DNA of 36,039 nt from a virus. Shown here in pieces: positions 1-36,039 of the stretch (positions are counted from its first letter, which is position 1; the number at the start of each line of letters is the position of its first letter). Location of the stretch: IMG/VR virus record IMGVR_UViG_3300023223_000123, positions 1 to 36,039 of that record, one strand, 5' to 3'. The notes under the pieces were generated by a model, which was not told where the DNA came from, did not search any database, and was given only the letters and a program-made list of their open reading frames with translations. The translations under genes and the position numbers were made by a program.

Positions 1-144
1 ACAGCAATATCTACTTGTCTTCACTGCTTTAAAGATTCAGGTCTACAAGAGTGGAGTATTGCAGACCAATATCAATGGCTCGGGCGATGATTTCTTTGTC
101 TCACCCTACGCCCTGGCTGATCTACAGGATTTGGATTTCATTCA
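1..144. repeat. Terminal direct repeat, left copy
   Basis: These 144 bases are identical to the last 144 bases of the window (35896-36039). The repeat lies inside one tail gene, and joining the copies restores a single reading frame. This is what a circular or circularly permuted genome looks like when a linear contig overlaps itself. A true packaged terminal repeat normally lies at genome ends outside genes, so I favour an assembly overlap. Confidence 0.95.
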
Positions 145-1816
145 ATCGGCTGATACGGCGATTATTACTCATCCCGACTTTGCACCCCGTGAACTGTTTA
201 GAACGTCTGATACCGATTGGACTATTCAAATCAGAGTTTTAACCAACGTCCCCCAGTTTAATTTTGATGACGCCTCTAGTCCTACGCCAACCAGTGAAGT
301 GCAAGATATTACCTTTGTCAGCGTTACGGCTGGTGATATTTATAAGCTGGGTCTTAATGGGATTCTAACTGAAGAGATTGCCTATGCTGGCTCAGCTTCG
401 ACAACCACGGCGAATAACATCCGTGATGCCTTGCAGGCCCTTATTAACACAGGTAATAGCGGTATAACCGTTGCTAATACTGGGGCTGATATTTATCGAG
501 TGACGTTTGCTGATGATTCGGCTGATGATTTTGATGATATTACTGTATCAGCGGTTACTACTGTCAATGTAGCGATGGCTGGAAGCTCAGTGGAAATAAC
601 CAAGGGCGTTCCCAGGTCAGAGGATGTCTGGTCTTCTACTCGTGGATGGCCGGTAACGTGCGTATTCCATGAGGGACGCTTGTTCTTTGGTGGGTCAACA
701 CAACGACCTCAGACATTATGGGGCTCACGGGTTAATGACTTCTTTAATTTTGAAGCAGGGCGTGGTCTGGATGATGAGAGCATTGAGGCAACGCTGGATA
801 CTGATCAGGTTAATGCGATTCAGGGGATAATCTCAAACCGTAACCTACAGATTTTTACTACGGGCGGTGAGTTCTTTATCAATAAGTCGCCTATTACTCC
901 AGAAAATATAGCGGTCTTATTCCAAACTAATTTTGGATCAAAGCGAGTGCGCCCAGTAACCATAGAAGGCACCACTCTATACATCCAGAGAACCGGCAAG
1001 GCATTGCGACAATTCGTGTTTCTGAATGACTTCCAGGCTTACGCCTCCACCTCAGTATCCATACTTTCGCCTCAGTTGATCACAAACCCTATTGATATCA
1101 AAGTATCTCAGGGCACTGAGGTAACAGATACCAACTATGTGTATATCCTTGGGGATAACGGTGTATTGACTGTGTATAACTCATTGGTTGCTGAAGGTGT
1201 AACATCATTTACTCGCTGGCTAACAACCGGAACAATCGAGTCTATCGCCGTGGTTGATGATCGGATTAATGTATTGGTTAAACGCACTATTAACAGTGTT
1301 GAGAAGTTCTTTATTGAGGTCGAGGATGAGGATTCTTTTACCGACTCAAACATCAGATCAGTAGTAAACAGCGATACATTAACTGGATTGGATCATTTAA
1401 ATGGTGAATCGGTTAGAATTAGGGCTGATGGCGCCGTTCAGTTGGATCAAGTGGTTTCAGGTGGGCAGATAACCATTGCTGTCGTGGCTACTGAGATAGA
1501 GGCGGGGCTGAACTACAGGCCAACCATTGAAACAATGCCGCTCAATATCAATTTAAAAAGCGGACCTAACGCCTCAGTACAGAAGCGGATAGTAAGGACT
1601 GCATTAGAGCTGTTTGAGAGCTTGGGTGTTATCGTTAATGGCGAGAAGATACCCGATAAGACCTTTGGTGTTGATGTGTTTGATGACCCTACACCTAGCA
1701 CCCGACTAGAAGAGATTTATTTGTTAGGCTGGAGTCGGGATGCAACAGTTACAATTACACAGGACGATCCGCTACCAATGACTATATTAAATATCTGTAA
1801 TGAGGTAGGTGTGTAA
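2..1816 (+). CDS. Tail tubular protein B-like, C-terminal part (continues from 35675)
   Basis: This is the main part of a gene that begins at 35675 and crosses the contig junction. Joined, it encodes 678 residues, and base 2 starts codon 75. A TTG at 59 could be mistaken for a start but is internal Leu94. The protein carries the segment TLWGSRVNDFFNF, typical of podoviral tail tube/nozzle (stabilisation) proteins, followed by beta-rich sequence. It should form the tail nozzle below the adaptor encoded just upstream, through which DNA leaves the virion. The stop overlaps the next start by one base. Assignment rests on sequence character and on gene order (portal, scaffold, capsid, adaptor, this gene, internal proteins). 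Confidence 0.8.
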   Translation, partial: QQYLLVFTALKIQVYKSGVLQTNINGSGDDFFVSPYALADLQDLDFIQSADTAIITHPDFAPRELFRTSDTDWTIQIRVLTNVPQFNFDDASSPTPTSEVQDITFVSVTAGDIYKLGLNGILTEEIAYAGSASTTTANNIRDALQALINTGNSGITVANTGADIYRVTFADDSADDFDDITVSAVTTVNVAMAGSSVEITKGVPRSEDVWSSTRGWPVTCVFHEGRLFFGGSTQRPQTLWGSRVNDFFNFEAGRGLDDESIEATLDTDQVNAIQGIISNRNLQIFTTGGEFFINKSPITPENIAVLFQTNFGSKRVRPVTIEGTTLYIQRTGKALRQFVFLNDFQAYASTSVSILSPQLITNPIDIKVSQGTEVTDTNYVYILGDNGVLTVYNSLVAEGVTSFTRWLTTGTIESIAVVDDRINVLVKRTINSVEKFFIEVEDEDSFTDSNIRSVVNSDTLTGLDHLNGESVRIRADGAVQLDQVVSGGQITIAVVATEIEAGLNYRPTIETMPLNINLKSGPNASVQKRIVRTALELFESLGVIVNGEKIPDKTFGVDVFDDPTPSTRLEEIYLLGWSRDATVTITQDDPLPMTILNICNEVGV

Positions 1817-2217
1817 TGGCTGCTCCATTAATCGCTGGCGTTGGATTACTGTCTTTTGCTCAAAAGCGTGCAGCCGGTAAAATAACTCAGCTTGAATCTG
1901 AGACAGCGGCAAAGCAAGAGGACTTAGCCGCCACACAACGCGAGGTTGAGCGCAAGCAACGATTAGCTGAAGCCTTAGCCTCACAGAATGCTCAAGCCGG
2001 TGCTGGTGGTATTGCAGCTTTTGAAGGTTCACCACTGACTATTCTGCAAGAAGATATACGCAAGGCCGATGTTGCTGGCGAGAGAGCTGGGCTGGAGTCA
2101 CGTCTGAAGGTAACTTCAAGGCTTGCACGAGGAAAGATAGCGCGCAAACAAGCTAATTTATCGGCCACTGTCGGACTATTAAAGGCTGGTGCCTCAGCGG
2201 CTCAGGTGGGCGAGTAA
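1816..2217 (+). CDS. Small internal virion protein (T7 gp14-like position)
   Basis: A 133-residue, Ala- and Gln-rich, mostly helical protein. It has a short hydrophobic N-terminus (residues 1-15), a predicted coiled-coil stretch (about 20-60), a Gly-rich turn (AQAGAGGIAAFEGSP) and a second basic helical part. Similar small proteins in T7-type podoviruses sit in the internal core and enter the host envelope during ejection. The start codon overlaps the previous stop and the stop overlaps the next start, so translation is probably coupled. The role comes from position and composition; no catalytic motif is seen. Confidence 0.6.
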   Translation: MAAPLIAGVGLLSFAQKRAAGKITQLESETAAKQEDLAATQREVERKQRLAEALASQNAQAGAGGIAAFEGSPLTILQEDIRKADVAGERAGLESRLKVTSRLARGKIARKQANLSATVGLLKAGASAAQVGE

Positions 2218-3833
2218 TGGTTAAGCGATTTCAAGAAACAAAAATAACACAAGCAGGAGACTTGGGCACAGGTGCAGCTCCAGGCTTACTATCGCTTAGC
2301 CAAAAGCTAGATCAGTTCGGCGCTGAATTACAACAGAGGCGATTAGCTAAAGTTCAAGCTAGATCACAGCAAGAAGGTATTGCAACAGGTCAGGCATTAG
2401 GAGAAGGCGACCAACCAGCGTTCAGAGAGATTGGCTTTATTGGTTCGGCAAGGGATGAGGCGTTTAATAATGGGCTGCGTAGTGCGTATGTAGCCGGGTT
2501 AAACCGGGATATGCGCGAGGAAGTCTCTCGAATTTCTGCTGAGAATCCAGACAACCTAGTAAAATTCAATGATCAGATGAATGCTTTTACCTCGAGCATA
2601 TTGAAGAACGTTGACCCTACTGCACGTACATTAGTTTTTGATAAGCTTGATAGTATTGTCTCAGATGCCAGGACTAAGGTGCAGGGCGCTACTATTAAGC
2701 GTCAGTCTGATGAGGCGGACCAGGAGCATATCTCATCTATCGAAGTATTAAGCCGAGAAGCCATGATCTTGGGCAAAGAGGGTAACTCGTTAGGAGCTTC
2801 TGAGGCGCTTGTCGATACGTTTGCGGTTATTGATGCCAGGGTTGAATCAGGCAGACTTGATGTTAATGTGGCACAAGAGAGAAAGCGAGAGCTGACCCGG
2901 TTGGCTACAGTACAGAATATCCGATTCACCATGGATACAGCCATTGCATCTAAAGGTATTGAGGGTGCTATTGATGTGATTAATGCGGTTGGTGATACGA
3001 TTCCTACGGGATTCTCTGTTGATGAACAAGATGAGCTTGTCCGTACTTTAAGCTCTGATCTTAACCGGCATATAGCCCTTGAGAACAAGGTCGAGCAAGA
3101 GCAGACTGATAACACTTCAGAGCAGCAGGAGAATAACACTACTGACTTGTTCTTGGGCGTTCTGGATGGTACTGCAGATGCCGATGACGTTATAGCAGCT
3201 ACCAAACAGAAGCAGATTAGCTTTGAGCAAGCCACAAAATTAGTGAGTTCTTTACAGACTAGGGGTCAGGGTGTTGATGATTGGGCGCTGATTTCTGATA
3301 TTCAAAGCGATATTCGTGCAGGCGTTAGTGTGACTCAGGTTCGTGAGAATATTATCGCTAATACAGGATCAAGATTGACTGAGGCTAGCGGTGCTGCACT
3401 GATTAATGACCTCAATCAGTCACTTGACAAAGAATCTATACTCCAGACTAACCGATCAAGACGTGCCGAAGACTTTATTACGCAATCCATGAGAGTAACC
3501 GGGCCATTTGGCGCATTGGACTTTGAATCTGAACAGAGATTAGCCAGGACGCGCCGAGAATATAGCGAGCGAGTCTTAGACGGTGAAGACCCGTTTGAGG
3601 TAGCTGATGATTTGATTAACAAAGATGAGTTCCTGAAGGAAACCCCGCCAAAATTTGGTACAAAGGACAATTTAGATGAAGCATTGAAGACCTTGGATAC
3701 AGAATGGCAAGCTGGTAATGTTGATGATGAAACCTATGACGCAGAAGTTCTTTTAATTCAGCGGCTAAAACAATTAAAATCTACGTTAGGCGGCTTTGAT
3801 GCAGCTAAGAAGGAGGCTTTGAGTGGCCAATGA
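2217..3833 (+). CDS. Internal virion protein (T7 gp15-like position)
   Basis: A 538-residue, charged, helix-rich protein with no signal peptide or membrane segment and long Gln/Glu/Arg-rich stretches suggesting coiled coil (about residues 30-60 and 270-300). It lies between the small core protein and the 1075-residue core protein, the place of the middle-sized ejection protein in T7-like virions. No enzymatic motif is visible. Start and stop overlap neighbouring genes. An ejection role is inferred from gene order and size; sequence alone would only support a structural protein. Confidence 0.55.
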   Translation: MVKRFQETKITQAGDLGTGAAPGLLSLSQKLDQFGAELQQRRLAKVQARSQQEGIATGQALGEGDQPAFREIGFIGSARDEAFNNGLRSAYVAGLNRDMREEVSRISAENPDNLVKFNDQMNAFTSSILKNVDPTARTLVFDKLDSIVSDARTKVQGATIKRQSDEADQEHISSIEVLSREAMILGKEGNSLGASEALVDTFAVIDARVESGRLDVNVAQERKRELTRLATVQNIRFTMDTAIASKGIEGAIDVINAVGDTIPTGFSVDEQDELVRTLSSDLNRHIALENKVEQEQTDNTSEQQENNTTDLFLGVLDGTADADDVIAATKQKQISFEQATKLVSSLQTRGQGVDDWALISDIQSDIRAGVSVTQVRENIIANTGSRLTEASGAALINDLNQSLDKESILQTNRSRRAEDFITQSMRVTGPFGALDFESEQRLARTRREYSERVLDGEDPFEVADDLINKDEFLKETPPKFGTKDNLDEALKTLDTEWQAGNVDDETYDAEVLLIQRLKQLKSTLGGFDAAKKEALSGQ

Positions 3834-6800
3834 TTTAACAGGCACATACCTATCGGCAAGGGATGCCAGCTATTTAACGCCCTCTCAGCTGCGTAGGCGA
3901 CAGCTTGCCTCTGAATCTGAGGAGCCTGTGCAGTCTGATGCAGCATTGTTAAGTGCATCGAGGGCGCGTGAGAATATTGCCTCTCTTGCTGGAGGTGTTG
4001 GCGCAGTAGCTGCTGATATAGCGGGCGGTGTCATTGAGGCACCAAGGCAGATTGTAGGTGGCGTATTAAACGCCACCAAAGAGCTCGCCCAGTTTATGGA
4101 GTCTGCCATTCCATTGGGTACGCTAGGTGGTAAAGATGTCACAGAAGAGTCCTTTATCACTGCTGATGAGCCTCGTACCGGTACAGGTGCGTTGATTCGT
4201 GGCATCTCTCAGTTCGTTACAGGGTTTATACCGGCTACTAAAGCTATTAAGTTGGCAGGCGTAACTAGCAAAGCGGCTCAGGTTATTGGTGCCGGTGCTG
4301 CGGCTGATGCTCTAGTATTTGATCCGCACGAAGATAGACTGTCTAACTTGATTGAAGAGTTCCCAGTATTGAAAAATCCCATTACCGGATACCTGGAAGC
4401 AGATTCTGATGATGGTGCAGCTGAAGGACGATTCAAGAATGCTGTAGAAGGCATGGGATTAGGCGGCATTACTGACGGCTTCTTTAAAGCGGCCAAGGTG
4501 TTGCGCGCTAATCGCATTGCTAAGGCCGAACAACGGCAGTTGATGTTAGATCAGCAGGCGGCTGAGCGTGTTTCTGTTATAGCGAAAGATGTAGCCGAAC
4601 CTACGACAGCTGAACGGCTTGTCGCGGTGGACCAGGAAGGGTTGCCGTTGGCAGAGCCAGAATTTAAACCCATTCAAGCAGTCACCGATGAAGATGCGCC
4701 ATTATTCACAGTTGGCGAAAAGAAGGCCGGCGAAGAGCGCGCATTAAATATCAATCTCAACCGTTTGGAAACCACTGAAGATGTTGAGAAATTGATTGAA
4801 GGCGTTGCCGAGGCTGAAGCCAAGGATATTAACCTAGAGCGCCGTGAGGTCATCACCAATGAGCAGACAGAGAAGTTGGCCGATGAGTTAGGATTTACGG
4901 TAGAGCAATTACTAGACCGCCGTAGAGGGCAAGCATTCAATGCTGAACAGGCGGTGGCCGCTCGCAAGATTCTAGTGGCATCTGGTGAGAACCTTATTAA
5001 CTTGGCCAAAGTGGCTGCTACTGGCACTGAAGAAGATATTTTAAAGTTCCGAAGAGCTCTATCTCAGCACTCAGCTATTCAAAAGCAGGTATCAGGATTA
5101 ACAGCTGAGGCTGGTCGAGCATTACAGTCGTTTAATATCCAGGCAAAGAGCGCGAAAGAGCAAGAGCGATTGATTAAAGAGGCGCTTTCAACAGGAGGCG
5201 GCATTGAAGGGTCTAAAGATTTGGCCTCACAGCTATCTCAATTAGACGATATTGGTCAGATCAATACCTTTGTTAAGCAGGCTGAGAAAGCATCCACTCC
5301 AGCAATGTTTTATGAGGCATGGATTAATGGCCTATTAAGCTCTCCAGCGACTCACGTGGTCAATGTTCTATCTAACGCCATCGTAGTTGGATGGTCTGTT
5401 GGTGAGCGTAAAGTAGCATCCATGATCGGTGACGCTGTAGGCGGGCAAGCTATACCAGAAGGCGAGACAACATCTCAAGCCTTTGGCATGGTTCAAGGCG
5501 CTAAGGATGGCTTTAAACTAGCTTGGCACGCAATTAAAACAGGTGAGCCGAGTGATCCAATCACTAAGATGGAAAATCAAGGATTCCGCGCTATTACAGG
5601 CGATAATCTAAACTTAACAGGTATTGCAGGTAGATTTGCTGATTTTGTTGGTGAGGCGGTACGTGTTCCTGGTCGATTGCTTACGGCAGGTGATGAACTG
5701 TTTAAGTCCATTGGATATCGCATGGAGTTACATGGACAAGCCTATCGAACAGGGTTTAATGAAGGATTGCGCGGTGAGGAGTTAGCTGCTCGCATTAACA
5801 ATATTGTTCAGAATCCCCCTGAAAACTTACACATTGAGGCGGTCAATGCTTCTAGATATCAAACCTTTACCCGTGAACTAGGTGAAGGTGGCAAGGCCGT
5901 ACAGCAGGTAATATCTAAAAACCCTGCAATGCGTATCATTGTGCCGTTTATTCGTACACCAACTAACATTATTAAGTATGTCGGTGAGCGTACTGTACTG
6001 GCTCCACTATCAACGGCTGTTAGAGCTGAGATGGCGGCGGGTGGGGCGCGTAGAGATTTGGCATTAGCCAAGATTGCAACAGGGTCGATGGCTATGATGG
6101 TGGCGGCTGATTATTCGATGTCTGGTAATATCACAGGTGCGGGGCCAACAAACCCTCAGATGAGAAACACTCTACGAGCAACAGGGTGGCAGCCTTATTC
6201 TATTAAATTCGATGATACATATTTTGCCTATAGCCGTCTTGATCCTATTGGCGCATTCATTGGATTGTCTGCCGACATAACCGAGATTGTTGGCCAATCA
6301 GGTGAGCTAGACGCTTTGGACTTGACTACAGCGGCTATGGTAGCTGTCGGCCAAAATGTTACATCTAAAACGTATCTTCGCGGATTGGCTGAGTTCTTTG
6401 ATGTAATGAGCAGTGCCTCATCTGATCCAGAGGCAAACAACAAGAAAATGAAACGGTGGCTTTCAAGGATGGCAGGCTCTGTTATTCCATCTGGCGTTGC
6501 CGCTATTTCCCGAACATTAACCCCTGAGTTGAAGGCTACATACGGCATTCTTGACCGCATCAAGTCGCGTATTCCAGGCTATTCAGATGACTTACCGCCA
6601 CGTAGAAACATATTTGGTGAGCCTATTGTCTTATCGGGCGGACTTGGCCCTGATATTATGAGCCCCATCTATACCAGCACAGACAAGAAAAACCCTGTAG
6701 CTGATGAGATTGTTGCACAGCAGAGCCTTATCAGAATGCCTCATAAGAACATTAATGGCGTTGAGCTTGACCCTAAGCAGTATGATCGTTATATACAGCT

Positions 6801-7050
6801 TTACTCAGGCAAGGATAACAAGGGCGCTAAGGGTGTTAAGCTGCAAGTTAAACTTAGCCAATTGTTTAGAACGCCTCAATATAAACGGGCCACTGAAGGC
6901 CAGGAAGGCGGCAAGTCTCTAATGATCCGAGCCACGTTTGAAGGTTATCGTGAATCTGCCAAGGCTCAGATGATGCAAGAGTTTCCAGAATTAAAGAATG
7001 ATATAATCTTTAACAAGCGCCAAAAGGCCGAAAAATTAATAGGACGTTAA
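3823..7050 (+). CDS. Large internal virion / DNA ejection protein
   Basis: At 1075 residues this is the largest protein of the phage. It starts at GTG 3823, with AGGAGG at 3811-3816 as ribosome site, and overlaps the preceding gene by 11 bases. The N-terminal third has Ala/Gly-rich, moderately hydrophobic stretches (about residues 50-90 and 140-170) that could associate with membrane. The middle is charged and helical. By size and position it matches T7 gp16-type core proteins that cross the envelope with the genome. I see no clear lytic transglycosylase motif, so a wall-cutting activity like that of T7 gp16 is not supported. Confidence 0.65.
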   Translation: MANDLTGTYLSARDASYLTPSQLRRRQLASESEEPVQSDAALLSASRARENIASLAGGVGAVAADIAGGVIEAPRQIVGGVLNATKELAQFMESAIPLGTLGGKDVTEESFITADEPRTGTGALIRGISQFVTGFIPATKAIKLAGVTSKAAQVIGAGAAADALVFDPHEDRLSNLIEEFPVLKNPITGYLEADSDDGAAEGRFKNAVEGMGLGGITDGFFKAAKVLRANRIAKAEQRQLMLDQQAAERVSVIAKDVAEPTTAERLVAVDQEGLPLAEPEFKPIQAVTDEDAPLFTVGEKKAGEERALNINLNRLETTEDVEKLIEGVAEAEAKDINLERREVITNEQTEKLADELGFTVEQLLDRRRGQAFNAEQAVAARKILVASGENLINLAKVAATGTEEDILKFRRALSQHSAIQKQVSGLTAEAGRALQSFNIQAKSAKEQERLIKEALSTGGGIEGSKDLASQLSQLDDIGQINTFVKQAEKASTPAMFYEAWINGLLSSPATHVVNVLSNAIVVGWSVGERKVASMIGDAVGGQAIPEGETTSQAFGMVQGAKDGFKLAWHAIKTGEPSDPITKMENQGFRAITGDNLNLTGIAGRFADFVGEAVRVPGRLLTAGDELFKSIGYRMELHGQAYRTGFNEGLRGEELAARINNIVQNPPENLHIEAVNASRYQTFTRELGEGGKAVQQVISKNPAMRIIVPFIRTPTNIIKYVGERTVLAPLSTAVRAEMAAGGARRDLALAKIATGSMAMMVAADYSMSGNITGAGPTNPQMRNTLRATGWQPYSIKFDDTYFAYSRLDPIGAFIGLSADITEIVGQSGELDALDLTTAAMVAVGQNVTSKTYLRGLAEFFDVMSSASSDPEANNKKMKRWLSRMAGSVIPSGVAAISRTLTPELKATYGILDRIKSRIPGYSDDLPPRRNIFGEPIVLSGGLGPDIMSPIYTSTDKKNPVADEIVAQQSLIRMPHKNINGVELDPKQYDRYIQLYSGKDNKGAKGVKLQVKLSQLFRTPQYKRATEGQEGGKSLMIRATFEGYRESAKAQMMQEFPELKNDIIFNKRQKAEKLIGR

Positions 7051-7051
7051 G

Positions 7052-9250
7052 ATGACAGTTACAGCACTTCCATCACGCAATGAGTTTATAGCGGCGGCAG
7101 GTCAAACGATCTTTGCCTATACGTTTAAGATTTATTCCACCGCTGATCTAAATGTCTATGTAACACCAGCAGGGCAGGATGCTAACGATTCCACTGATAT
7201 CACCACATCATTCACCGTACTGGGCGTAAATGATCCCAGCGGCGGCTCGATTACCCTAACCACACCGACAAGTGTTAATGATCTGGTCACTATTGTCTCC
7301 AATATCGCAGAAGATAGAACGGTTAATTATCAGCAAAACAGTGACTTCATTCCTGATGTGGTCAATTCTGATTTTGATAGGGTGGTCAGTCTCAGCAAGC
7401 AGCAGGCAGACAGATCAGGTCGTACTCTTGCGTTTCAAGAGTCATTGCAGAATGCTACGGAATTATCATTGCCTGACCCAAGCGCCGGATTATATCTGCG
7501 CTGGAAAGGAGATTTAACAGGCGTGGAAAATGCTGGGGCTCCTTCGGTATCCGTACCTGCTGTTGAGTTTTCTACGGTTGCAGATATGGCCGGATCAACA
7601 ACACTAGCTGTTGGCACTATGGTTTTCACTGCTGGATATTTCACTGCCGGAGACAGAGGCTTGGCAACTTATCTTGTCGAGGCTAGCCAGTCAGTCGATG
7701 AAATTGGCGACCATACGCTGGCTAATGGCAATGTTGCGATACTACAAACCACAAATACTATAAACGTCAATCAATTTGGAATGTTTGCCGATACGCCAAT
7801 AGACGGAACCATTGTTACAGATCACACAACCACATGGCTTCATATCGTTGACACATTAAGGCCTGGTCGTGTTTATCTTCCTGGCATTGACGGCTTCTCT
7901 TATCGAATGCAATTATTTAAAGTTAAAGCGGATATGGAGGTATTCGGTGATGGGTCAAGTCTTACACAGGGTACTGTTGTAGAGGTTTTTAATATAGCCA
8001 TGTCTGTTGTAATGGGACAGATCAATAGCGATAGTCGTGTCAGCGCTCTAAGAATAAAATCTCTTGAACCAGATCTTGAACTGCAGAGAACAACTGTAGG
8101 CGCATCCTCAAATGTTACACTTGAGAAGATGGTCTTTGAAGGCTTCAGAGATGTCACCGGCCCTGCTGATGCGTGGGGTTTGTACATGAAAGATAGTACT
8201 AACATCTCTGTTAAACAGTGTGGTTTTGATGATAATACCCAAGCCGATATAGCTATTGTCGAGAATAATAAAAATTGCACAATAGACGGCTGTTATGGAA
8301 CGGGCTCTGTCTTTCATGTCAGTTTTGAGCCAAACAGCAGCACCACTTTTAACGAAAATATTACCGTCAAAAACATGGAGATGACAAAGCTCAGTATTTT
8401 AGAGAATGGTTCGGGTGGAACAGCTAATAAAGCTATTACAATTAGCGCCTGCGAGATTGATACGCTGGTTTATGATGGCGGACAGGTTACACTTCAAGAT
8501 TGCCAGCTTACTGATTTCGAGATTCAAACATCTCCTTTTTTCGGTGAGCTTAGGCTGATTAATACAATGGCCCTTGGACCTAACCTTCTGGAAGATCCTT
8601 ATCTAGTGAACAATGCGTTTAATGAAGCTCAAGCCGGCACTGATGGTAATGCGTGGTTTATTAATTCTCGTACTGGCTCTATTGGTACAGATGAACTTGA
8701 CCCACTGGAAGAAGACGGTGTTAGATTTATCCGGCTAAACCCTACCAATGTCTCAGGAACTATTAACTTCAGAAATACCACCCCAATAGCAACTACTTCT
8801 GGCGAATACTATGTTATTGCTGTGACAGGTCGCAACCAAGGCGGAACGAGTGCTGCCTATATGCAGATATTTGATGGCGTTACTAATTTTCAGGCTCGTA
8901 TATTTCGACAGTCTAATGAGGGTATAAATTATTGGACAACAGAGCTATTGATTGTCCCTGCTGACACTGGAGACTTCTTAGTGAGAGTTGGAACGTGGAT
9001 AACATCAACAGAGTCTGTAGATATTCGAGCGGTGACAATGCACAAATTTTTGGGCAAAGGCGGCGGTGAACAATCTATCCTCAATCAATTTCATGGCAAC
9101 TTATATGGCCCTCGTGAACTGCTGCCGGTAGCAACGCTTCCAGTGTTTTCAAGCGCCGATGTGCGCGGGATATTACCGGGTGATCGTATAAGCTTAACTG
9201 GTAACGGCGCTCCTTTCCGATGGGATGGTACGGCTTTCCAGGCAATGTAA
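7052..9250 (+). CDS. Tail fibre / tailspike with T7-fibre-type N-terminus
   Basis: A 732-residue protein. Residues 1 to about 125 look like the T7 tail-fibre N-terminal anchor that attaches to the tail (an opening like FIAAAGQTIFAYTFKIY, then VNDLVTIVSNIAEDRTVNY and a helical DFDRVVSLSKQQ segment). Residues about 240-500 have the repetitive short-strand pattern of a right-handed beta-helix. About 510-660 looks like a beta-sandwich carbohydrate-binding module, and the end (RWDGTAFQAM) is a common fibre tail. It should recognise, and perhaps cleave, surface polysaccharide; catalytic residues cannot be placed by eye. It follows the core protein after one base and ends the rightward late operon, facing a convergent operon. 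Confidence 0.8.
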   Translation: MTVTALPSRNEFIAAAGQTIFAYTFKIYSTADLNVYVTPAGQDANDSTDITTSFTVLGVNDPSGGSITLTTPTSVNDLVTIVSNIAEDRTVNYQQNSDFIPDVVNSDFDRVVSLSKQQADRSGRTLAFQESLQNATELSLPDPSAGLYLRWKGDLTGVENAGAPSVSVPAVEFSTVADMAGSTTLAVGTMVFTAGYFTAGDRGLATYLVEASQSVDEIGDHTLANGNVAILQTTNTINVNQFGMFADTPIDGTIVTDHTTTWLHIVDTLRPGRVYLPGIDGFSYRMQLFKVKADMEVFGDGSSLTQGTVVEVFNIAMSVVMGQINSDSRVSALRIKSLEPDLELQRTTVGASSNVTLEKMVFEGFRDVTGPADAWGLYMKDSTNISVKQCGFDDNTQADIAIVENNKNCTIDGCYGTGSVFHVSFEPNSSTTFNENITVKNMEMTKLSILENGSGGTANKAITISACEIDTLVYDGGQVTLQDCQLTDFEIQTSPFFGELRLINTMALGPNLLEDPYLVNNAFNEAQAGTDGNAWFINSRTGSIGTDELDPLEEDGVRFIRLNPTNVSGTINFRNTTPIATTSGEYYVIAVTGRNQGGTSAAYMQIFDGVTNFQARIFRQSNEGINYWTTELLIVPADTGDFLVRVGTWITSTESVDIRAVTMHKFLGKGGGEQSILNQFHGNLYGPRELLPVATLPVFSSADVRGILPGDRISLTGNGAPFRWDGTAFQAM

Positions 9251-9326
9251 ATGGTCGAAATCTTATCTACTGAGCAGTGAGGTAGAGGCATACAAGGCTT
9301 CAATCGATAAGTCACCTCCCAAGGAA

Positions 9327-9605
9327 TTAAACAAACGCCCTGCTCATAAATTGATTCATTAAGCTCTTACACCCACTATCAGCCACAATAGCCACTCTCT
9401 CCGGCATAGTGCCTTTAGGCCATAGTCGGGTCCAGTTCGGCCCACGTTCAGCATCAATCTCACCAATCTTAACTAATTTGTTTTTGGCGTATTTCAGCGT
9501 ATACGGATTGTTAAGGTCAAATATATTGGCATACTCGATAATCTTTAAGCCAGGATTAGCCTTTATGGTTTCGAGCAGATCATCGGGGTTTATCTTTAGC
9601 TTCAT
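9327..9605 (-). CDS. Small hypothetical protein, last gene of leftward early operon
   Basis: A 92-residue protein, not recognised. The pattern of a conserved Pro/Leu helix, then an NPYTLKYAKNKLVKIGEID stretch, then a short beta region resembles a winged-helix DNA-binding fold, so it may be a small DNA-binding protein. This is weak inference. Its ATG overlaps the stop of the exonuclease gene upstream, so it belongs to the recombination operon. Its end faces the tailspike end across 76 bases. Confidence 0.65.
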   Translation of the reverse strand: MKLKINPDDLLETIKANPGLKIIEYANIFDLNNPYTLKYAKNKLVKIGEIDAERGPNWTRLWPKGTMPERVAIVADSGCKSLMNQFMSRAFV

Positions 9606-10213
9606 GGGTTATTCCTTAATAAACTAACCATTTGCTCTAATTCATCAGCAAACTTGAATATCTTTTCTTCAAGGTCTTTGATGTATTCATCATCGCGCGT
9701 AACACGAATTTTAAAGAACGATGCTTCACCGTCAATGCGAGGATCGAAACTTACAAAGTCGCACCACTCACGTTCACTTATCCACATTTGCCCCTGTACT
9801 TGAGCTTTATGGATAGCCGGCATTTTGCCTGATAGATAGGTTTCGATTTGCGTTGTGGTTTTAGGGCATTTGAACTCAACCAGGCCATCAGTTCCAACTA
9901 ATCCATCTGGACTACATCCAATCTTGTGACCATCTAACCGAATGAATGCCACCTCTTCAACGTCAACGCCATTAACAAGCTCATACATAGCCCTGGCTTG
10001 AGGCTCTGTCTCATTACCCCACTCAATGTACTGGCTAGTGAAACCTTCCTCACGCTGGCCTGTGATGGCTTCGGCGGCTAGTTGATACATATAAGACTTT
10101 CGCGTCTTACCGGCACCGCCAGCCATAGCGTCTTTGAACTTGCTGGCGGTTGTCCAGCCATACCTGAGAGAGTGCCAATCTTCAGTGCCTTGTTCGCCTT
10201 TAACTATCTCCAT
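9602..10213 (-). CDS. YqaJ-family (lambda exonuclease-like) recombination nuclease
   Basis: A 203-residue PD-(D/E)XK nuclease of the YqaJ/phage-type alkaline exonuclease family. Visible family motifs are WGNETEP (about 65-71), CSPDGLV with Asp103, VEFKCP with Glu113 and Lys115, and AQVQGQMW (about 137-144). Asp103, Glu113 and Lys115 are the expected catalytic residues binding metal. Such enzymes resect 5' strands of double-stranded ends for annealing by a partner, here the ERF protein encoded just upstream and overlapping by 14 bases. I chose ATG 10213 because GAGG lies 7 bases upstream; an in-frame GTG at 10225 is less likely. Length is normal for the family. Confidence 0.9.
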   Translation of the reverse strand: MEIVKGEQGTEDWHSLRYGWTTASKFKDAMAGGAGKTRKSYMYQLAAEAITGQREEGFTSQYIEWGNETEPQARAMYELVNGVDVEEVAFIRLDGHKIGCSPDGLVGTDGLVEFKCPKTTTQIETYLSGKMPAIHKAQVQGQMWISEREWCDFVSFDPRIDGEASFFKIRVTRDDEYIKDLEEKIFKFADELEQMVSLLRNNP

Positions 10214-10805
10214 TTGCAGCCTCACAACGCTTCAGCGCTTCATCAAATTTGCTTATTGGTAATGACCCAAGGCCAGCGATATTGTATGCCTTGGCGAGCT
10301 TCTGACCCAAAGGCGTCCACTCTTTATTGTCATTGGTCAGACAATACTGGGCCAGAGTCTTGAATTGATCACTATCAATGGTGTTTTGTTTGTCGAGCTT
10401 TTCTGAGCGGCTTTCCTCATCTTCGCCTGTTTCAATGCCAAACCCTTTAACTAGCATGATTTTAACGGCATAGGTTTGCGCCTTGCCTGGAGCTTTATCG
10501 CCGCCATCCATACCGTGAGCAAAGGCTGAGTGAGTAACCTTTTCTTCTGGCTTATCGATATTAACCAGCGTCATTGCATATTCGCCTTGATAGACTTTCT
10601 GCTTAGTCCCCTCAACGCCAGAGATGCACTCCATTGATTTCTGATTAACCACCATAACGATTCCATGCTTTATTAGCAGGTCGCGAAGCATAGCCATTAC
10701 TTCATCGTATTTAATACCTTTTCCCTGTTGCGCTTGCTTTTTCTGTAAATAGTCGCAATCTGCCATAACAGCATTAATGCGCTGGTAGATATTCAAATCC
10801 GACAT
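10200..10805 (-). CDS. erf: ERF-family single-strand annealing protein
   Basis: A 201-residue protein with the ERF superfamily pattern: an N-terminal helix (IYQRINAVMADCDYL), KYDEVMAMLRDLLIKHGIVM, a beta core, and the signature GDKAPGKAQTYAVKIMLVKGFGIETGED. ERF proteins anneal complementary single strands and circularise phage DNA by recombination between end redundancies, as P22 Erf does. It is paired with the YqaJ exonuclease downstream, the usual two-component recombination system. A circularly permuted genome, as suggested by the contig ends, would need such a system. The C-terminal 45 residues are more variable, as in the family. Confidence 0.92.
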   Translation of the reverse strand: MSDLNIYQRINAVMADCDYLQKKQAQQGKGIKYDEVMAMLRDLLIKHGIVMVVNQKSMECISGVEGTKQKVYQGEYAMTLVNIDKPEEKVTHSAFAHGMDGGDKAPGKAQTYAVKIMLVKGFGIETGEDEESRSEKLDKQNTIDSDQFKTLAQYCLTNDNKEWTPLGQKLAKAYNIAGLGSLPISKFDEALKRCEAANGDS

Positions 10806-11092
10806 GACACAACCCCCTCATTTTTAATAATGTACTTGGCTTCCATATAGCCTTTAAACTCAGCAGTACCGGCCATATAACGATCATAGAATCGCCCGCT
10901 GTCCAGATAGTCACGCTTAGCGGCCATGAAGCCTTCAACTCTACCATAGTTCACGACTACTTCTGGCGTTATTGTCGCCATTGCCATGCCGTCCAGGTCG
11001 TGTCGGCGTTCGTGGCGTTCGCGCTGAAGTCGATTGGCATTGATATCTGTCTGCATCTCTACTTGCTTTATTGTTAATGGCTCGACGTTCAT
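10793..11092 (-). CDS. Hypothetical early protein
   Basis: A 99-residue, charged, Arg/Glu-rich protein with a basic helical N-terminal half (RLQRERHERRHDLD) and an aromatic second half (GRFYDRYMAGTAEFKGYMEAKY). Not recognised. Its stop overlaps the ERF start by 13 bases and its start overlaps the upstream stop, so it is co-translated with the recombination genes. It could be an accessory recombination factor, but nothing in the sequence shows this. Confidence 0.7.
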   Translation of the reverse strand: MNVEPLTIKQVEMQTDINANRLQRERHERRHDLDGMAMATITPEVVVNYGRVEGFMAAKRDYLDSGRFYDRYMAGTAEFKGYMEAKYIIKNEGVVSCRI

Positions 11093-11385
11093 TGATCTCG
11101 CTCCAATAGTTCGTTAATTTCGTTACCTAGAGCATCAATCTTTCTTGTGAACTCAAGAGCTTCGCTCTCCCGAAAAGGATCTGTAGCCATTCTTGAATGC
11201 TCGCCAGACAAAATTTTTAATAGCTTATGGCAATCTATTGCCTTTCCATTTTTGTCATATACCATAAAGCCGCTTCGGTCATAGTGACATTTAAAAACTC
11301 CCCAATAAGCAGCGGAGAACTCTGAAAACACTTTTTCACGTTTTCTATCTGCCCGATTATTGATAATGCTTTGTAAGTCCTTCAT
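11089..11385 (-). CDS. Hypothetical early protein
   Basis: A 98-residue, mostly helical, charged protein with a central FKCHYDRSGFMVYDKNGKAI segment that looks like a beta hairpin. Not recognised. ATGA-type overlaps with both neighbours place it firmly in the leftward operon. No motif suggests enzymatic activity. Confidence 0.7.
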   Translation of the reverse strand: MKDLQSIINNRADRKREKVFSEFSAAYWGVFKCHYDRSGFMVYDKNGKAIDCHKLLKILSGEHSRMATDPFRESEALEFTRKIDALGNEINELLERDQ

Positions 11386-11654
11386 TTATCTACTCCAATA
11401 ACTAGAAGCTGCTGTTTCTTATCCTGTTTGCGATTGATCGCCACTTGCAAGTCGGCAATTTCCTTATCAATAGCGGCAACACCCATTTTAACGACTTCTT
11501 CACGGTCAACGTCTTCAAATTCGACCTCACAGACAAACTTAGCATCGCCTTGCCTGTCCATATATTCGCGCATACTCTCGTCATACATGGAGTAAGTAAC
11601 GCCGCCTTCCTTCCAATCACAGAATTGAGCATATATTAATTGTTTAACTTTCAT
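11382..11654 (-). CDS. Hypothetical early protein
   Basis: A 90-residue acidic protein; the C-terminal half (DKEIADLQVAINRKQDKKQQ) is a likely coiled coil. The frame is open upstream to 11771, but ATG 11654 has AAGGGGAACG just before it and lies 10 bases after the upstream stop, so I take this as the true start. Function unknown. Confidence 0.7.
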   Translation of the reverse strand: MKVKQLIYAQFCDWKEGGVTYSMYDESMREYMDRQGDAKFVCEVEFEDVDREEVVKMGVAAIDKEIADLQVAINRKQDKKQQLLVIGVDK

Positions 11655-11664
11655 TTCGTTCCCC

Positions 11665-11895
11665 TTAGCTACGGTCCAACGGACCCCATTCAATGCGATC
11701 ACCAGCACTGTACATCTTGTCTTTGATTTGTGGGTTTCCGGACAGCATAATAAATGCGTCTTTTGCAACATACCACTCGGTTTGCTCGAAGCGGCTAATA
11801 GTTTCTAGCTCATCAAACCGAACACTGCCCTCACGGATTAGATCACCAAAGCTGCGACCTTCTGAACTGTATTTTGCTGCAATCACTTTTTCCAT
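11665..11895 (-). CDS. First gene of the leftward early operon, hypothetical
   Basis: A 76-residue protein, not recognised. The frame is open to 11958, but the translation before residue Met 11895 crosses the promoter-operator region, and GGGAAG lies 6 bases before this ATG. It contains FDELETISRFEQTEWYVAKD and no helix-turn-helix, so despite sitting where a CI-type repressor would be expected it does not look like one. Confidence 0.65.
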   Translation of the reverse strand: MEKVIAAKYSSEGRSFGDLIREGSVRFDELETISRFEQTEWYVAKDAFIMLSGNPQIKDKMYSAGDRIEWGPLDRS

Positions 11896-11926
11896 TTCGC
11901 TTCCCGTTTTTTGTTGGTATGAGCAA

Positions 11927-12017
11927 ACAATAGCACACCACCGGCACCTTGCAAGCAATTTATGTATATATTTAATATATATTACTTGTTGCGTTAATAT
12001 TAGCCATAAGCTACGAT
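11927..12017. promoter_or_regulatory. Divergent early promoters with AT-rich palindromic operator
   Basis: Leftward: TTGCAA at 11949-11954 and TATTGT (read as ACAATA on the plus strand, 11927-11932), 16 bases apart, would drive the recombination operon. Rightward: TTGCGT 11989-11994 and TACGAT 12012-12017, 17 apart, would drive the Cro-like gene. Between them 11952-11988 is a long AT-rich imperfect palindrome bounded by CAAG and CTTG with a TATATATTTAATATATAT core, the natural place for a Cro-like dimer to bind both promoters. Promoter matches are moderate (4/6 per box); the arrangement is the stronger evidence. Confidence 0.55.
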
Positions 12018-12043
12018 TAACTCAAATTAAAAGGAGAATGAAT

Positions 12044-12241
12044 ATGCACATCGGCAAATGCCTAAAGATCGCAATGGCTGTAAAAGGCAAGAAGGGGCGA
12101 GAGGTTTCTCATGCGATGGGGATTGCACCCACTTACCTATCACAGCGAATTCAATTACCTACATGCTCGACGGATTTTCAGGATAGATTTTGCAAGGTGT
12201 TAGGCATAACTAGTTCAGAACTGGCGGCGATGGGGGAGTGA
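12044..12241 (+). CDS. Cro-like helix-turn-helix regulator
   Basis: A 65-residue protein with a single cro/C1-type HTH: GREVSHAMGIAPTYLSQRIQ (about residues 18-37) forms the two helices of the turn, and the end (CKVLGITSSELAAMGE) is the usual last helix. AAGGAG at 12031-12036 fits ATG 12044 (7 bases) better than ATG 12038 (1 base). It is the first rightward gene next to a palindromic operator, the position of lambda cro, so it probably represses one or both divergent early promoters. No opposing CI-type repressor was found. Confidence 0.75.
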   Translation: MHIGKCLKIAMAVKGKKGREVSHAMGIAPTYLSQRIQLPTCSTDFQDRFCKVLGITSSELAAMGE

Positions 12242-12242
12242 A

Positions 12243-12401
12243 ATGAGATATTTGGTTTTTTTAACCATATTTTTAATGGGCTTTGTCGTATGTGCGAATC
12301 TTAGCATGCTGATTGAGACAAACGATCTTTATGATGCTCAATGGTGGAAAGTTTGGGCATTTAGTGCGATGGCTTCTGTTGTGGCCTTCGTTAACGCATA
12401 A
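12243..12401 (+). CDS. Small two-helix membrane protein
   Basis: A 52-residue protein with an N-terminal hydrophobic helix (YLVFLTIFLMGFVVCA) and a second one near the C-terminus (WAFSAMASVVAFVNA). The ATG lies one base after the Cro-like stop, and the G-rich end of that gene (GGGGGAG) serves as ribosome site. Small envelope proteins early in phage operons often act in exclusion or host takeover; here the role is unknown. Confidence 0.6.
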   Translation: MRYLVFLTIFLMGFVVCANLSMLIETNDLYDAQWWKVWAFSAMASVVAFVNA

Positions 12402-12405
12402 CACC

Positions 12406-12516
12406 ATGACCTACCTATATTGGATAGCAGCCACATCAACCGCTTGCTACTTCTTGATGTTTTATCTTTTTACTATTGATGTGAACAACGATGAAATCTA
12501 CTTTACAGAGACTTAA
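12406..12516 (+). CDS. Tiny single-helix membrane protein
   Basis: A 36-residue protein with one membrane helix (LYWIAATSTACYFLMFYLF) and a short acidic tail. No clear ribosome site; the start lies 4 bases after the previous stop and the end overlaps the next gene by 26 bases, so translation would depend on coupling. Could be a non-coding overlap, hence modest confidence. Confidence 0.45.
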   Translation: MTYLYWIAATSTACYFLMFYLFTIDVNNDEIYFTET

Positions 12517-12907
12517 CATTCCCGGCTACGACTTCGCTATGTATGCGGCGGTCGATGTAGAAAGCCTTGGTGACAATGATTTCGTTATTGTTGAGTGGAG
12601 CGAGAAGGGCCGCACAATGAGCCAGAACGCCACTTTCCATTGGTGGGTGAATCATGCGGCCAAATTCTTTAAGCTTGATCCAGAGGCAATGAAAGCAGTA
12701 TTCAAGCATATGTTTCTTGGTTATGAGGATGTTGTTGTGTCTGACAAGCTAACTATACCCGGCCAGCTCAAACATACCAGCGACCAGGGAAAGCCAGAGA
12801 TGCACTATTTTATGTCTCAGGTTGACGCATGGTGTGCTGACAAGGGCTGTTTATTGCCCCATCCTGCTGATAGTGAATATCAGAAATACAAGGAAGCTAA
12901 CCAATGA
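12491..12907 (+). CDS. ninB: NinB-like recombination protein
   Basis: A 138-residue protein with the layout of lambda NinB (Orf-type single-strand DNA-binding recombination mediator): RTMSQNATFHWWVNHAA (Arg-x-x-x-Gln-Asn then Trp), an EAMKAVFKHMFLGYED helix, a TIPGQLKHTS strand, and a conserved end (MSQVDAWCADKGCLLPHP). These proteins help load RecA or annealing proteins on SSB-coated DNA. Its rightward operon position together with other nucleases matches the lambda nin region. Family call is by motif spacing and is good but not certain. Confidence 0.75.
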   Translation: MKSTLQRLNIPGYDFAMYAAVDVESLGDNDFVIVEWSEKGRTMSQNATFHWWVNHAAKFFKLDPEAMKAVFKHMFLGYEDVVVSDKLTIPGQLKHTSDQGKPEMHYFMSQVDAWCADKGCLLPHPADSEYQKYKEANQ

Positions 12908-13125
12908 AAACTTTAATTTGTGAACTATTCCACGGACTTCATCACAAAGTCCTATTCCACAAAGATCGCGCAATAAAATACCAATGCACGAAATGTTGTA
13001 GAGCCTGGGATGAGGACGACATTGAAGAAGATGAATATGACTCATCTGACCTGTGGAAGAATGTTCTTTCTATTTGTATTATTTTGGTATTGTTTGCTAT
13101 GGCGGCGGATGAGTGGTGGCTGTGA
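12904..13125 (+). CDS. Small zinc-binding, acidic, membrane-anchored protein (DUF1660-like)
   Basis: A 73-residue protein. The N-terminus MKTLICELFHGLHH followed by YQCTKCCRAW gives a Cys/His set that could bind zinc, resembling prophage DUF1660 proteins. An acidic linker (DEDDIEEDEYD) then leads to a C-terminal membrane helix (VLSICIILVLFAMAADEWW). The tail anchor would put the zinc module in the cytoplasm. ATGA overlap with the NinB-like gene. Function unknown. Confidence 0.6.
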   Translation: MKTLICELFHGLHHKVLFHKDRAIKYQCTKCCRAWDEDDIEEDEYDSSDLWKNVLSICIILVLFAMAADEWWL

Positions 13126-13319
13126 TGATCAAGGTAGATGCTAGAGTCATCAACTGTAAGTCGCCCATAAACGGCAGAATAGTGCAGATAATCTTTGACT
13201 TCCACAGCTGTATGTTCACAGCGGCAGAGGCTGTTATAAAATGGCACGACTGCTCAATATCAACAATCAAAGCTGATCGGTTAGTTGATCGTGTAGAATT
13301 TTTGGAGTTAGTACCATGA
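13125..13319 (+). CDS. Hypothetical small protein
   Basis: A 64-residue protein with no recognised domain. I prefer ATG 13125, which overlaps the previous TGA (TGATG), over an in-frame GTG at 13113. Its stop overlaps the start of the Ref-like gene. Sequence suggests a small alpha/beta fold. Confidence 0.6.
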   Translation: MIKVDARVINCKSPINGRIVQIIFDFHSCMFTAAEAVIKWHDCSISTIKADRLVDRVEFLELVP

Positions 13320-13630
13320 AAGGTAGAAATCCCAACAAAGAAGAACGCGAGTGGATGACGAAAGTGACGGCTTTAGGCTGTTGCGTCTGTCGTAAGCACT
13401 ACGATCAGGATAGCCCTGCCGAGATTCACCACACAACAGGAAAAACGATTCCAGGCGCTCACCTCCATGTTTTGGGCTTATGTCCTAGGCATCACCGTTT
13501 AGCTTGCTGTAATGGCACTTGGGCTACTCGTCACGGCCCGGGCAGAAATGCTGGAAAGTTTCTATTTGAGCAGGCCTATGGTACTGAGCAAGAATTATTG
13601 GATTATGTAGTGGAGTTGATTAATGAGTAA
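13316..13630 (+). CDS. Ref-like RecA-dependent HNH-type nuclease
   Basis: A 104-residue protein with the pattern of the P1 Ref family: GCCVCRK (Cys22, Cys23, Cys25), EIHHTTG (His38, His39), LCPRHHRLAC (Cys56, His59, His60) and a terminal LFEQAYGTEQELLDYV helix. Ref binds zinc and cuts DNA within RecA-formed displacement loops, stimulating recombination. It lies between a NinB-like protein and a PD-(D/E)XK nuclease, a consistent recombination and repair cluster. It corresponds to the globular core of P1 Ref without its long N-terminal extension. Confidence 0.75.
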   Translation: MKGRNPNKEEREWMTKVTALGCCVCRKHYDQDSPAEIHHTTGKTIPGAHLHVLGLCPRHHRLACCNGTWATRHGPGRNAGKFLFEQAYGTEQELLDYVVELINE

Positions 13631-13907
13631 ATATAGGCGAGCTGCCCGGGTGGATGACAATCAGAAGGATATTGTTGATGAATTGCGGGCTATTCCTGGC
13701 GTAAATGTTGAGCTAGGACACGATGACATCCTTGTCGGCTATCAAGGGCGCACGTACTGGTACGAAATAAAGAATGGCAAGCCAACCCCTAGCAAGATAA
13801 AACCGGACCAATACAGGCTGTTAGAGAGCTTCACGGGGCATTATAAAATAGTCTGGACTACGGAAATGATACTTGATGATATTGGATTGATTAATATACC
13901 TAAGTAG
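13623..13907 (+). CDS. PD-(D/E)XK nuclease (VRR-NUC / resolvase-like)
   Basis: A 94-residue protein with HDDILVGY (Asp34/Asp35) followed by YWYEIKNG (Glu48, Lys50) and a later Gln in KPDQYRLL, the spacing of small PD-(D/E)XK phage nucleases of the VRR-NUC or resolvase type. Likely substrate is branched DNA or recombination intermediates. It is the last gene of the rightward early operon; a terminator follows 165 bases later. Confidence 0.75.
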   Translation: MSKYRRAARVDDNQKDIVDELRAIPGVNVELGHDDILVGYQGRTYWYEIKNGKPTPSKIKPDQYRLLESFTGHYKIVWTTEMILDDIGLINIPK

Positions 13908-14071
13908 TTATACTGATAGCGTGTAGGAAAGATCGACCCGACTGTAGTACCCTGTTCAATTATTATAGGAGGTGAGGGCTTAGGCCCGTATCTACTGGTG
14001 TAGTGCCAGTGTTCCTTGTTAAGACTTGTAAGTGTGTATGTTTCCCCTAAGGTCAATATAATGGCCTCCTT
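13908..14071 (+). other. Structured untranslated segment before the early terminator
   Basis: No credible gene lies here. The plus strand has hairpins GGGC-TTAG-GCCC and ACTGG/CCAGT enclosed by AGGAGG/CCTCCT, just before the terminator at 14072. It could be the 3' untranslated region of the early mRNA or a small RNA processed from it. The element AAGATCGACCC at 13929-13939 recurs on the opposite strand at 15532-15542, in another folded leader. No promoter of its own was identified. Confidence 0.35.
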
Positions 14072-14096
14072 ACCGGCGCACTTAGCCGGTTTTTTT
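14072..14096 (+). terminator. Intrinsic terminator of the rightward early operon
   Basis: ACCGGC (14072-14077), a 7-base loop, GCCGGT (14085-14090) and a run of Ts to 14096. It ends transcription of the Cro-like to PD-(D/E)XK operon. Between it and the convergent gene ending at 14264 (about 170 bases) I see nothing else. Confidence 0.9.
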
Positions 14097-14263
14097 ACAT
14101 CTACGCTCTATCATTTTAAACGCCATTGCCTTCTGATACTGCGTTATAGGCCCGCATAAATTCCCGGTAATCCAAAGAAAAGCAATGTCGCTATGGTAAA
14201 GCGCTCGGTTTAAGCTCAACATAATCTTCACCTATTAGTTTATAACGTGTATACCGGCGGTTG

Positions 14264-14548
14264 TTATTCGTATAGTTTTGGCACATTAGATACAGGTCTA
14301 AGCCGTTTGTCTGCTTGGAGTCTCGCTTTTCTCGCTGCGGCCCACCATACCCAATGCCTGAATACAAACCCAAAAGCATTAGTACCATCGACATCAACGA
14401 ACCATGCGCCATTAGAAACCCATAACCCTCTACCCTCTCTATGGGCAGTGCAGCAACGGCCAACTAAGCGATTATAATGAAATTCCCATTCACCATTCTT
14501 GAGCTGCTGAATAACTATTTGCGCATTCTTAAATTTACTTACTCTCAT
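14264..14548 (-). CDS. Hypothetical accessory protein
   Basis: A 94-residue, Trp- and Arg-rich protein (GRGLWVSNGAWFVDVDG, FRHWVWWAAARKARL), not recognised. GGAGAGG lies 3 bases before the ATG. Another frame (14191-14463) overlaps most of it but has no good ribosome site, so I chose this one. It is the last gene of a leftward group with the two following genes. Confidence 0.55.
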   Translation of the reverse strand: MRVSKFKNAQIVIQQLKNGEWEFHYNRLVGRCCTAHREGRGLWVSNGAWFVDVDGTNAFGFVFRHWVWWAAARKARLQADKRLRPVSNVPKLYE

Positions 14549-14578
14549 AATCCTCTCCAGTTAATAGCTATATGGTTG

Positions 14579-14797
14579 TTAAGGCGTAGATAGAATTGTT
14601 TCTATCTCGGACTCCAGCGTATCCCCGCTAGATTCGTCTGGAATATCATCGACAATGAGTACTGTATCGCCATCCTGAAATTGATAATCCGGATAGCCTT
14701 CGTCACTAAGATGAGATTCAATCGAACTCTTTTGTGAGTCGGTTAGTTCAAGACCGCTAATGTACAGGTAATATTCTTCTACTTGATGTACTGGCAT
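14579..14797 (-). CDS. Small acidic hypothetical protein
   Basis: A 72-residue, strongly acidic protein (DDIPDESSGDTLESEIE at the C-terminus) with no Cys and no membrane segment. GAGAGAG precedes the ATG. Small acidic phage proteins often bind and inhibit host DNA-binding proteins, but nothing here identifies a target. Confidence 0.6.
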   Translation of the reverse strand: MPVHQVEEYYLYISGLELTDSQKSSIESHLSDEGYPDYQFQDGDTVLIVDDIPDESSGDTLESEIETILSTP

Positions 14798-14834
14798 GAT
14801 CTCTCTCCTGCTGTATGGTGTTAAACAAGGGCCG

Positions 14835-15470
14835 TTAAGCCCCTGCGTGGCTAGACTTCAATATCTCAATAAGTTTCAATGCTTGACGCTTCCTTGATTG
14901 TTGGCGATCATCAGCATAAGCAGCAGCATAAGCAGCAGCATCAGCAGCATAAGCAGCAGCATAAGCAGCAGCATAAGCAGCAGCATCAGCAGCAGCTTGT
15001 CTAGCCTCTACCCATTCTTTTTTATCTATTTCTTCGCCGGTTATTTTTCTTTGGTATAAATCAATAACGGCTTGAATGGCAAGAACCCCATCATCTTTAG
15101 CGTATTGCTTAACACCTTCAAGCAGATAAACCATGAACTTATCTACTACGCCGGACAGGTCAACGCCTACCGGAATCGCCTCAGAGAACGCGATAGGCCA
15201 CCACTTTGAATCTTCTACGGAAAGACCTTCAAATATTCCGTCTTCAATTCTCGCTAGTGATCTTGGTATGCCAAATAAGCGCTCATACTCTTTGTGGTCG
15301 CTGGTATTGCCGCCGAAGTCGTGGATAGAGCAACCTACAGCGCATCCTTTCCCGTCATTCCAGTACGAGCCTTGGATAAACTGATCAAGTTCTTTGTGTT
15401 GTTGAAGGTTAGCCACGAGCTGGCCTTTCAGCTCGGGGTTGTTGTGAAATGAAACCATTGAATTATTCAT
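14835..15470 (-). CDS. Phage protein with low-complexity Ala/Tyr tail
   Basis: A 211-residue protein. Residues 1 to about 150 are globular with conserved-looking motifs (GKGCAVGCSIHDFGG, EYERLFGIPRSLARIEDGIF), seen in a family of uncharacterised phage proteins. Residues about 158-189 are units of the type AAAYA and AAADAAAYA, which would form a regular Ala helix with Tyr at fixed intervals, followed by a basic end (RQQSRKRQALKLIEIL). The corresponding DNA is a microsatellite-like repeat likely to vary in unit number. A folded leader precedes the gene. Function unknown. Confidence 0.75.
   Translation of the reverse strand: MNNSMVSFHNNPELKGQLVANLQQHKELDQFIQGSYWNDGKGCAVGCSIHDFGGNTSDHKEYERLFGIPRSLARIEDGIFEGLSVEDSKWWPIAFSEAIPVGVDLSGVVDKFMVYLLEGVKQYAKDDGVLAIQAVIDLYQRKITGEEIDKKEWVEARQAAADAAAYAAAYAAAYAADAAAYAAAYADDRQQSRKRQALKLIEILKSSHAGA
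14910..14998. repeat. Microsatellite-like repeat encoding Ala/Tyr tail
   Basis: About 90 bases of the unit GCAGCAGCATAA and its shortened variants, coding on the minus strand for Ala-Ala-Ala-Tyr-Ala-type units. The near-identical DNA units suggest replication slippage, so copy number may differ between isolates while keeping the frame, because the units are multiples of three. Confidence 0.85.
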
Positions 15471-15505
15471 AATCTTATCCTAATTAAACCAACCTCTTAG
15501 AAAGA

Positions 15506-15600
15506 CGGCCTCCGGTGATATTTACCGGGTTGGGTCGATCTTGGTAGATCGGAACGGCTCGGAGGCCGACTATCTAAAGGGACGGTTTAAGTCCCAACCT
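15506..15600 (-). promoter_or_regulatory. Folded 5' leader upstream of the Ala/Tyr-tail gene
   Basis: CGGCCTCC (15506-15513) pairs with GGAGGCCG (15561-15568). Inside are GGTGA/TTACC (15514-15526) and a perfect CGATCT-TGGT-AGATCG hairpin (15536-15551), giving a three-way junction. A second hairpin, GGGAC/GTCCC, lies at 15580-15594. The whole lies between a leftward promoter-like pair (15630-15658) and the gene start at 15470, so it would be its mRNA leader. No T-run follows on either strand, so it is not a simple terminator. It might bind a regulator or ribosomal factor. Confidence 0.5.
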
Positions 15601-15629
15601 TTTGTGCGTACATCACTACGCTGTTAATT

Positions 15630-15658
15630 AACATAGACGATACTATGCGCTAATGCAA
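15630..15658 (-). promoter_or_regulatory. Promoter-like sequence for the leftward accessory genes
   Basis: On the minus strand TTGCAT (15653-15658) and TATGTT (15630-15635) are separated by 17 bases. The match is moderate, but the position, just upstream of a folded leader and back to back with a rightward promoter, supports it. Confidence 0.4.
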
Positions 15659-15670
15659 GTGGATTTATCC

Positions 15671-15699
15671 TTGACGAGCAATAAATAATCAACAATACT
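15671..15699 (+). promoter_or_regulatory. Promoter-like sequence for the exported-protein gene
   Basis: TTGACG (15671-15676), 17 bases, AATACT (15694-15699), about 50 bases before the gene at 15749. The -35 is strong (5/6) and the -10 moderate (4/6). Confidence 0.5.
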
Positions 15700-15748
15700 G
15701 AAAGCGCTTAATGATCATTAATCACAATCAGGAGAAAGGAGATGTTGA

Positions 15749-16048
15749 ATGTATAAACTTATTTTATCATTTATCGTTATGATGGCCTTTACGCTATCCG
15801 GCTATGCTGTTGCCGATCCATACAGCCCCGTACAGGGTGAAGTACCATATGAGAATGCTATTCAACCGGCTACTGCAATTGTCATTGATATGGGCGTACT
15901 GCGTCCCGATAACGATGGGCGAACATTACAGTCACCGGAAGCGGTTACTTTATTGTCAATTGAATCAGATGCTTCTGCCGTTGTGCATTCCGCCGACATC
16001 AAAGGGATGGCAAAGCCGGAGGTTGGTTGGCGAGTTAAAACCGTCTAA
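15749..16048 (+). CDS. Small exported protein with signal peptide
   Basis: A 99-residue protein with a classical signal peptide (MYKLILSFIVMMAFTLSGYAVA, cleavage likely before DPYS) and a mature part of about 77 residues without Cys or membrane helices, so probably periplasmic. AAAGGAG precedes the ATG. It has its own promoter-like sequence and terminator, forming an isolated one-gene unit as is common for lysogenic-conversion or exclusion genes. No family recognised. Confidence 0.75.
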   Translation: MYKLILSFIVMMAFTLSGYAVADPYSPVQGEVPYENAIQPATAIVIDMGVLRPDNDGRTLQSPEAVTLLSIESDASAVVHSADIKGMAKPEVGWRVKTV

Positions 16049-16064
16049 TACAATACCCTGGTTT

Positions 16065-16094
16065 AAAAACCCTGTCCTAGTGATGGGGTTTTTT
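16065..16094 (+). terminator. Intrinsic terminator after the exported-protein gene
   Basis: AAAAACCC (16065-16072) pairs with GGGTTTTT (16086-16093) around a 13-base loop, with a T-run on the plus strand; by symmetry it could also work leftward. It ends the one-gene unit at 15749. Confidence 0.75.
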
Positions 16095-16109
16095 ATGTAT
16101 AATAAAACC

Positions 16110-16331
16110 ATGCGATGCCTCAAATGCCACGTAAACAAACACCTCAGCGAGTTCTACAAGACTCTAGCCTCACGTAGGCAACCCTGCCGCGAATGCCTTA
16201 ACACGGCTGCAAGAGAGAAGAGAGCAGTAGGCCGGGCATTCAAGCAAGAAGTATTCAATCAGCAAGGCGGATATTATGAAAATGACAGGACCCCGATTCT
16301 ATTAAAGATGATGATCCCAACTAAACTTTAA
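16110..16331 (+). CDS. Small zinc-ribbon protein
   Basis: A 73-residue protein opening with CLKC (Cys3-x-x-Cys6), then HLSEFYKTLASRRQPCREC, giving two CxxC knuckles spaced as in phage zinc-ribbon proteins related to the HNH/endonuclease VII zinc site. The catalytic HNH part is absent, so it is probably a DNA-binding or adaptor protein. Start uncertain: ATG 16095 is in frame but lies in the terminator arm, and a TATAAT at 16098-16103 would make ATG 16110 nearly leaderless. Its end overlaps the convergent gene by 11 bases. Confidence 0.5.
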   Translation: MRCLKCHVNKHLSEFYKTLASRRQPCRECLNTAAREKRAVGRAFKQEVFNQQGGYYENDRTPILLKMMIPTKL

Positions 16332-16485
16332 CTGGCCGCCACCGACAACAATTCTCAACAGCTTTCCATGATGTCTTCGCGTTCAACTGACTCATCGGAG
16401 TCGCTTTATTCATAATGTTCTTTGGGTCCAATGCTTTCCTATAAGCCACTCTTGAATCAAGGGTTGTGAACTGTTTTTTACTCAT
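16321..16485 (-). CDS. Small hypothetical protein
   Basis: A 54-residue basic protein, not recognised. ATG 16485 overlaps the preceding stop (ATGAGTAA), indicating translational coupling. A longer reading to 16542 is possible but would run far into the upstream gene. Confidence 0.5.
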   Translation of the reverse strand: MSKKQFTTLDSRVAYRKALDPKNIMNKATPMSQLNAKTSWKAVENCCRWRPVKV

Positions 16486-16777
16486 CGTCATATCCCATAG
16501 CGACCAAATCACCGAGAGGCATGTACTTATCCTTGCTATCAACGAACAATGACGCCAGATGCAGCCATTCAGCTATCTGAGCGCGAGTATAGAGCTGCTC
16601 TTGATCACCGGTTACTAGTAAGAACTCATCCATATTGAGGCATACAAGAAGCAGTGAATCATTCTTCATGATTACGCCTAAGTCGCCATCAAAATCGAAG
16701 TAGCTTGTATGTTTTAGGATGCTCTCTGGTTTTTCCTCTGGATCTTCACTTGGCTTTAGCTCTACAACATCACCCAT
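16478..16777 (-). CDS. Small hypothetical protein
   Basis: A 99-residue acidic protein with a beta-rich centre (YFDFDGDLGVIMKNDSLLLVCLNMDEFLLVTG) and a helical end. AGGAG lies 6 bases before ATG 16777; the frame is open to 16813 but without a ribosome site. It is the first gene leftward from the large non-coding region. Not recognised. Confidence 0.6.
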   Translation of the reverse strand: MGDVVELKPSEDPEEKPESILKHTSYFDFDGDLGVIMKNDSLLLVCLNMDEFLLVTGDQEQLYTRAQIAEWLHLASLFVDSKDKYMPLGDLVAMGYDDE

Positions 16778-16841
16778 GATTAGCTCCTGTCGTGAATTTG
16801 AAGCATACCACACAATTAATTCATCCCCGCGCTGATATTAT

Positions 16842-16869
16842 TTGACATTGTGGGGATAGGTAGTGTATT
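16842..16869 (+). promoter_or_regulatory. Promoter-like sequence with flanking palindrome, start of the large RNA
   Basis: TTGACA (16842-16847, perfect), 16 bases, TGTATT (16864-16869, 4/6). Start of transcription would fall near 16877, just before the tRNA-like element at 16879. The -35 lies within an inverted repeat ATCCCC...GGGGAT (about 16823-16857), which could be an operator. Confidence 0.5.
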
Positions 16870-16878
16870 TATCCAATA

Positions 16879-16955
16879 GTGTTAGTTGCGGCTAATAGCA
16901 GGCTGAGTGAAAAACCTCGCGCACCTTCGGGCCGGTTCAATTCCGGGCTAGCACT
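16879..16955 (+). other. tRNA-like element (degenerate) at the 5' end of the large RNA
   Basis: GTGTTAG (16879-16885) pairs with CTAGCAC (16948-16954) over 7 bases with one G-U, as an acceptor stem followed by a T. GGTTCAATTCC is an exact match to the conserved T-loop sequence, with four of five T-stem pairs; a CC-TTCG-GG hairpin sits at the variable-arm place. The D arm and anticodon arm do not fold in the standard way (no 5-pair stem with a 7-base loop), so I do not call a functional tRNA. It may be a mimic, a decayed tRNA, or a domain of the RNA. Confidence 0.4.
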
Positions 16956-17937
16956 CTTTCATATTAATACTTGCAATCTTGGGGGATTAGCTTAGAATAT
17001 TGGGTGTAGGCGTTGGCAAGCGCTTTTGAGAGAAATTAGAGAAAGGGTCAAGATGTAAACTGATTTTAGAGAGTAAGGTAAATACTTGCCGGTATTCTCT
17101 AATTTCTCCCCCAATCTCTAGGGTCAGTTTTCATCTTGGCCTTTTTTGTGTCTGTAGAATGCTGGAGTTAATCGCCAGAGTAGCAAGTAGGTTAGGGTCA
17201 AGGTATAAGGTAGCCGCTAACTGAAAACTGAAACACGCTAAAGTCCTTATACAGCACTGATCATGCTACAGACACAACCTTTCTAAAGCTTCCTTGAGTC
17301 TGTATTAATGGGTCTTGTTCAACATTCGTAATGTAAACGCTGAGACAACGTAATCGGCGGGACAGGGCCCCTTAATACAGATTCAGAGTCTATATTGATG
17401 AGAGTAAAGAGTAATTAAATCTGGCGGCTAATCATGTCGTTTGCTGAAAACCCTGAATCTACTGGATGATGGGCTAATTAAGTTTTAATTATTTGCTGTA
17501 GCTAGTTTTACAGTGTTTGGAGAACAGGTAGCTAGCTTATCTCCCCAGCACTCTCTTCAATATAGATTCCCTCCTACCCAGTGTAATTATGTGGTGGCGT
17601 CATAGTTAGTGTGTGTAACTGTCGCTAATGCGAGTGGGTGAATTCCCATGCTATGGCACCCCTTCATAATTACACTGTCAGTTCATTAGATGCAGTAACG
17701 ATTGACACTGATGAAAACGCAAACGATACAGCTCGCTCAGAGTAGATATGTCAGCCTCACGGCTCACTCACCGCCTCTTTGTTAAAGCAGTAGAAGATAA
17801 GCCCACACTGCAACTGAGTTCTAAAGTCATTACAGGGGCTGGACTGTTCAAAGACAGGAAAGATGACGAGCTAATATAACTTTGATGATTATTAGCTGCT
17901 TGATGCGACCGATCGACCGACGGATTGTATAAAGTAA

Positions 17938-17976
17938 AGGGACTCAACTCACTTCATTGTGGGTTGGGGTTCTTTT
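17938..17976 (+). terminator. Intrinsic terminator of the large RNA
   Basis: A 10-pair stem closes on loop TTCATT (17953-17958), then after one mismatch 4 more pairs, ending in TTTT. Four pairs are G-U on the plus strand, so the hairpin only works for rightward transcripts. Next, 17977-18012 has a CAACTCACT-type partial copy of the stem arm and no gene. Confidence 0.7.
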
Positions 17977-18012
17977 GCCATCAACTCACTCACTTCACTC
18001 TGGATTATATAA

Positions 18013-18204
18013 ATGCAGTATCTTATTAGAGATAAAGGGTTAAGTAATAAGGCTCATATATGGAATGAACACGCTAAAGATACTGCTTGTTTTATGTGGA
18101 CAACTGGAGGCATGAACAAGAAGAGATATTCATTGCACTCAAACTCAAAAGGAAGAGATGTATGTTTGATGTGCCAAAATAACTTGAGGTATGAACATGA
18201 GTAA
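18013..18204 (+). CDS. Small Cys-containing phage protein
   Basis: A 63-residue protein with HIWNEHAKDTACFMWTTGG and a terminal VCLMCQNNL. The single Cys followed by a CxxC suggests a small metal site. No strong ribosome site; an AT-rich TTATATAA precedes the ATG. It overlaps the HNH gene start and probably forms a unit with it. Not assigned to a named family. Confidence 0.55.
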   Translation: MQYLIRDKGLSNKAHIWNEHAKDTACFMWTTGGMNKKRYSLHSNSKGRDVCLMCQNNLRYEHE

Positions 18205-18619
18205 TGTAAATAGTGACTGGTCGTTTAAAGATCCTAATCAACCGGTAAAGTTAAAAAAGAATGGTGTTAAGAATAGAAACAAAAAAAAGAAGCGTAAAGC
18301 TAAGAAGTATGGATTGAGTGTTAGTGCAGAATTCTATAAGTCTGATGAGTGGAGAAAGATCAGATACAGAGTGTTACGTAAATACTCAGCTGAGTGTATG
18401 TGCTGTGGTCAGTCAAAGAAGCTTAATGGCATTACCGTCCATGTTGACCACATTAAGCCAAGGTCTAAATATCCAGCGCTCGCTTTAACTTTTGACAACC
18501 TGCAAATACTTTGCGAAAAGTGCAACATGGGGAAAGGCAATACTGATTGTATTGATTGGCGGCCTCCTGAGATTGATGAGGAATTAAAAATACTAATGGC
18601 TGCTAATAAAGCTATATAG
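18197..18619 (+). CDS. HNH endonuclease
   Basis: A 140-residue protein with a very basic N-terminus (KNRNKKKKRKAKKYG, about residues 26-39), then a complete HNH/McrA-type domain: CMCC (67-70), HVDHIKP with Asp84-His85, DNLQILC with Asn101, and CEKCNMGKG (106-114). It cuts double-stranded DNA using one metal, with the Cys residues binding zinc. GAGG at 18186-18189 fits ATG 18197 (7 bases) better than ATG 18191. In many phages HNH proteins assist packaging, but those sit beside the terminase; this one lies next to the large RNA and may be a homing-type nuclease. Confidence 0.85.
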   Translation: MSNVNSDWSFKDPNQPVKLKKNGVKNRNKKKKRKAKKYGLSVSAEFYKSDEWRKIRYRVLRKYSAECMCCGQSKKLNGITVHVDHIKPRSKYPALALTFDNLQILCEKCNMGKGNTDCIDWRPPEIDEELKILMAANKAI

Positions 18620-18652
18620 CAACCTCTTTATGTTTCGTATGGGAGAAAGACA

Positions 18653-18898
18653 ATGACTAATGAAATGAAACTATTGCAAGCATTATGCGAGGCGCTTGGC
18701 TTTGAAGTAGAGACAACGCTTGATTATATGCCAAGAAAAGAAAATAAGAGTGCTGCAATGAAATACAACCGAGGGCCTAGGCAAGATCGTTCTCTTGCTG
18801 TTGATGGGCCTGATAGAGCGCTGGCTATTGATAGTGATGGAAGGTATACCTCGCTATTGACCACGCCAGTGATCGACTACAAGCTAACTAAAATCTAA
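18653..18898 (+). CDS. Small hypothetical protein
   Basis: An 81-residue protein with a helical start (MKLLQALCEALGFEVETTLDY) and a basic middle (RKENKSAAMKYNRGPRQDR), not recognised. GGGAGAAAG lies 3-10 bases before the ATG. It ends about 45 bases before the next promoter. Confidence 0.6.
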   Translation: MTNEMKLLQALCEALGFEVETTLDYMPRKENKSAAMKYNRGPRQDRSLAVDGPDRALAIDSDGRYTSLLTTPVIDYKLTKI

Positions 18899-18942
18899 TA
18901 ACCCTGTTGCACTAATGTAATAGAAACAATTCAAATTAAATA

Positions 18943-18972
18943 TTGACGTACTGTAATTAAGTACACTATAGT
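18943..18972 (+). promoter_or_regulatory. Promoter with SOS-box-like operator in its spacer
   Basis: TTGACG (18943-18948), 18 bases, TATAGT (18967-18972), both 5/6 matches. The spacer and -10 contain TACTGTAATTAAGTACACTA (18949-18968), which matches the gammaproteobacterial LexA box TACTGTATATATATACAGTA at 15 of 20 positions and keeps CTGT-N8-ACA. It would drive the small-gene operon at 19000 onward, whose second gene encodes a LexA-type DNA-binding domain. Confidence 0.7.
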
Positions 18973-18999
18973 AATTGGACATTAATAAGGGGAAGAGAC

Positions 19000-19419
19000 A
19001 TGAATAACGACATGAGCATAGCATTACCTACTGAACTTGTTGAGCGTGCAGTAAGGGACAAGATAAATGCAGCCATTGCATCTCAGCTTGGTGATCCAGA
19101 GGTAATGATTGCCAAGCTTGTTGGGGCAGCACTATCACAAAAGGTCAACGCGTCCGGAAAGCATAGCTCGTCAGGTTACGAGAATAAATTTGAATTCCTT
19201 GAGGTCGTAATGGGTGGGTTTGTAAGGGATGCGGCGCAAGAGGCATTAAAAGAATTCATGGAAGAAAACAGGGGTAAGATTAAAGAGGCCGTTAAAAAAG
19301 AGGTAGCCAAGAGTCCGTCAAAGATGGCTAAAATATTTATGGACGGGGTTATGACATCAATGGAAAGTCGTTTCACAAGCAAGATTGATATTTCGTTTTC
19401 TTCACCAAAAGATTATTAA
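19000..19419 (+). CDS. Hypothetical protein, first gene of SOS-box-like operon
   Basis: A 139-residue, mostly helical protein with the opening ALPTELVERAVRDKINAAIASQLG and a Lys-rich amphipathic part (GKIKEAVKKEVAKSPSKMAK). GGGGAAGAG precedes the ATG. Not recognised; the pattern is common in phage proteins that associate with DNA or with a partner. It follows the SOS-like promoter by 28 bases. Confidence 0.65.
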   Translation: MNNDMSIALPTELVERAVRDKINAAIASQLGDPEVMIAKLVGAALSQKVNASGKHSSSGYENKFEFLEVVMGGFVRDAAQEALKEFMEENRGKIKEAVKKEVAKSPSKMAKIFMDGVMTSMESRFTSKIDISFSSPKDY

Positions 19420-19421
19420 TC

Positions 19422-19634
19422 ATGCCAAAATCACCGCTCACAGACAAGCAGCAGCGCGTATTTGACCACGTTGAATCGTGCATAGCTTCAGGACTACCCC
19501 CTACTTATCAAGAGATAGCCGATGAACTGGGGGTGTTAAGGAATGCCGCCTACTGTCACATGCTAGCTATTGAGAAAAAGGGCTGGCTTGAGATCACGGC
19601 GAATAAGAGTCGAGCGATTAAAATTACTGAATAA
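19422..19634 (+). CDS. LexA-type winged-helix DNA-binding protein without protease domain
   Basis: A 70-residue protein matching the LexA N-terminal domain: LTDKQQRVFDHVESCI, GLPPTYQEIADELGV (helix-turn-helix), AIEKKGWLEITANKSRAIKI (wing). Full LexA has about 200 residues with a Ser-Lys self-cleaving domain, wholly absent here, so it cannot be inactivated by RecA in the LexA way. It could occupy LexA boxes, including the one in its own operon promoter, and dampen or copy the host SOS control. It begins 3 bases after the previous stop. Confidence 0.8.
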   Translation: MPKSPLTDKQQRVFDHVESCIASGLPPTYQEIADELGVLRNAAYCHMLAIEKKGWLEITANKSRAIKITE

Positions 19635-19645
19635 GGGGAAGCAAT

Positions 19646-19885
19646 ATGAGTATTGGATTTAAAGAAATTGATGACTCAATCGCTATATTGAAATACAAGC
19701 GATCATTTAAGCAGGCTAAATGCTATGAGCGCGAGGGCGTTGTTTATGCGAGAGATGGCGGCGGGTTCGTTAAGCTTGCGGTGAATGGATCAACAACTAA
19801 TTGTGATATTAAATGGGTCGAGCTTGAAGGTGTCGGAACTAAAGCCCCTAAGCCAATGACCACCGGATACGTGGGTATAAAATAA
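19646..19885 (+). CDS. Hypothetical small protein
   Basis: A 79-residue protein with a basic helical N-terminus and a beta-rich remainder (EREGVVYARDGGGFVKLAVNG). AAGGGGAAG precedes the ATG. The stop overlaps the next start by one base. Not recognised. Confidence 0.6.
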   Translation: MSIGFKEIDDSIAILKYKRSFKQAKCYEREGVVYARDGGGFVKLAVNGSTTNCDIKWVELEGVGTKAPKPMTTGYVGIK

Positions 19886-20070
19886 TGTCTCCTAATGACT
19901 TTGTATTCAATCAAATTTATAAGGGCGCTCTAGCCAAAAAGGCAACAGAAAGAGCCGCGCATAATGCAGCCCTTAATGGCTTAGAATTCTATAAGAAGCA
20001 TAAGATTTCAAAAAAGGTATCTGGATTAATCGCTGAGAATATTGCGGCGGCAGTGAAGGCGAGCAAGTAA
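19885..20070 (+). CDS. Hypothetical small basic protein
   Basis: A 61-residue, Lys/Ala-rich helical protein; the end (SGLIAENIAAAVKASK) is amphipathic. Overlaps both neighbours by one base, so it is coupled to the replication-type gene that follows. Not recognised. Confidence 0.6.
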   Translation: MSPNDFVFNQIYKGALAKKATERAAHNAALNGLEFYKKHKISKKVSGLIAENIAAAVKASK

Positions 20071-20459
20071 TGGAAATAATCCTTAATACCGGAAAATACC
20101 ATCAGATCGACGATGCCGACATAATCAAGTGGGTATCACTATATCCAGGAATAGACGTTCACCAAGAGCTAAACAAGATGATAGCTTGGTGCGATGCTAA
20201 TAAGTCAAAGCGAAAGACTGTAAAGGGTGTGAGCCGGTTTATCGTTAACTGGCTATCCAGGGCGCAAGACAAGGGCGGTAGTCCGGCAGTATTTAATCAG
20301 CCAATGACTAATGCTTGTGACCTGCAAACTGACCTGTCATGGCTGCCAGATGGAGAGCTTAAGGAGCAATCAAAGGCGCTATTCATCAGCAAATATGGAT
20401 TTTATTCTATAGCTGGTCAGCGAGTAACTACGGCTCCGAAGATGATAGGCAAAGCCTAA
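20070..20459 (+). CDS. Protein with replication-initiator C-terminal-type domain
   Basis: A 129-residue protein carrying WVSLYPGIDVHQELNKMIAW, then KRKTVKGVSRFIVNWLSRAQ (about residues 20-70), a helical module usually found at the C-terminal end of phage replication-initiation proteins that recruit host primosome factors. Here it stands alone, without the upstream winged-helix. It is the only replication-type candidate noticed, so it may help load host replication machinery. The family resemblance is from memory of the motif. Confidence 0.5.
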   Translation: MEIILNTGKYHQIDDADIIKWVSLYPGIDVHQELNKMIAWCDANKSKRKTVKGVSRFIVNWLSRAQDKGGSPAVFNQPMTNACDLQTDLSWLPDGELKEQSKALFISKYGFYSIAGQRVTTAPKMIGKA

Positions 20460-20472
20460 TATCCCACTAATA

Positions 20473-20497
20473 CAATCGAAGGGGAATGAAGATGAAA
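20473..20497 (+). repeat. Duplicated translation-start cassette, copy 1 (copy 2 at 21056-21080)
   Basis: A 25-base sequence with CAATCGAAGGGG followed by AATGAAGATGAAA is repeated exactly at 21056-21080. Both copies contain the ribosome site and the start of a small gene. In each, AGGGG fits the second ATG (7 bases) better than the first. Confidence 0.9.
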
Positions 20498-20677
20498 TTG
20501 AAAAAGGTAAGTTCTCAACCAACATCAGGTCAGTTTGTAGCAGTGTGGATGCACAATGGAGTCCTCTGGTGTGCTACATATCAATGGTTTGCTGATCGTC
20601 TCAAGCAGTATAACTCAGAAGATGATAACTGGTTTACCGCTGATGAAGGCATGCAGGACAAGGAATGTTATGTATAG
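20492..20677 (+). CDS. Hypothetical small protein
   Basis: A 61-residue protein (GQFVAVWMHNGVLWCATYQWFADRL) resembling short phage beta-barrel proteins. Start at ATG 20492 chosen over ATG 20486 by spacing from the ribosome site. Not recognised. Introduced by a duplicated start cassette. Confidence 0.6.
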   Translation: MKLKKVSSQPTSGQFVAVWMHNGVLWCATYQWFADRLKQYNSEDDNWFTADEGMQDKECYV

Positions 20678-20710
20678 CTGCACTAACTGAAATGATGAAG
20701 GGGTTATAGC

Positions 20711-21055
20711 ATGAGCAGGGAACTAAAATTTAAGGCATGGGATAGAGCAAAAAAGGCCTTCATAGATAACTGGCAAGATAGCCAATGGATAGAGTACGCG
20801 GGATTTGATGGTGGTGATTCATTTGATGTGATGCAGTTTACAGGCCTGATCGACAAGAACGGCGTTGAGATTTACGAGGGGGATATTGTTGCACACCCTG
20901 AATACATTATTAGTCCTGGAGCCGTTATCCAATGGGATGAGAATACATGGAGTATTGGTGCAGCTTGGCCGGTATCTGAGTTTTACGAAGGTGAGCTGGG
21001 TGAAATTGAAGTAATCGGCAATATCCACGCCAATCCAGAATTACTAACACAATAG
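20711..21055 (+). CDS. YopX-family protein
   Basis: A 114-residue protein with the YopX pattern: MSRELKFKAWDRAKKAF at the start, FTGLIDKNGVEIYEGDIV in the middle and IEVIGNIHANPELL at the end. YopX proteins are widespread in phages of both Gram types; structures show a multimeric fold but the function is not established. AAGGGG lies about 8 bases before the ATG. Confidence 0.9.
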   Translation: MSRELKFKAWDRAKKAFIDNWQDSQWIEYAGFDGGDSFDVMQFTGLIDKNGVEIYEGDIVAHPEYIISPGAVIQWDENTWSIGAAWPVSEFYEGELGEIEVIGNIHANPELLTQ

Positions 21056-21080
21056 CAATCGAAGGGGAATGAAGATGAAA
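21056..21080 (+). repeat. Duplicated translation-start cassette, copy 2
   Basis: Exact 25-base copy of 20473-20497, covering the ribosome site and first codons of the next gene. Confidence 0.9.
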
Positions 21081-21281
21081 CTAATTAAATTCGTTAAAAG
21101 AGATGGTGACAATAAAGTGATTTATGTCAATCCTGATCATGTTGTATCAGTAGATGATTACGTTGATGCACAGGGAGATTGGGTTAGCGGGAATACCCGG
21201 TTGCTTACTTTAAATGGCGGCCATTACGTCAAAGGTAGCCCCAGTGAAGTTAACGAAAAGCTAGGCCGTCAAGGGGAATGA
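21075..21281 (+). CDS. Hypothetical small protein
   Basis: A 68-residue beta-rich protein (KVIYVNPDHVVSVDDYVD, TRLLTLNGGHYVKG, SPSEVNEKLG). This layout of VNPDHV, a Thr-x-Leu strand, a Gly turn and a terminal EV helix resembles small FlbD-type proteins, without assigned role. Start ATG 21075 is preferred to 21069 by ribosome-site spacing. Confidence 0.6.
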   Translation: MKLIKFVKRDGDNKVIYVNPDHVVSVDDYVDAQGDWVSGNTRLLTLNGGHYVKGSPSEVNEKLGRQGE

Positions 21282-21282
21282 G

Positions 21283-21465
21283 ATGCTAAAATTCAAAATT
21301 GGCGATTCACTAAAAGAGAACGTCGATGGTAAGGTATTTACTGTGGCTGGTCTTACTAAAAAGACTGCAACACTCCCGCAAGGCTGGCCGACTGATAACA
21401 CCGGGCGGCCAGTGAATCCACGCTTCTGTGAGCTGCACAAGAGCGCGATCCTTATTGGCGTATAA
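21283..21465 (+). CDS. Hypothetical small protein
   Basis: A 60-residue protein, not recognised, starting one base after the previous stop with AAGGGG 7 bases before the ATG. Pattern VDGKVFTVAGLTKKTATL suggests a small beta-barrel. Confidence 0.55.
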   Translation: MLKFKIGDSLKENVDGKVFTVAGLTKKTATLPQGWPTDNTGRPVNPRFCELHKSAILIGV

Positions 21466-21497
21466 CACTAAGTAATGTACTTTGGAGTGAATTAAAA

Positions 21498-21980
21498 ATG
21501 ACTAACGTAAAAGATTTTCAACAAGAAAAGATAGACCGAGAGCAGCCATCGCTTGATGTAATTATTGATGGTTTTACCGCACACAATTGTGATCCTAATA
21601 GACCAGAACTAGGTCAGCAGCCTATGCGGGGAATGATGCCTATAGTGGGCCTAACTCGCCGCGACATTCAAGACTGCATGGTTCTAGGTATTCTCGATTG
21701 CAAGCCTGTTGATGAAAGCGACGAGGATTCTCGACTACCGTGTATTTATGTCTCTGAAAAAGGGAATAAATTTAAAGACTGGGATTCTTTGATAGCGTCG
21801 GATGAGGGTTATGAAGAACACTATCTTGACGCTGAACGAATTACCTATAACGACCTGTTTGGGTGGAATCTTGACGACATAGACCCTGTTGCCGCAGTTC
21901 AAAATATGGCTTGTTACCTAGAGAGAAGGATGGGTGTTTACCCAGCCCTGATTGACGGCGAATTAACAGTTAAAGCGTAA
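21498..21980 (+). CDS. Hypothetical acidic protein
   Basis: A 160-residue acidic protein. The segment MPIVGLTRRDIQDCMVLGIL and the later YNDLFGWNLDDIDPVAAVQNMACYLERRMGVYP look like conserved helices; the middle is Asp/Glu-rich. Found here among small accessory genes; no domain recognised. Confidence 0.65.
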   Translation: MTNVKDFQQEKIDREQPSLDVIIDGFTAHNCDPNRPELGQQPMRGMMPIVGLTRRDIQDCMVLGILDCKPVDESDEDSRLPCIYVSEKGNKFKDWDSLIASDEGYEEHYLDAERITYNDLFGWNLDDIDPVAAVQNMACYLERRMGVYPALIDGELTVKA

Positions 21981-21982
21981 TC

Positions 21983-22021
21983 CTGTACTAAAAACGAAAT
22001 AGATAGGAGTGATGAAGATGA
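21983..22021 (+). repeat. 39-base direct repeat, copy 1 (copy 2 at 22240-22278)
   Basis: A 39-base sequence beginning CTGTACTAAAAACG, containing TAGGAG and ending in GATGAAGATGA, recurs exactly at 22240-22278. It spans the intergenic leader, the ribosome site and the start codon of the following gene in both places. A degenerate third copy with the shared stretch TAACACACCCTGAC precedes the gene at 22585. Confidence 0.92.
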
Positions 22022-22239
22022 GTGATTGGATAGACATTAATGATCGACTGCCAGAAAATAACGGGCGTTACCTTTGTTGGATAAGTCACAAGCAGTCGAT
22101 GATTGAAACCCAACAGCCTAAAGTGAAGCTTCTAAGGGATGGAATATTTGGATGCAGGGTGATAGGCGGGTATCGAGAATGCGTAACCCACTGGATGCTA
22201 TTACCAGAGCCGCCGAAGGGCGTTAGTAACACACCCTGA
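22018..22239 (+). CDS. DUF551 protein
   Basis: A 73-residue protein with the DUF551 signature: DWIDINDRLPENNGRYLCW at the start and CVTHWMLLPEPPK at the end. DUF551 proteins occur in many enterobacterial and other gammaproteobacterial phages near early small genes; function is unknown. ATG 22018 lies 8 bases after AGGAG and is preferred to the GTG/ATG a few codons earlier. Confidence 0.9.
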   Translation: MSDWIDINDRLPENNGRYLCWISHKQSMIETQQPKVKLLRDGIFGCRVIGGYRECVTHWMLLPEPPKGVSNTP

Positions 22240-22278
22240 CTGTACTAAAAACGAAATAGATAGGAGTGATGAAGATGA
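22240..22278 (+). repeat. 39-base direct repeat, copy 2
   Basis: Exact copy of 21983-22021, again ending on the first codon of a small gene. Confidence 0.92.
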
Positions 22279-22532
22279 CTAACAAAGACATGAGAAGTGA
22301 ATTAGCAATTAAGCGTGACGAGTGGCTTGAAAGTAAAGAAGGAAAAAGCTGCTGCTGTTTTGAAACACTTATGGGAATCGCTGGCGGCGAAGGATACCTT
22401 AAAAACAGAATTGAAGCGGCTTTTTTGGCAGGAGCTAAAGCGAACGAAGCCGTGAAAGAAGAAATTTGCAAGAAAGCTGAAACCTCTTTTAATTCTAATG
22501 ATTTGATAGCGTCAATGCACAGAAGCTCATGA
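22275..22532 (+). CDS. Hypothetical small protein
   Basis: An 85-residue helical protein with a Cys triplet (KSCCCFETLMG) and the segment YLKNRIEAAFLAGAKANE, typical of short phage proteins that carry a conserved 'AFLAGA' helix. Function unknown. Start by spacing within the repeat. Confidence 0.6.
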   Translation: MTNKDMRSELAIKRDEWLESKEGKSCCCFETLMGIAGGEGYLKNRIEAAFLAGAKANEAVKEEICKKAETSFNSNDLIASMHRSS

Positions 22533-22584
22533 CAACTAACACACCCTGACCTGTACTTTTAGCGAGATAACTACGGAGTGAGAA

Positions 22585-22845
22585 ATGAAAATTAATAGTG
22601 ATGCTTATAATGAGCTAAGCCAATACGCTCATTTAGATGGAACCGAGATTGGCGGCTATGTAAACGAGTTGCTTTGCTTGCGCGATAATACAGAAGACCA
22701 CGGCATGACGCCGGAATTTAGTAAATCCCTGAATGAGGAACTTACAAACTGGTTAACTAGGTTCCGCAATGAATGCGAGATTGTTGAAAAAACAGAACCT
22801 CAACCAGATAAGTTTTATAAAGAACTAATTTGGTGTGACAGATAA
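22585..22845 (+). CDS. Hypothetical small protein
   Basis: An 86-residue acidic protein, helical, with YVNELLCLRDN and ELTNWLTRFRNECEIVE. Begins like some ribbon-helix-helix-type antitoxins (AYNELSQYAHLDGTEIGGYVNELL) but lacks the usual basic strand, so I make no call. ACGGAGTG precedes the ATG. Last gene before the late promoter. Confidence 0.6.
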   Translation: MKINSDAYNELSQYAHLDGTEIGGYVNELLCLRDNTEDHGMTPEFSKSLNEELTNWLTRFRNECEIVEKTEPQPDKFYKELIWCDR

Positions 22846-22861
22846 CACTATTGATCATTAG

Positions 22862-22870
22862 TGCTATAAT
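22862..22870 (+). promoter_or_regulatory. Extended -10 promoter of the late/lysis operon
   Basis: TGCTATAAT, a perfect extended -10, with no clear -35, 21 bases before the holin-like ATG. It would drive lysis, packaging and head genes. A TTGATC half-site lies just upstream. Confidence 0.55.
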
Positions 22871-22891
22871 GGCGCTATTAAGGAGAACACT

Positions 22892-23137
22892 ATGGCTTTA
22901 CCATTGATTCCACTATTGACAGCAATCATACCGCTAATCAAACAAGTAGCAACCAAGCCCAAGACAGGGCAAAAAGAAGTTACCGGCTTAGGTATAGGAG
23001 CTGCGGCATATCTCGTATACGGTGATTATATGGCTTGCGGTGGCCTTGAGTGTGTTAGTGCTGAACATTGGGGCATTCTGGTATCTGCTGTGGTCATCCT
23101 GCTGACCCGCTTGAATGCAAAGCGGAAAGAATCGTGA
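22892..23137 (+). CDS. Holin-like small membrane protein
   Basis: An 81-residue protein with a hydrophobic N-terminal segment (LPLIPLLTAIIPLIKQVA), a possible middle segment (GLGIGAAAYLVYGDYMA) and a C-terminal helix (WGILVSAVVILLTRL) followed by a basic tail (NAKRKES). Size, topology and the neighbouring DUF5675 gene suggest a holin that opens the inner membrane at lysis. AAGGAG precedes the ATG. Its stop overlaps the next GTG start. Confidence 0.65.
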   Translation: MALPLIPLLTAIIPLIKQVATKPKTGQKEVTGLGIGAAAYLVYGDYMACGGLECVSAEHWGILVSAVVILLTRLNAKRKES

Positions 23138-23565
23138 GATTATTTCTAAAGTCTGCATCTATTCCTGGTATCGGCACATTTGGTCGGTGGTATCACGATG
23201 GCAAGCCCCTTACTTGTTCTGTAGAGCGAGAATGGAAGAACAACGAACCATCAATAAGCTGCATACCTGCTGGTGACTATCGATTACAATGGCACGACAG
23301 CCCCAAATACGGACGGAGACTGCATTTTGTCGCGCCATCGTTAGGTGTTACAGTAAGCGGGCCATCGCAGCGCACTCATTGCCTTATACACCCGGCTAAC
23401 TGGCCTAATCAAGTACAGGGCTGTAACGCTCCAGGGCTTACGTTCAGAGACAAGGTGCCTGATAGAGGGCTCGGCGTTGCTAGTAGTCGTGTAGCTGTCG
23501 AACTTCTTGAGGCCCTGGTCCCTGATGATGGCTGTGATGTAACCGTTGAAAGATATGTGATTTAA
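23134..23565 (+). CDS. DUF5675 protein, possible lysis enzyme
   Basis: A 143-residue protein from GTG 23134 (overlapping the holin stop as GTGA). It matches the DUF5675 pattern: CSVEREWKNNEPSISCIPAGDY, a beta core, and LIHPANWPNQVQGCNAPG. The ordered His...Gly-Cys in that last motif recalls the L,D-transpeptidase active site His/Cys, which is only a visual similarity. No other endolysin was recognised in the genome and this gene follows the holin candidate, so it may be the wall-acting enzyme. That role is inference. Confidence 0.75.
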   Translation: MRLFLKSASIPGIGTFGRWYHDGKPLTCSVEREWKNNEPSISCIPAGDYRLQWHDSPKYGRRLHFVAPSLGVTVSGPSQRTHCLIHPANWPNQVQGCNAPGLTFRDKVPDRGLGVASSRVAVELLEALVPDDGCDVTVERYVI

Positions 23566-23592
23566 TACGTTTTATTTAGAGAGTGAAGGCTA

Positions 23593-25116
23593 ATGGCAAC
23601 AATACCCACAACAGGCATAAGTCAAAACGGCCTACTACTTGACGGCTTTGAGGATGCCAGTGATTGGACGAATTTTGGTTCCACAGCACCGGGATTTGCA
23701 ATAGCAGATAATCCGAACACCTTCTTAGAAGGAACTCAGTCGCTTAATTTCTCCGCTACCGGCTCTGGTAATGTTCGATTTAACCGTTTCCGAGCAGAAG
23801 GCTTTGACCTCAGTGGTATTGATACATTCACCCTTTGGGTAGATTGGGATAAAGTACATGCAGCAAATAACATCTCGGTCTATATGTCTGCCGGGGGTAA
23901 TGCTGATTTATCTAATAGTTCCCTGGTGACATTATTTGGATCTCTTACAGGAACCCTTCGACCTGATGGCGGGAGAATGGCAGTTACTTGGTTCAAATCT
24001 GATATGAGTATAGCTGGGGGTACAGGAGTAGATTTTTCAAATGTTACGAATGTTAATATCCTGTGTAATATGGCTGCCGGGGCAGAATCCATCAACATAG
24101 ATTCGCTAGTTTGTGGTAGACGTACTCGGCCAAAGGTAGTCATGTGCTTTGATGATGGTGTCGAGGATGGTGATTTTTCTCAGATTGATGCAGCGGCCAT
24201 TGCCAATGCTAGAAATATTCCGGTATCTCTTCACATTATCCCCCGACTAATCGACGGCGCAGGATTTCTCACTAAAAGCGAATTAACAACCTTGCAGGCT
24301 GGTGGTAACTTAATTGCCGCCCACTCTGATGTAGATGGAGACGGTAGCTATGCCTTGGCTGGCTCCACTCCAGCGGAGGTCACGGCAGATATCCAGACGG
24401 TAAGGTCATATCTAGTAGATAACGGCTTTAGTGCTGGCAAAGACTTTTTTGCATGGCCTGGGGGCGCTTATCTGTCGAGAGGGCAGCATAATGGAAGCAG
24501 TAATGTTGCAGTGCTATCAGACAGCTTAGCTAGTTGGACTGTAGATCAATTTGTTGGCGAAGTTATTCATAACCTTACAGACGACAGTAACGGTACAATT
24601 ACTGCTAATACCGCTACGACAATAACAGCAACATTGTCTGGAGGCACAGATGATGATTGGGATGCAGCAGATGTTTATTTAATTGGGGACATTAATTACA
24701 TCCAAGCTGCTGAAGATGCTGGATTGAGAACAGCCCGGTCCATCACTGGTGTCGTGCAGACCAATAACACCGTTGAAAAAATTCAACTTGGCTTAATCGA
24801 GCCTATGATAATCAATGCTTCTTCGATGGATATAGGCTCTGGTGCCACCAGTATCGTGGCCATGACTGCTGAACTTGATAAGGCTATATCCCAAGGCACA
24901 ACTATATTTTTCTATGTCCATAAGATTAGTGCAGGGGCATTGGAACCAGCAACGTTTGAAATTACCGGTGATGATTTTACTACTATGTGTGATGTTATTG
25001 AAGCGAGAGTTGATGCTGATTTAATTGATTCGGTGAGATATGATGATTGGTTTAATAGTTTATCGGTTGTTGTTAGCGGTGGTATCATGCGCCCTATAAT
25101 GTCATCAATAACATAA
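23593..25116 (+). CDS. NodB-type polysaccharide deacetylase with phage insert domain
   Basis: A 507-residue protein. Residues 1-170 form a beta-sandwich resembling carbohydrate-binding modules (LLLDGFEDASDWTNFG start). From about 178 comes a NodB domain: MCFDDG (Asp187, Asp188), AAHSDVD with His244 and Asp248 in the second metal position, and FFAWPGGAY. About residues 305-360 hold an insert (TDDSNGTITANTATTIT, GGTDDDWDAADVY) like a module repeated in phage structural proteins; the NodB fold resumes with YIQAAEDAGLRTARS. NodB enzymes remove N- or O-acetyl groups from glycans using a metal. No signal peptide, so it is probably a virion or tail component modifying surface polysaccharide. Confidence 0.8.
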   Translation: MATIPTTGISQNGLLLDGFEDASDWTNFGSTAPGFAIADNPNTFLEGTQSLNFSATGSGNVRFNRFRAEGFDLSGIDTFTLWVDWDKVHAANNISVYMSAGGNADLSNSSLVTLFGSLTGTLRPDGGRMAVTWFKSDMSIAGGTGVDFSNVTNVNILCNMAAGAESINIDSLVCGRRTRPKVVMCFDDGVEDGDFSQIDAAAIANARNIPVSLHIIPRLIDGAGFLTKSELTTLQAGGNLIAAHSDVDGDGSYALAGSTPAEVTADIQTVRSYLVDNGFSAGKDFFAWPGGAYLSRGQHNGSSNVAVLSDSLASWTVDQFVGEVIHNLTDDSNGTITANTATTITATLSGGTDDDWDAADVYLIGDINYIQAAEDAGLRTARSITGVVQTNNTVEKIQLGLIEPMIINASSMDIGSGATSIVAMTAELDKAISQGTTIFFYVHKISAGALEPATFEITGDDFTTMCDVIEARVDADLIDSVRYDDWFNSLSVVVSGGIMRPIMSSIT

Positions 25117-25130
25117 CTAAGGAGTGATAT

Positions 25131-25262
25131 ATGCCAGTAAGCCCAACCAACAAGCCTAGAAATAAAAAACCTCCTACAGTTAGTGCAACTGCAAAGGCAA
25201 AGGCTGAAAAGAAAAAGAGAGTCGCTAAAATTAGATTGCTATCAAAGAAGAGGACTACATGA
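25131..25262 (+). CDS. Small very basic protein
   Basis: A 43-residue protein with about a third Lys/Arg (KAEKKKRVAKIRLLSKKR), likely nucleic-acid binding or disordered. AAGGAG lies 6 bases before the ATG; the stop overlaps the next ATG. Too short to classify. Confidence 0.55.
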   Translation: MPVSPTNKPRNKKPPTVSATAKAKAEKKKRVAKIRLLSKKRTT

Positions 25263-25723
25263 CGGTAAATCGATGGCTGTGTGTATCTTTGATATTATTA
25301 TTAACTTATTTATCAGGGTTTTTAATTCCTGAAAATGAGCGCTGGTTTAATGCTGCGACGACAATGAGCTTTGTTAGTGTTTTTGTTATATCCATGATAT
25401 CAAATTCAGGTTTGGCTATTTTATTGATAATTGTAGAAATTACAGCGTTCTTTTTGATTGGGATAGCAGGATACCAGAAACCATATAACGGATTTGTATA
25501 TACTAACTTAGGGGTTATAATTAATTCAATGGCGTTGTTACAAGCCGCTCTACTAGTGATTGGAGGTCCGTGGCGTGGAATGGCTAACGCAATTAGACGA
25601 ATATTTCACCCTGAATGGCTGGACAATATTCTGGCTAATTCAAGGGCCTTTGTATATCGTTCAAGGGATAGCCTGCCTATGTCGATTAGGTCAAATGATC
25701 AAGTCGAGGACGTTGAAGCGTGA
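25259..25723 (+). CDS. Integral membrane protein (about four helices)
   Basis: A 154-residue protein with hydrophobic segments at about 6-23, 37-50, 53-72 and 82-102, and a soluble C-terminal tail of about 50 residues. Four-helix late membrane proteins in phages can be holins or antiholins, and it lies downstream of the lysis genes. No family recognised. Confidence 0.65.
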   Translation: MTVNRWLCVSLILLLTYLSGFLIPENERWFNAATTMSFVSVFVISMISNSGLAILLIIVEITAFFLIGIAGYQKPYNGFVYTNLGVIINSMALLQAALLVIGGPWRGMANAIRRIFHPEWLDNILANSRAFVYRSRDSLPMSIRSNDQVEDVEA

Positions 25724-26004
25724 AAAGATTGACTGAGATAAGTACGGGGCTACCTGCTGCTGGTGCTGCTGGTGCGCCTTTAGCGAAAGAGGCTGAATCG
25801 GCCCTGCCAGCCTATGAGCAGATACCACAAATAGGCGACTATTTGATAACTCATGGACCCTGGTTGCTGACGTGGGCTGAAGTGGCTAAAATAGCCGGAG
25901 CTCTTTATGTTACTCTGTTGTCATTAAAGATGTTATGGATGGCCGGTCAAAAGGCCATTAAGCTTATCAAGTGGACTTATAGCAAGATTAGAGTGGAGAA
26001 ATAG
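25720..26004 (+). CDS. Single-helix membrane protein
   Basis: A 94-residue protein starting at GTG 25720 (overlapping the previous stop). It has an Ala/Gly-rich N-terminal half and one strong membrane helix (AKIAGALYVTLLSLKMLWMAG), then a basic tail. It could act with the preceding membrane protein. Not recognised. Confidence 0.6.
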   Translation: MKRLTEISTGLPAAGAAGAPLAKEAESALPAYEQIPQIGDYLITHGPWLLTWAEVAKIAGALYVTLLSLKMLWMAGQKAIKLIKWTYSKIRVEK

Positions 26005-26005
26005 A

Positions 26006-26263
26006 ATGGCAATTGCAAAAGACTCAGGCACGGTGTCCGGTACTACGGCCACTACTGGCATCGTCTTAAAAGATAACTTCACGCTGAGCCTCATAGGCAC
26101 CGCTGTTGGTGATATAGAGCGGTCACTTGATGGAGGTTCAACATACGGCGTGGTCGAGGCATTTTCGGGCGATGTAGAGAGAAATGGTTTTGAGCCGTTG
26201 AATGATGTGTTGTACCGGCTAAATCCCACATCTGGATCATCAGCCTTCGTTCTAGGCCGATGA
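26006..26263 (+). CDS. Small beta-rich phage protein
   Basis: An 85-residue protein with alternating strands (TATTGIVLKDNFTLSLIGTAVGDIERSLDGGSTYGVVEAF) typical of small virion or decoration proteins. Overlaps the next gene by 4 bases. Structural role is a guess from composition. Confidence 0.6.
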   Translation: MAIAKDSGTVSGTTATTGIVLKDNFTLSLIGTAVGDIERSLDGGSTYGVVEAFSGDVERNGFEPLNDVLYRLNPTSGSSAFVLGR

Positions 26264-26538
26264 TCGACATAAATGACATTATCGACGAGACTATTCAAGG
26301 TCTTGCTGATGATAACGTTAACCAGGGCGTTGATGGTCTTTGTGAATTAGCTAGCTATTGGGCTAAAGCCGGTTTGCCTTATGAATCATTCCTTGATATG
26401 CGCTTATATATTATCAACGAAGCAAAAGAAATAACCGGATGCCCTGTATTTATTGACCTCAAGGTTGATATGGCAGAGAAGAAAGCGAGAAAAATAAGGA
26501 ATGAAGGTCATTCCATAAGTAACATAATTACGCATTAA
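26260..26538 (+). CDS. Hypothetical small protein
   Basis: A 92-residue helical protein (LADDNVNQGVDGLCELASYWAKAGLPYESFLDMRLYIINEAKE), not recognised. Overlaps the previous stop. No membrane segment. Confidence 0.6.
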   Translation: MIDINDIIDETIQGLADDNVNQGVDGLCELASYWAKAGLPYESFLDMRLYIINEAKEITGCPVFIDLKVDMAEKKARKIRNEGHSISNIITH

Positions 26539-26553
26539 TCAGTGGAGAATACT

Positions 26554-26787
26554 ATGGGTCCAGGAGATGTAACAAAAATCGATGAAACCAAGCCAAAAGC
26601 CAAGCCAGGGCCTAAAGCTAAGCCATCAGTTAGTGTCGATGAGTTCAATGAGCTACGAGACCAGTACATCAAGCTAGAGCGAGCTTTCATTAAGGTATGC
26701 CATTACTCTGGCAATAACCGCATTCTGATCGACGAGGGCTTTAAGCCTTACGAGATCAACAAGAAGGATATGGGCAAATACGCCTAG
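26554..26787 (+). CDS. Hypothetical small basic protein
   Basis: A 77-residue protein with a Lys/Pro-rich linker (KPKAKPGPKAKPS) followed by a predicted helix (VDEFNELRDQYIKLERAFIKV). ATG 26554 follows GGAGA by 5 bases; the in-frame GTG 26542 is unlikely. Confidence 0.6.
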   Translation: MGPGDVTKIDETKPKAKPGPKAKPSVSVDEFNELRDQYIKLERAFIKVCHYSGNNRILIDEGFKPYEINKKDMGKYA

Positions 26788-26797
26788 GAGGCATTCA

Positions 26798-26911
26798 ATG
26801 CCATCACATACAGAGCAAGAGCGTAGAAATAATCTTGTTAACCGATCTAAGACGATGGTTAAGAATCGTGCCAAGAAGGTAAAGTCATTGCTGAGAAAGC
26901 CAGCTAAGTGA
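26798..26911 (+). CDS. Tiny basic protein
   Basis: A 37-residue protein, highly basic (TMVKNRAKKVKSLLRK), with AGGAGG 5 bases before its ATG. The strong ribosome site supports real translation. Function unknown. Confidence 0.55.
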   Translation: MPSHTEQERRNNLVNRSKTMVKNRAKKVKSLLRKPAK

Positions 26912-26918
26912 GGTAAGC

Positions 26919-27038
26919 ATGAAATACTTACTAATATTATTGTTCGTATGCTCATTAGCTCAAGCATCACCACTTACTAAGCCAGTACAGACTAGCAACT
27001 GTACTCCTGGTGTTAATGGATGCCCACATACGCCATGA
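26919..27038 (+). CDS. Tiny exported protein with signal peptide
   Basis: A 39-residue protein: MKYLLILLFVCSLAQA is a signal peptide with a good cleavage site before SPLTK, leaving a 23-residue Pro/Thr-rich peptide with two Cys six residues apart (CTPGVNGC), which could form a disulfide in the periplasm. Might be a spanin-type or exclusion peptide; no lipobox. The stop overlaps the terminase small-subunit start. Confidence 0.55.
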   Translation: MKYLLILLFVCSLAQASPLTKPVQTSNCTPGVNGCPHTP

Positions 27039-27319
27039 GTAGAGATACAGCGACATCAGCAGCCAAGAACAGGCGCATACGTCAAGAGGCGCTCAGGGAG
27101 CAGCTAGCTGAGCAGTGTCGACTTCAGCATATCATTGATGGCATTAACAAATTAGAGGATGAGGCCGTTGAATTAGATGCTGTTATGGCTAATCGCATCA
27201 AGAGCGGTATAGACTCACGCATGAAGCTGATGAACAAATATCTACCTGACCTTAAGAGCGTTGATATTGAGGGTGATATAGAGCATTCAGGCAAGCTAGA
27301 AATAACATGGCAGAAGTAG
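27035..27319 (+). CDS. terS: Terminase small subunit (probable)
   Basis: A 94-residue helical, charged protein directly before the large terminase: RDTATSAAKNRRIRQEALREQLAEQCRLQHIIDGI then DAVMANRIKSGIDSRMKLMNKYLPDLKSVD. The last stretch matches the common small-terminase C-terminal pattern in podoviruses. ATG 27035 overlaps the previous stop; ATG 27020 is possible. It would select phage DNA for packaging. The call depends on context as well as sequence. Confidence 0.75.
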   Translation: MSRDTATSAAKNRRIRQEALREQLAEQCRLQHIIDGINKLEDEAVELDAVMANRIKSGIDSRMKLMNKYLPDLKSVDIEGDIEHSGKLEITWQK

Positions 27320-27320
27320 C

Positions 27321-28610
27321 ATGGCTATTGTCATTCCCTATTCGCCCAGACCACTACAAGAGCATATCCATAACAGCTTAAAGCGCTGGAACGTCATCGT
27401 CTGCCATCGTCGGTTTGGTAAGACAGTAATGGCTATCAACCATCTACTCAAAGATGCGCTGACCACCACCAAAGATAATTCCAGATACGCCTATTTAGCC
27501 CCTACCTATAAGCAGGCCAAGACAATTGCATGGGATTACCTCAAGCTGTACTCAAGGCCCATACCTAATATCAAGATCAATGAAGCTGAATTACGTGTCG
27601 ATTATCCCAATGGTTCGCGTATCCAACTGTTTGGCTGTGATAACCCTGATGCTCTACGTGGTATCTACTTGGATGGTGTCATATTGGATGAATACGCACA
27701 GATGCCTAGCTCATTATTCGGTGAGGTAATACGCCCTGCACTATCGGATCGTAAGGGCTGGGGTTTATTCATCGGAACTCCAAAGGGTAAAAACTCATTT
27801 TATGATCTGTATGAACACGCCAGTAATGACCCCAAATGGTTCACTGCCATTTACCGGGCTAGTGACTCAGGCATCGTTGATGAGGAGGAGTTAGAGGATG
27901 CTAGGGGCATCATGTCTGAGGATGAATATGAGCAAGAGTATCAATGCAGCTGGACTGCTGCTATACGTGGCTCTGTGTACGGTAAGGAATTGCAAGCAGC
28001 GTACAAAGACAAGCGGGTGGGATTTGTCCCTATTGAGCCGTCTATCGAGGTTCACACCTTTTGGGACTTGGGCATTAGTGATATGCAAGCTATTTGGTTC
28101 GCCCAGTCAGTAGGCCAAGAGATACGCCTCATTGCTTACTATGAGGATAGCGGCAAAGGTATGGCTCACTACATCCAGCATCTTAAGCAATTCGCCAAAG
28201 ACCACAACATTCAATACGGTGAGCATTTCGCGCCTCATGATATTGAGGTTAGAGAGCTGATGAGCGGTAAGAGCCGTAGAGATACAGCCAGGGATATGGG
28301 TATTAACTTTCGCGTAGTCCCTCAGCACCGTGTACATGAGGGGCTTGAAGCCACCAGGAAGCTATTTAGCCGGGTATGGATTGATGAATCACGGTGCAAG
28401 CATGGCATTGAGTGCATTAGTCAGTATCGGTTTGGCTGGGATGATAAGAAGTCAGTCTATTCTGCTAATCCGGTACATGATTGGACTTCACACTGTAATG
28501 ACGCGTTAAGGCAGATGGCTATGGCCTGGCATGATAGGTTGGCTCAGCCAGATAGAAAGGCTATGTATTCGAGACAGATTACAGCCAATCAAGATTTCAG
28601 TGTGTTCTAA
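27321..28610 (+). CDS. terL: Terminase large subunit
   Basis: A 429-residue packaging motor. N-terminal ATPase: CHRRFGKT (28-35, Walker A), GVILDEYAQ (Walker B, Asp123, Glu124), GTPKG (152-156, coupling motif). C-terminal RNase H-like nuclease: TFWDLGISD with Asp249 as first metal ligand, and a late HDWTSHCNDALRQM. It moves DNA into the procapsid through the portal and cuts it at start and end. Length is normal for a compact terminase. It starts one base after the small subunit. Confidence 0.95.
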   Translation: MAIVIPYSPRPLQEHIHNSLKRWNVIVCHRRFGKTVMAINHLLKDALTTTKDNSRYAYLAPTYKQAKTIAWDYLKLYSRPIPNIKINEAELRVDYPNGSRIQLFGCDNPDALRGIYLDGVILDEYAQMPSSLFGEVIRPALSDRKGWGLFIGTPKGKNSFYDLYEHASNDPKWFTAIYRASDSGIVDEEELEDARGIMSEDEYEQEYQCSWTAAIRGSVYGKELQAAYKDKRVGFVPIEPSIEVHTFWDLGISDMQAIWFAQSVGQEIRLIAYYEDSGKGMAHYIQHLKQFAKDHNIQYGEHFAPHDIEVRELMSGKSRRDTARDMGINFRVVPQHRVHEGLEATRKLFSRVWIDESRCKHGIECISQYRFGWDDKKSVYSANPVHDWTSHCNDALRQMAMAWHDRLAQPDRKAMYSRQITANQDFSVF

Positions 28611-28999
28611 TGGACCCTGATACAGATACGAAGATGGTTGATTGGTACTTGATATTCAGCCATTCAAAGGGAAGTCACTGGCTGTTCAAGTATTTGATGC
28701 CTGGGTTCAGTCATGTTAAGGCTGTGAGGTTGAGCGATGAAGGTTATATGTGGATTGTTGTTGACCCTAAAGCAGCGGTTACAGAGATTAACTTGTATCC
28801 TGTGTCTCTATATCCACATATATCTACTTTATGCGGCCATAGTGATATTATATTGCCAGTACGTGCTAAGATTAAGGAAAACTATCGAGGCGGGTTTTGC
28901 TGGTTTAATTGCGTCGAGGTAGTTAAGTCGTTATTAGGCATAAAAGCCATGCTGTGCTGGACGCCTTGGCAGCTATACAGGAGATTGACAGATGAGTGA
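28610..28999 (+). CDS. Possible permuted NlpC/P60-type protein
   Basis: A 129-residue protein with PGFSHVKAVR (His35) followed later by GGFCWFNCVEVVKSLLGI (Cys97, Cys101). A His before a Cys that caps a helix is the order of circularly permuted papain-like NlpC/P60 proteins; Cys101 in NCVEVVK is the best nucleophile candidate. Homologous-looking genes sit between terminase and portal in other podoviruses, where the role is not known. It could cut peptide or amide bonds, or be a non-catalytic structural relative. Confidence 0.5.
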   Translation: MDPDTDTKMVDWYLIFSHSKGSHWLFKYLMPGFSHVKAVRLSDEGYMWIVVDPKAAVTEINLYPVSLYPHISTLCGHSDIILPVRAKIKENYRGGFCWFNCVEVVKSLLGIKAMLCWTPWQLYRRLTDE

Positions 29000-29240
29000 T
29001 TCATTGAGTGGAATACTTGGCGGCAGGGCGGAGAGGTTATTTCGAACAGGCAAAACCCAGGCGAAGAAAGCAGCTGCACAACAGCAAGAAGCCATTGCAG
29101 CACAGCAGCAGAAAGAGAACCTACGACTAGCAGAGGCAGCTAGTGATGTGGGTACTCGCAGAGCAACAGCTAAAGCAGGTGGTCGCTCTTTACTAACACG
29201 TACATCTTCCCGTGGCGTTACTAATCAACTAGGCGGATAG
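28992..29240 (+). CDS. Small Gln/Ala-rich structural-type protein
   Basis: An 82-residue protein with a helical Gln/Ala stretch (KKAAAQQQEAIAAQQQKENLRLAE) and a Gly/Ser/Arg-rich end (AGGRSLLTRTSSRGVTNQLGG). Composition resembles small virion core proteins; overlaps the previous gene by 8 bases. Not recognised. Confidence 0.6.
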   Translation: MSDSLSGILGGRAERLFRTGKTQAKKAAAQQQEAIAAQQQKENLRLAEAASDVGTRRATAKAGGRSLLTRTSSRGVTNQLGG

Positions 29241-29241
29241 C

Positions 29242-29658
29242 ATGGCAAAAAGACAGAGCCTTCTCTCCCAGCTATCAAAAGGCGATAGAGACGTCATTCG
29301 GGCAGACGCGAGATTTGGCGAGCTTGGGAAGATTCCGAATAGGGGCAGGGTATCGACAGAGTTCTCAATTACAGAATTTGTACCTGAACTCGGAGGGTGG
29401 GTAAATATACCCACTCTTGTGAGAGGTCAAGAGGACATTAACGGATTATTGAAGTCTGGAAGGCCAACACGAAAACAGTCACAAATAGCTATTAACCGCG
29501 CGATTGAGAGAGTGAAAGGAGGGGCCAAACTCCCGTCTTTTAAATCTGTGGAGGCGGCGGTATCAGTCGCGCAAGGGTTGTCTGTAGTGCCAGCCAGTCG
29601 CAGAGAGACGGAGAAGTTAAGGCCCTTTTCTGCAAAGTCGATACTGGGGGCAAACTAA
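29242..29658 (+). CDS. Conserved pre-portal protein
   Basis: A 138-residue protein with STEFSITEFVPELGGWVNIP and INRAIERVKGGAKLPSFKS. I associate this type of sequence with phage genes just before portal genes; it is probably a virion or assembly protein. Starts one base after the previous stop and overlaps the portal start by one base. No catalytic motif. Confidence 0.6.
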   Translation: MAKRQSLLSQLSKGDRDVIRADARFGELGKIPNRGRVSTEFSITEFVPELGGWVNIPTLVRGQEDINGLLKSGRPTRKQSQIAINRAIERVKGGAKLPSFKSVEAAVSVAQGLSVVPASRRETEKLRPFSAKSILGAN

Positions 29659-31214
29659 TGGCTGACATTCCAAAAGGCTTAGGCTCTGCTGCTGACTTAA
29701 TCAAGCGATTTGGTGCGGCCAGAGAGCGTAGAGAGCTATGGCGTAGTCTGCTTCAAGAGGCTTATGATTATACTATCCCTCAGAAAGAAACCTTTAATAT
29801 CCATTCCCCTGGTCAACGTAAGAACCGGCACGTCTATGACAGTACGGCGGTCAATGGTGTAGAGAAGTTCGCATCTCGTATTATGTCCAGCCTTACACCC
29901 CCATGGATGCAGTGGATGGACTTCACTGCTGGCTCTGATATTCCAGAGGATGAGGTTGAAAATGTCAACCAGAAGCTTGAAGAGATCACCAAGATATTCT
30001 TCAACTTCCTGAACCACTCTGATTTCTCGATGCAGTCCAATGAATCTGATATGGACTTGTCTATAGGTACCGGCGCTCTAATGATCGAGGAGGGCAACGA
30101 AGCATTGGGCGAGCCATTACTCAAGTTCTCGTCTATTCCACTGTCGCAGCTGTATTTAGAGGCTCCTGCTGGTCCTCGCATCGAAACTTTCTGGCGCAAG
30201 CATAATACCGAGGCGCGCAATGTTAAGCGTATGTGGCCTGAAGGTGACTTTGGTAATAAGCTCACTAAGAAAATGGATAAGATGCCGAATGAGAAGGTGG
30301 ATATTCTCGACGGTATTATCTTTAATCCAGACGATGGCTTATTTTGGCAGATAGTCATTTTTGAGGCCGATAAGCAGGTTATTTTCAGTCAGTCGTTTAC
30401 TACCAATCCCGGTGTTATATATAGGTGGTCAGTTGTCCCCGGTGAGTTCTATGGTCGTGGTCCTATTATCAAAGTGTTGCCTGATATCAAAACAGTCAAT
30501 AAGGTAAAGGAGTTCATACTTAAAAATGCTGCTCTTGCTATATCGGGTGTGTATACGGGGGTGGATGATGGCATCTTCAATCCCTACACGGCGCGCATTC
30601 ATCCTGGCACTATCCTGCCTGTATCTTCTAATGCTAGTGCAAACCCTACGCTGCGTCCTCTGGAGCGTTCTGGTGACTTTAATGTAGGTGGCATTATCCT
30701 CGCGGACTTGCAGGAAAACATTAATAAAGCGTTGTTCGCTGCGCCACTGGGTGAGTTAACAGACCCTATTCGCTCGGCTACTGAGAACATTATCAGACAG
30801 CAGGAGATGTTGAGGGATGCCGGGGCTTCGTTTGGTCGATTGAAGACTGAGAAGATAGAGCCCATTGTTCGGCGCTGTGTCGATATCCTGACAAGAGCGG
30901 GTAAGATTGTGCCGTTGCGCGTTGATGGGCGTGAAGTCACTATCAAGATGGCGTCACCTTTGGCCAAGTCAGAGTTGCAGGAGAACTTCAGTAATTATCA
31001 GGTATGGATTAATTCACTAGCGACATTATCCCCTGAAGTATTGGCCGCATCAGTCCAGGTTGAGAACATACCCACATGGACTGCTAAACAGTTGGGTTTG
31101 CCTACTAGTGAACTGGTGAGAACCAAGGAAGAAATAGAAGCCGTAAAGCAGAAGGTAGCCGAAGTAGCTGAACAACAAATAGAAGGTGGGGTCAATGGAC
31201 AACAACCCGTTTGA
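29658..31214 (+). CDS. Portal (head-to-tail connector, T7 gp8-type)
   Basis: A 518-residue protein with the podoviral connector pattern: RRELWRSLLQEAYDYTIPQ, RHVYDSTAVNGVEKFASRI, SLTPPWMQWMDF at the N-terminus, and the later VYRW-like RWSVVPGEFYGRGPI and ADLQENINKALFAAPLG. Twelve copies should form the ring through which DNA is packaged and released. The length is typical of T7-type connectors, and the C-terminus is Glu/Gln-rich. It overlaps the next gene by 20 bases. Confidence 0.93.
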   Translation: MADIPKGLGSAADLIKRFGAARERRELWRSLLQEAYDYTIPQKETFNIHSPGQRKNRHVYDSTAVNGVEKFASRIMSSLTPPWMQWMDFTAGSDIPEDEVENVNQKLEEITKIFFNFLNHSDFSMQSNESDMDLSIGTGALMIEEGNEALGEPLLKFSSIPLSQLYLEAPAGPRIETFWRKHNTEARNVKRMWPEGDFGNKLTKKMDKMPNEKVDILDGIIFNPDDGLFWQIVIFEADKQVIFSQSFTTNPGVIYRWSVVPGEFYGRGPIIKVLPDIKTVNKVKEFILKNAALAISGVYTGVDDGIFNPYTARIHPGTILPVSSNASANPTLRPLERSGDFNVGGIILADLQENINKALFAAPLGELTDPIRSATENIIRQQEMLRDAGASFGRLKTEKIEPIVRRCVDILTRAGKIVPLRVDGREVTIKMASPLAKSELQENFSNYQVWINSLATLSPEVLAASVQVENIPTWTAKQLGLPTSELVRTKEEIEAVKQKVAEVAEQQIEGGVNGQQPV

Positions 31215-31485
31215 AACACAATCCCTCGATGATTGGGAGAATGAAGCGAAGGAAGCGCAGACAACAGCAATGCTCAAGATCCAGAAGGACCGCGAGCTTA
31301 TCCACCTGGTGTTTGAGCAATCAGATGCAGGCCAAGAATTGCTCGCAAAGTGGACAAAAGATTTAGTCATGACGCCCTCTGTACACGCAAACTCAACACA
31401 GTTTGAGGCGGGTTTAGCAGAAGGTGGCAAACAATTAATTAGAAACATAATCATAGCAATTCAGTCAGTGGAGAGAGAACAATGA
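31195..31485 (+). CDS. Hypothetical protein between portal and scaffold
   Basis: A 96-residue acidic helical protein (NPFETQSLDDWENEAKEAQ, then IHLVFEQSDAGQELLAKW). ATG 31195 follows AAGGTGGGG; an in-frame GTG lies at 31186. Short helical proteins at this position can assist head assembly, but no family is recognised. Overlaps scaffold start by 4 bases. Confidence 0.65.
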   Translation: MDNNPFETQSLDDWENEAKEAQTTAMLKIQKDRELIHLVFEQSDAGQELLAKWTKDLVMTPSVHANSTQFEAGLAEGGKQLIRNIIIAIQSVEREQ

Positions 31486-32315
31486 GAAATCGATTAAATG
31501 TATATCAGCGGCTAGTCCTTAAAGGCATGCTTCACTGTAATGATGGAGAAGGCGAGGGTGGTGGCGATAATGGTGCAGCTGAGGGTGGCGATGGTGATAA
31601 CGCTGCTGCCGTAGCTGATGCAGTTGCAGAGCAGTCTAGTGCAGCTCCTGAATGGTTGCAGGCCAAATACATTACTGATGACCGCAGTATCGAAGAGTCA
31701 ACGGCAGAACAAGCCAAGGCTTATGTAGAGCTAAACAAGCAGTTTGGTTCGTTTACAGGCTCACCAGATGAGTATGAGGTGTCTTTGTCTGATGAGTTGG
31801 CTGAGAAAGGCGTAGAACTGGCTGAAGATGACCCATTGCTTAACTCATTCAAAGAGAAAGCCAAAGAAATGGGCATCAACCAAGAAGGCTTTAATGAGCT
31901 GGTTGGTGTTTATGTTGAGTCTCAACTGGCTGAACAACAAGCATTGCAAGATTTGCAAGCTGAGTCCATGAAAGAGCTTGGCCCTAATGCTGATCGACGT
32001 ATTGACAACATCATTGATTGGGGTAAAGCCAACATGGATGATGAAACCTTTGCTGGTCTTGAGGAGGCGGCTAACAGTGCTTCAGCAGTAAAGGCTATCG
32101 AAGCATTGATTGCTAAGTCCCGCAATGCCCCTGTGGCCAATAAAGATGCTCCTGCTGCTCCAGGTGTCACACATGAAGAAGTCCGAGCAGAGAAATTCCG
32201 TAAAGATGAAAATGGTAATCTGCTAATGCAGACAGATCCCGAGCATAGAGCGAAGGTCCGCAAGATGTATGATGATCTCGTGGGTACTGGCGAAAACAGA
32301 ATAACAGTAGGTTAG
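31482..32315 (+). CDS. Capsid assembly scaffolding protein
   Basis: A 277-residue, strongly acidic protein. After a short basic start comes a Gly/Asp/Glu-rich disordered region (about 20-50), then helical segments with PEWLQAKY and SDELAEKGVELAEDDPLLNSFKEKAKEMGI, and a C-terminal basic-acidic tail (HRAKVRKMYDDLVGTG). This matches T7 gp9-type scaffolds, which guide capsid shell assembly and then leave. Position between portal and capsid supports it. Confidence 0.85.
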   Translation: MRNRLNVYQRLVLKGMLHCNDGEGEGGGDNGAAEGGDGDNAAAVADAVAEQSSAAPEWLQAKYITDDRSIEESTAEQAKAYVELNKQFGSFTGSPDEYEVSLSDELAEKGVELAEDDPLLNSFKEKAKEMGINQEGFNELVGVYVESQLAEQQALQDLQAESMKELGPNADRRIDNIIDWGKANMDDETFAGLEEAANSASAVKAIEALIAKSRNAPVANKDAPAAPGVTHEEVRAEKFRKDENGNLLMQTDPEHRAKVRKMYDDLVGTGENRITVG

Positions 32316-32324
32316 GAGAACTGA

Positions 32325-33722
32325 ATGAGCTTTGATCAAGATACTTTTGCAACGGTTGGGGCTCACTCCACACCTACGCCTAGGGTTTATTCGTATGAAT
32401 CGACAGACCCGATTGTTACGGTGATATCTACGGGATATTTCGCAGATAAGCAATTCCAGCTAGAAGAGGGCGATGTGATCCTCGCTCGCTTATCTGGCGT
32501 TCTGAAGATGCTTAATGTCACCGCTGATGCCTCTACTGCTGCTGAGTCTCCTATTGGGAAAGACTATACCGATACATTCTTTATTGAGCGGCTAGAGGAT
32601 CTGGTTCACGACGACACCACCGTTACTTTCCCCGCTGGAACTACCTGTATGTTTATGACCACGGTGGATATCGGTGACAGAATAATAAATTGCTTGGGTG
32701 ATTGCGCCGCTGTCGGCTCCAGCCTTGTTACATCAGGGATTAGTTCGGACACTACAGGAACTTTGCTTAACTCTACTGGCAGTGTGATTGTAAAAAACAT
32801 GCAGCTTACGCTGACTGAAAGCACAGGAACTCATCTTGAGCTTGATGCTGCGGCCGGGGGTGTGTGTATATTTGAAGAAGTATTCTTTATTGGCGGGATT
32901 ATAGGAGCTGCCAGAGGATATTTCGCCACACAATTTGACAAGATTAGATCATTTAATCAGTTTGGTGGATTAATAATCAATGGGACGACTAATAGGCTTT
33001 TGATCTCGAGGTTTAATGCTGTCAATTGGCTAGGGACTACAAATCCCTGGATAAGCTTCGTCGGGGATATCACGGAGCGCGCCCAGATAGCGGACTCTAT
33101 ATTCGATACATCTAGTGGTGAGGTGGTTGTGTTTGTTGATCCTGGCGCCACATTTATCGGAGAAGGATTTAGAGTTCTAAACAACACATTCACTGGTCCA
33201 GGAACGTATTTGTCAGGAATAGATGCTAATGATGACGCCGCATTCTTTAGAGGGAACAAAAATTTAATAGATTCGATAGCTAATGCCGGTTGGAATATGG
33301 TAGGCAATTCTACAGCTACCGTAATATCCACCACGTCTACCCCTGTTGTTATGGCCGGGACAACAGTTCTACTTACTGCACAGCCTGTGCAAAAGTTCAC
33401 TCATATAGCATCTCCTAATAAAGTCACCTACACAGGAGCTAAATCGGGACCATTTTTGATTAATGCCCATTTTACAATGGAGACAGTTACTAATAATCAG
33501 GTTCTTATAGGGTCGTTTTCGTTAAACGGAGTTCAAGTTCCGGACTCAAAGATTAGGCTAACCACTAGTGGAGCGGCAGGCACCAGGATTGACAATATGG
33601 TGGTATCCGCTGTTGTTTCTATTGACGAAGACGATGATATACAGTTCCTTGTGGAAAACGAAACATCAACAGATAATATAACCGTAACAGATGGGTTCTT
33701 TCAGGTTGTCGCTTTAACTTGA
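32325..33722 (+). CDS. Head fibre / decoration protein with capsid-binding N-terminus
   Basis: A 465-residue protein. Residues about 15-65 (YSYESTDPIVTVISTGYF, FQLEEGDVILA) resemble the small decoration protein at 34756, which has YTTADAKATVVASGYF and IQVGDLVW at the same spacing, so this part probably binds the capsid. The centre (about 90-320) has short repeated strands like a beta-helix. The last 130 residues (GPFLINAHFTMETVTNNQV to the end) look like a C1q/TNF-type jelly roll, usual for trimeric tips that bind glycans. It sits between scaffold and major capsid and has its own terminator. Confidence 0.7.
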   Translation: MSFDQDTFATVGAHSTPTPRVYSYESTDPIVTVISTGYFADKQFQLEEGDVILARLSGVLKMLNVTADASTAAESPIGKDYTDTFFIERLEDLVHDDTTVTFPAGTTCMFMTTVDIGDRIINCLGDCAAVGSSLVTSGISSDTTGTLLNSTGSVIVKNMQLTLTESTGTHLELDAAAGGVCIFEEVFFIGGIIGAARGYFATQFDKIRSFNQFGGLIINGTTNRLLISRFNAVNWLGTTNPWISFVGDITERAQIADSIFDTSSGEVVVFVDPGATFIGEGFRVLNNTFTGPGTYLSGIDANDDAAFFRGNKNLIDSIANAGWNMVGNSTATVISTTSTPVVMAGTTVLLTAQPVQKFTHIASPNKVTYTGAKSGPFLINAHFTMETVTNNQVLIGSFSLNGVQVPDSKIRLTTSGAAGTRIDNMVVSAVVSIDEDDDIQFLVENETSTDNITVTDGFFQVVALT

Positions 33723-33744
33723 TAGTTTGACGCTATCATTTTTT
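33720..33744 (+). terminator. Intrinsic terminator after the head-fibre gene
   Basis: TGATAG (33720-33725), 7-base loop, CTATCA (33733-33738), then six Ts. The loop contains the -35 of the next promoter (TTGACG), so terminator and promoter share the same bases. The stem is short, so termination is probably partial. Confidence 0.7.
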
Positions 33745-33754
33745 GATATATAAT
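33727..33754 (+). promoter_or_regulatory. Promoter for the major capsid gene
   Basis: TTGACG (33727-33732), 16 bases, TATAAT (33749-33754, perfect). It would give a dedicated transcript for the most abundant virion protein, with a leader of about 125 bases before ATG 33887. Confidence 0.75.
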
Positions 33755-33772
33755 AGAAATAACACACCGATA

Positions 33773-33879
33773 CCTCCTCGGAGCCGGTAAGTTGCTCAAT
33801 TTAGTGTAGTTAGCTGAATTCGCGCCTTATTGGATACCGCGAAAAAGCTGAAACAAATAGTTTTTTCTGTCCGAGGAGG
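33773..33879 (+). promoter_or_regulatory. Capsid-gene leader that can mask the ribosome site
   Basis: CCTCCTCGGA (33773-33782) is the exact complement of TCCGAGGAGG (33870-33879), which contains the Shine-Dalgarno of the capsid gene 7 bases before its ATG. Between them AGCT/AGCT (33812-33815, 33846-33849) and TTCGCG/CGCGAA (33819-33824, 33838-33843) form a nested hairpin that brings the arms together. Closed, the leader would hide the ribosome site; open, it is very strong. It could be a thermometer, a processing site or a target for capsid-protein feedback. Confidence 0.6.
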
Positions 33880-33886
33880 ACAAATT

Positions 33887-34744
33887 ATGTCTAAGTTCTT
33901 AACCGCTGCTGCGGTCACTGAATTTGACGATGATGTGAAACATGCTTATCAAAGTATGGGCAAGCTTCGCAACACCGTTACAATTCGAACTGGTGTGGTT
34001 GGTGAAGCCTACAAATTTACTCGTATGGGTAAAGGTCTAGCTAATCAGAAAGCCACTCAAGCCGATGTTACCCCGATGGACATCGCGCATGCACGTCAAA
34101 CAGCTACTCTCGAAAATTGGAATGCTCCTGAATACACTGATATTTTTGATCAGGCAGAAGTTAATTTCGATGAACGTCAGGAGTTAGCGCAAACCATCGC
34201 TAAAGCCTTGTCTCGTCGTGAAGATCAGATCATCATTGATGCAATTGCTGCTGGTACTTACTCAGCAACTCCTGCCAATCTTGATGTTGGCGGTCTGATT
34301 GTTGCCGGTGCTGCTGGTTTGACTGTATCTAAACTCCGCTCAGCCTCTGAAATAATGAATGACCGGGCTGTTGACTCTGCTGACCGTACTATCATGCACA
34401 ATGCCGCTGGTTTGCGTCAGTTACTTGAAGACCCCGAGGTCACTTCTAGTGATTTCGCTACTATCAAGGCGCTGATGAATGGTGAGCTTAATAGCTACAT
34501 GGGCTTTAAGTTTGAGTTGATTGAAACCCGTGTCGAAGGCGGCCTGCCTCAGACCGGGGATATCGTTGACGCTTTCGTGTATCAGAAGATGGCTGTTGGT
34601 TATGCCGTTGGCCTTGATATGAAAACCACTATTGACTGGGTTGCACAGAAAACCTCTTGGTTAGCTAACGGTATGCTGAAGTCTGGCGCTGTGCTACGTG
34701 AGGCGGCTGGTGTCGTTAAAGTCCAATATGATGAAACTGCATAG
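33887..34744 (+). CDS. Major capsid protein
   Basis: A 285-residue protein starting MSKFLTAAAVTEFDDDVKHAYQ, with a basic, Thr-rich early part (RNTVTIRTGVVGEAYKFTRMG), the middle EYTDIFDQAEVNFDERQELAQTIAKALSRREDQIIIDA helix (the spine-helix-type region of HK97-like folds) and an end with KTTIDWVAQKTSWLANGMLKSGAVLREAAGVVKVQYDE. This matches small podoviral HK97-fold capsids. The frame is open to 33830, but the AGGAGG at 33874-33879 fixes the start at 33887. Confidence 0.9.
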   Translation: MSKFLTAAAVTEFDDDVKHAYQSMGKLRNTVTIRTGVVGEAYKFTRMGKGLANQKATQADVTPMDIAHARQTATLENWNAPEYTDIFDQAEVNFDERQELAQTIAKALSRREDQIIIDAIAAGTYSATPANLDVGGLIVAGAAGLTVSKLRSASEIMNDRAVDSADRTIMHNAAGLRQLLEDPEVTSSDFATIKALMNGELNSYMGFKFELIETRVEGGLPQTGDIVDAFVYQKMAVGYAVGLDMKTTIDWVAQKTSWLANGMLKSGAVLREAAGVVKVQYDETA

Positions 34745-34755
34745 GAGGGATTAGC

Positions 34756-35028
34756 ATGGCTTTTTCCGCAACAGAGTTCTTGCCGCTCTCTTCAATGGCA
34801 AACAGTAATGCTCCACGGCACTGGACCTACACCACGGCAGATGCGAAAGCTACTGTTGTGGCTTCAGGCTACTTTGATACCGCAGTTGCTTTGGGTATTC
34901 AGGTAGGCGATTTGGTCTGGTCGGTTGATGCAAACGGAGGTACTGAAACCTTCACGCTAGTGTTTGTAGATGCTATCTCAGGGGCTGGTGTAGTAACCAC
35001 TCTGAGTTCTACATTGACCCTGGCTTAA
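34756..35028 (+). CDS. Capsid decoration-like protein
   Basis: A 90-residue beta-rich protein (FSATEFLPLSSMANSNAPRHW, then TTADAKATVVASGYFDTAVALGIQVGDLVW). The central part resembles the N-terminal domain of the 465-residue head-fibre protein. Decoration proteins stabilise the expanded shell from outside. AGGAGGGA precedes the ATG, and a terminator follows. Role inferred from position and from the shared domain. Confidence 0.7.
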   Translation: MAFSATEFLPLSSMANSNAPRHWTYTTADAKATVVASGYFDTAVALGIQVGDLVWSVDANGGTETFTLVFVDAISGAGVVTTLSSTLTLA

Positions 35029-35040
35029 CTACCACTGATT

Positions 35041-35082
35041 TAGCCCCTGAAATATGGGGCTAACCCCTTCGGGGGTCTTTTT
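35041..35082 (+). terminator. Double-hairpin terminator after the capsid genes
   Basis: TAGCCCC/GGGGCTA (35041-35047, 35056-35062), then ACCCC-TTCG-GGGGT (35063-35076) followed by CTTTTT. The second hairpin, with a stable TTCG loop and T-run, is a classic intrinsic terminator and would keep capsid transcripts much more abundant than tail transcripts. Confidence 0.9.
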
Positions 35083-35093
35083 GGAGTGCCGAT

Positions 35094-35675
35094 ATGGCTA
35101 CAGATATTTCAATTTCTAGTAATGCCTTAATTCTTATCGGTGACAAACCTATCTCCTCGTTTAATGATCCTGGTGCCGGTGCATTGGTTGCGTCAAACCT
35201 TTATGAGGACACCTTAAAGCGTGTGTTATCCGAGCATTATTGGCGTTTTGCCATTAAGAAGCAGAAGTTAAACCGCTTATCACAAGAGCCTATCAACCAA
35301 TATCAGTTCGCTTTTCAGTTGCCTACTGATTTGATTTCTATTGTTACCGTTCGGCCTTTCACTACTTACCAAGTATTTGAACAGTTCTTATTTTCTAATG
35401 TTGATGATCTTGATATTGATTATGTATTTAGACCTGCTGAAGTTGATATGCCTGTGTATTTCACTAAGACGCTTGAGTATCGATTAGCTGCTGACTTTGC
35501 TATTGCAGTGACTAACGATGAGAAAAAGAATGCTCTTTGGGAGCGTAAGTACCTGCAAGAAATCTCTCACGCTCGCTCTATTGATTCGCGTGGTACACCC
35601 CCGGTATCTATTGTACATCAGCCATTTACTGATGTTCGCTTTGGTGGAGACTTCGGTGATGGGCGGTCGTTCTAA
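35094..35675 (+). CDS. Head-tail adaptor (tail tubular protein A-like)
   Basis: A 193-residue protein with the pattern of T7 gp11-type adaptors: ISISSNALILIGDKPISSF at the start, then LYEDTLKRVLSEHYWRFAIKKQKLNRL, PTDLISIVTVRPF, and a conserved helix near the C-terminus. It binds the portal ring below the head and receives the tail nozzle. It starts after the capsid terminator with GGAG 9 bases upstream of ATG 35094. Its stop shares a base with the next start. Confidence 0.85.
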   Translation: MATDISISSNALILIGDKPISSFNDPGAGALVASNLYEDTLKRVLSEHYWRFAIKKQKLNRLSQEPINQYQFAFQLPTDLISIVTVRPFTTYQVFEQFLFSNVDDLDIDYVFRPAEVDMPVYFTKTLEYRLAADFAIAVTNDEKKNALWERKYLQEISHARSIDSRGTPPVSIVHQPFTDVRFGGDFGDGRSF

Positions 35676-36039
35676 TGGCGGGCGGCATTTGGTCATGTCA
35701 ATCTAACCTTAACAAAGGTGAGCTTGATCCTCGCTTGCTGGGCCGTATCGACCTAGAAGCCTATTACAGCGGTGTTCAGACAGCCACTAACGTGGTTGCT
35801 CTGGTTCAGGGTGGCATGGCTAGGCGTGCCGGACAGAAGTTCTTAGGTGAAGCTTTAGGTGATGGGCGGATATTTCAATTTGCCTTCAGTATTGAACAGC
35901 AATATCTACTTGTCTTCACTGCTTTAAAGATTCAGGTCTACAAGAGTGGAGTATTGCAGACCAATATCAATGGCTCGGGCGATGATTTCTTTGTCTCACC
36001 CTACGCCCTGGCTGATCTACAGGATTTGGATTTCATTCA
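35675..36039 (+). CDS. Tail tubular protein B-like, N-terminal part (continues at base 2)
   Basis: First 121 codons of the 678-residue tail nozzle-type protein completed at 2-1816. It begins MAGGIWSCQSNLNKGELDPRL, followed by GRIDLEAYYSGVQTATNVV and QGGMARRAGQKFLGEA, the characteristic opening of these podoviral tail proteins. TAATG overlap with the adaptor gene. The reading frame crosses the terminal repeat without a break. Confidence 0.85.
   Translation, partial: MAGGIWSCQSNLNKGELDPRLLGRIDLEAYYSGVQTATNVVALVQGGMARRAGQKFLGEALGDGRIFQFAFSIEQQYLLVFTALKIQVYKSGVLQTNINGSGDDFFVSPYALADLQDLDFI
35896..36039. repeat. Terminal direct repeat, right copy
   Basis: Identical to 1-144. Because the gene is continuous through it, the window represents one full circle of about 35,895 bases plus this overlap. 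Confidence 0.95.

Follow-up and report, generated by a model that had tools for sequence, protein, structure and literature searches.

Among the noncoding RNAs of phages, the lambda pR′-6S RNA-tR′ leader, of which a version in Stx phages carries tRNA genes, is subject to Q antitermination, and the put elements of phage HK022 are about 70 nt long. GOLLD and ROOL have been described as cage-forming phage RNAs that lie near tRNAs, and GOLLD consists of a conserved 3′ region and a variable 5′ region, sometimes with tRNAs in the linker (PMC12286853). In the Vibrio phage ICP1, an RNA of ~800 nt without an open reading frame (ORF) is the most abundant phage transcript (PMC7567579).

The window, that is, the whole stretch of viral DNA analysed here (36,039 nt; IMG/VR record IMGVR_UViG_3300023223_000123), contains a large structured RNA whose family resembles each of these systems in part. 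Like GOLLD, it is phage-borne and large, with a conserved 3′ and a variable 5′ part, linker tRNAs in some members and intricate pseudoknots, but the resemblance is in layout only: the family has no match to the GOLLD model, its 5′ pseudoknot usually comes with a U tract, it runs into a coding operon and its members go down to about 400 nt. ROOL is likewise a large phage RNA near tRNAs and likewise differs in the lack of a covariance-model match. The lambda leader, as generally known, shares with the family a promoter, a short transcript, a terminator-like hairpin, tRNAs in some cases and an operon between nin and late genes; in contrast to lambda, however, no homologue of antiterminator Q (PF06530, PF03589) was found in the window and nine relatives (10 records, some partial), and the intricate kissing interactions and conserved 3′ domain of the family have, to our knowledge, no precedent in lambda. 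HK022 put RNA, again from general knowledge, is comparable as an element at the 5′ end of a transcript that could act directly on polymerase, but no sequence or structural match to it was shown. The ~800-nt RNA between gp139 and gp140 of ICP1 is similar in coming from an ORF-less region of ~1 kb at an operon head of a Vibrio phage, where it is the top transcript (PMC7567579); it was rejected as a family member, with no sequence likeness and no common Rfam match. The ICP1 region itself (L270, 10080-11130, minus strand) gives an ~800-nt ORF-less RNA without an Rfam match and is another undescribed large RNA.

A folded noncoding region and its limits

A large structured noncoding RNA at 16879-17976 had been proposed in an earlier note on this DNA, and every inverted repeat listed there was found again on re-reading and folding (Table 1). 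Between 17005 and 17700 there are 12 inverted repeats (at least 16 nt, at least 80%, no G-U), whereas eight other stretches of the window, each of equal length, have 0, 0, 0, 0, 0, 1, 0 and 0. The minimum free energy (MFE) of 17005-17976 is −326.1 kcal/mol (z = −7.96, on the plus strand only; 0 of 20 dinucleotide shuffles as low), and when the genome is divided into 480-nt tiles and corrected for GC content, the two that rank highest begin at 17041 and 17281. Folding favours the plus over the minus strand by 58 kcal/mol. Imperfect positions in the six main repeats are G-U in 11 cases and A-C in 2, so the reported G-U asymmetry on the plus strand is correct. The region is also free of plausible genes, as had been stated: 16813-18013 has no ORF of at least 60 aa, and the best short ORF (17748-17876, 43 aa) was rejected as a gene, having no tblastn match and a 1-nt gap in a Vibrio homologue. 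The stretch is a real, intricately folded structured RNA, a conclusion that is well supported, by covariation in relatives (see below) and not by folding alone.

The proposed region holds, but its limits shift at both ends, to a predicted start at ~17005 and an end at ~18013, to which the conserved unit extends. The transcript probably starts near 17005, because the promoter-like site nearest to the RNA is the σ70-like sequence at 16971-16998. This promoter match is in itself no better than chance (3 found, 3.5 expected); Vibrio relatives carry TTGCAN-TATAAT in the equivalent place relative to the 5′ domain. Start sites throughout the family are predictions and not mapped ends. Upstream of the promoter, and probably outside the RNA, lies a degenerate tRNA-like cloverleaf, for which ARAGORN was negative and the Rfam tRNA-Sec model gave just 17.9 bits (E 1.9). 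A promoter module in which an inverted repeat surrounds the −35 region (CCCCACT-TTGCATTTGTGTGG-AGTGGG, then TATAAT) occurs at 1797-1850 of L264 and in about 300 Vibrio phage records; it precedes this RNA in some phages and genes directly in others (K208, 209E38-1), and is probably a regulated phage promoter.

Table 1. Positions of the RNA, its parts and its neighbours in the window.
Feature	Position	Strand	Basis or remark
Degenerate tRNA-like cloverleaf	16879-16954	+	Direct reading; acceptor GTGTTAG/CTAGCAC, T-arm-like CCGG-TTCAATT-CCGG
σ70-like promoter TTGCAA-16-TAGAAT	16971-16998	+	9/12 consensus positions; position relative to 5′ domain as in Vibrio relatives
Strand a of 5′ pseudoknot (GAGAAATTAGAGAA)	17030-17043	+	Pairs perfectly with 17095-17108 over 14 nt; every member tested has a homologous pairing
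Terminator-like hairpin	17041-17147	+	Arms about 17041-17072/17115-17145, then U6 17142-17147; encloses a′ 17095-17108
Inverted repeat arms	17042-17072/17115-17145	+	
Inverted repeat arms	17146-17161/17262-17277	+	
Inverted repeat arms	17295-17318/17362-17385	+	
Inverted repeat arms	17386-17405/17550-17569	+	
Inverted repeat arms	17579-17605/17651-17677	+	
Slot domain 1, stem GTGTCTGTAG/CTACAGACAC	17146-17277	+	At this position, tRNAs (Seahorse), one tRNA (242E40) or a degenerate tRNA (phiV208)
Slot domain 2, stem GTCTGTATTAA/TTAATACAGAT	17294-17386	+	Counterpart in L138, L279
Slot domain 3, stem GAGTCTATATTGATGAGAGT/ACTCTCTTCAATATAGATTC, branched	17386-17569	+	
Slot domain 4, closed stem with three hairpins (cloverleaf-like)	17579-17677	+	
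Possible closing strand P1′ (AACGATACA)	17722-17730	+	MFE; partner 17005-17014; weak in window
Hairpin Pa, GCAGT/ACTGC	17787-17811	+	Direct reading; loop with GCCC 17801-17804
Conserved 3′ domain core	17800-17908	+	Covariance model R1, 121 bits
Pb	17826-17830/17863-17867	+	3′ domain core
Pc	17844-17846/17855-17857	+	3′ domain core
Pd	17869-17876/17890-17897	+	3′ domain core
Pseudoknot GCCC/GGGC	17801-17804/17836-17839	+	
Kissing pair TCAAAG/CTTTGA	17848-17853/17880-17885	+	
Direct repeat X1 GGATTGTATAAA	17922-17933	+	
Terminal hairpin	17935-17979	+	
Direct repeat X2 GGATTATATAAA	18002-18013	+	
HNH endonuclease gene (neighbour outside RNA)	18191-18619	+	PF01844, E 8e-11

Covariation of the 3′ domain among phage relatives

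The earlier note had offered a divergent GOLLD or ROOL RNA and a new class as alternatives. The former is not borne out: a cmscan of the whole window against Rfam gave no match at the gathering score, a scan of 16800-18050 with E up to 5 gave chance-level matches only (miRNA, tRNA-Sec and snoRNA families), and none of the models that the note had singled out (GOLLD, ROOL, OLE, HEARO) matches the window. Rfam scans of the relatives of this RNA, at gathering or loose thresholds, gave no relevant match either, to GOLLD or otherwise. The latter alternative, a new class, is supported. No description of the family was found in open papers, subscription papers and most preprints being outside the scope of the search; the family is previously unlisted, being absent from Rfam and from the open papers searched.

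Relatives were recognised through the 3′ domain (17800-17908), which is common to thirteen other phage loci in Vibrio phages and IMG/VR contigs; blastn matches 17801-17891 to unannotated gaps in seven Vibrio phages (E 4e-7 to 2e-5), and further IMG/VR relatives were found by sequence patterns. Six sequences were used to build a covariance model (R1), which has three hairpin stems only, gives rough E-values and scores 70-128 bits on 14 sequences. R1 matched none of 80 loci surrounding terminases related to that of the window, which indicates that the RNA is not tied to the packaging genes, and the RNA is found in phages with differing packaging genes. R1 also gave no match in 369 genomes from the class of one gammaproteobacterial bin (strict filters, no positive control), nor did the plasmid collection hold a match to the RNA. 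Genome contigs scanned with GGGGCTGGANNNTTCAAAGA contained 37 matches, each judged by context to be chance.

The stems were tested for covariation in related phage and metagenome sequences, as the earlier note had suggested, and this test gave a positive result for the 3′ domain. Among 14 sequences with the window's type of 3′ domain (a-type), which represent fewer than 14 independent lineages because some are close, 97.3% of cells pair and double, compensated changes occur in 20 of 26 pairs; in the kissing helix, compensatory changes affect 6 of 6 pairs. The covariation score is 0.699, compared with 0.213 in shuffles (0 of 500 as high) and at most 0.100 in slid controls. The GCCC/GGGC and TCAAAG/CTTTGA pairings are absent from R1 and were predicted from the first six sequences, where they are invariant; eight sequences fetched later change both predicted pairings in concert. 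The kissing pair is replaced by TTGCAG/CTGCGA (L277), TTAAGG/CCTTAA (L276), ATGCAA/TTGCAT (L278), ACAAGA/TCTTGT (L279, L280), TCAACA/TGTTGA (L282) and GCACAC/GTGTGT (L281), and counterparts of hairpin Pa are CAGTA/TACTG in L138, GTGC/GCAC in 1.206.O and GCGGT/ACCGC in L277. Independent family sequences are modest in number; covariation of the 3′ domain is strong evidence of a functional RNA fold.

A 5′ pseudoknot, a variable slot and a repeat-flanked terminal hairpin

A wider, mostly Vibrio phage group has the promoter and 5′ organisation in common with the window and a 3′ part that is a-type or of types b, c or d. In this group the −10 element (TATAAT or similar) of a σ70-type promoter is followed by a small hairpin with loop a, a long hairpin that contains the complementary strand a′ and a tract of 5–8 U residues, and the hairpin interior pairs with the first 20–40 nt of the transcript. 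The window conforms, with strand a near the start pairing with a′ inside the U-tract hairpin. The longest perfect a/a′ complement of 24 members averages 7.0 nt with the member's own partner and 4.9 nt with swapped partners, and 0 of 200,000 permutations reach the observed sum (p 5e-6, the limit of the test). This permutation test on perfect complements replaced RNAduplex energies, which were too noisy. The search ranges for a and a′ were picked after examples had been seen (and were wider for the window and L283); a safeguard, in part only, is that the rule also fits seven members that came to light once it had been set out (p 2e-4), two of them using motifs seen in close relatives and each having a hand-set start.

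In most members 4–16 nt separate the predicted start from strand a and 17–25 nt separate the end of a′ from the U tract, a spacing from which the window, L283, phiV208, L084/85 and L138 deviate; strand a of the window is farther from its predicted start than in relatives. A U tract of 5–8 directly follows the long hairpin, whose arm sequences are unrelated, in 24 of 24 members. K44 and 14E30.2 keep the 5′ pseudoknot with no U tract, and neither L277 nor L281 has one where it would be expected. Termination is therefore not a function common to the whole family. In the window, the best terminator-like hairpin of the RNA is its first domain, with U6 at 17142-17147. The terminator that the earlier note had placed at 17938-17976 was not upheld: 1.206.O and L086 retain this 3′ hairpin without a U run, and it is therefore not a clear terminator.

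Between the U tract and the 3′ domain is a slot whose contents vary from tRNA genes through degenerate tRNAs and plain hairpins to nothing. The slot holds tRNA-Trp, tRNA-Arg and tRNA-Gly in Seahorse, tRNA-Met in 1.110.O, tRNA-Arg in 1.240.O and a tRNA of ambiguous identity (36.6 bits) in 242E40; those of phiV208 and L138 hold degenerate tRNA-like elements, judged by eye and not detected by Rfam. It is empty in 1.206.O, 1.148.O, L280 and L282, where the 5′ and 3′ domains are still present. The slot of the window is filled by four hairpin domains (17146-17677), which makes it the largest member; neither the slot, domain 4 included, nor the domain upstream matches a tRNA model (Rfam models, ARAGORN). 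The stem of domain 1 covaries, becoming GTATCTG/CAGATAC in 1.054.O and GTACGTG/CACGTAC in 242E40, and domains 1 and 2 both have counterparts in L138 and L279. The description of the RNA as a 1.1-kb giant is thus true of the window but not of its relatives, which are about 400–800 nt long, the excess being slot domains. A closing helix, P1, joins the extreme 5′ end with the far side of the slot and is 9 bp long and perfect in L138 (GTGGCGTGA/TCACGCCAC) and L279 (GCAGTGTAG/CTACACTGC).

In 13 of 13 loci examined, a direct repeat stands on either side of the terminal hairpin (X1 before it and X2 after it), usually in the order GGCTCCG-X1-hairpin-CACCA-X2. X varies among phages and matches inside each (8.7 of 11 positions identical versus 5.0 when swapped, p 5e-6, for nine representatives with segments placed by eye ahead of the permutation test). 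No complement of the X repeats in cis is consistent across loci. The GGCTCCG/CACCA-X module is also carried by d-type RNAs (L087 1490-1930, which is 1.226.O; L267, which is 1.240.O; L272, which is 199E37-1), and 1.226.O seemingly has a single X copy, as though the hairpin segment had been lost.

A possible cotranscriptional gate at operon heads

Upstream of the RNA the window has minus-strand genes, with a RecE-like exonuclease, an Erf-like protein, NinB and a Ref-like nuclease farther left; downstream come the HNH gene and one rightward block that continues through genes for the large terminase subunit, portal, capsid and tail. In 1.206.O the RNA has nin genes on one side and terminase on the other, if circular or permuted ends are assumed for a record that starts with terminase; in Seahorse it is just upstream of terminase and in L086 just before a portal-like gene. 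'Late leader' is not a general description, because the operons behind the RNA carry NinB/NinG-like (by eye) and other small genes in L085/L138 and mainly a tail-spike gene in 1.003.O and 1.067.O. HNH genes are also found directly downstream of the RNA in L259, L260 and L264. Other observations from these contigs are an RtcB RNA ligase-like protein, judged by eye, in L085 (8163-9383, reverse strand), which carries an a-type RNA; sub-threshold matches to int-alpA RNA in L138 (4707-4776 and 6281-6348, minus strand; 29.5 and 24.9 bits); and a protein of the window (14835-15470, minus strand) whose C terminus has a low-complexity repeat rich in alanine and tyrosine (AAYAAAYAAAYAADAAAYAAAY).

The sequences of these marine phages show an RNA fold that is conserved and strand-biased, a leader position directly ahead of an operon's first gene and an association with tRNAs, and the RNA probably helps to control phage gene expression instead of coding for protein. 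The reading preferred here, with a probability of about 0.4, is that of a noncoding leader RNA at an operon head that may act as a cotranscriptional attenuator or antiterminator gate and carry structured or tRNA cargo. Transcription would begin at the predicted promoter and the RNA would fold during synthesis; strand a would pair with a′ as a′ exits RNA polymerase and the polymerase arrives at the U tract, and this pairing would set the choice between termination at the U tract, about 95–145 nt from the start, and read-through across the slot into the operon. The 17–25 nt between a′ and the U tract in most members are about as long as the RNA hidden in polymerase, so a′ would be just outside the enzyme during synthesis of the U tract, as a decision taken cotranscriptionally would require. 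The 3′ domain may bind polymerase, the ribosome or a phage protein. The order of promoter, U-tract hairpin and operon is present in the sequences, some members lacking the U tract, and the leader may take the place in which lambda uses pR′-tR′ and Q. A bolder version, put forward tentatively and with more doubt than belief, has a family of RNA-only transcription gates in which the pseudoknot would capture its own terminator hairpin and replace a protein antiterminator, tRNA cargo would be held in an enclosed slot and the mutually matching direct repeats would allow a strand-exchange or trans-pairing step; we know of no such step in other leader RNAs.

The gate is not rated higher, and some weight is still given to a doubtful alternative, an ornate GOLLD/ROOL-type RNA that stands alone, because two phages keep the a/a′ pairing without a U tract. 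Such an RNA would accumulate late in infection and form a folded, perhaps multimeric, particle or scaffold around tRNAs or ribosomes, and its leader position would be incidental. The layout is that described for GOLLD (PMC12286853), there are two internal pseudoknots, and the apparently unrelated ~800-nt ORF-less transcript of ICP1 is the most abundant phage RNA (PMC7567579); against these points, the family matches no GOLLD or ROOL model, and b-type members enter a ribosome-binding site and ATG without a terminator, which fits a leader better. The range of slot contents from real tRNAs through degenerate ones to hairpins would also suit a tRNA-array scaffold, mainly a precursor in which phage tRNAs are displayed for processing, with the window's tRNAs decayed to hairpins and the remainder a relic. 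This is unlikely, however, as many members with an empty slot keep both flanking domains (1.206.O, 1.148.O, L280, L282) and the stems of the window are well paired and strand-biased, not decaying.

Slightly less probable again is a mobile or RNA-guided element (a ribozyme, intron-like or transposon-associated RNA) that would be linked to HNH/GIY nucleases and have its target or exchange sites in the direct repeats of the 3′ end. The covarying X1/X2 repeats around the terminal hairpin in 13/13 members, the HNH or other nuclease genes that adjoin the RNA in the window, 1.276.O, 1.178.O and K44, and the occurrence of the RNA in phages with different packaging genes are consistent with mobility, but the RNA has a conserved position and promoter, Rfam gives no match to an intron, HEARO or any other family, and 1.206.O has no annotated HNH gene beside the RNA. 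A feature of the DNA, such as chance inverted repeats, an origin or a packaging site, would account for a noncoding, repeat-rich stretch and is highly improbable, since the G-U bias, the plus-strand energy bias and the compensatory changes in the kissing loops contradict it and require an RNA.

The leader RNA favoured here would join the large, ornate, tRNA-linked RNAs, such as GOLLD, to possible transcription control at the heads of phage operons. The finding adds to the known structured RNAs a family that is missing from Rfam and is found in many Vibrio phages, and because the hosts of these phages can be cultured, the role of large phage RNAs becomes testable.

Follow-up and report, generated by a model that had tools for sequence, protein, structure and literature searches.

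A covarying RNA leader with two proposed folds as a candidate translational switch upstream of the major capsid gene in uncultured phages

Promoters are the usual explanation for when tailed phages produce their capsids. In the viral record IMGVR_UViG_3300023223_000123 (36,039 nucleotides, referred to here as the window), the mRNA leader of the major capsid gene contains an arm, CCTCCTCGGA, that is the exact reverse complement of the ribosome site TCCGAGGAGG, with a spacing of 87 nt. A preliminary description of this locus had proposed a perfect 10-base arm brought to the ribosome site by nested inner stems. Sequence comparison confirms the complementarity, and the MFE fold of 33755-33900 consists of exactly that 10-bp helix with two inner stems inside it, with an energy of -43.8 kcal/mol, where shuffled sequences give -28.9 +/- 3.4 (z -4.3). 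Neither the 10-mer nor its complement occurs elsewhere in the window, and when 47 putative gene starts are compared, the capsid gene has the longest stretch complementary to its ribosome-site region (10 nt, with a runner-up of 8 nt). A sequence of 36 kb is expected to contain a few 10-nt inverted repeats with such a spacing, and the whole window holds 20 overlapping 10-mer inverted-repeat hits no more than 120 nt apart, against 5.5 in Markov shuffles, so chance complementarity of arm and site has to be considered. However, the location of the repeat on the ribosome site and its covariation in dozens of leaders, described below, make chance a practically negligible explanation.

The capsid gene appears to be transcribed as a unit of its own, with a promoter, the leader, the capsid gene, a gene for a 90-aa protein and a terminator-like hairpin, all recognised from sequence patterns and protein matches (Table 1). 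The transcript is predicted to start at about 33761, a few nucleotides 5' of the RNA element. In the relatives, the end of the -10-like box most often lies 14-17 nt upstream of the GAUACC anchor, and the folded element therefore starts at most about ten bases from the predicted transcript start. This position at the predicted 5' end, in a unit closed by a terminator-like hairpin, would also suit a leader that acts mainly on transcription or RNA stability, as a put-like antitermination RNA, an RNase III site or a 5' stabiliser, with the pairing to the ribosome site being secondary. Two sets of leaders with no member in common both show specific covariation with the ribosome-site region. This argues against such a role, which we regard as quite improbable.

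Table 1. Features of the capsid transcription unit and its leader in the window.
Feature	Position	Strand	Basis or partner
Sigma-70-type promoter, TTGACG-16-TATAAT	33727-33754	+	11/12 consensus matches
Helix PA 5' strand, CCG	33767-33769	+	pairs with 33785-33787
Site 1, GAUACC	33769-33774	+	conserved unpaired core
Strand 0, anti-Shine-Dalgarno arm CCTCCTCGGA	33773-33782	+	MFE; covariation with ribosome site
Hairpin P0, alternative use of strand 0	33774-33776 with 33781-33783	+	pair counts
Strand 1, CCGGTAAG	33784-33791	+	partner strand 3 (helix P1) or 5' strand (helix PA)
Strand 2, TTAGCT (33810-33815) and TTCGCG (33819-33824)	33810-33824	+	partner strand 4
Strand 3, CTTATTGG	33826-33833	+	partner strand 1; MFE and P1 pair counts
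Site 2, GGAUACC, second GAUACC copy	33832-33838	+	sequence
Strand 4, CGCGAA (33838-33843) and AGCTGA (33846-33851)	33838-33851	+	partner strand 2, or strand 5 via 33841-33850
Strand 5, TAGTTTTTTC	33858-33867	+	partner strand 4 in OFF fold; MFE, tail covariation
Strand 6, ribosome-binding site TCCGAGGAGG	33870-33879	+	paired by strand 0 in OFF fold
Major capsid protein, 285 aa	33887-34744	+	PF19821 Phage_capsid_2, E 2e-70; phrog_3437 major head protein
90-aa protein, same transcription unit as capsid	34756-35028	+	phrog_18004, unknown function
Terminator-like hairpin, would end capsid transcription unit	35063-35085	+	sequence pattern

Several other features of the window were noted. An inverted repeat (GATAG...CTATC followed by T, 33721-33742) overlaps the -35 box, and in L003, L037, L066 and L071 the -35 region is likewise flanked by similar ones; it is a candidate terminator of the upstream gene, or a candidate operator. 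The capsid gene is separated from the scaffold-like gene by a 465-aa gene (32325-33722) whose C-terminus gives a weak tail-fibre match and whose N-terminus resembles the 90-aa post-capsid protein, both matching phrog_18004. Further upstream, about 1.2 kb without a convincing gene (16820-18010) carries five long imperfect inverted repeats with arms of 16-27 nt, and its part at 17000-17710 has a predicted folding energy of -249 kcal/mol (z -10, 20 shuffles). A large structured noncoding RNA seems to be present here, and Rfam gave no match for it.

The capsid leader of the window is a member of a family. A capsid-protein search of IMG/VR gave 343 encoding stretches, and in the best 80 of the 343 capsid loci, which were used here, the leaders are visibly homologous. 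A covariance model (R1), built from 26 leaders with two helices only (P0 and P1), matches 54 leaders at E up to 1, each directly upstream of a homologous capsid gene, and the family extends over more than 50 related viral contigs, mostly of uncultured phages. The window itself matches R1 directly upstream of its PF19821 capsid gene (33763-33851, 45 bits, E 6e-9, with no second copy), a score that is partly circular since the model was built with the window among its 26 rows; the swap tests described below are independent of model score. Both the pairing of strands 2 and 4 and that of arm and ribosome site are present in the window. A single strong match per phage was found in all 16 records examined. 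Two DNA-pattern scans, in which the protein was not used, gave strong hits, and the downstream genes inspected all encode the capsid; a capsid gene likewise lies downstream in L131 and L333, which were found by DNA pattern and not by protein. A second model, R2, reaches the leaders of more distant capsid clades. Four DNA-pattern candidates of 17-18 bits (L139, L145, L161 and L166) were rejected, as they look like chance matches within coding sequence. In L131 (7059-8560) an inserted ORF, resembling by eye a homing endonuclease of the GIY-YIG type, splits the capsid gene and leaves the leader upstream intact.

This leader RNA family looks previously undescribed. No family in Rfam 15 reached the gathering score for the window or for 32 further loci, a relaxed Rfam search with the leaders of the window and L017 gave chance-level hits only, blastn of the region against cultured phages gave no match, and no capsid-leader RNA of this kind was found in the literature among open-licence papers. 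Searches with R1 and/or R2 detected no member in the leaders of HTVC034P, HTVC010P, Greip, Hodr, three Vibrio phages, ZCVPP1, MEP301 and Dunaliella virus SI2, and this search therefore provides no cultured host; all sequences of the family are metagenomic. Several of the isolates without an R1 or R2 match carry other structured-looking leaders. The capsid leaders of a clade resembling Dunaliella virus SI2 (L203-L282) share another conserved pattern, AGACCC...GGCACCCGG...AAGGCCCTCGATC...GATTGAAACCTTGAAGGAG, which is possibly a distant relative of the element; the members of this clade that were tested have no R1 or R2 match.

Conservation of the pairings was assessed by a swap test, in which the duplex energy of a strand with its own partner is compared with that obtained with partners from other leaders. 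In the main set of 27 non-redundant leaders (<80% identity), strands 2 and 4 reach -10.7 kcal/mol with their own partner and -5.1 when swapped (z -12.4), and the own partner ranks best in 18 of the 27. The corresponding energies are -14.2 and -10.0 kcal/mol for arm 0 and the ribosome-site region (z -8.9) and -7.7 and -4.9 kcal/mol for strand 4 and the downstream tail (z -8.1), with z values of 0.1 and -1.3 for control strand pairs. The strands of the window rank their own partner first of 27 both for arm 0 and ribosome site (-21.6 kcal/mol) and for strands 2 and 4 (-12.6 kcal/mol). An earlier version of the arm/ribosome-site test, based on contiguous matches, gave z 16.7. As the leaders share ancestry, all of these permutation z-scores overstate the number of independent events. 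A second set of 26 additional, more distant leaders, in which anchors were placed automatically and some wrongly, gave z -6.1 for arm and site and weaker values for strands 2 and 4 (z -3.8) and for strand 4 and tail (z -3.1), to be read beside the controls of this set at -2.2 and 0.2. The helices were first seen by eye in the same leaders that were later tested, and the distant set provides the one partial replication.

Pair counts in an alignment of 54 leaders, fitted to P0 and P1 only, give both-sided changes at all nine pairs counted in the helix of strands 2 and 4 and at all four pairs of P0, which is 92% paired. PA is 98% paired, with 17 double changes at one pair, and P1 is 93% paired. 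Strand 0 is common to P0 and to the pairing with strand 6, strand 1 to PA and P1, and strand 4 to the pairings with strands 2 and 5; the alternative pairings are therefore mutually exclusive, each of them supported. This covariation indicates that two mutually exclusive folds are under selection. The preliminary description had proposed that the arm, if functional, should be conserved in related phages; because arm and site covary across relatives, the opposite outcome of a retained site with a lost arm was not obtained. Its view of the leader as a hairpin that blocks the ribosome site holds in part: sequestration is strongly supported by covariation, but a hairpin alone gives way to a two-state arrangement, as the alternative partners are equally conserved. 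An RNA thermometer, or a plain blocker of fixed strength tuning basal translation only, would be in keeping with pairing over the ribosome site, the classical thermometer layout. However, it would require the OFF helix only and leaves unexplained the covariation of strands 2 and 4, P0 and PA as well as the conservation of the unpaired GAUACC, and we consider it very unlikely.

A variant clade uses another blocking strand. In L018, L026, L042 and L048 arm 0 and the ribosome site have lost their complementarity (about -7 kcal/mol in L042 and L048), and in leaders of the L018/L026 type strand 4 (CCCCTTA) now matches the ribosome site (TAAGGGG), with strand 4/site duplexes of -11 to -13 kcal/mol in L042 and L048; the same logic is therefore kept by another route. 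Over the 27 leaders, the two blocking routes are related in the expected direction, a trend that is not significant (Spearman -0.35, p 0.07).

In the reading that we prefer, and judge likely if well short of assured, the first ~120 nt of the capsid mRNA would be a two-state RNA switch controlling translation initiation of the major capsid protein. In the OFF fold, arm 0 would pair with the ribosome site, strand 1 with strand 3 (P1) and strand 4 with strand 5. In the ON fold, arm 0 would form its own hairpin (P0) and strand 4 would pair with strand 2, freeing the ribosome site, with the 5' CCG pairing with strand 1 (PA) or, alternatively, P1 being retained within a pseudoknot. We infer this direction of control, together with the effector and the effect on capsid timing considered below.

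OFF would be the default by nearest-neighbour energy. For full-length transcripts a nested model prefers the OFF set in most leaders, with on average 6.4 predicted pairs between strands 0 and 6, 5.4 in P1 and 7.3 between strand 4 and the tail, and almost none in PA or between strands 2 and 4. Ribosome-site accessibility across the leaders is 0.10, against 0.24 with shuffled leaders (Wilcoxon p 2e-7). The window taken alone shows no such difference (0.13, against 0.14 with shuffled leaders), as GTCCGAGGAGGAC also folds into a small local hairpin. The energy model is nested and ignores pseudoknots; PA and P1 cannot coexist, and P1 together with the helix of strands 2 and 4 is a pseudoknot. Since the ON pairings are disfavoured by nested energies in most leaders, they need pseudoknot energy or an effector, both of which are assumed here. 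A helix that is conserved yet not energetically preferred suggests stabilisation by something else.

The order of cotranscriptional folding could be an alternative driver. In such a timer, nascent P0 and the helix of strands 2 and 4 would permit a burst of translation, followed by slow refolding to the stable OFF state, for which the MS2 maturation-gene leader and type I toxin mRNAs are precedents. Two points favour a timer: strands 5 and 6 are transcribed later than the strands that make up the ON fold, and by energy the RNA ends in the OFF fold. However, a transcript ending after strand 4 is already predicted by the nested model to prefer P1 over the pairing of strands 2 and 4 in most leaders, and the nested-energy test of cotranscriptional folding gives no general early preference for the ON fold. 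Moreover, one would expect a capsid gene to require translation that is sustained, not transient. We regard a timer as unlikely.

The ON fold of the proposed switch would probably depend on an effector recognising the conserved unpaired core, to which two GAUACC sites belong, one at 33769 (GAUACC) and one at 33832 (GGAUACC). In the more distant clades the two sites are GAUAACC-like, and the extra-A variants co-occur; an automatic call of site type agrees between sites 1 and 2 in 49 of 58 leaders (Fisher p 2e-6). On an after-the-fact reading, the nine discordant leaders reflect mispositioning by the script, and properly placed sites agree. A joint change of type is as expected if the two are equivalent binding sites or contact each other. 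In the proposed ON fold of the window, each GAUACC would lie opposite a GCC across an internal loop, in opposite orientation. By eye, the GAUACC/GGCC core (33769-33838) is similar to that of the theophylline aptamer obtained by in vitro selection, a similarity that we take to be probably a coincidence.

Candidate effectors are small molecules and proteins of phage or host, with a slight preference for a small molecule because the unpaired positions are conserved in sequence where the helices are rewritten. A new riboswitch class in a large group of metagenomic phages, in which the two-GAUACC RNA would respond to a metabolite or to a signal of the infection stage by turning capsid synthesis on, is put forward tentatively, as a possibility rather than an expectation. 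A protein-responsive leader would be a sub-case of the same switch, in which the core would be bound, and the fold shifted, by a structural protein of the phage (capsid or scaffold) or by an RNA-binding protein of the host; feedback matching capsid to scaffold supply is one example. The element is found only upstream of the capsid gene and in single copy, and two copies of one core sequence would suit a dimeric protein. Furthermore, R1 run against 563 sampled bacterial genomes (274 of one class and 289 of another) matched only an already-known phage-like contig, with no copy preceding a metabolic gene (both weak negatives), as expected for a phage-specific partner. However, a sequence-conserved unpaired core fits a small molecule equally, and we know of no evidence that the capsid proteins of this PF19821 phage group bind RNA; a protein effector appears somewhat unlikely.

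A conserved two-state RNA would add a separate translational layer to the timing of capsid synthesis in a large, mainly metagenomic phage group, and it raises the testable question of which signal tells such phages to make their shells. If the effector is a small molecule, the leader would define a new class of riboswitch, known from viruses and not from their hosts.

Phage mRNAs in which alternative folds hide or expose the ribosome site, as proposed here, include the lambda cIII and MS2 maturation-gene leaders; these belong to different genes and, to our knowledge, share no sequence with the capsid leader and have no conserved two-site core. Ribosomal-protein autoregulatory leaders likewise place a structural-protein gene under a folded leader, although for the capsid leader a binding protein is only hypothetical. 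The capsid leader may work like a translational riboswitch, a likeness drawn from covariation and predicted folds, by which mutually exclusive folds are found, one of them hiding the ribosome site; as ligand binding is hypothetical, we do not classify the leader as a riboswitch. Translational riboswitches such as SAM-II, preQ1 and glutamine/glnA share with it the 5' leader position, a conserved core, exclusive folds and a hidden ribosome site, whereas the capsid leader has no Rfam match and precedes a phage structural gene rather than a metabolic gene. Riboswitches have been termed a rare feature in phages (PMC9004378). The glutamine riboswitch of the marine phage Melnitz is likewise an RNA switch in a phage, but its class is already known and it is associated with a tmRNA gene (PMC9004378). 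The manA and wcaG motifs are also candidate regulatory RNAs, mostly from marine metagenomes and cyanophages; in contrast to the capsid leader, they have a different motif and precede metabolic, exopolysaccharide or photosynthesis genes (PMC2864571).
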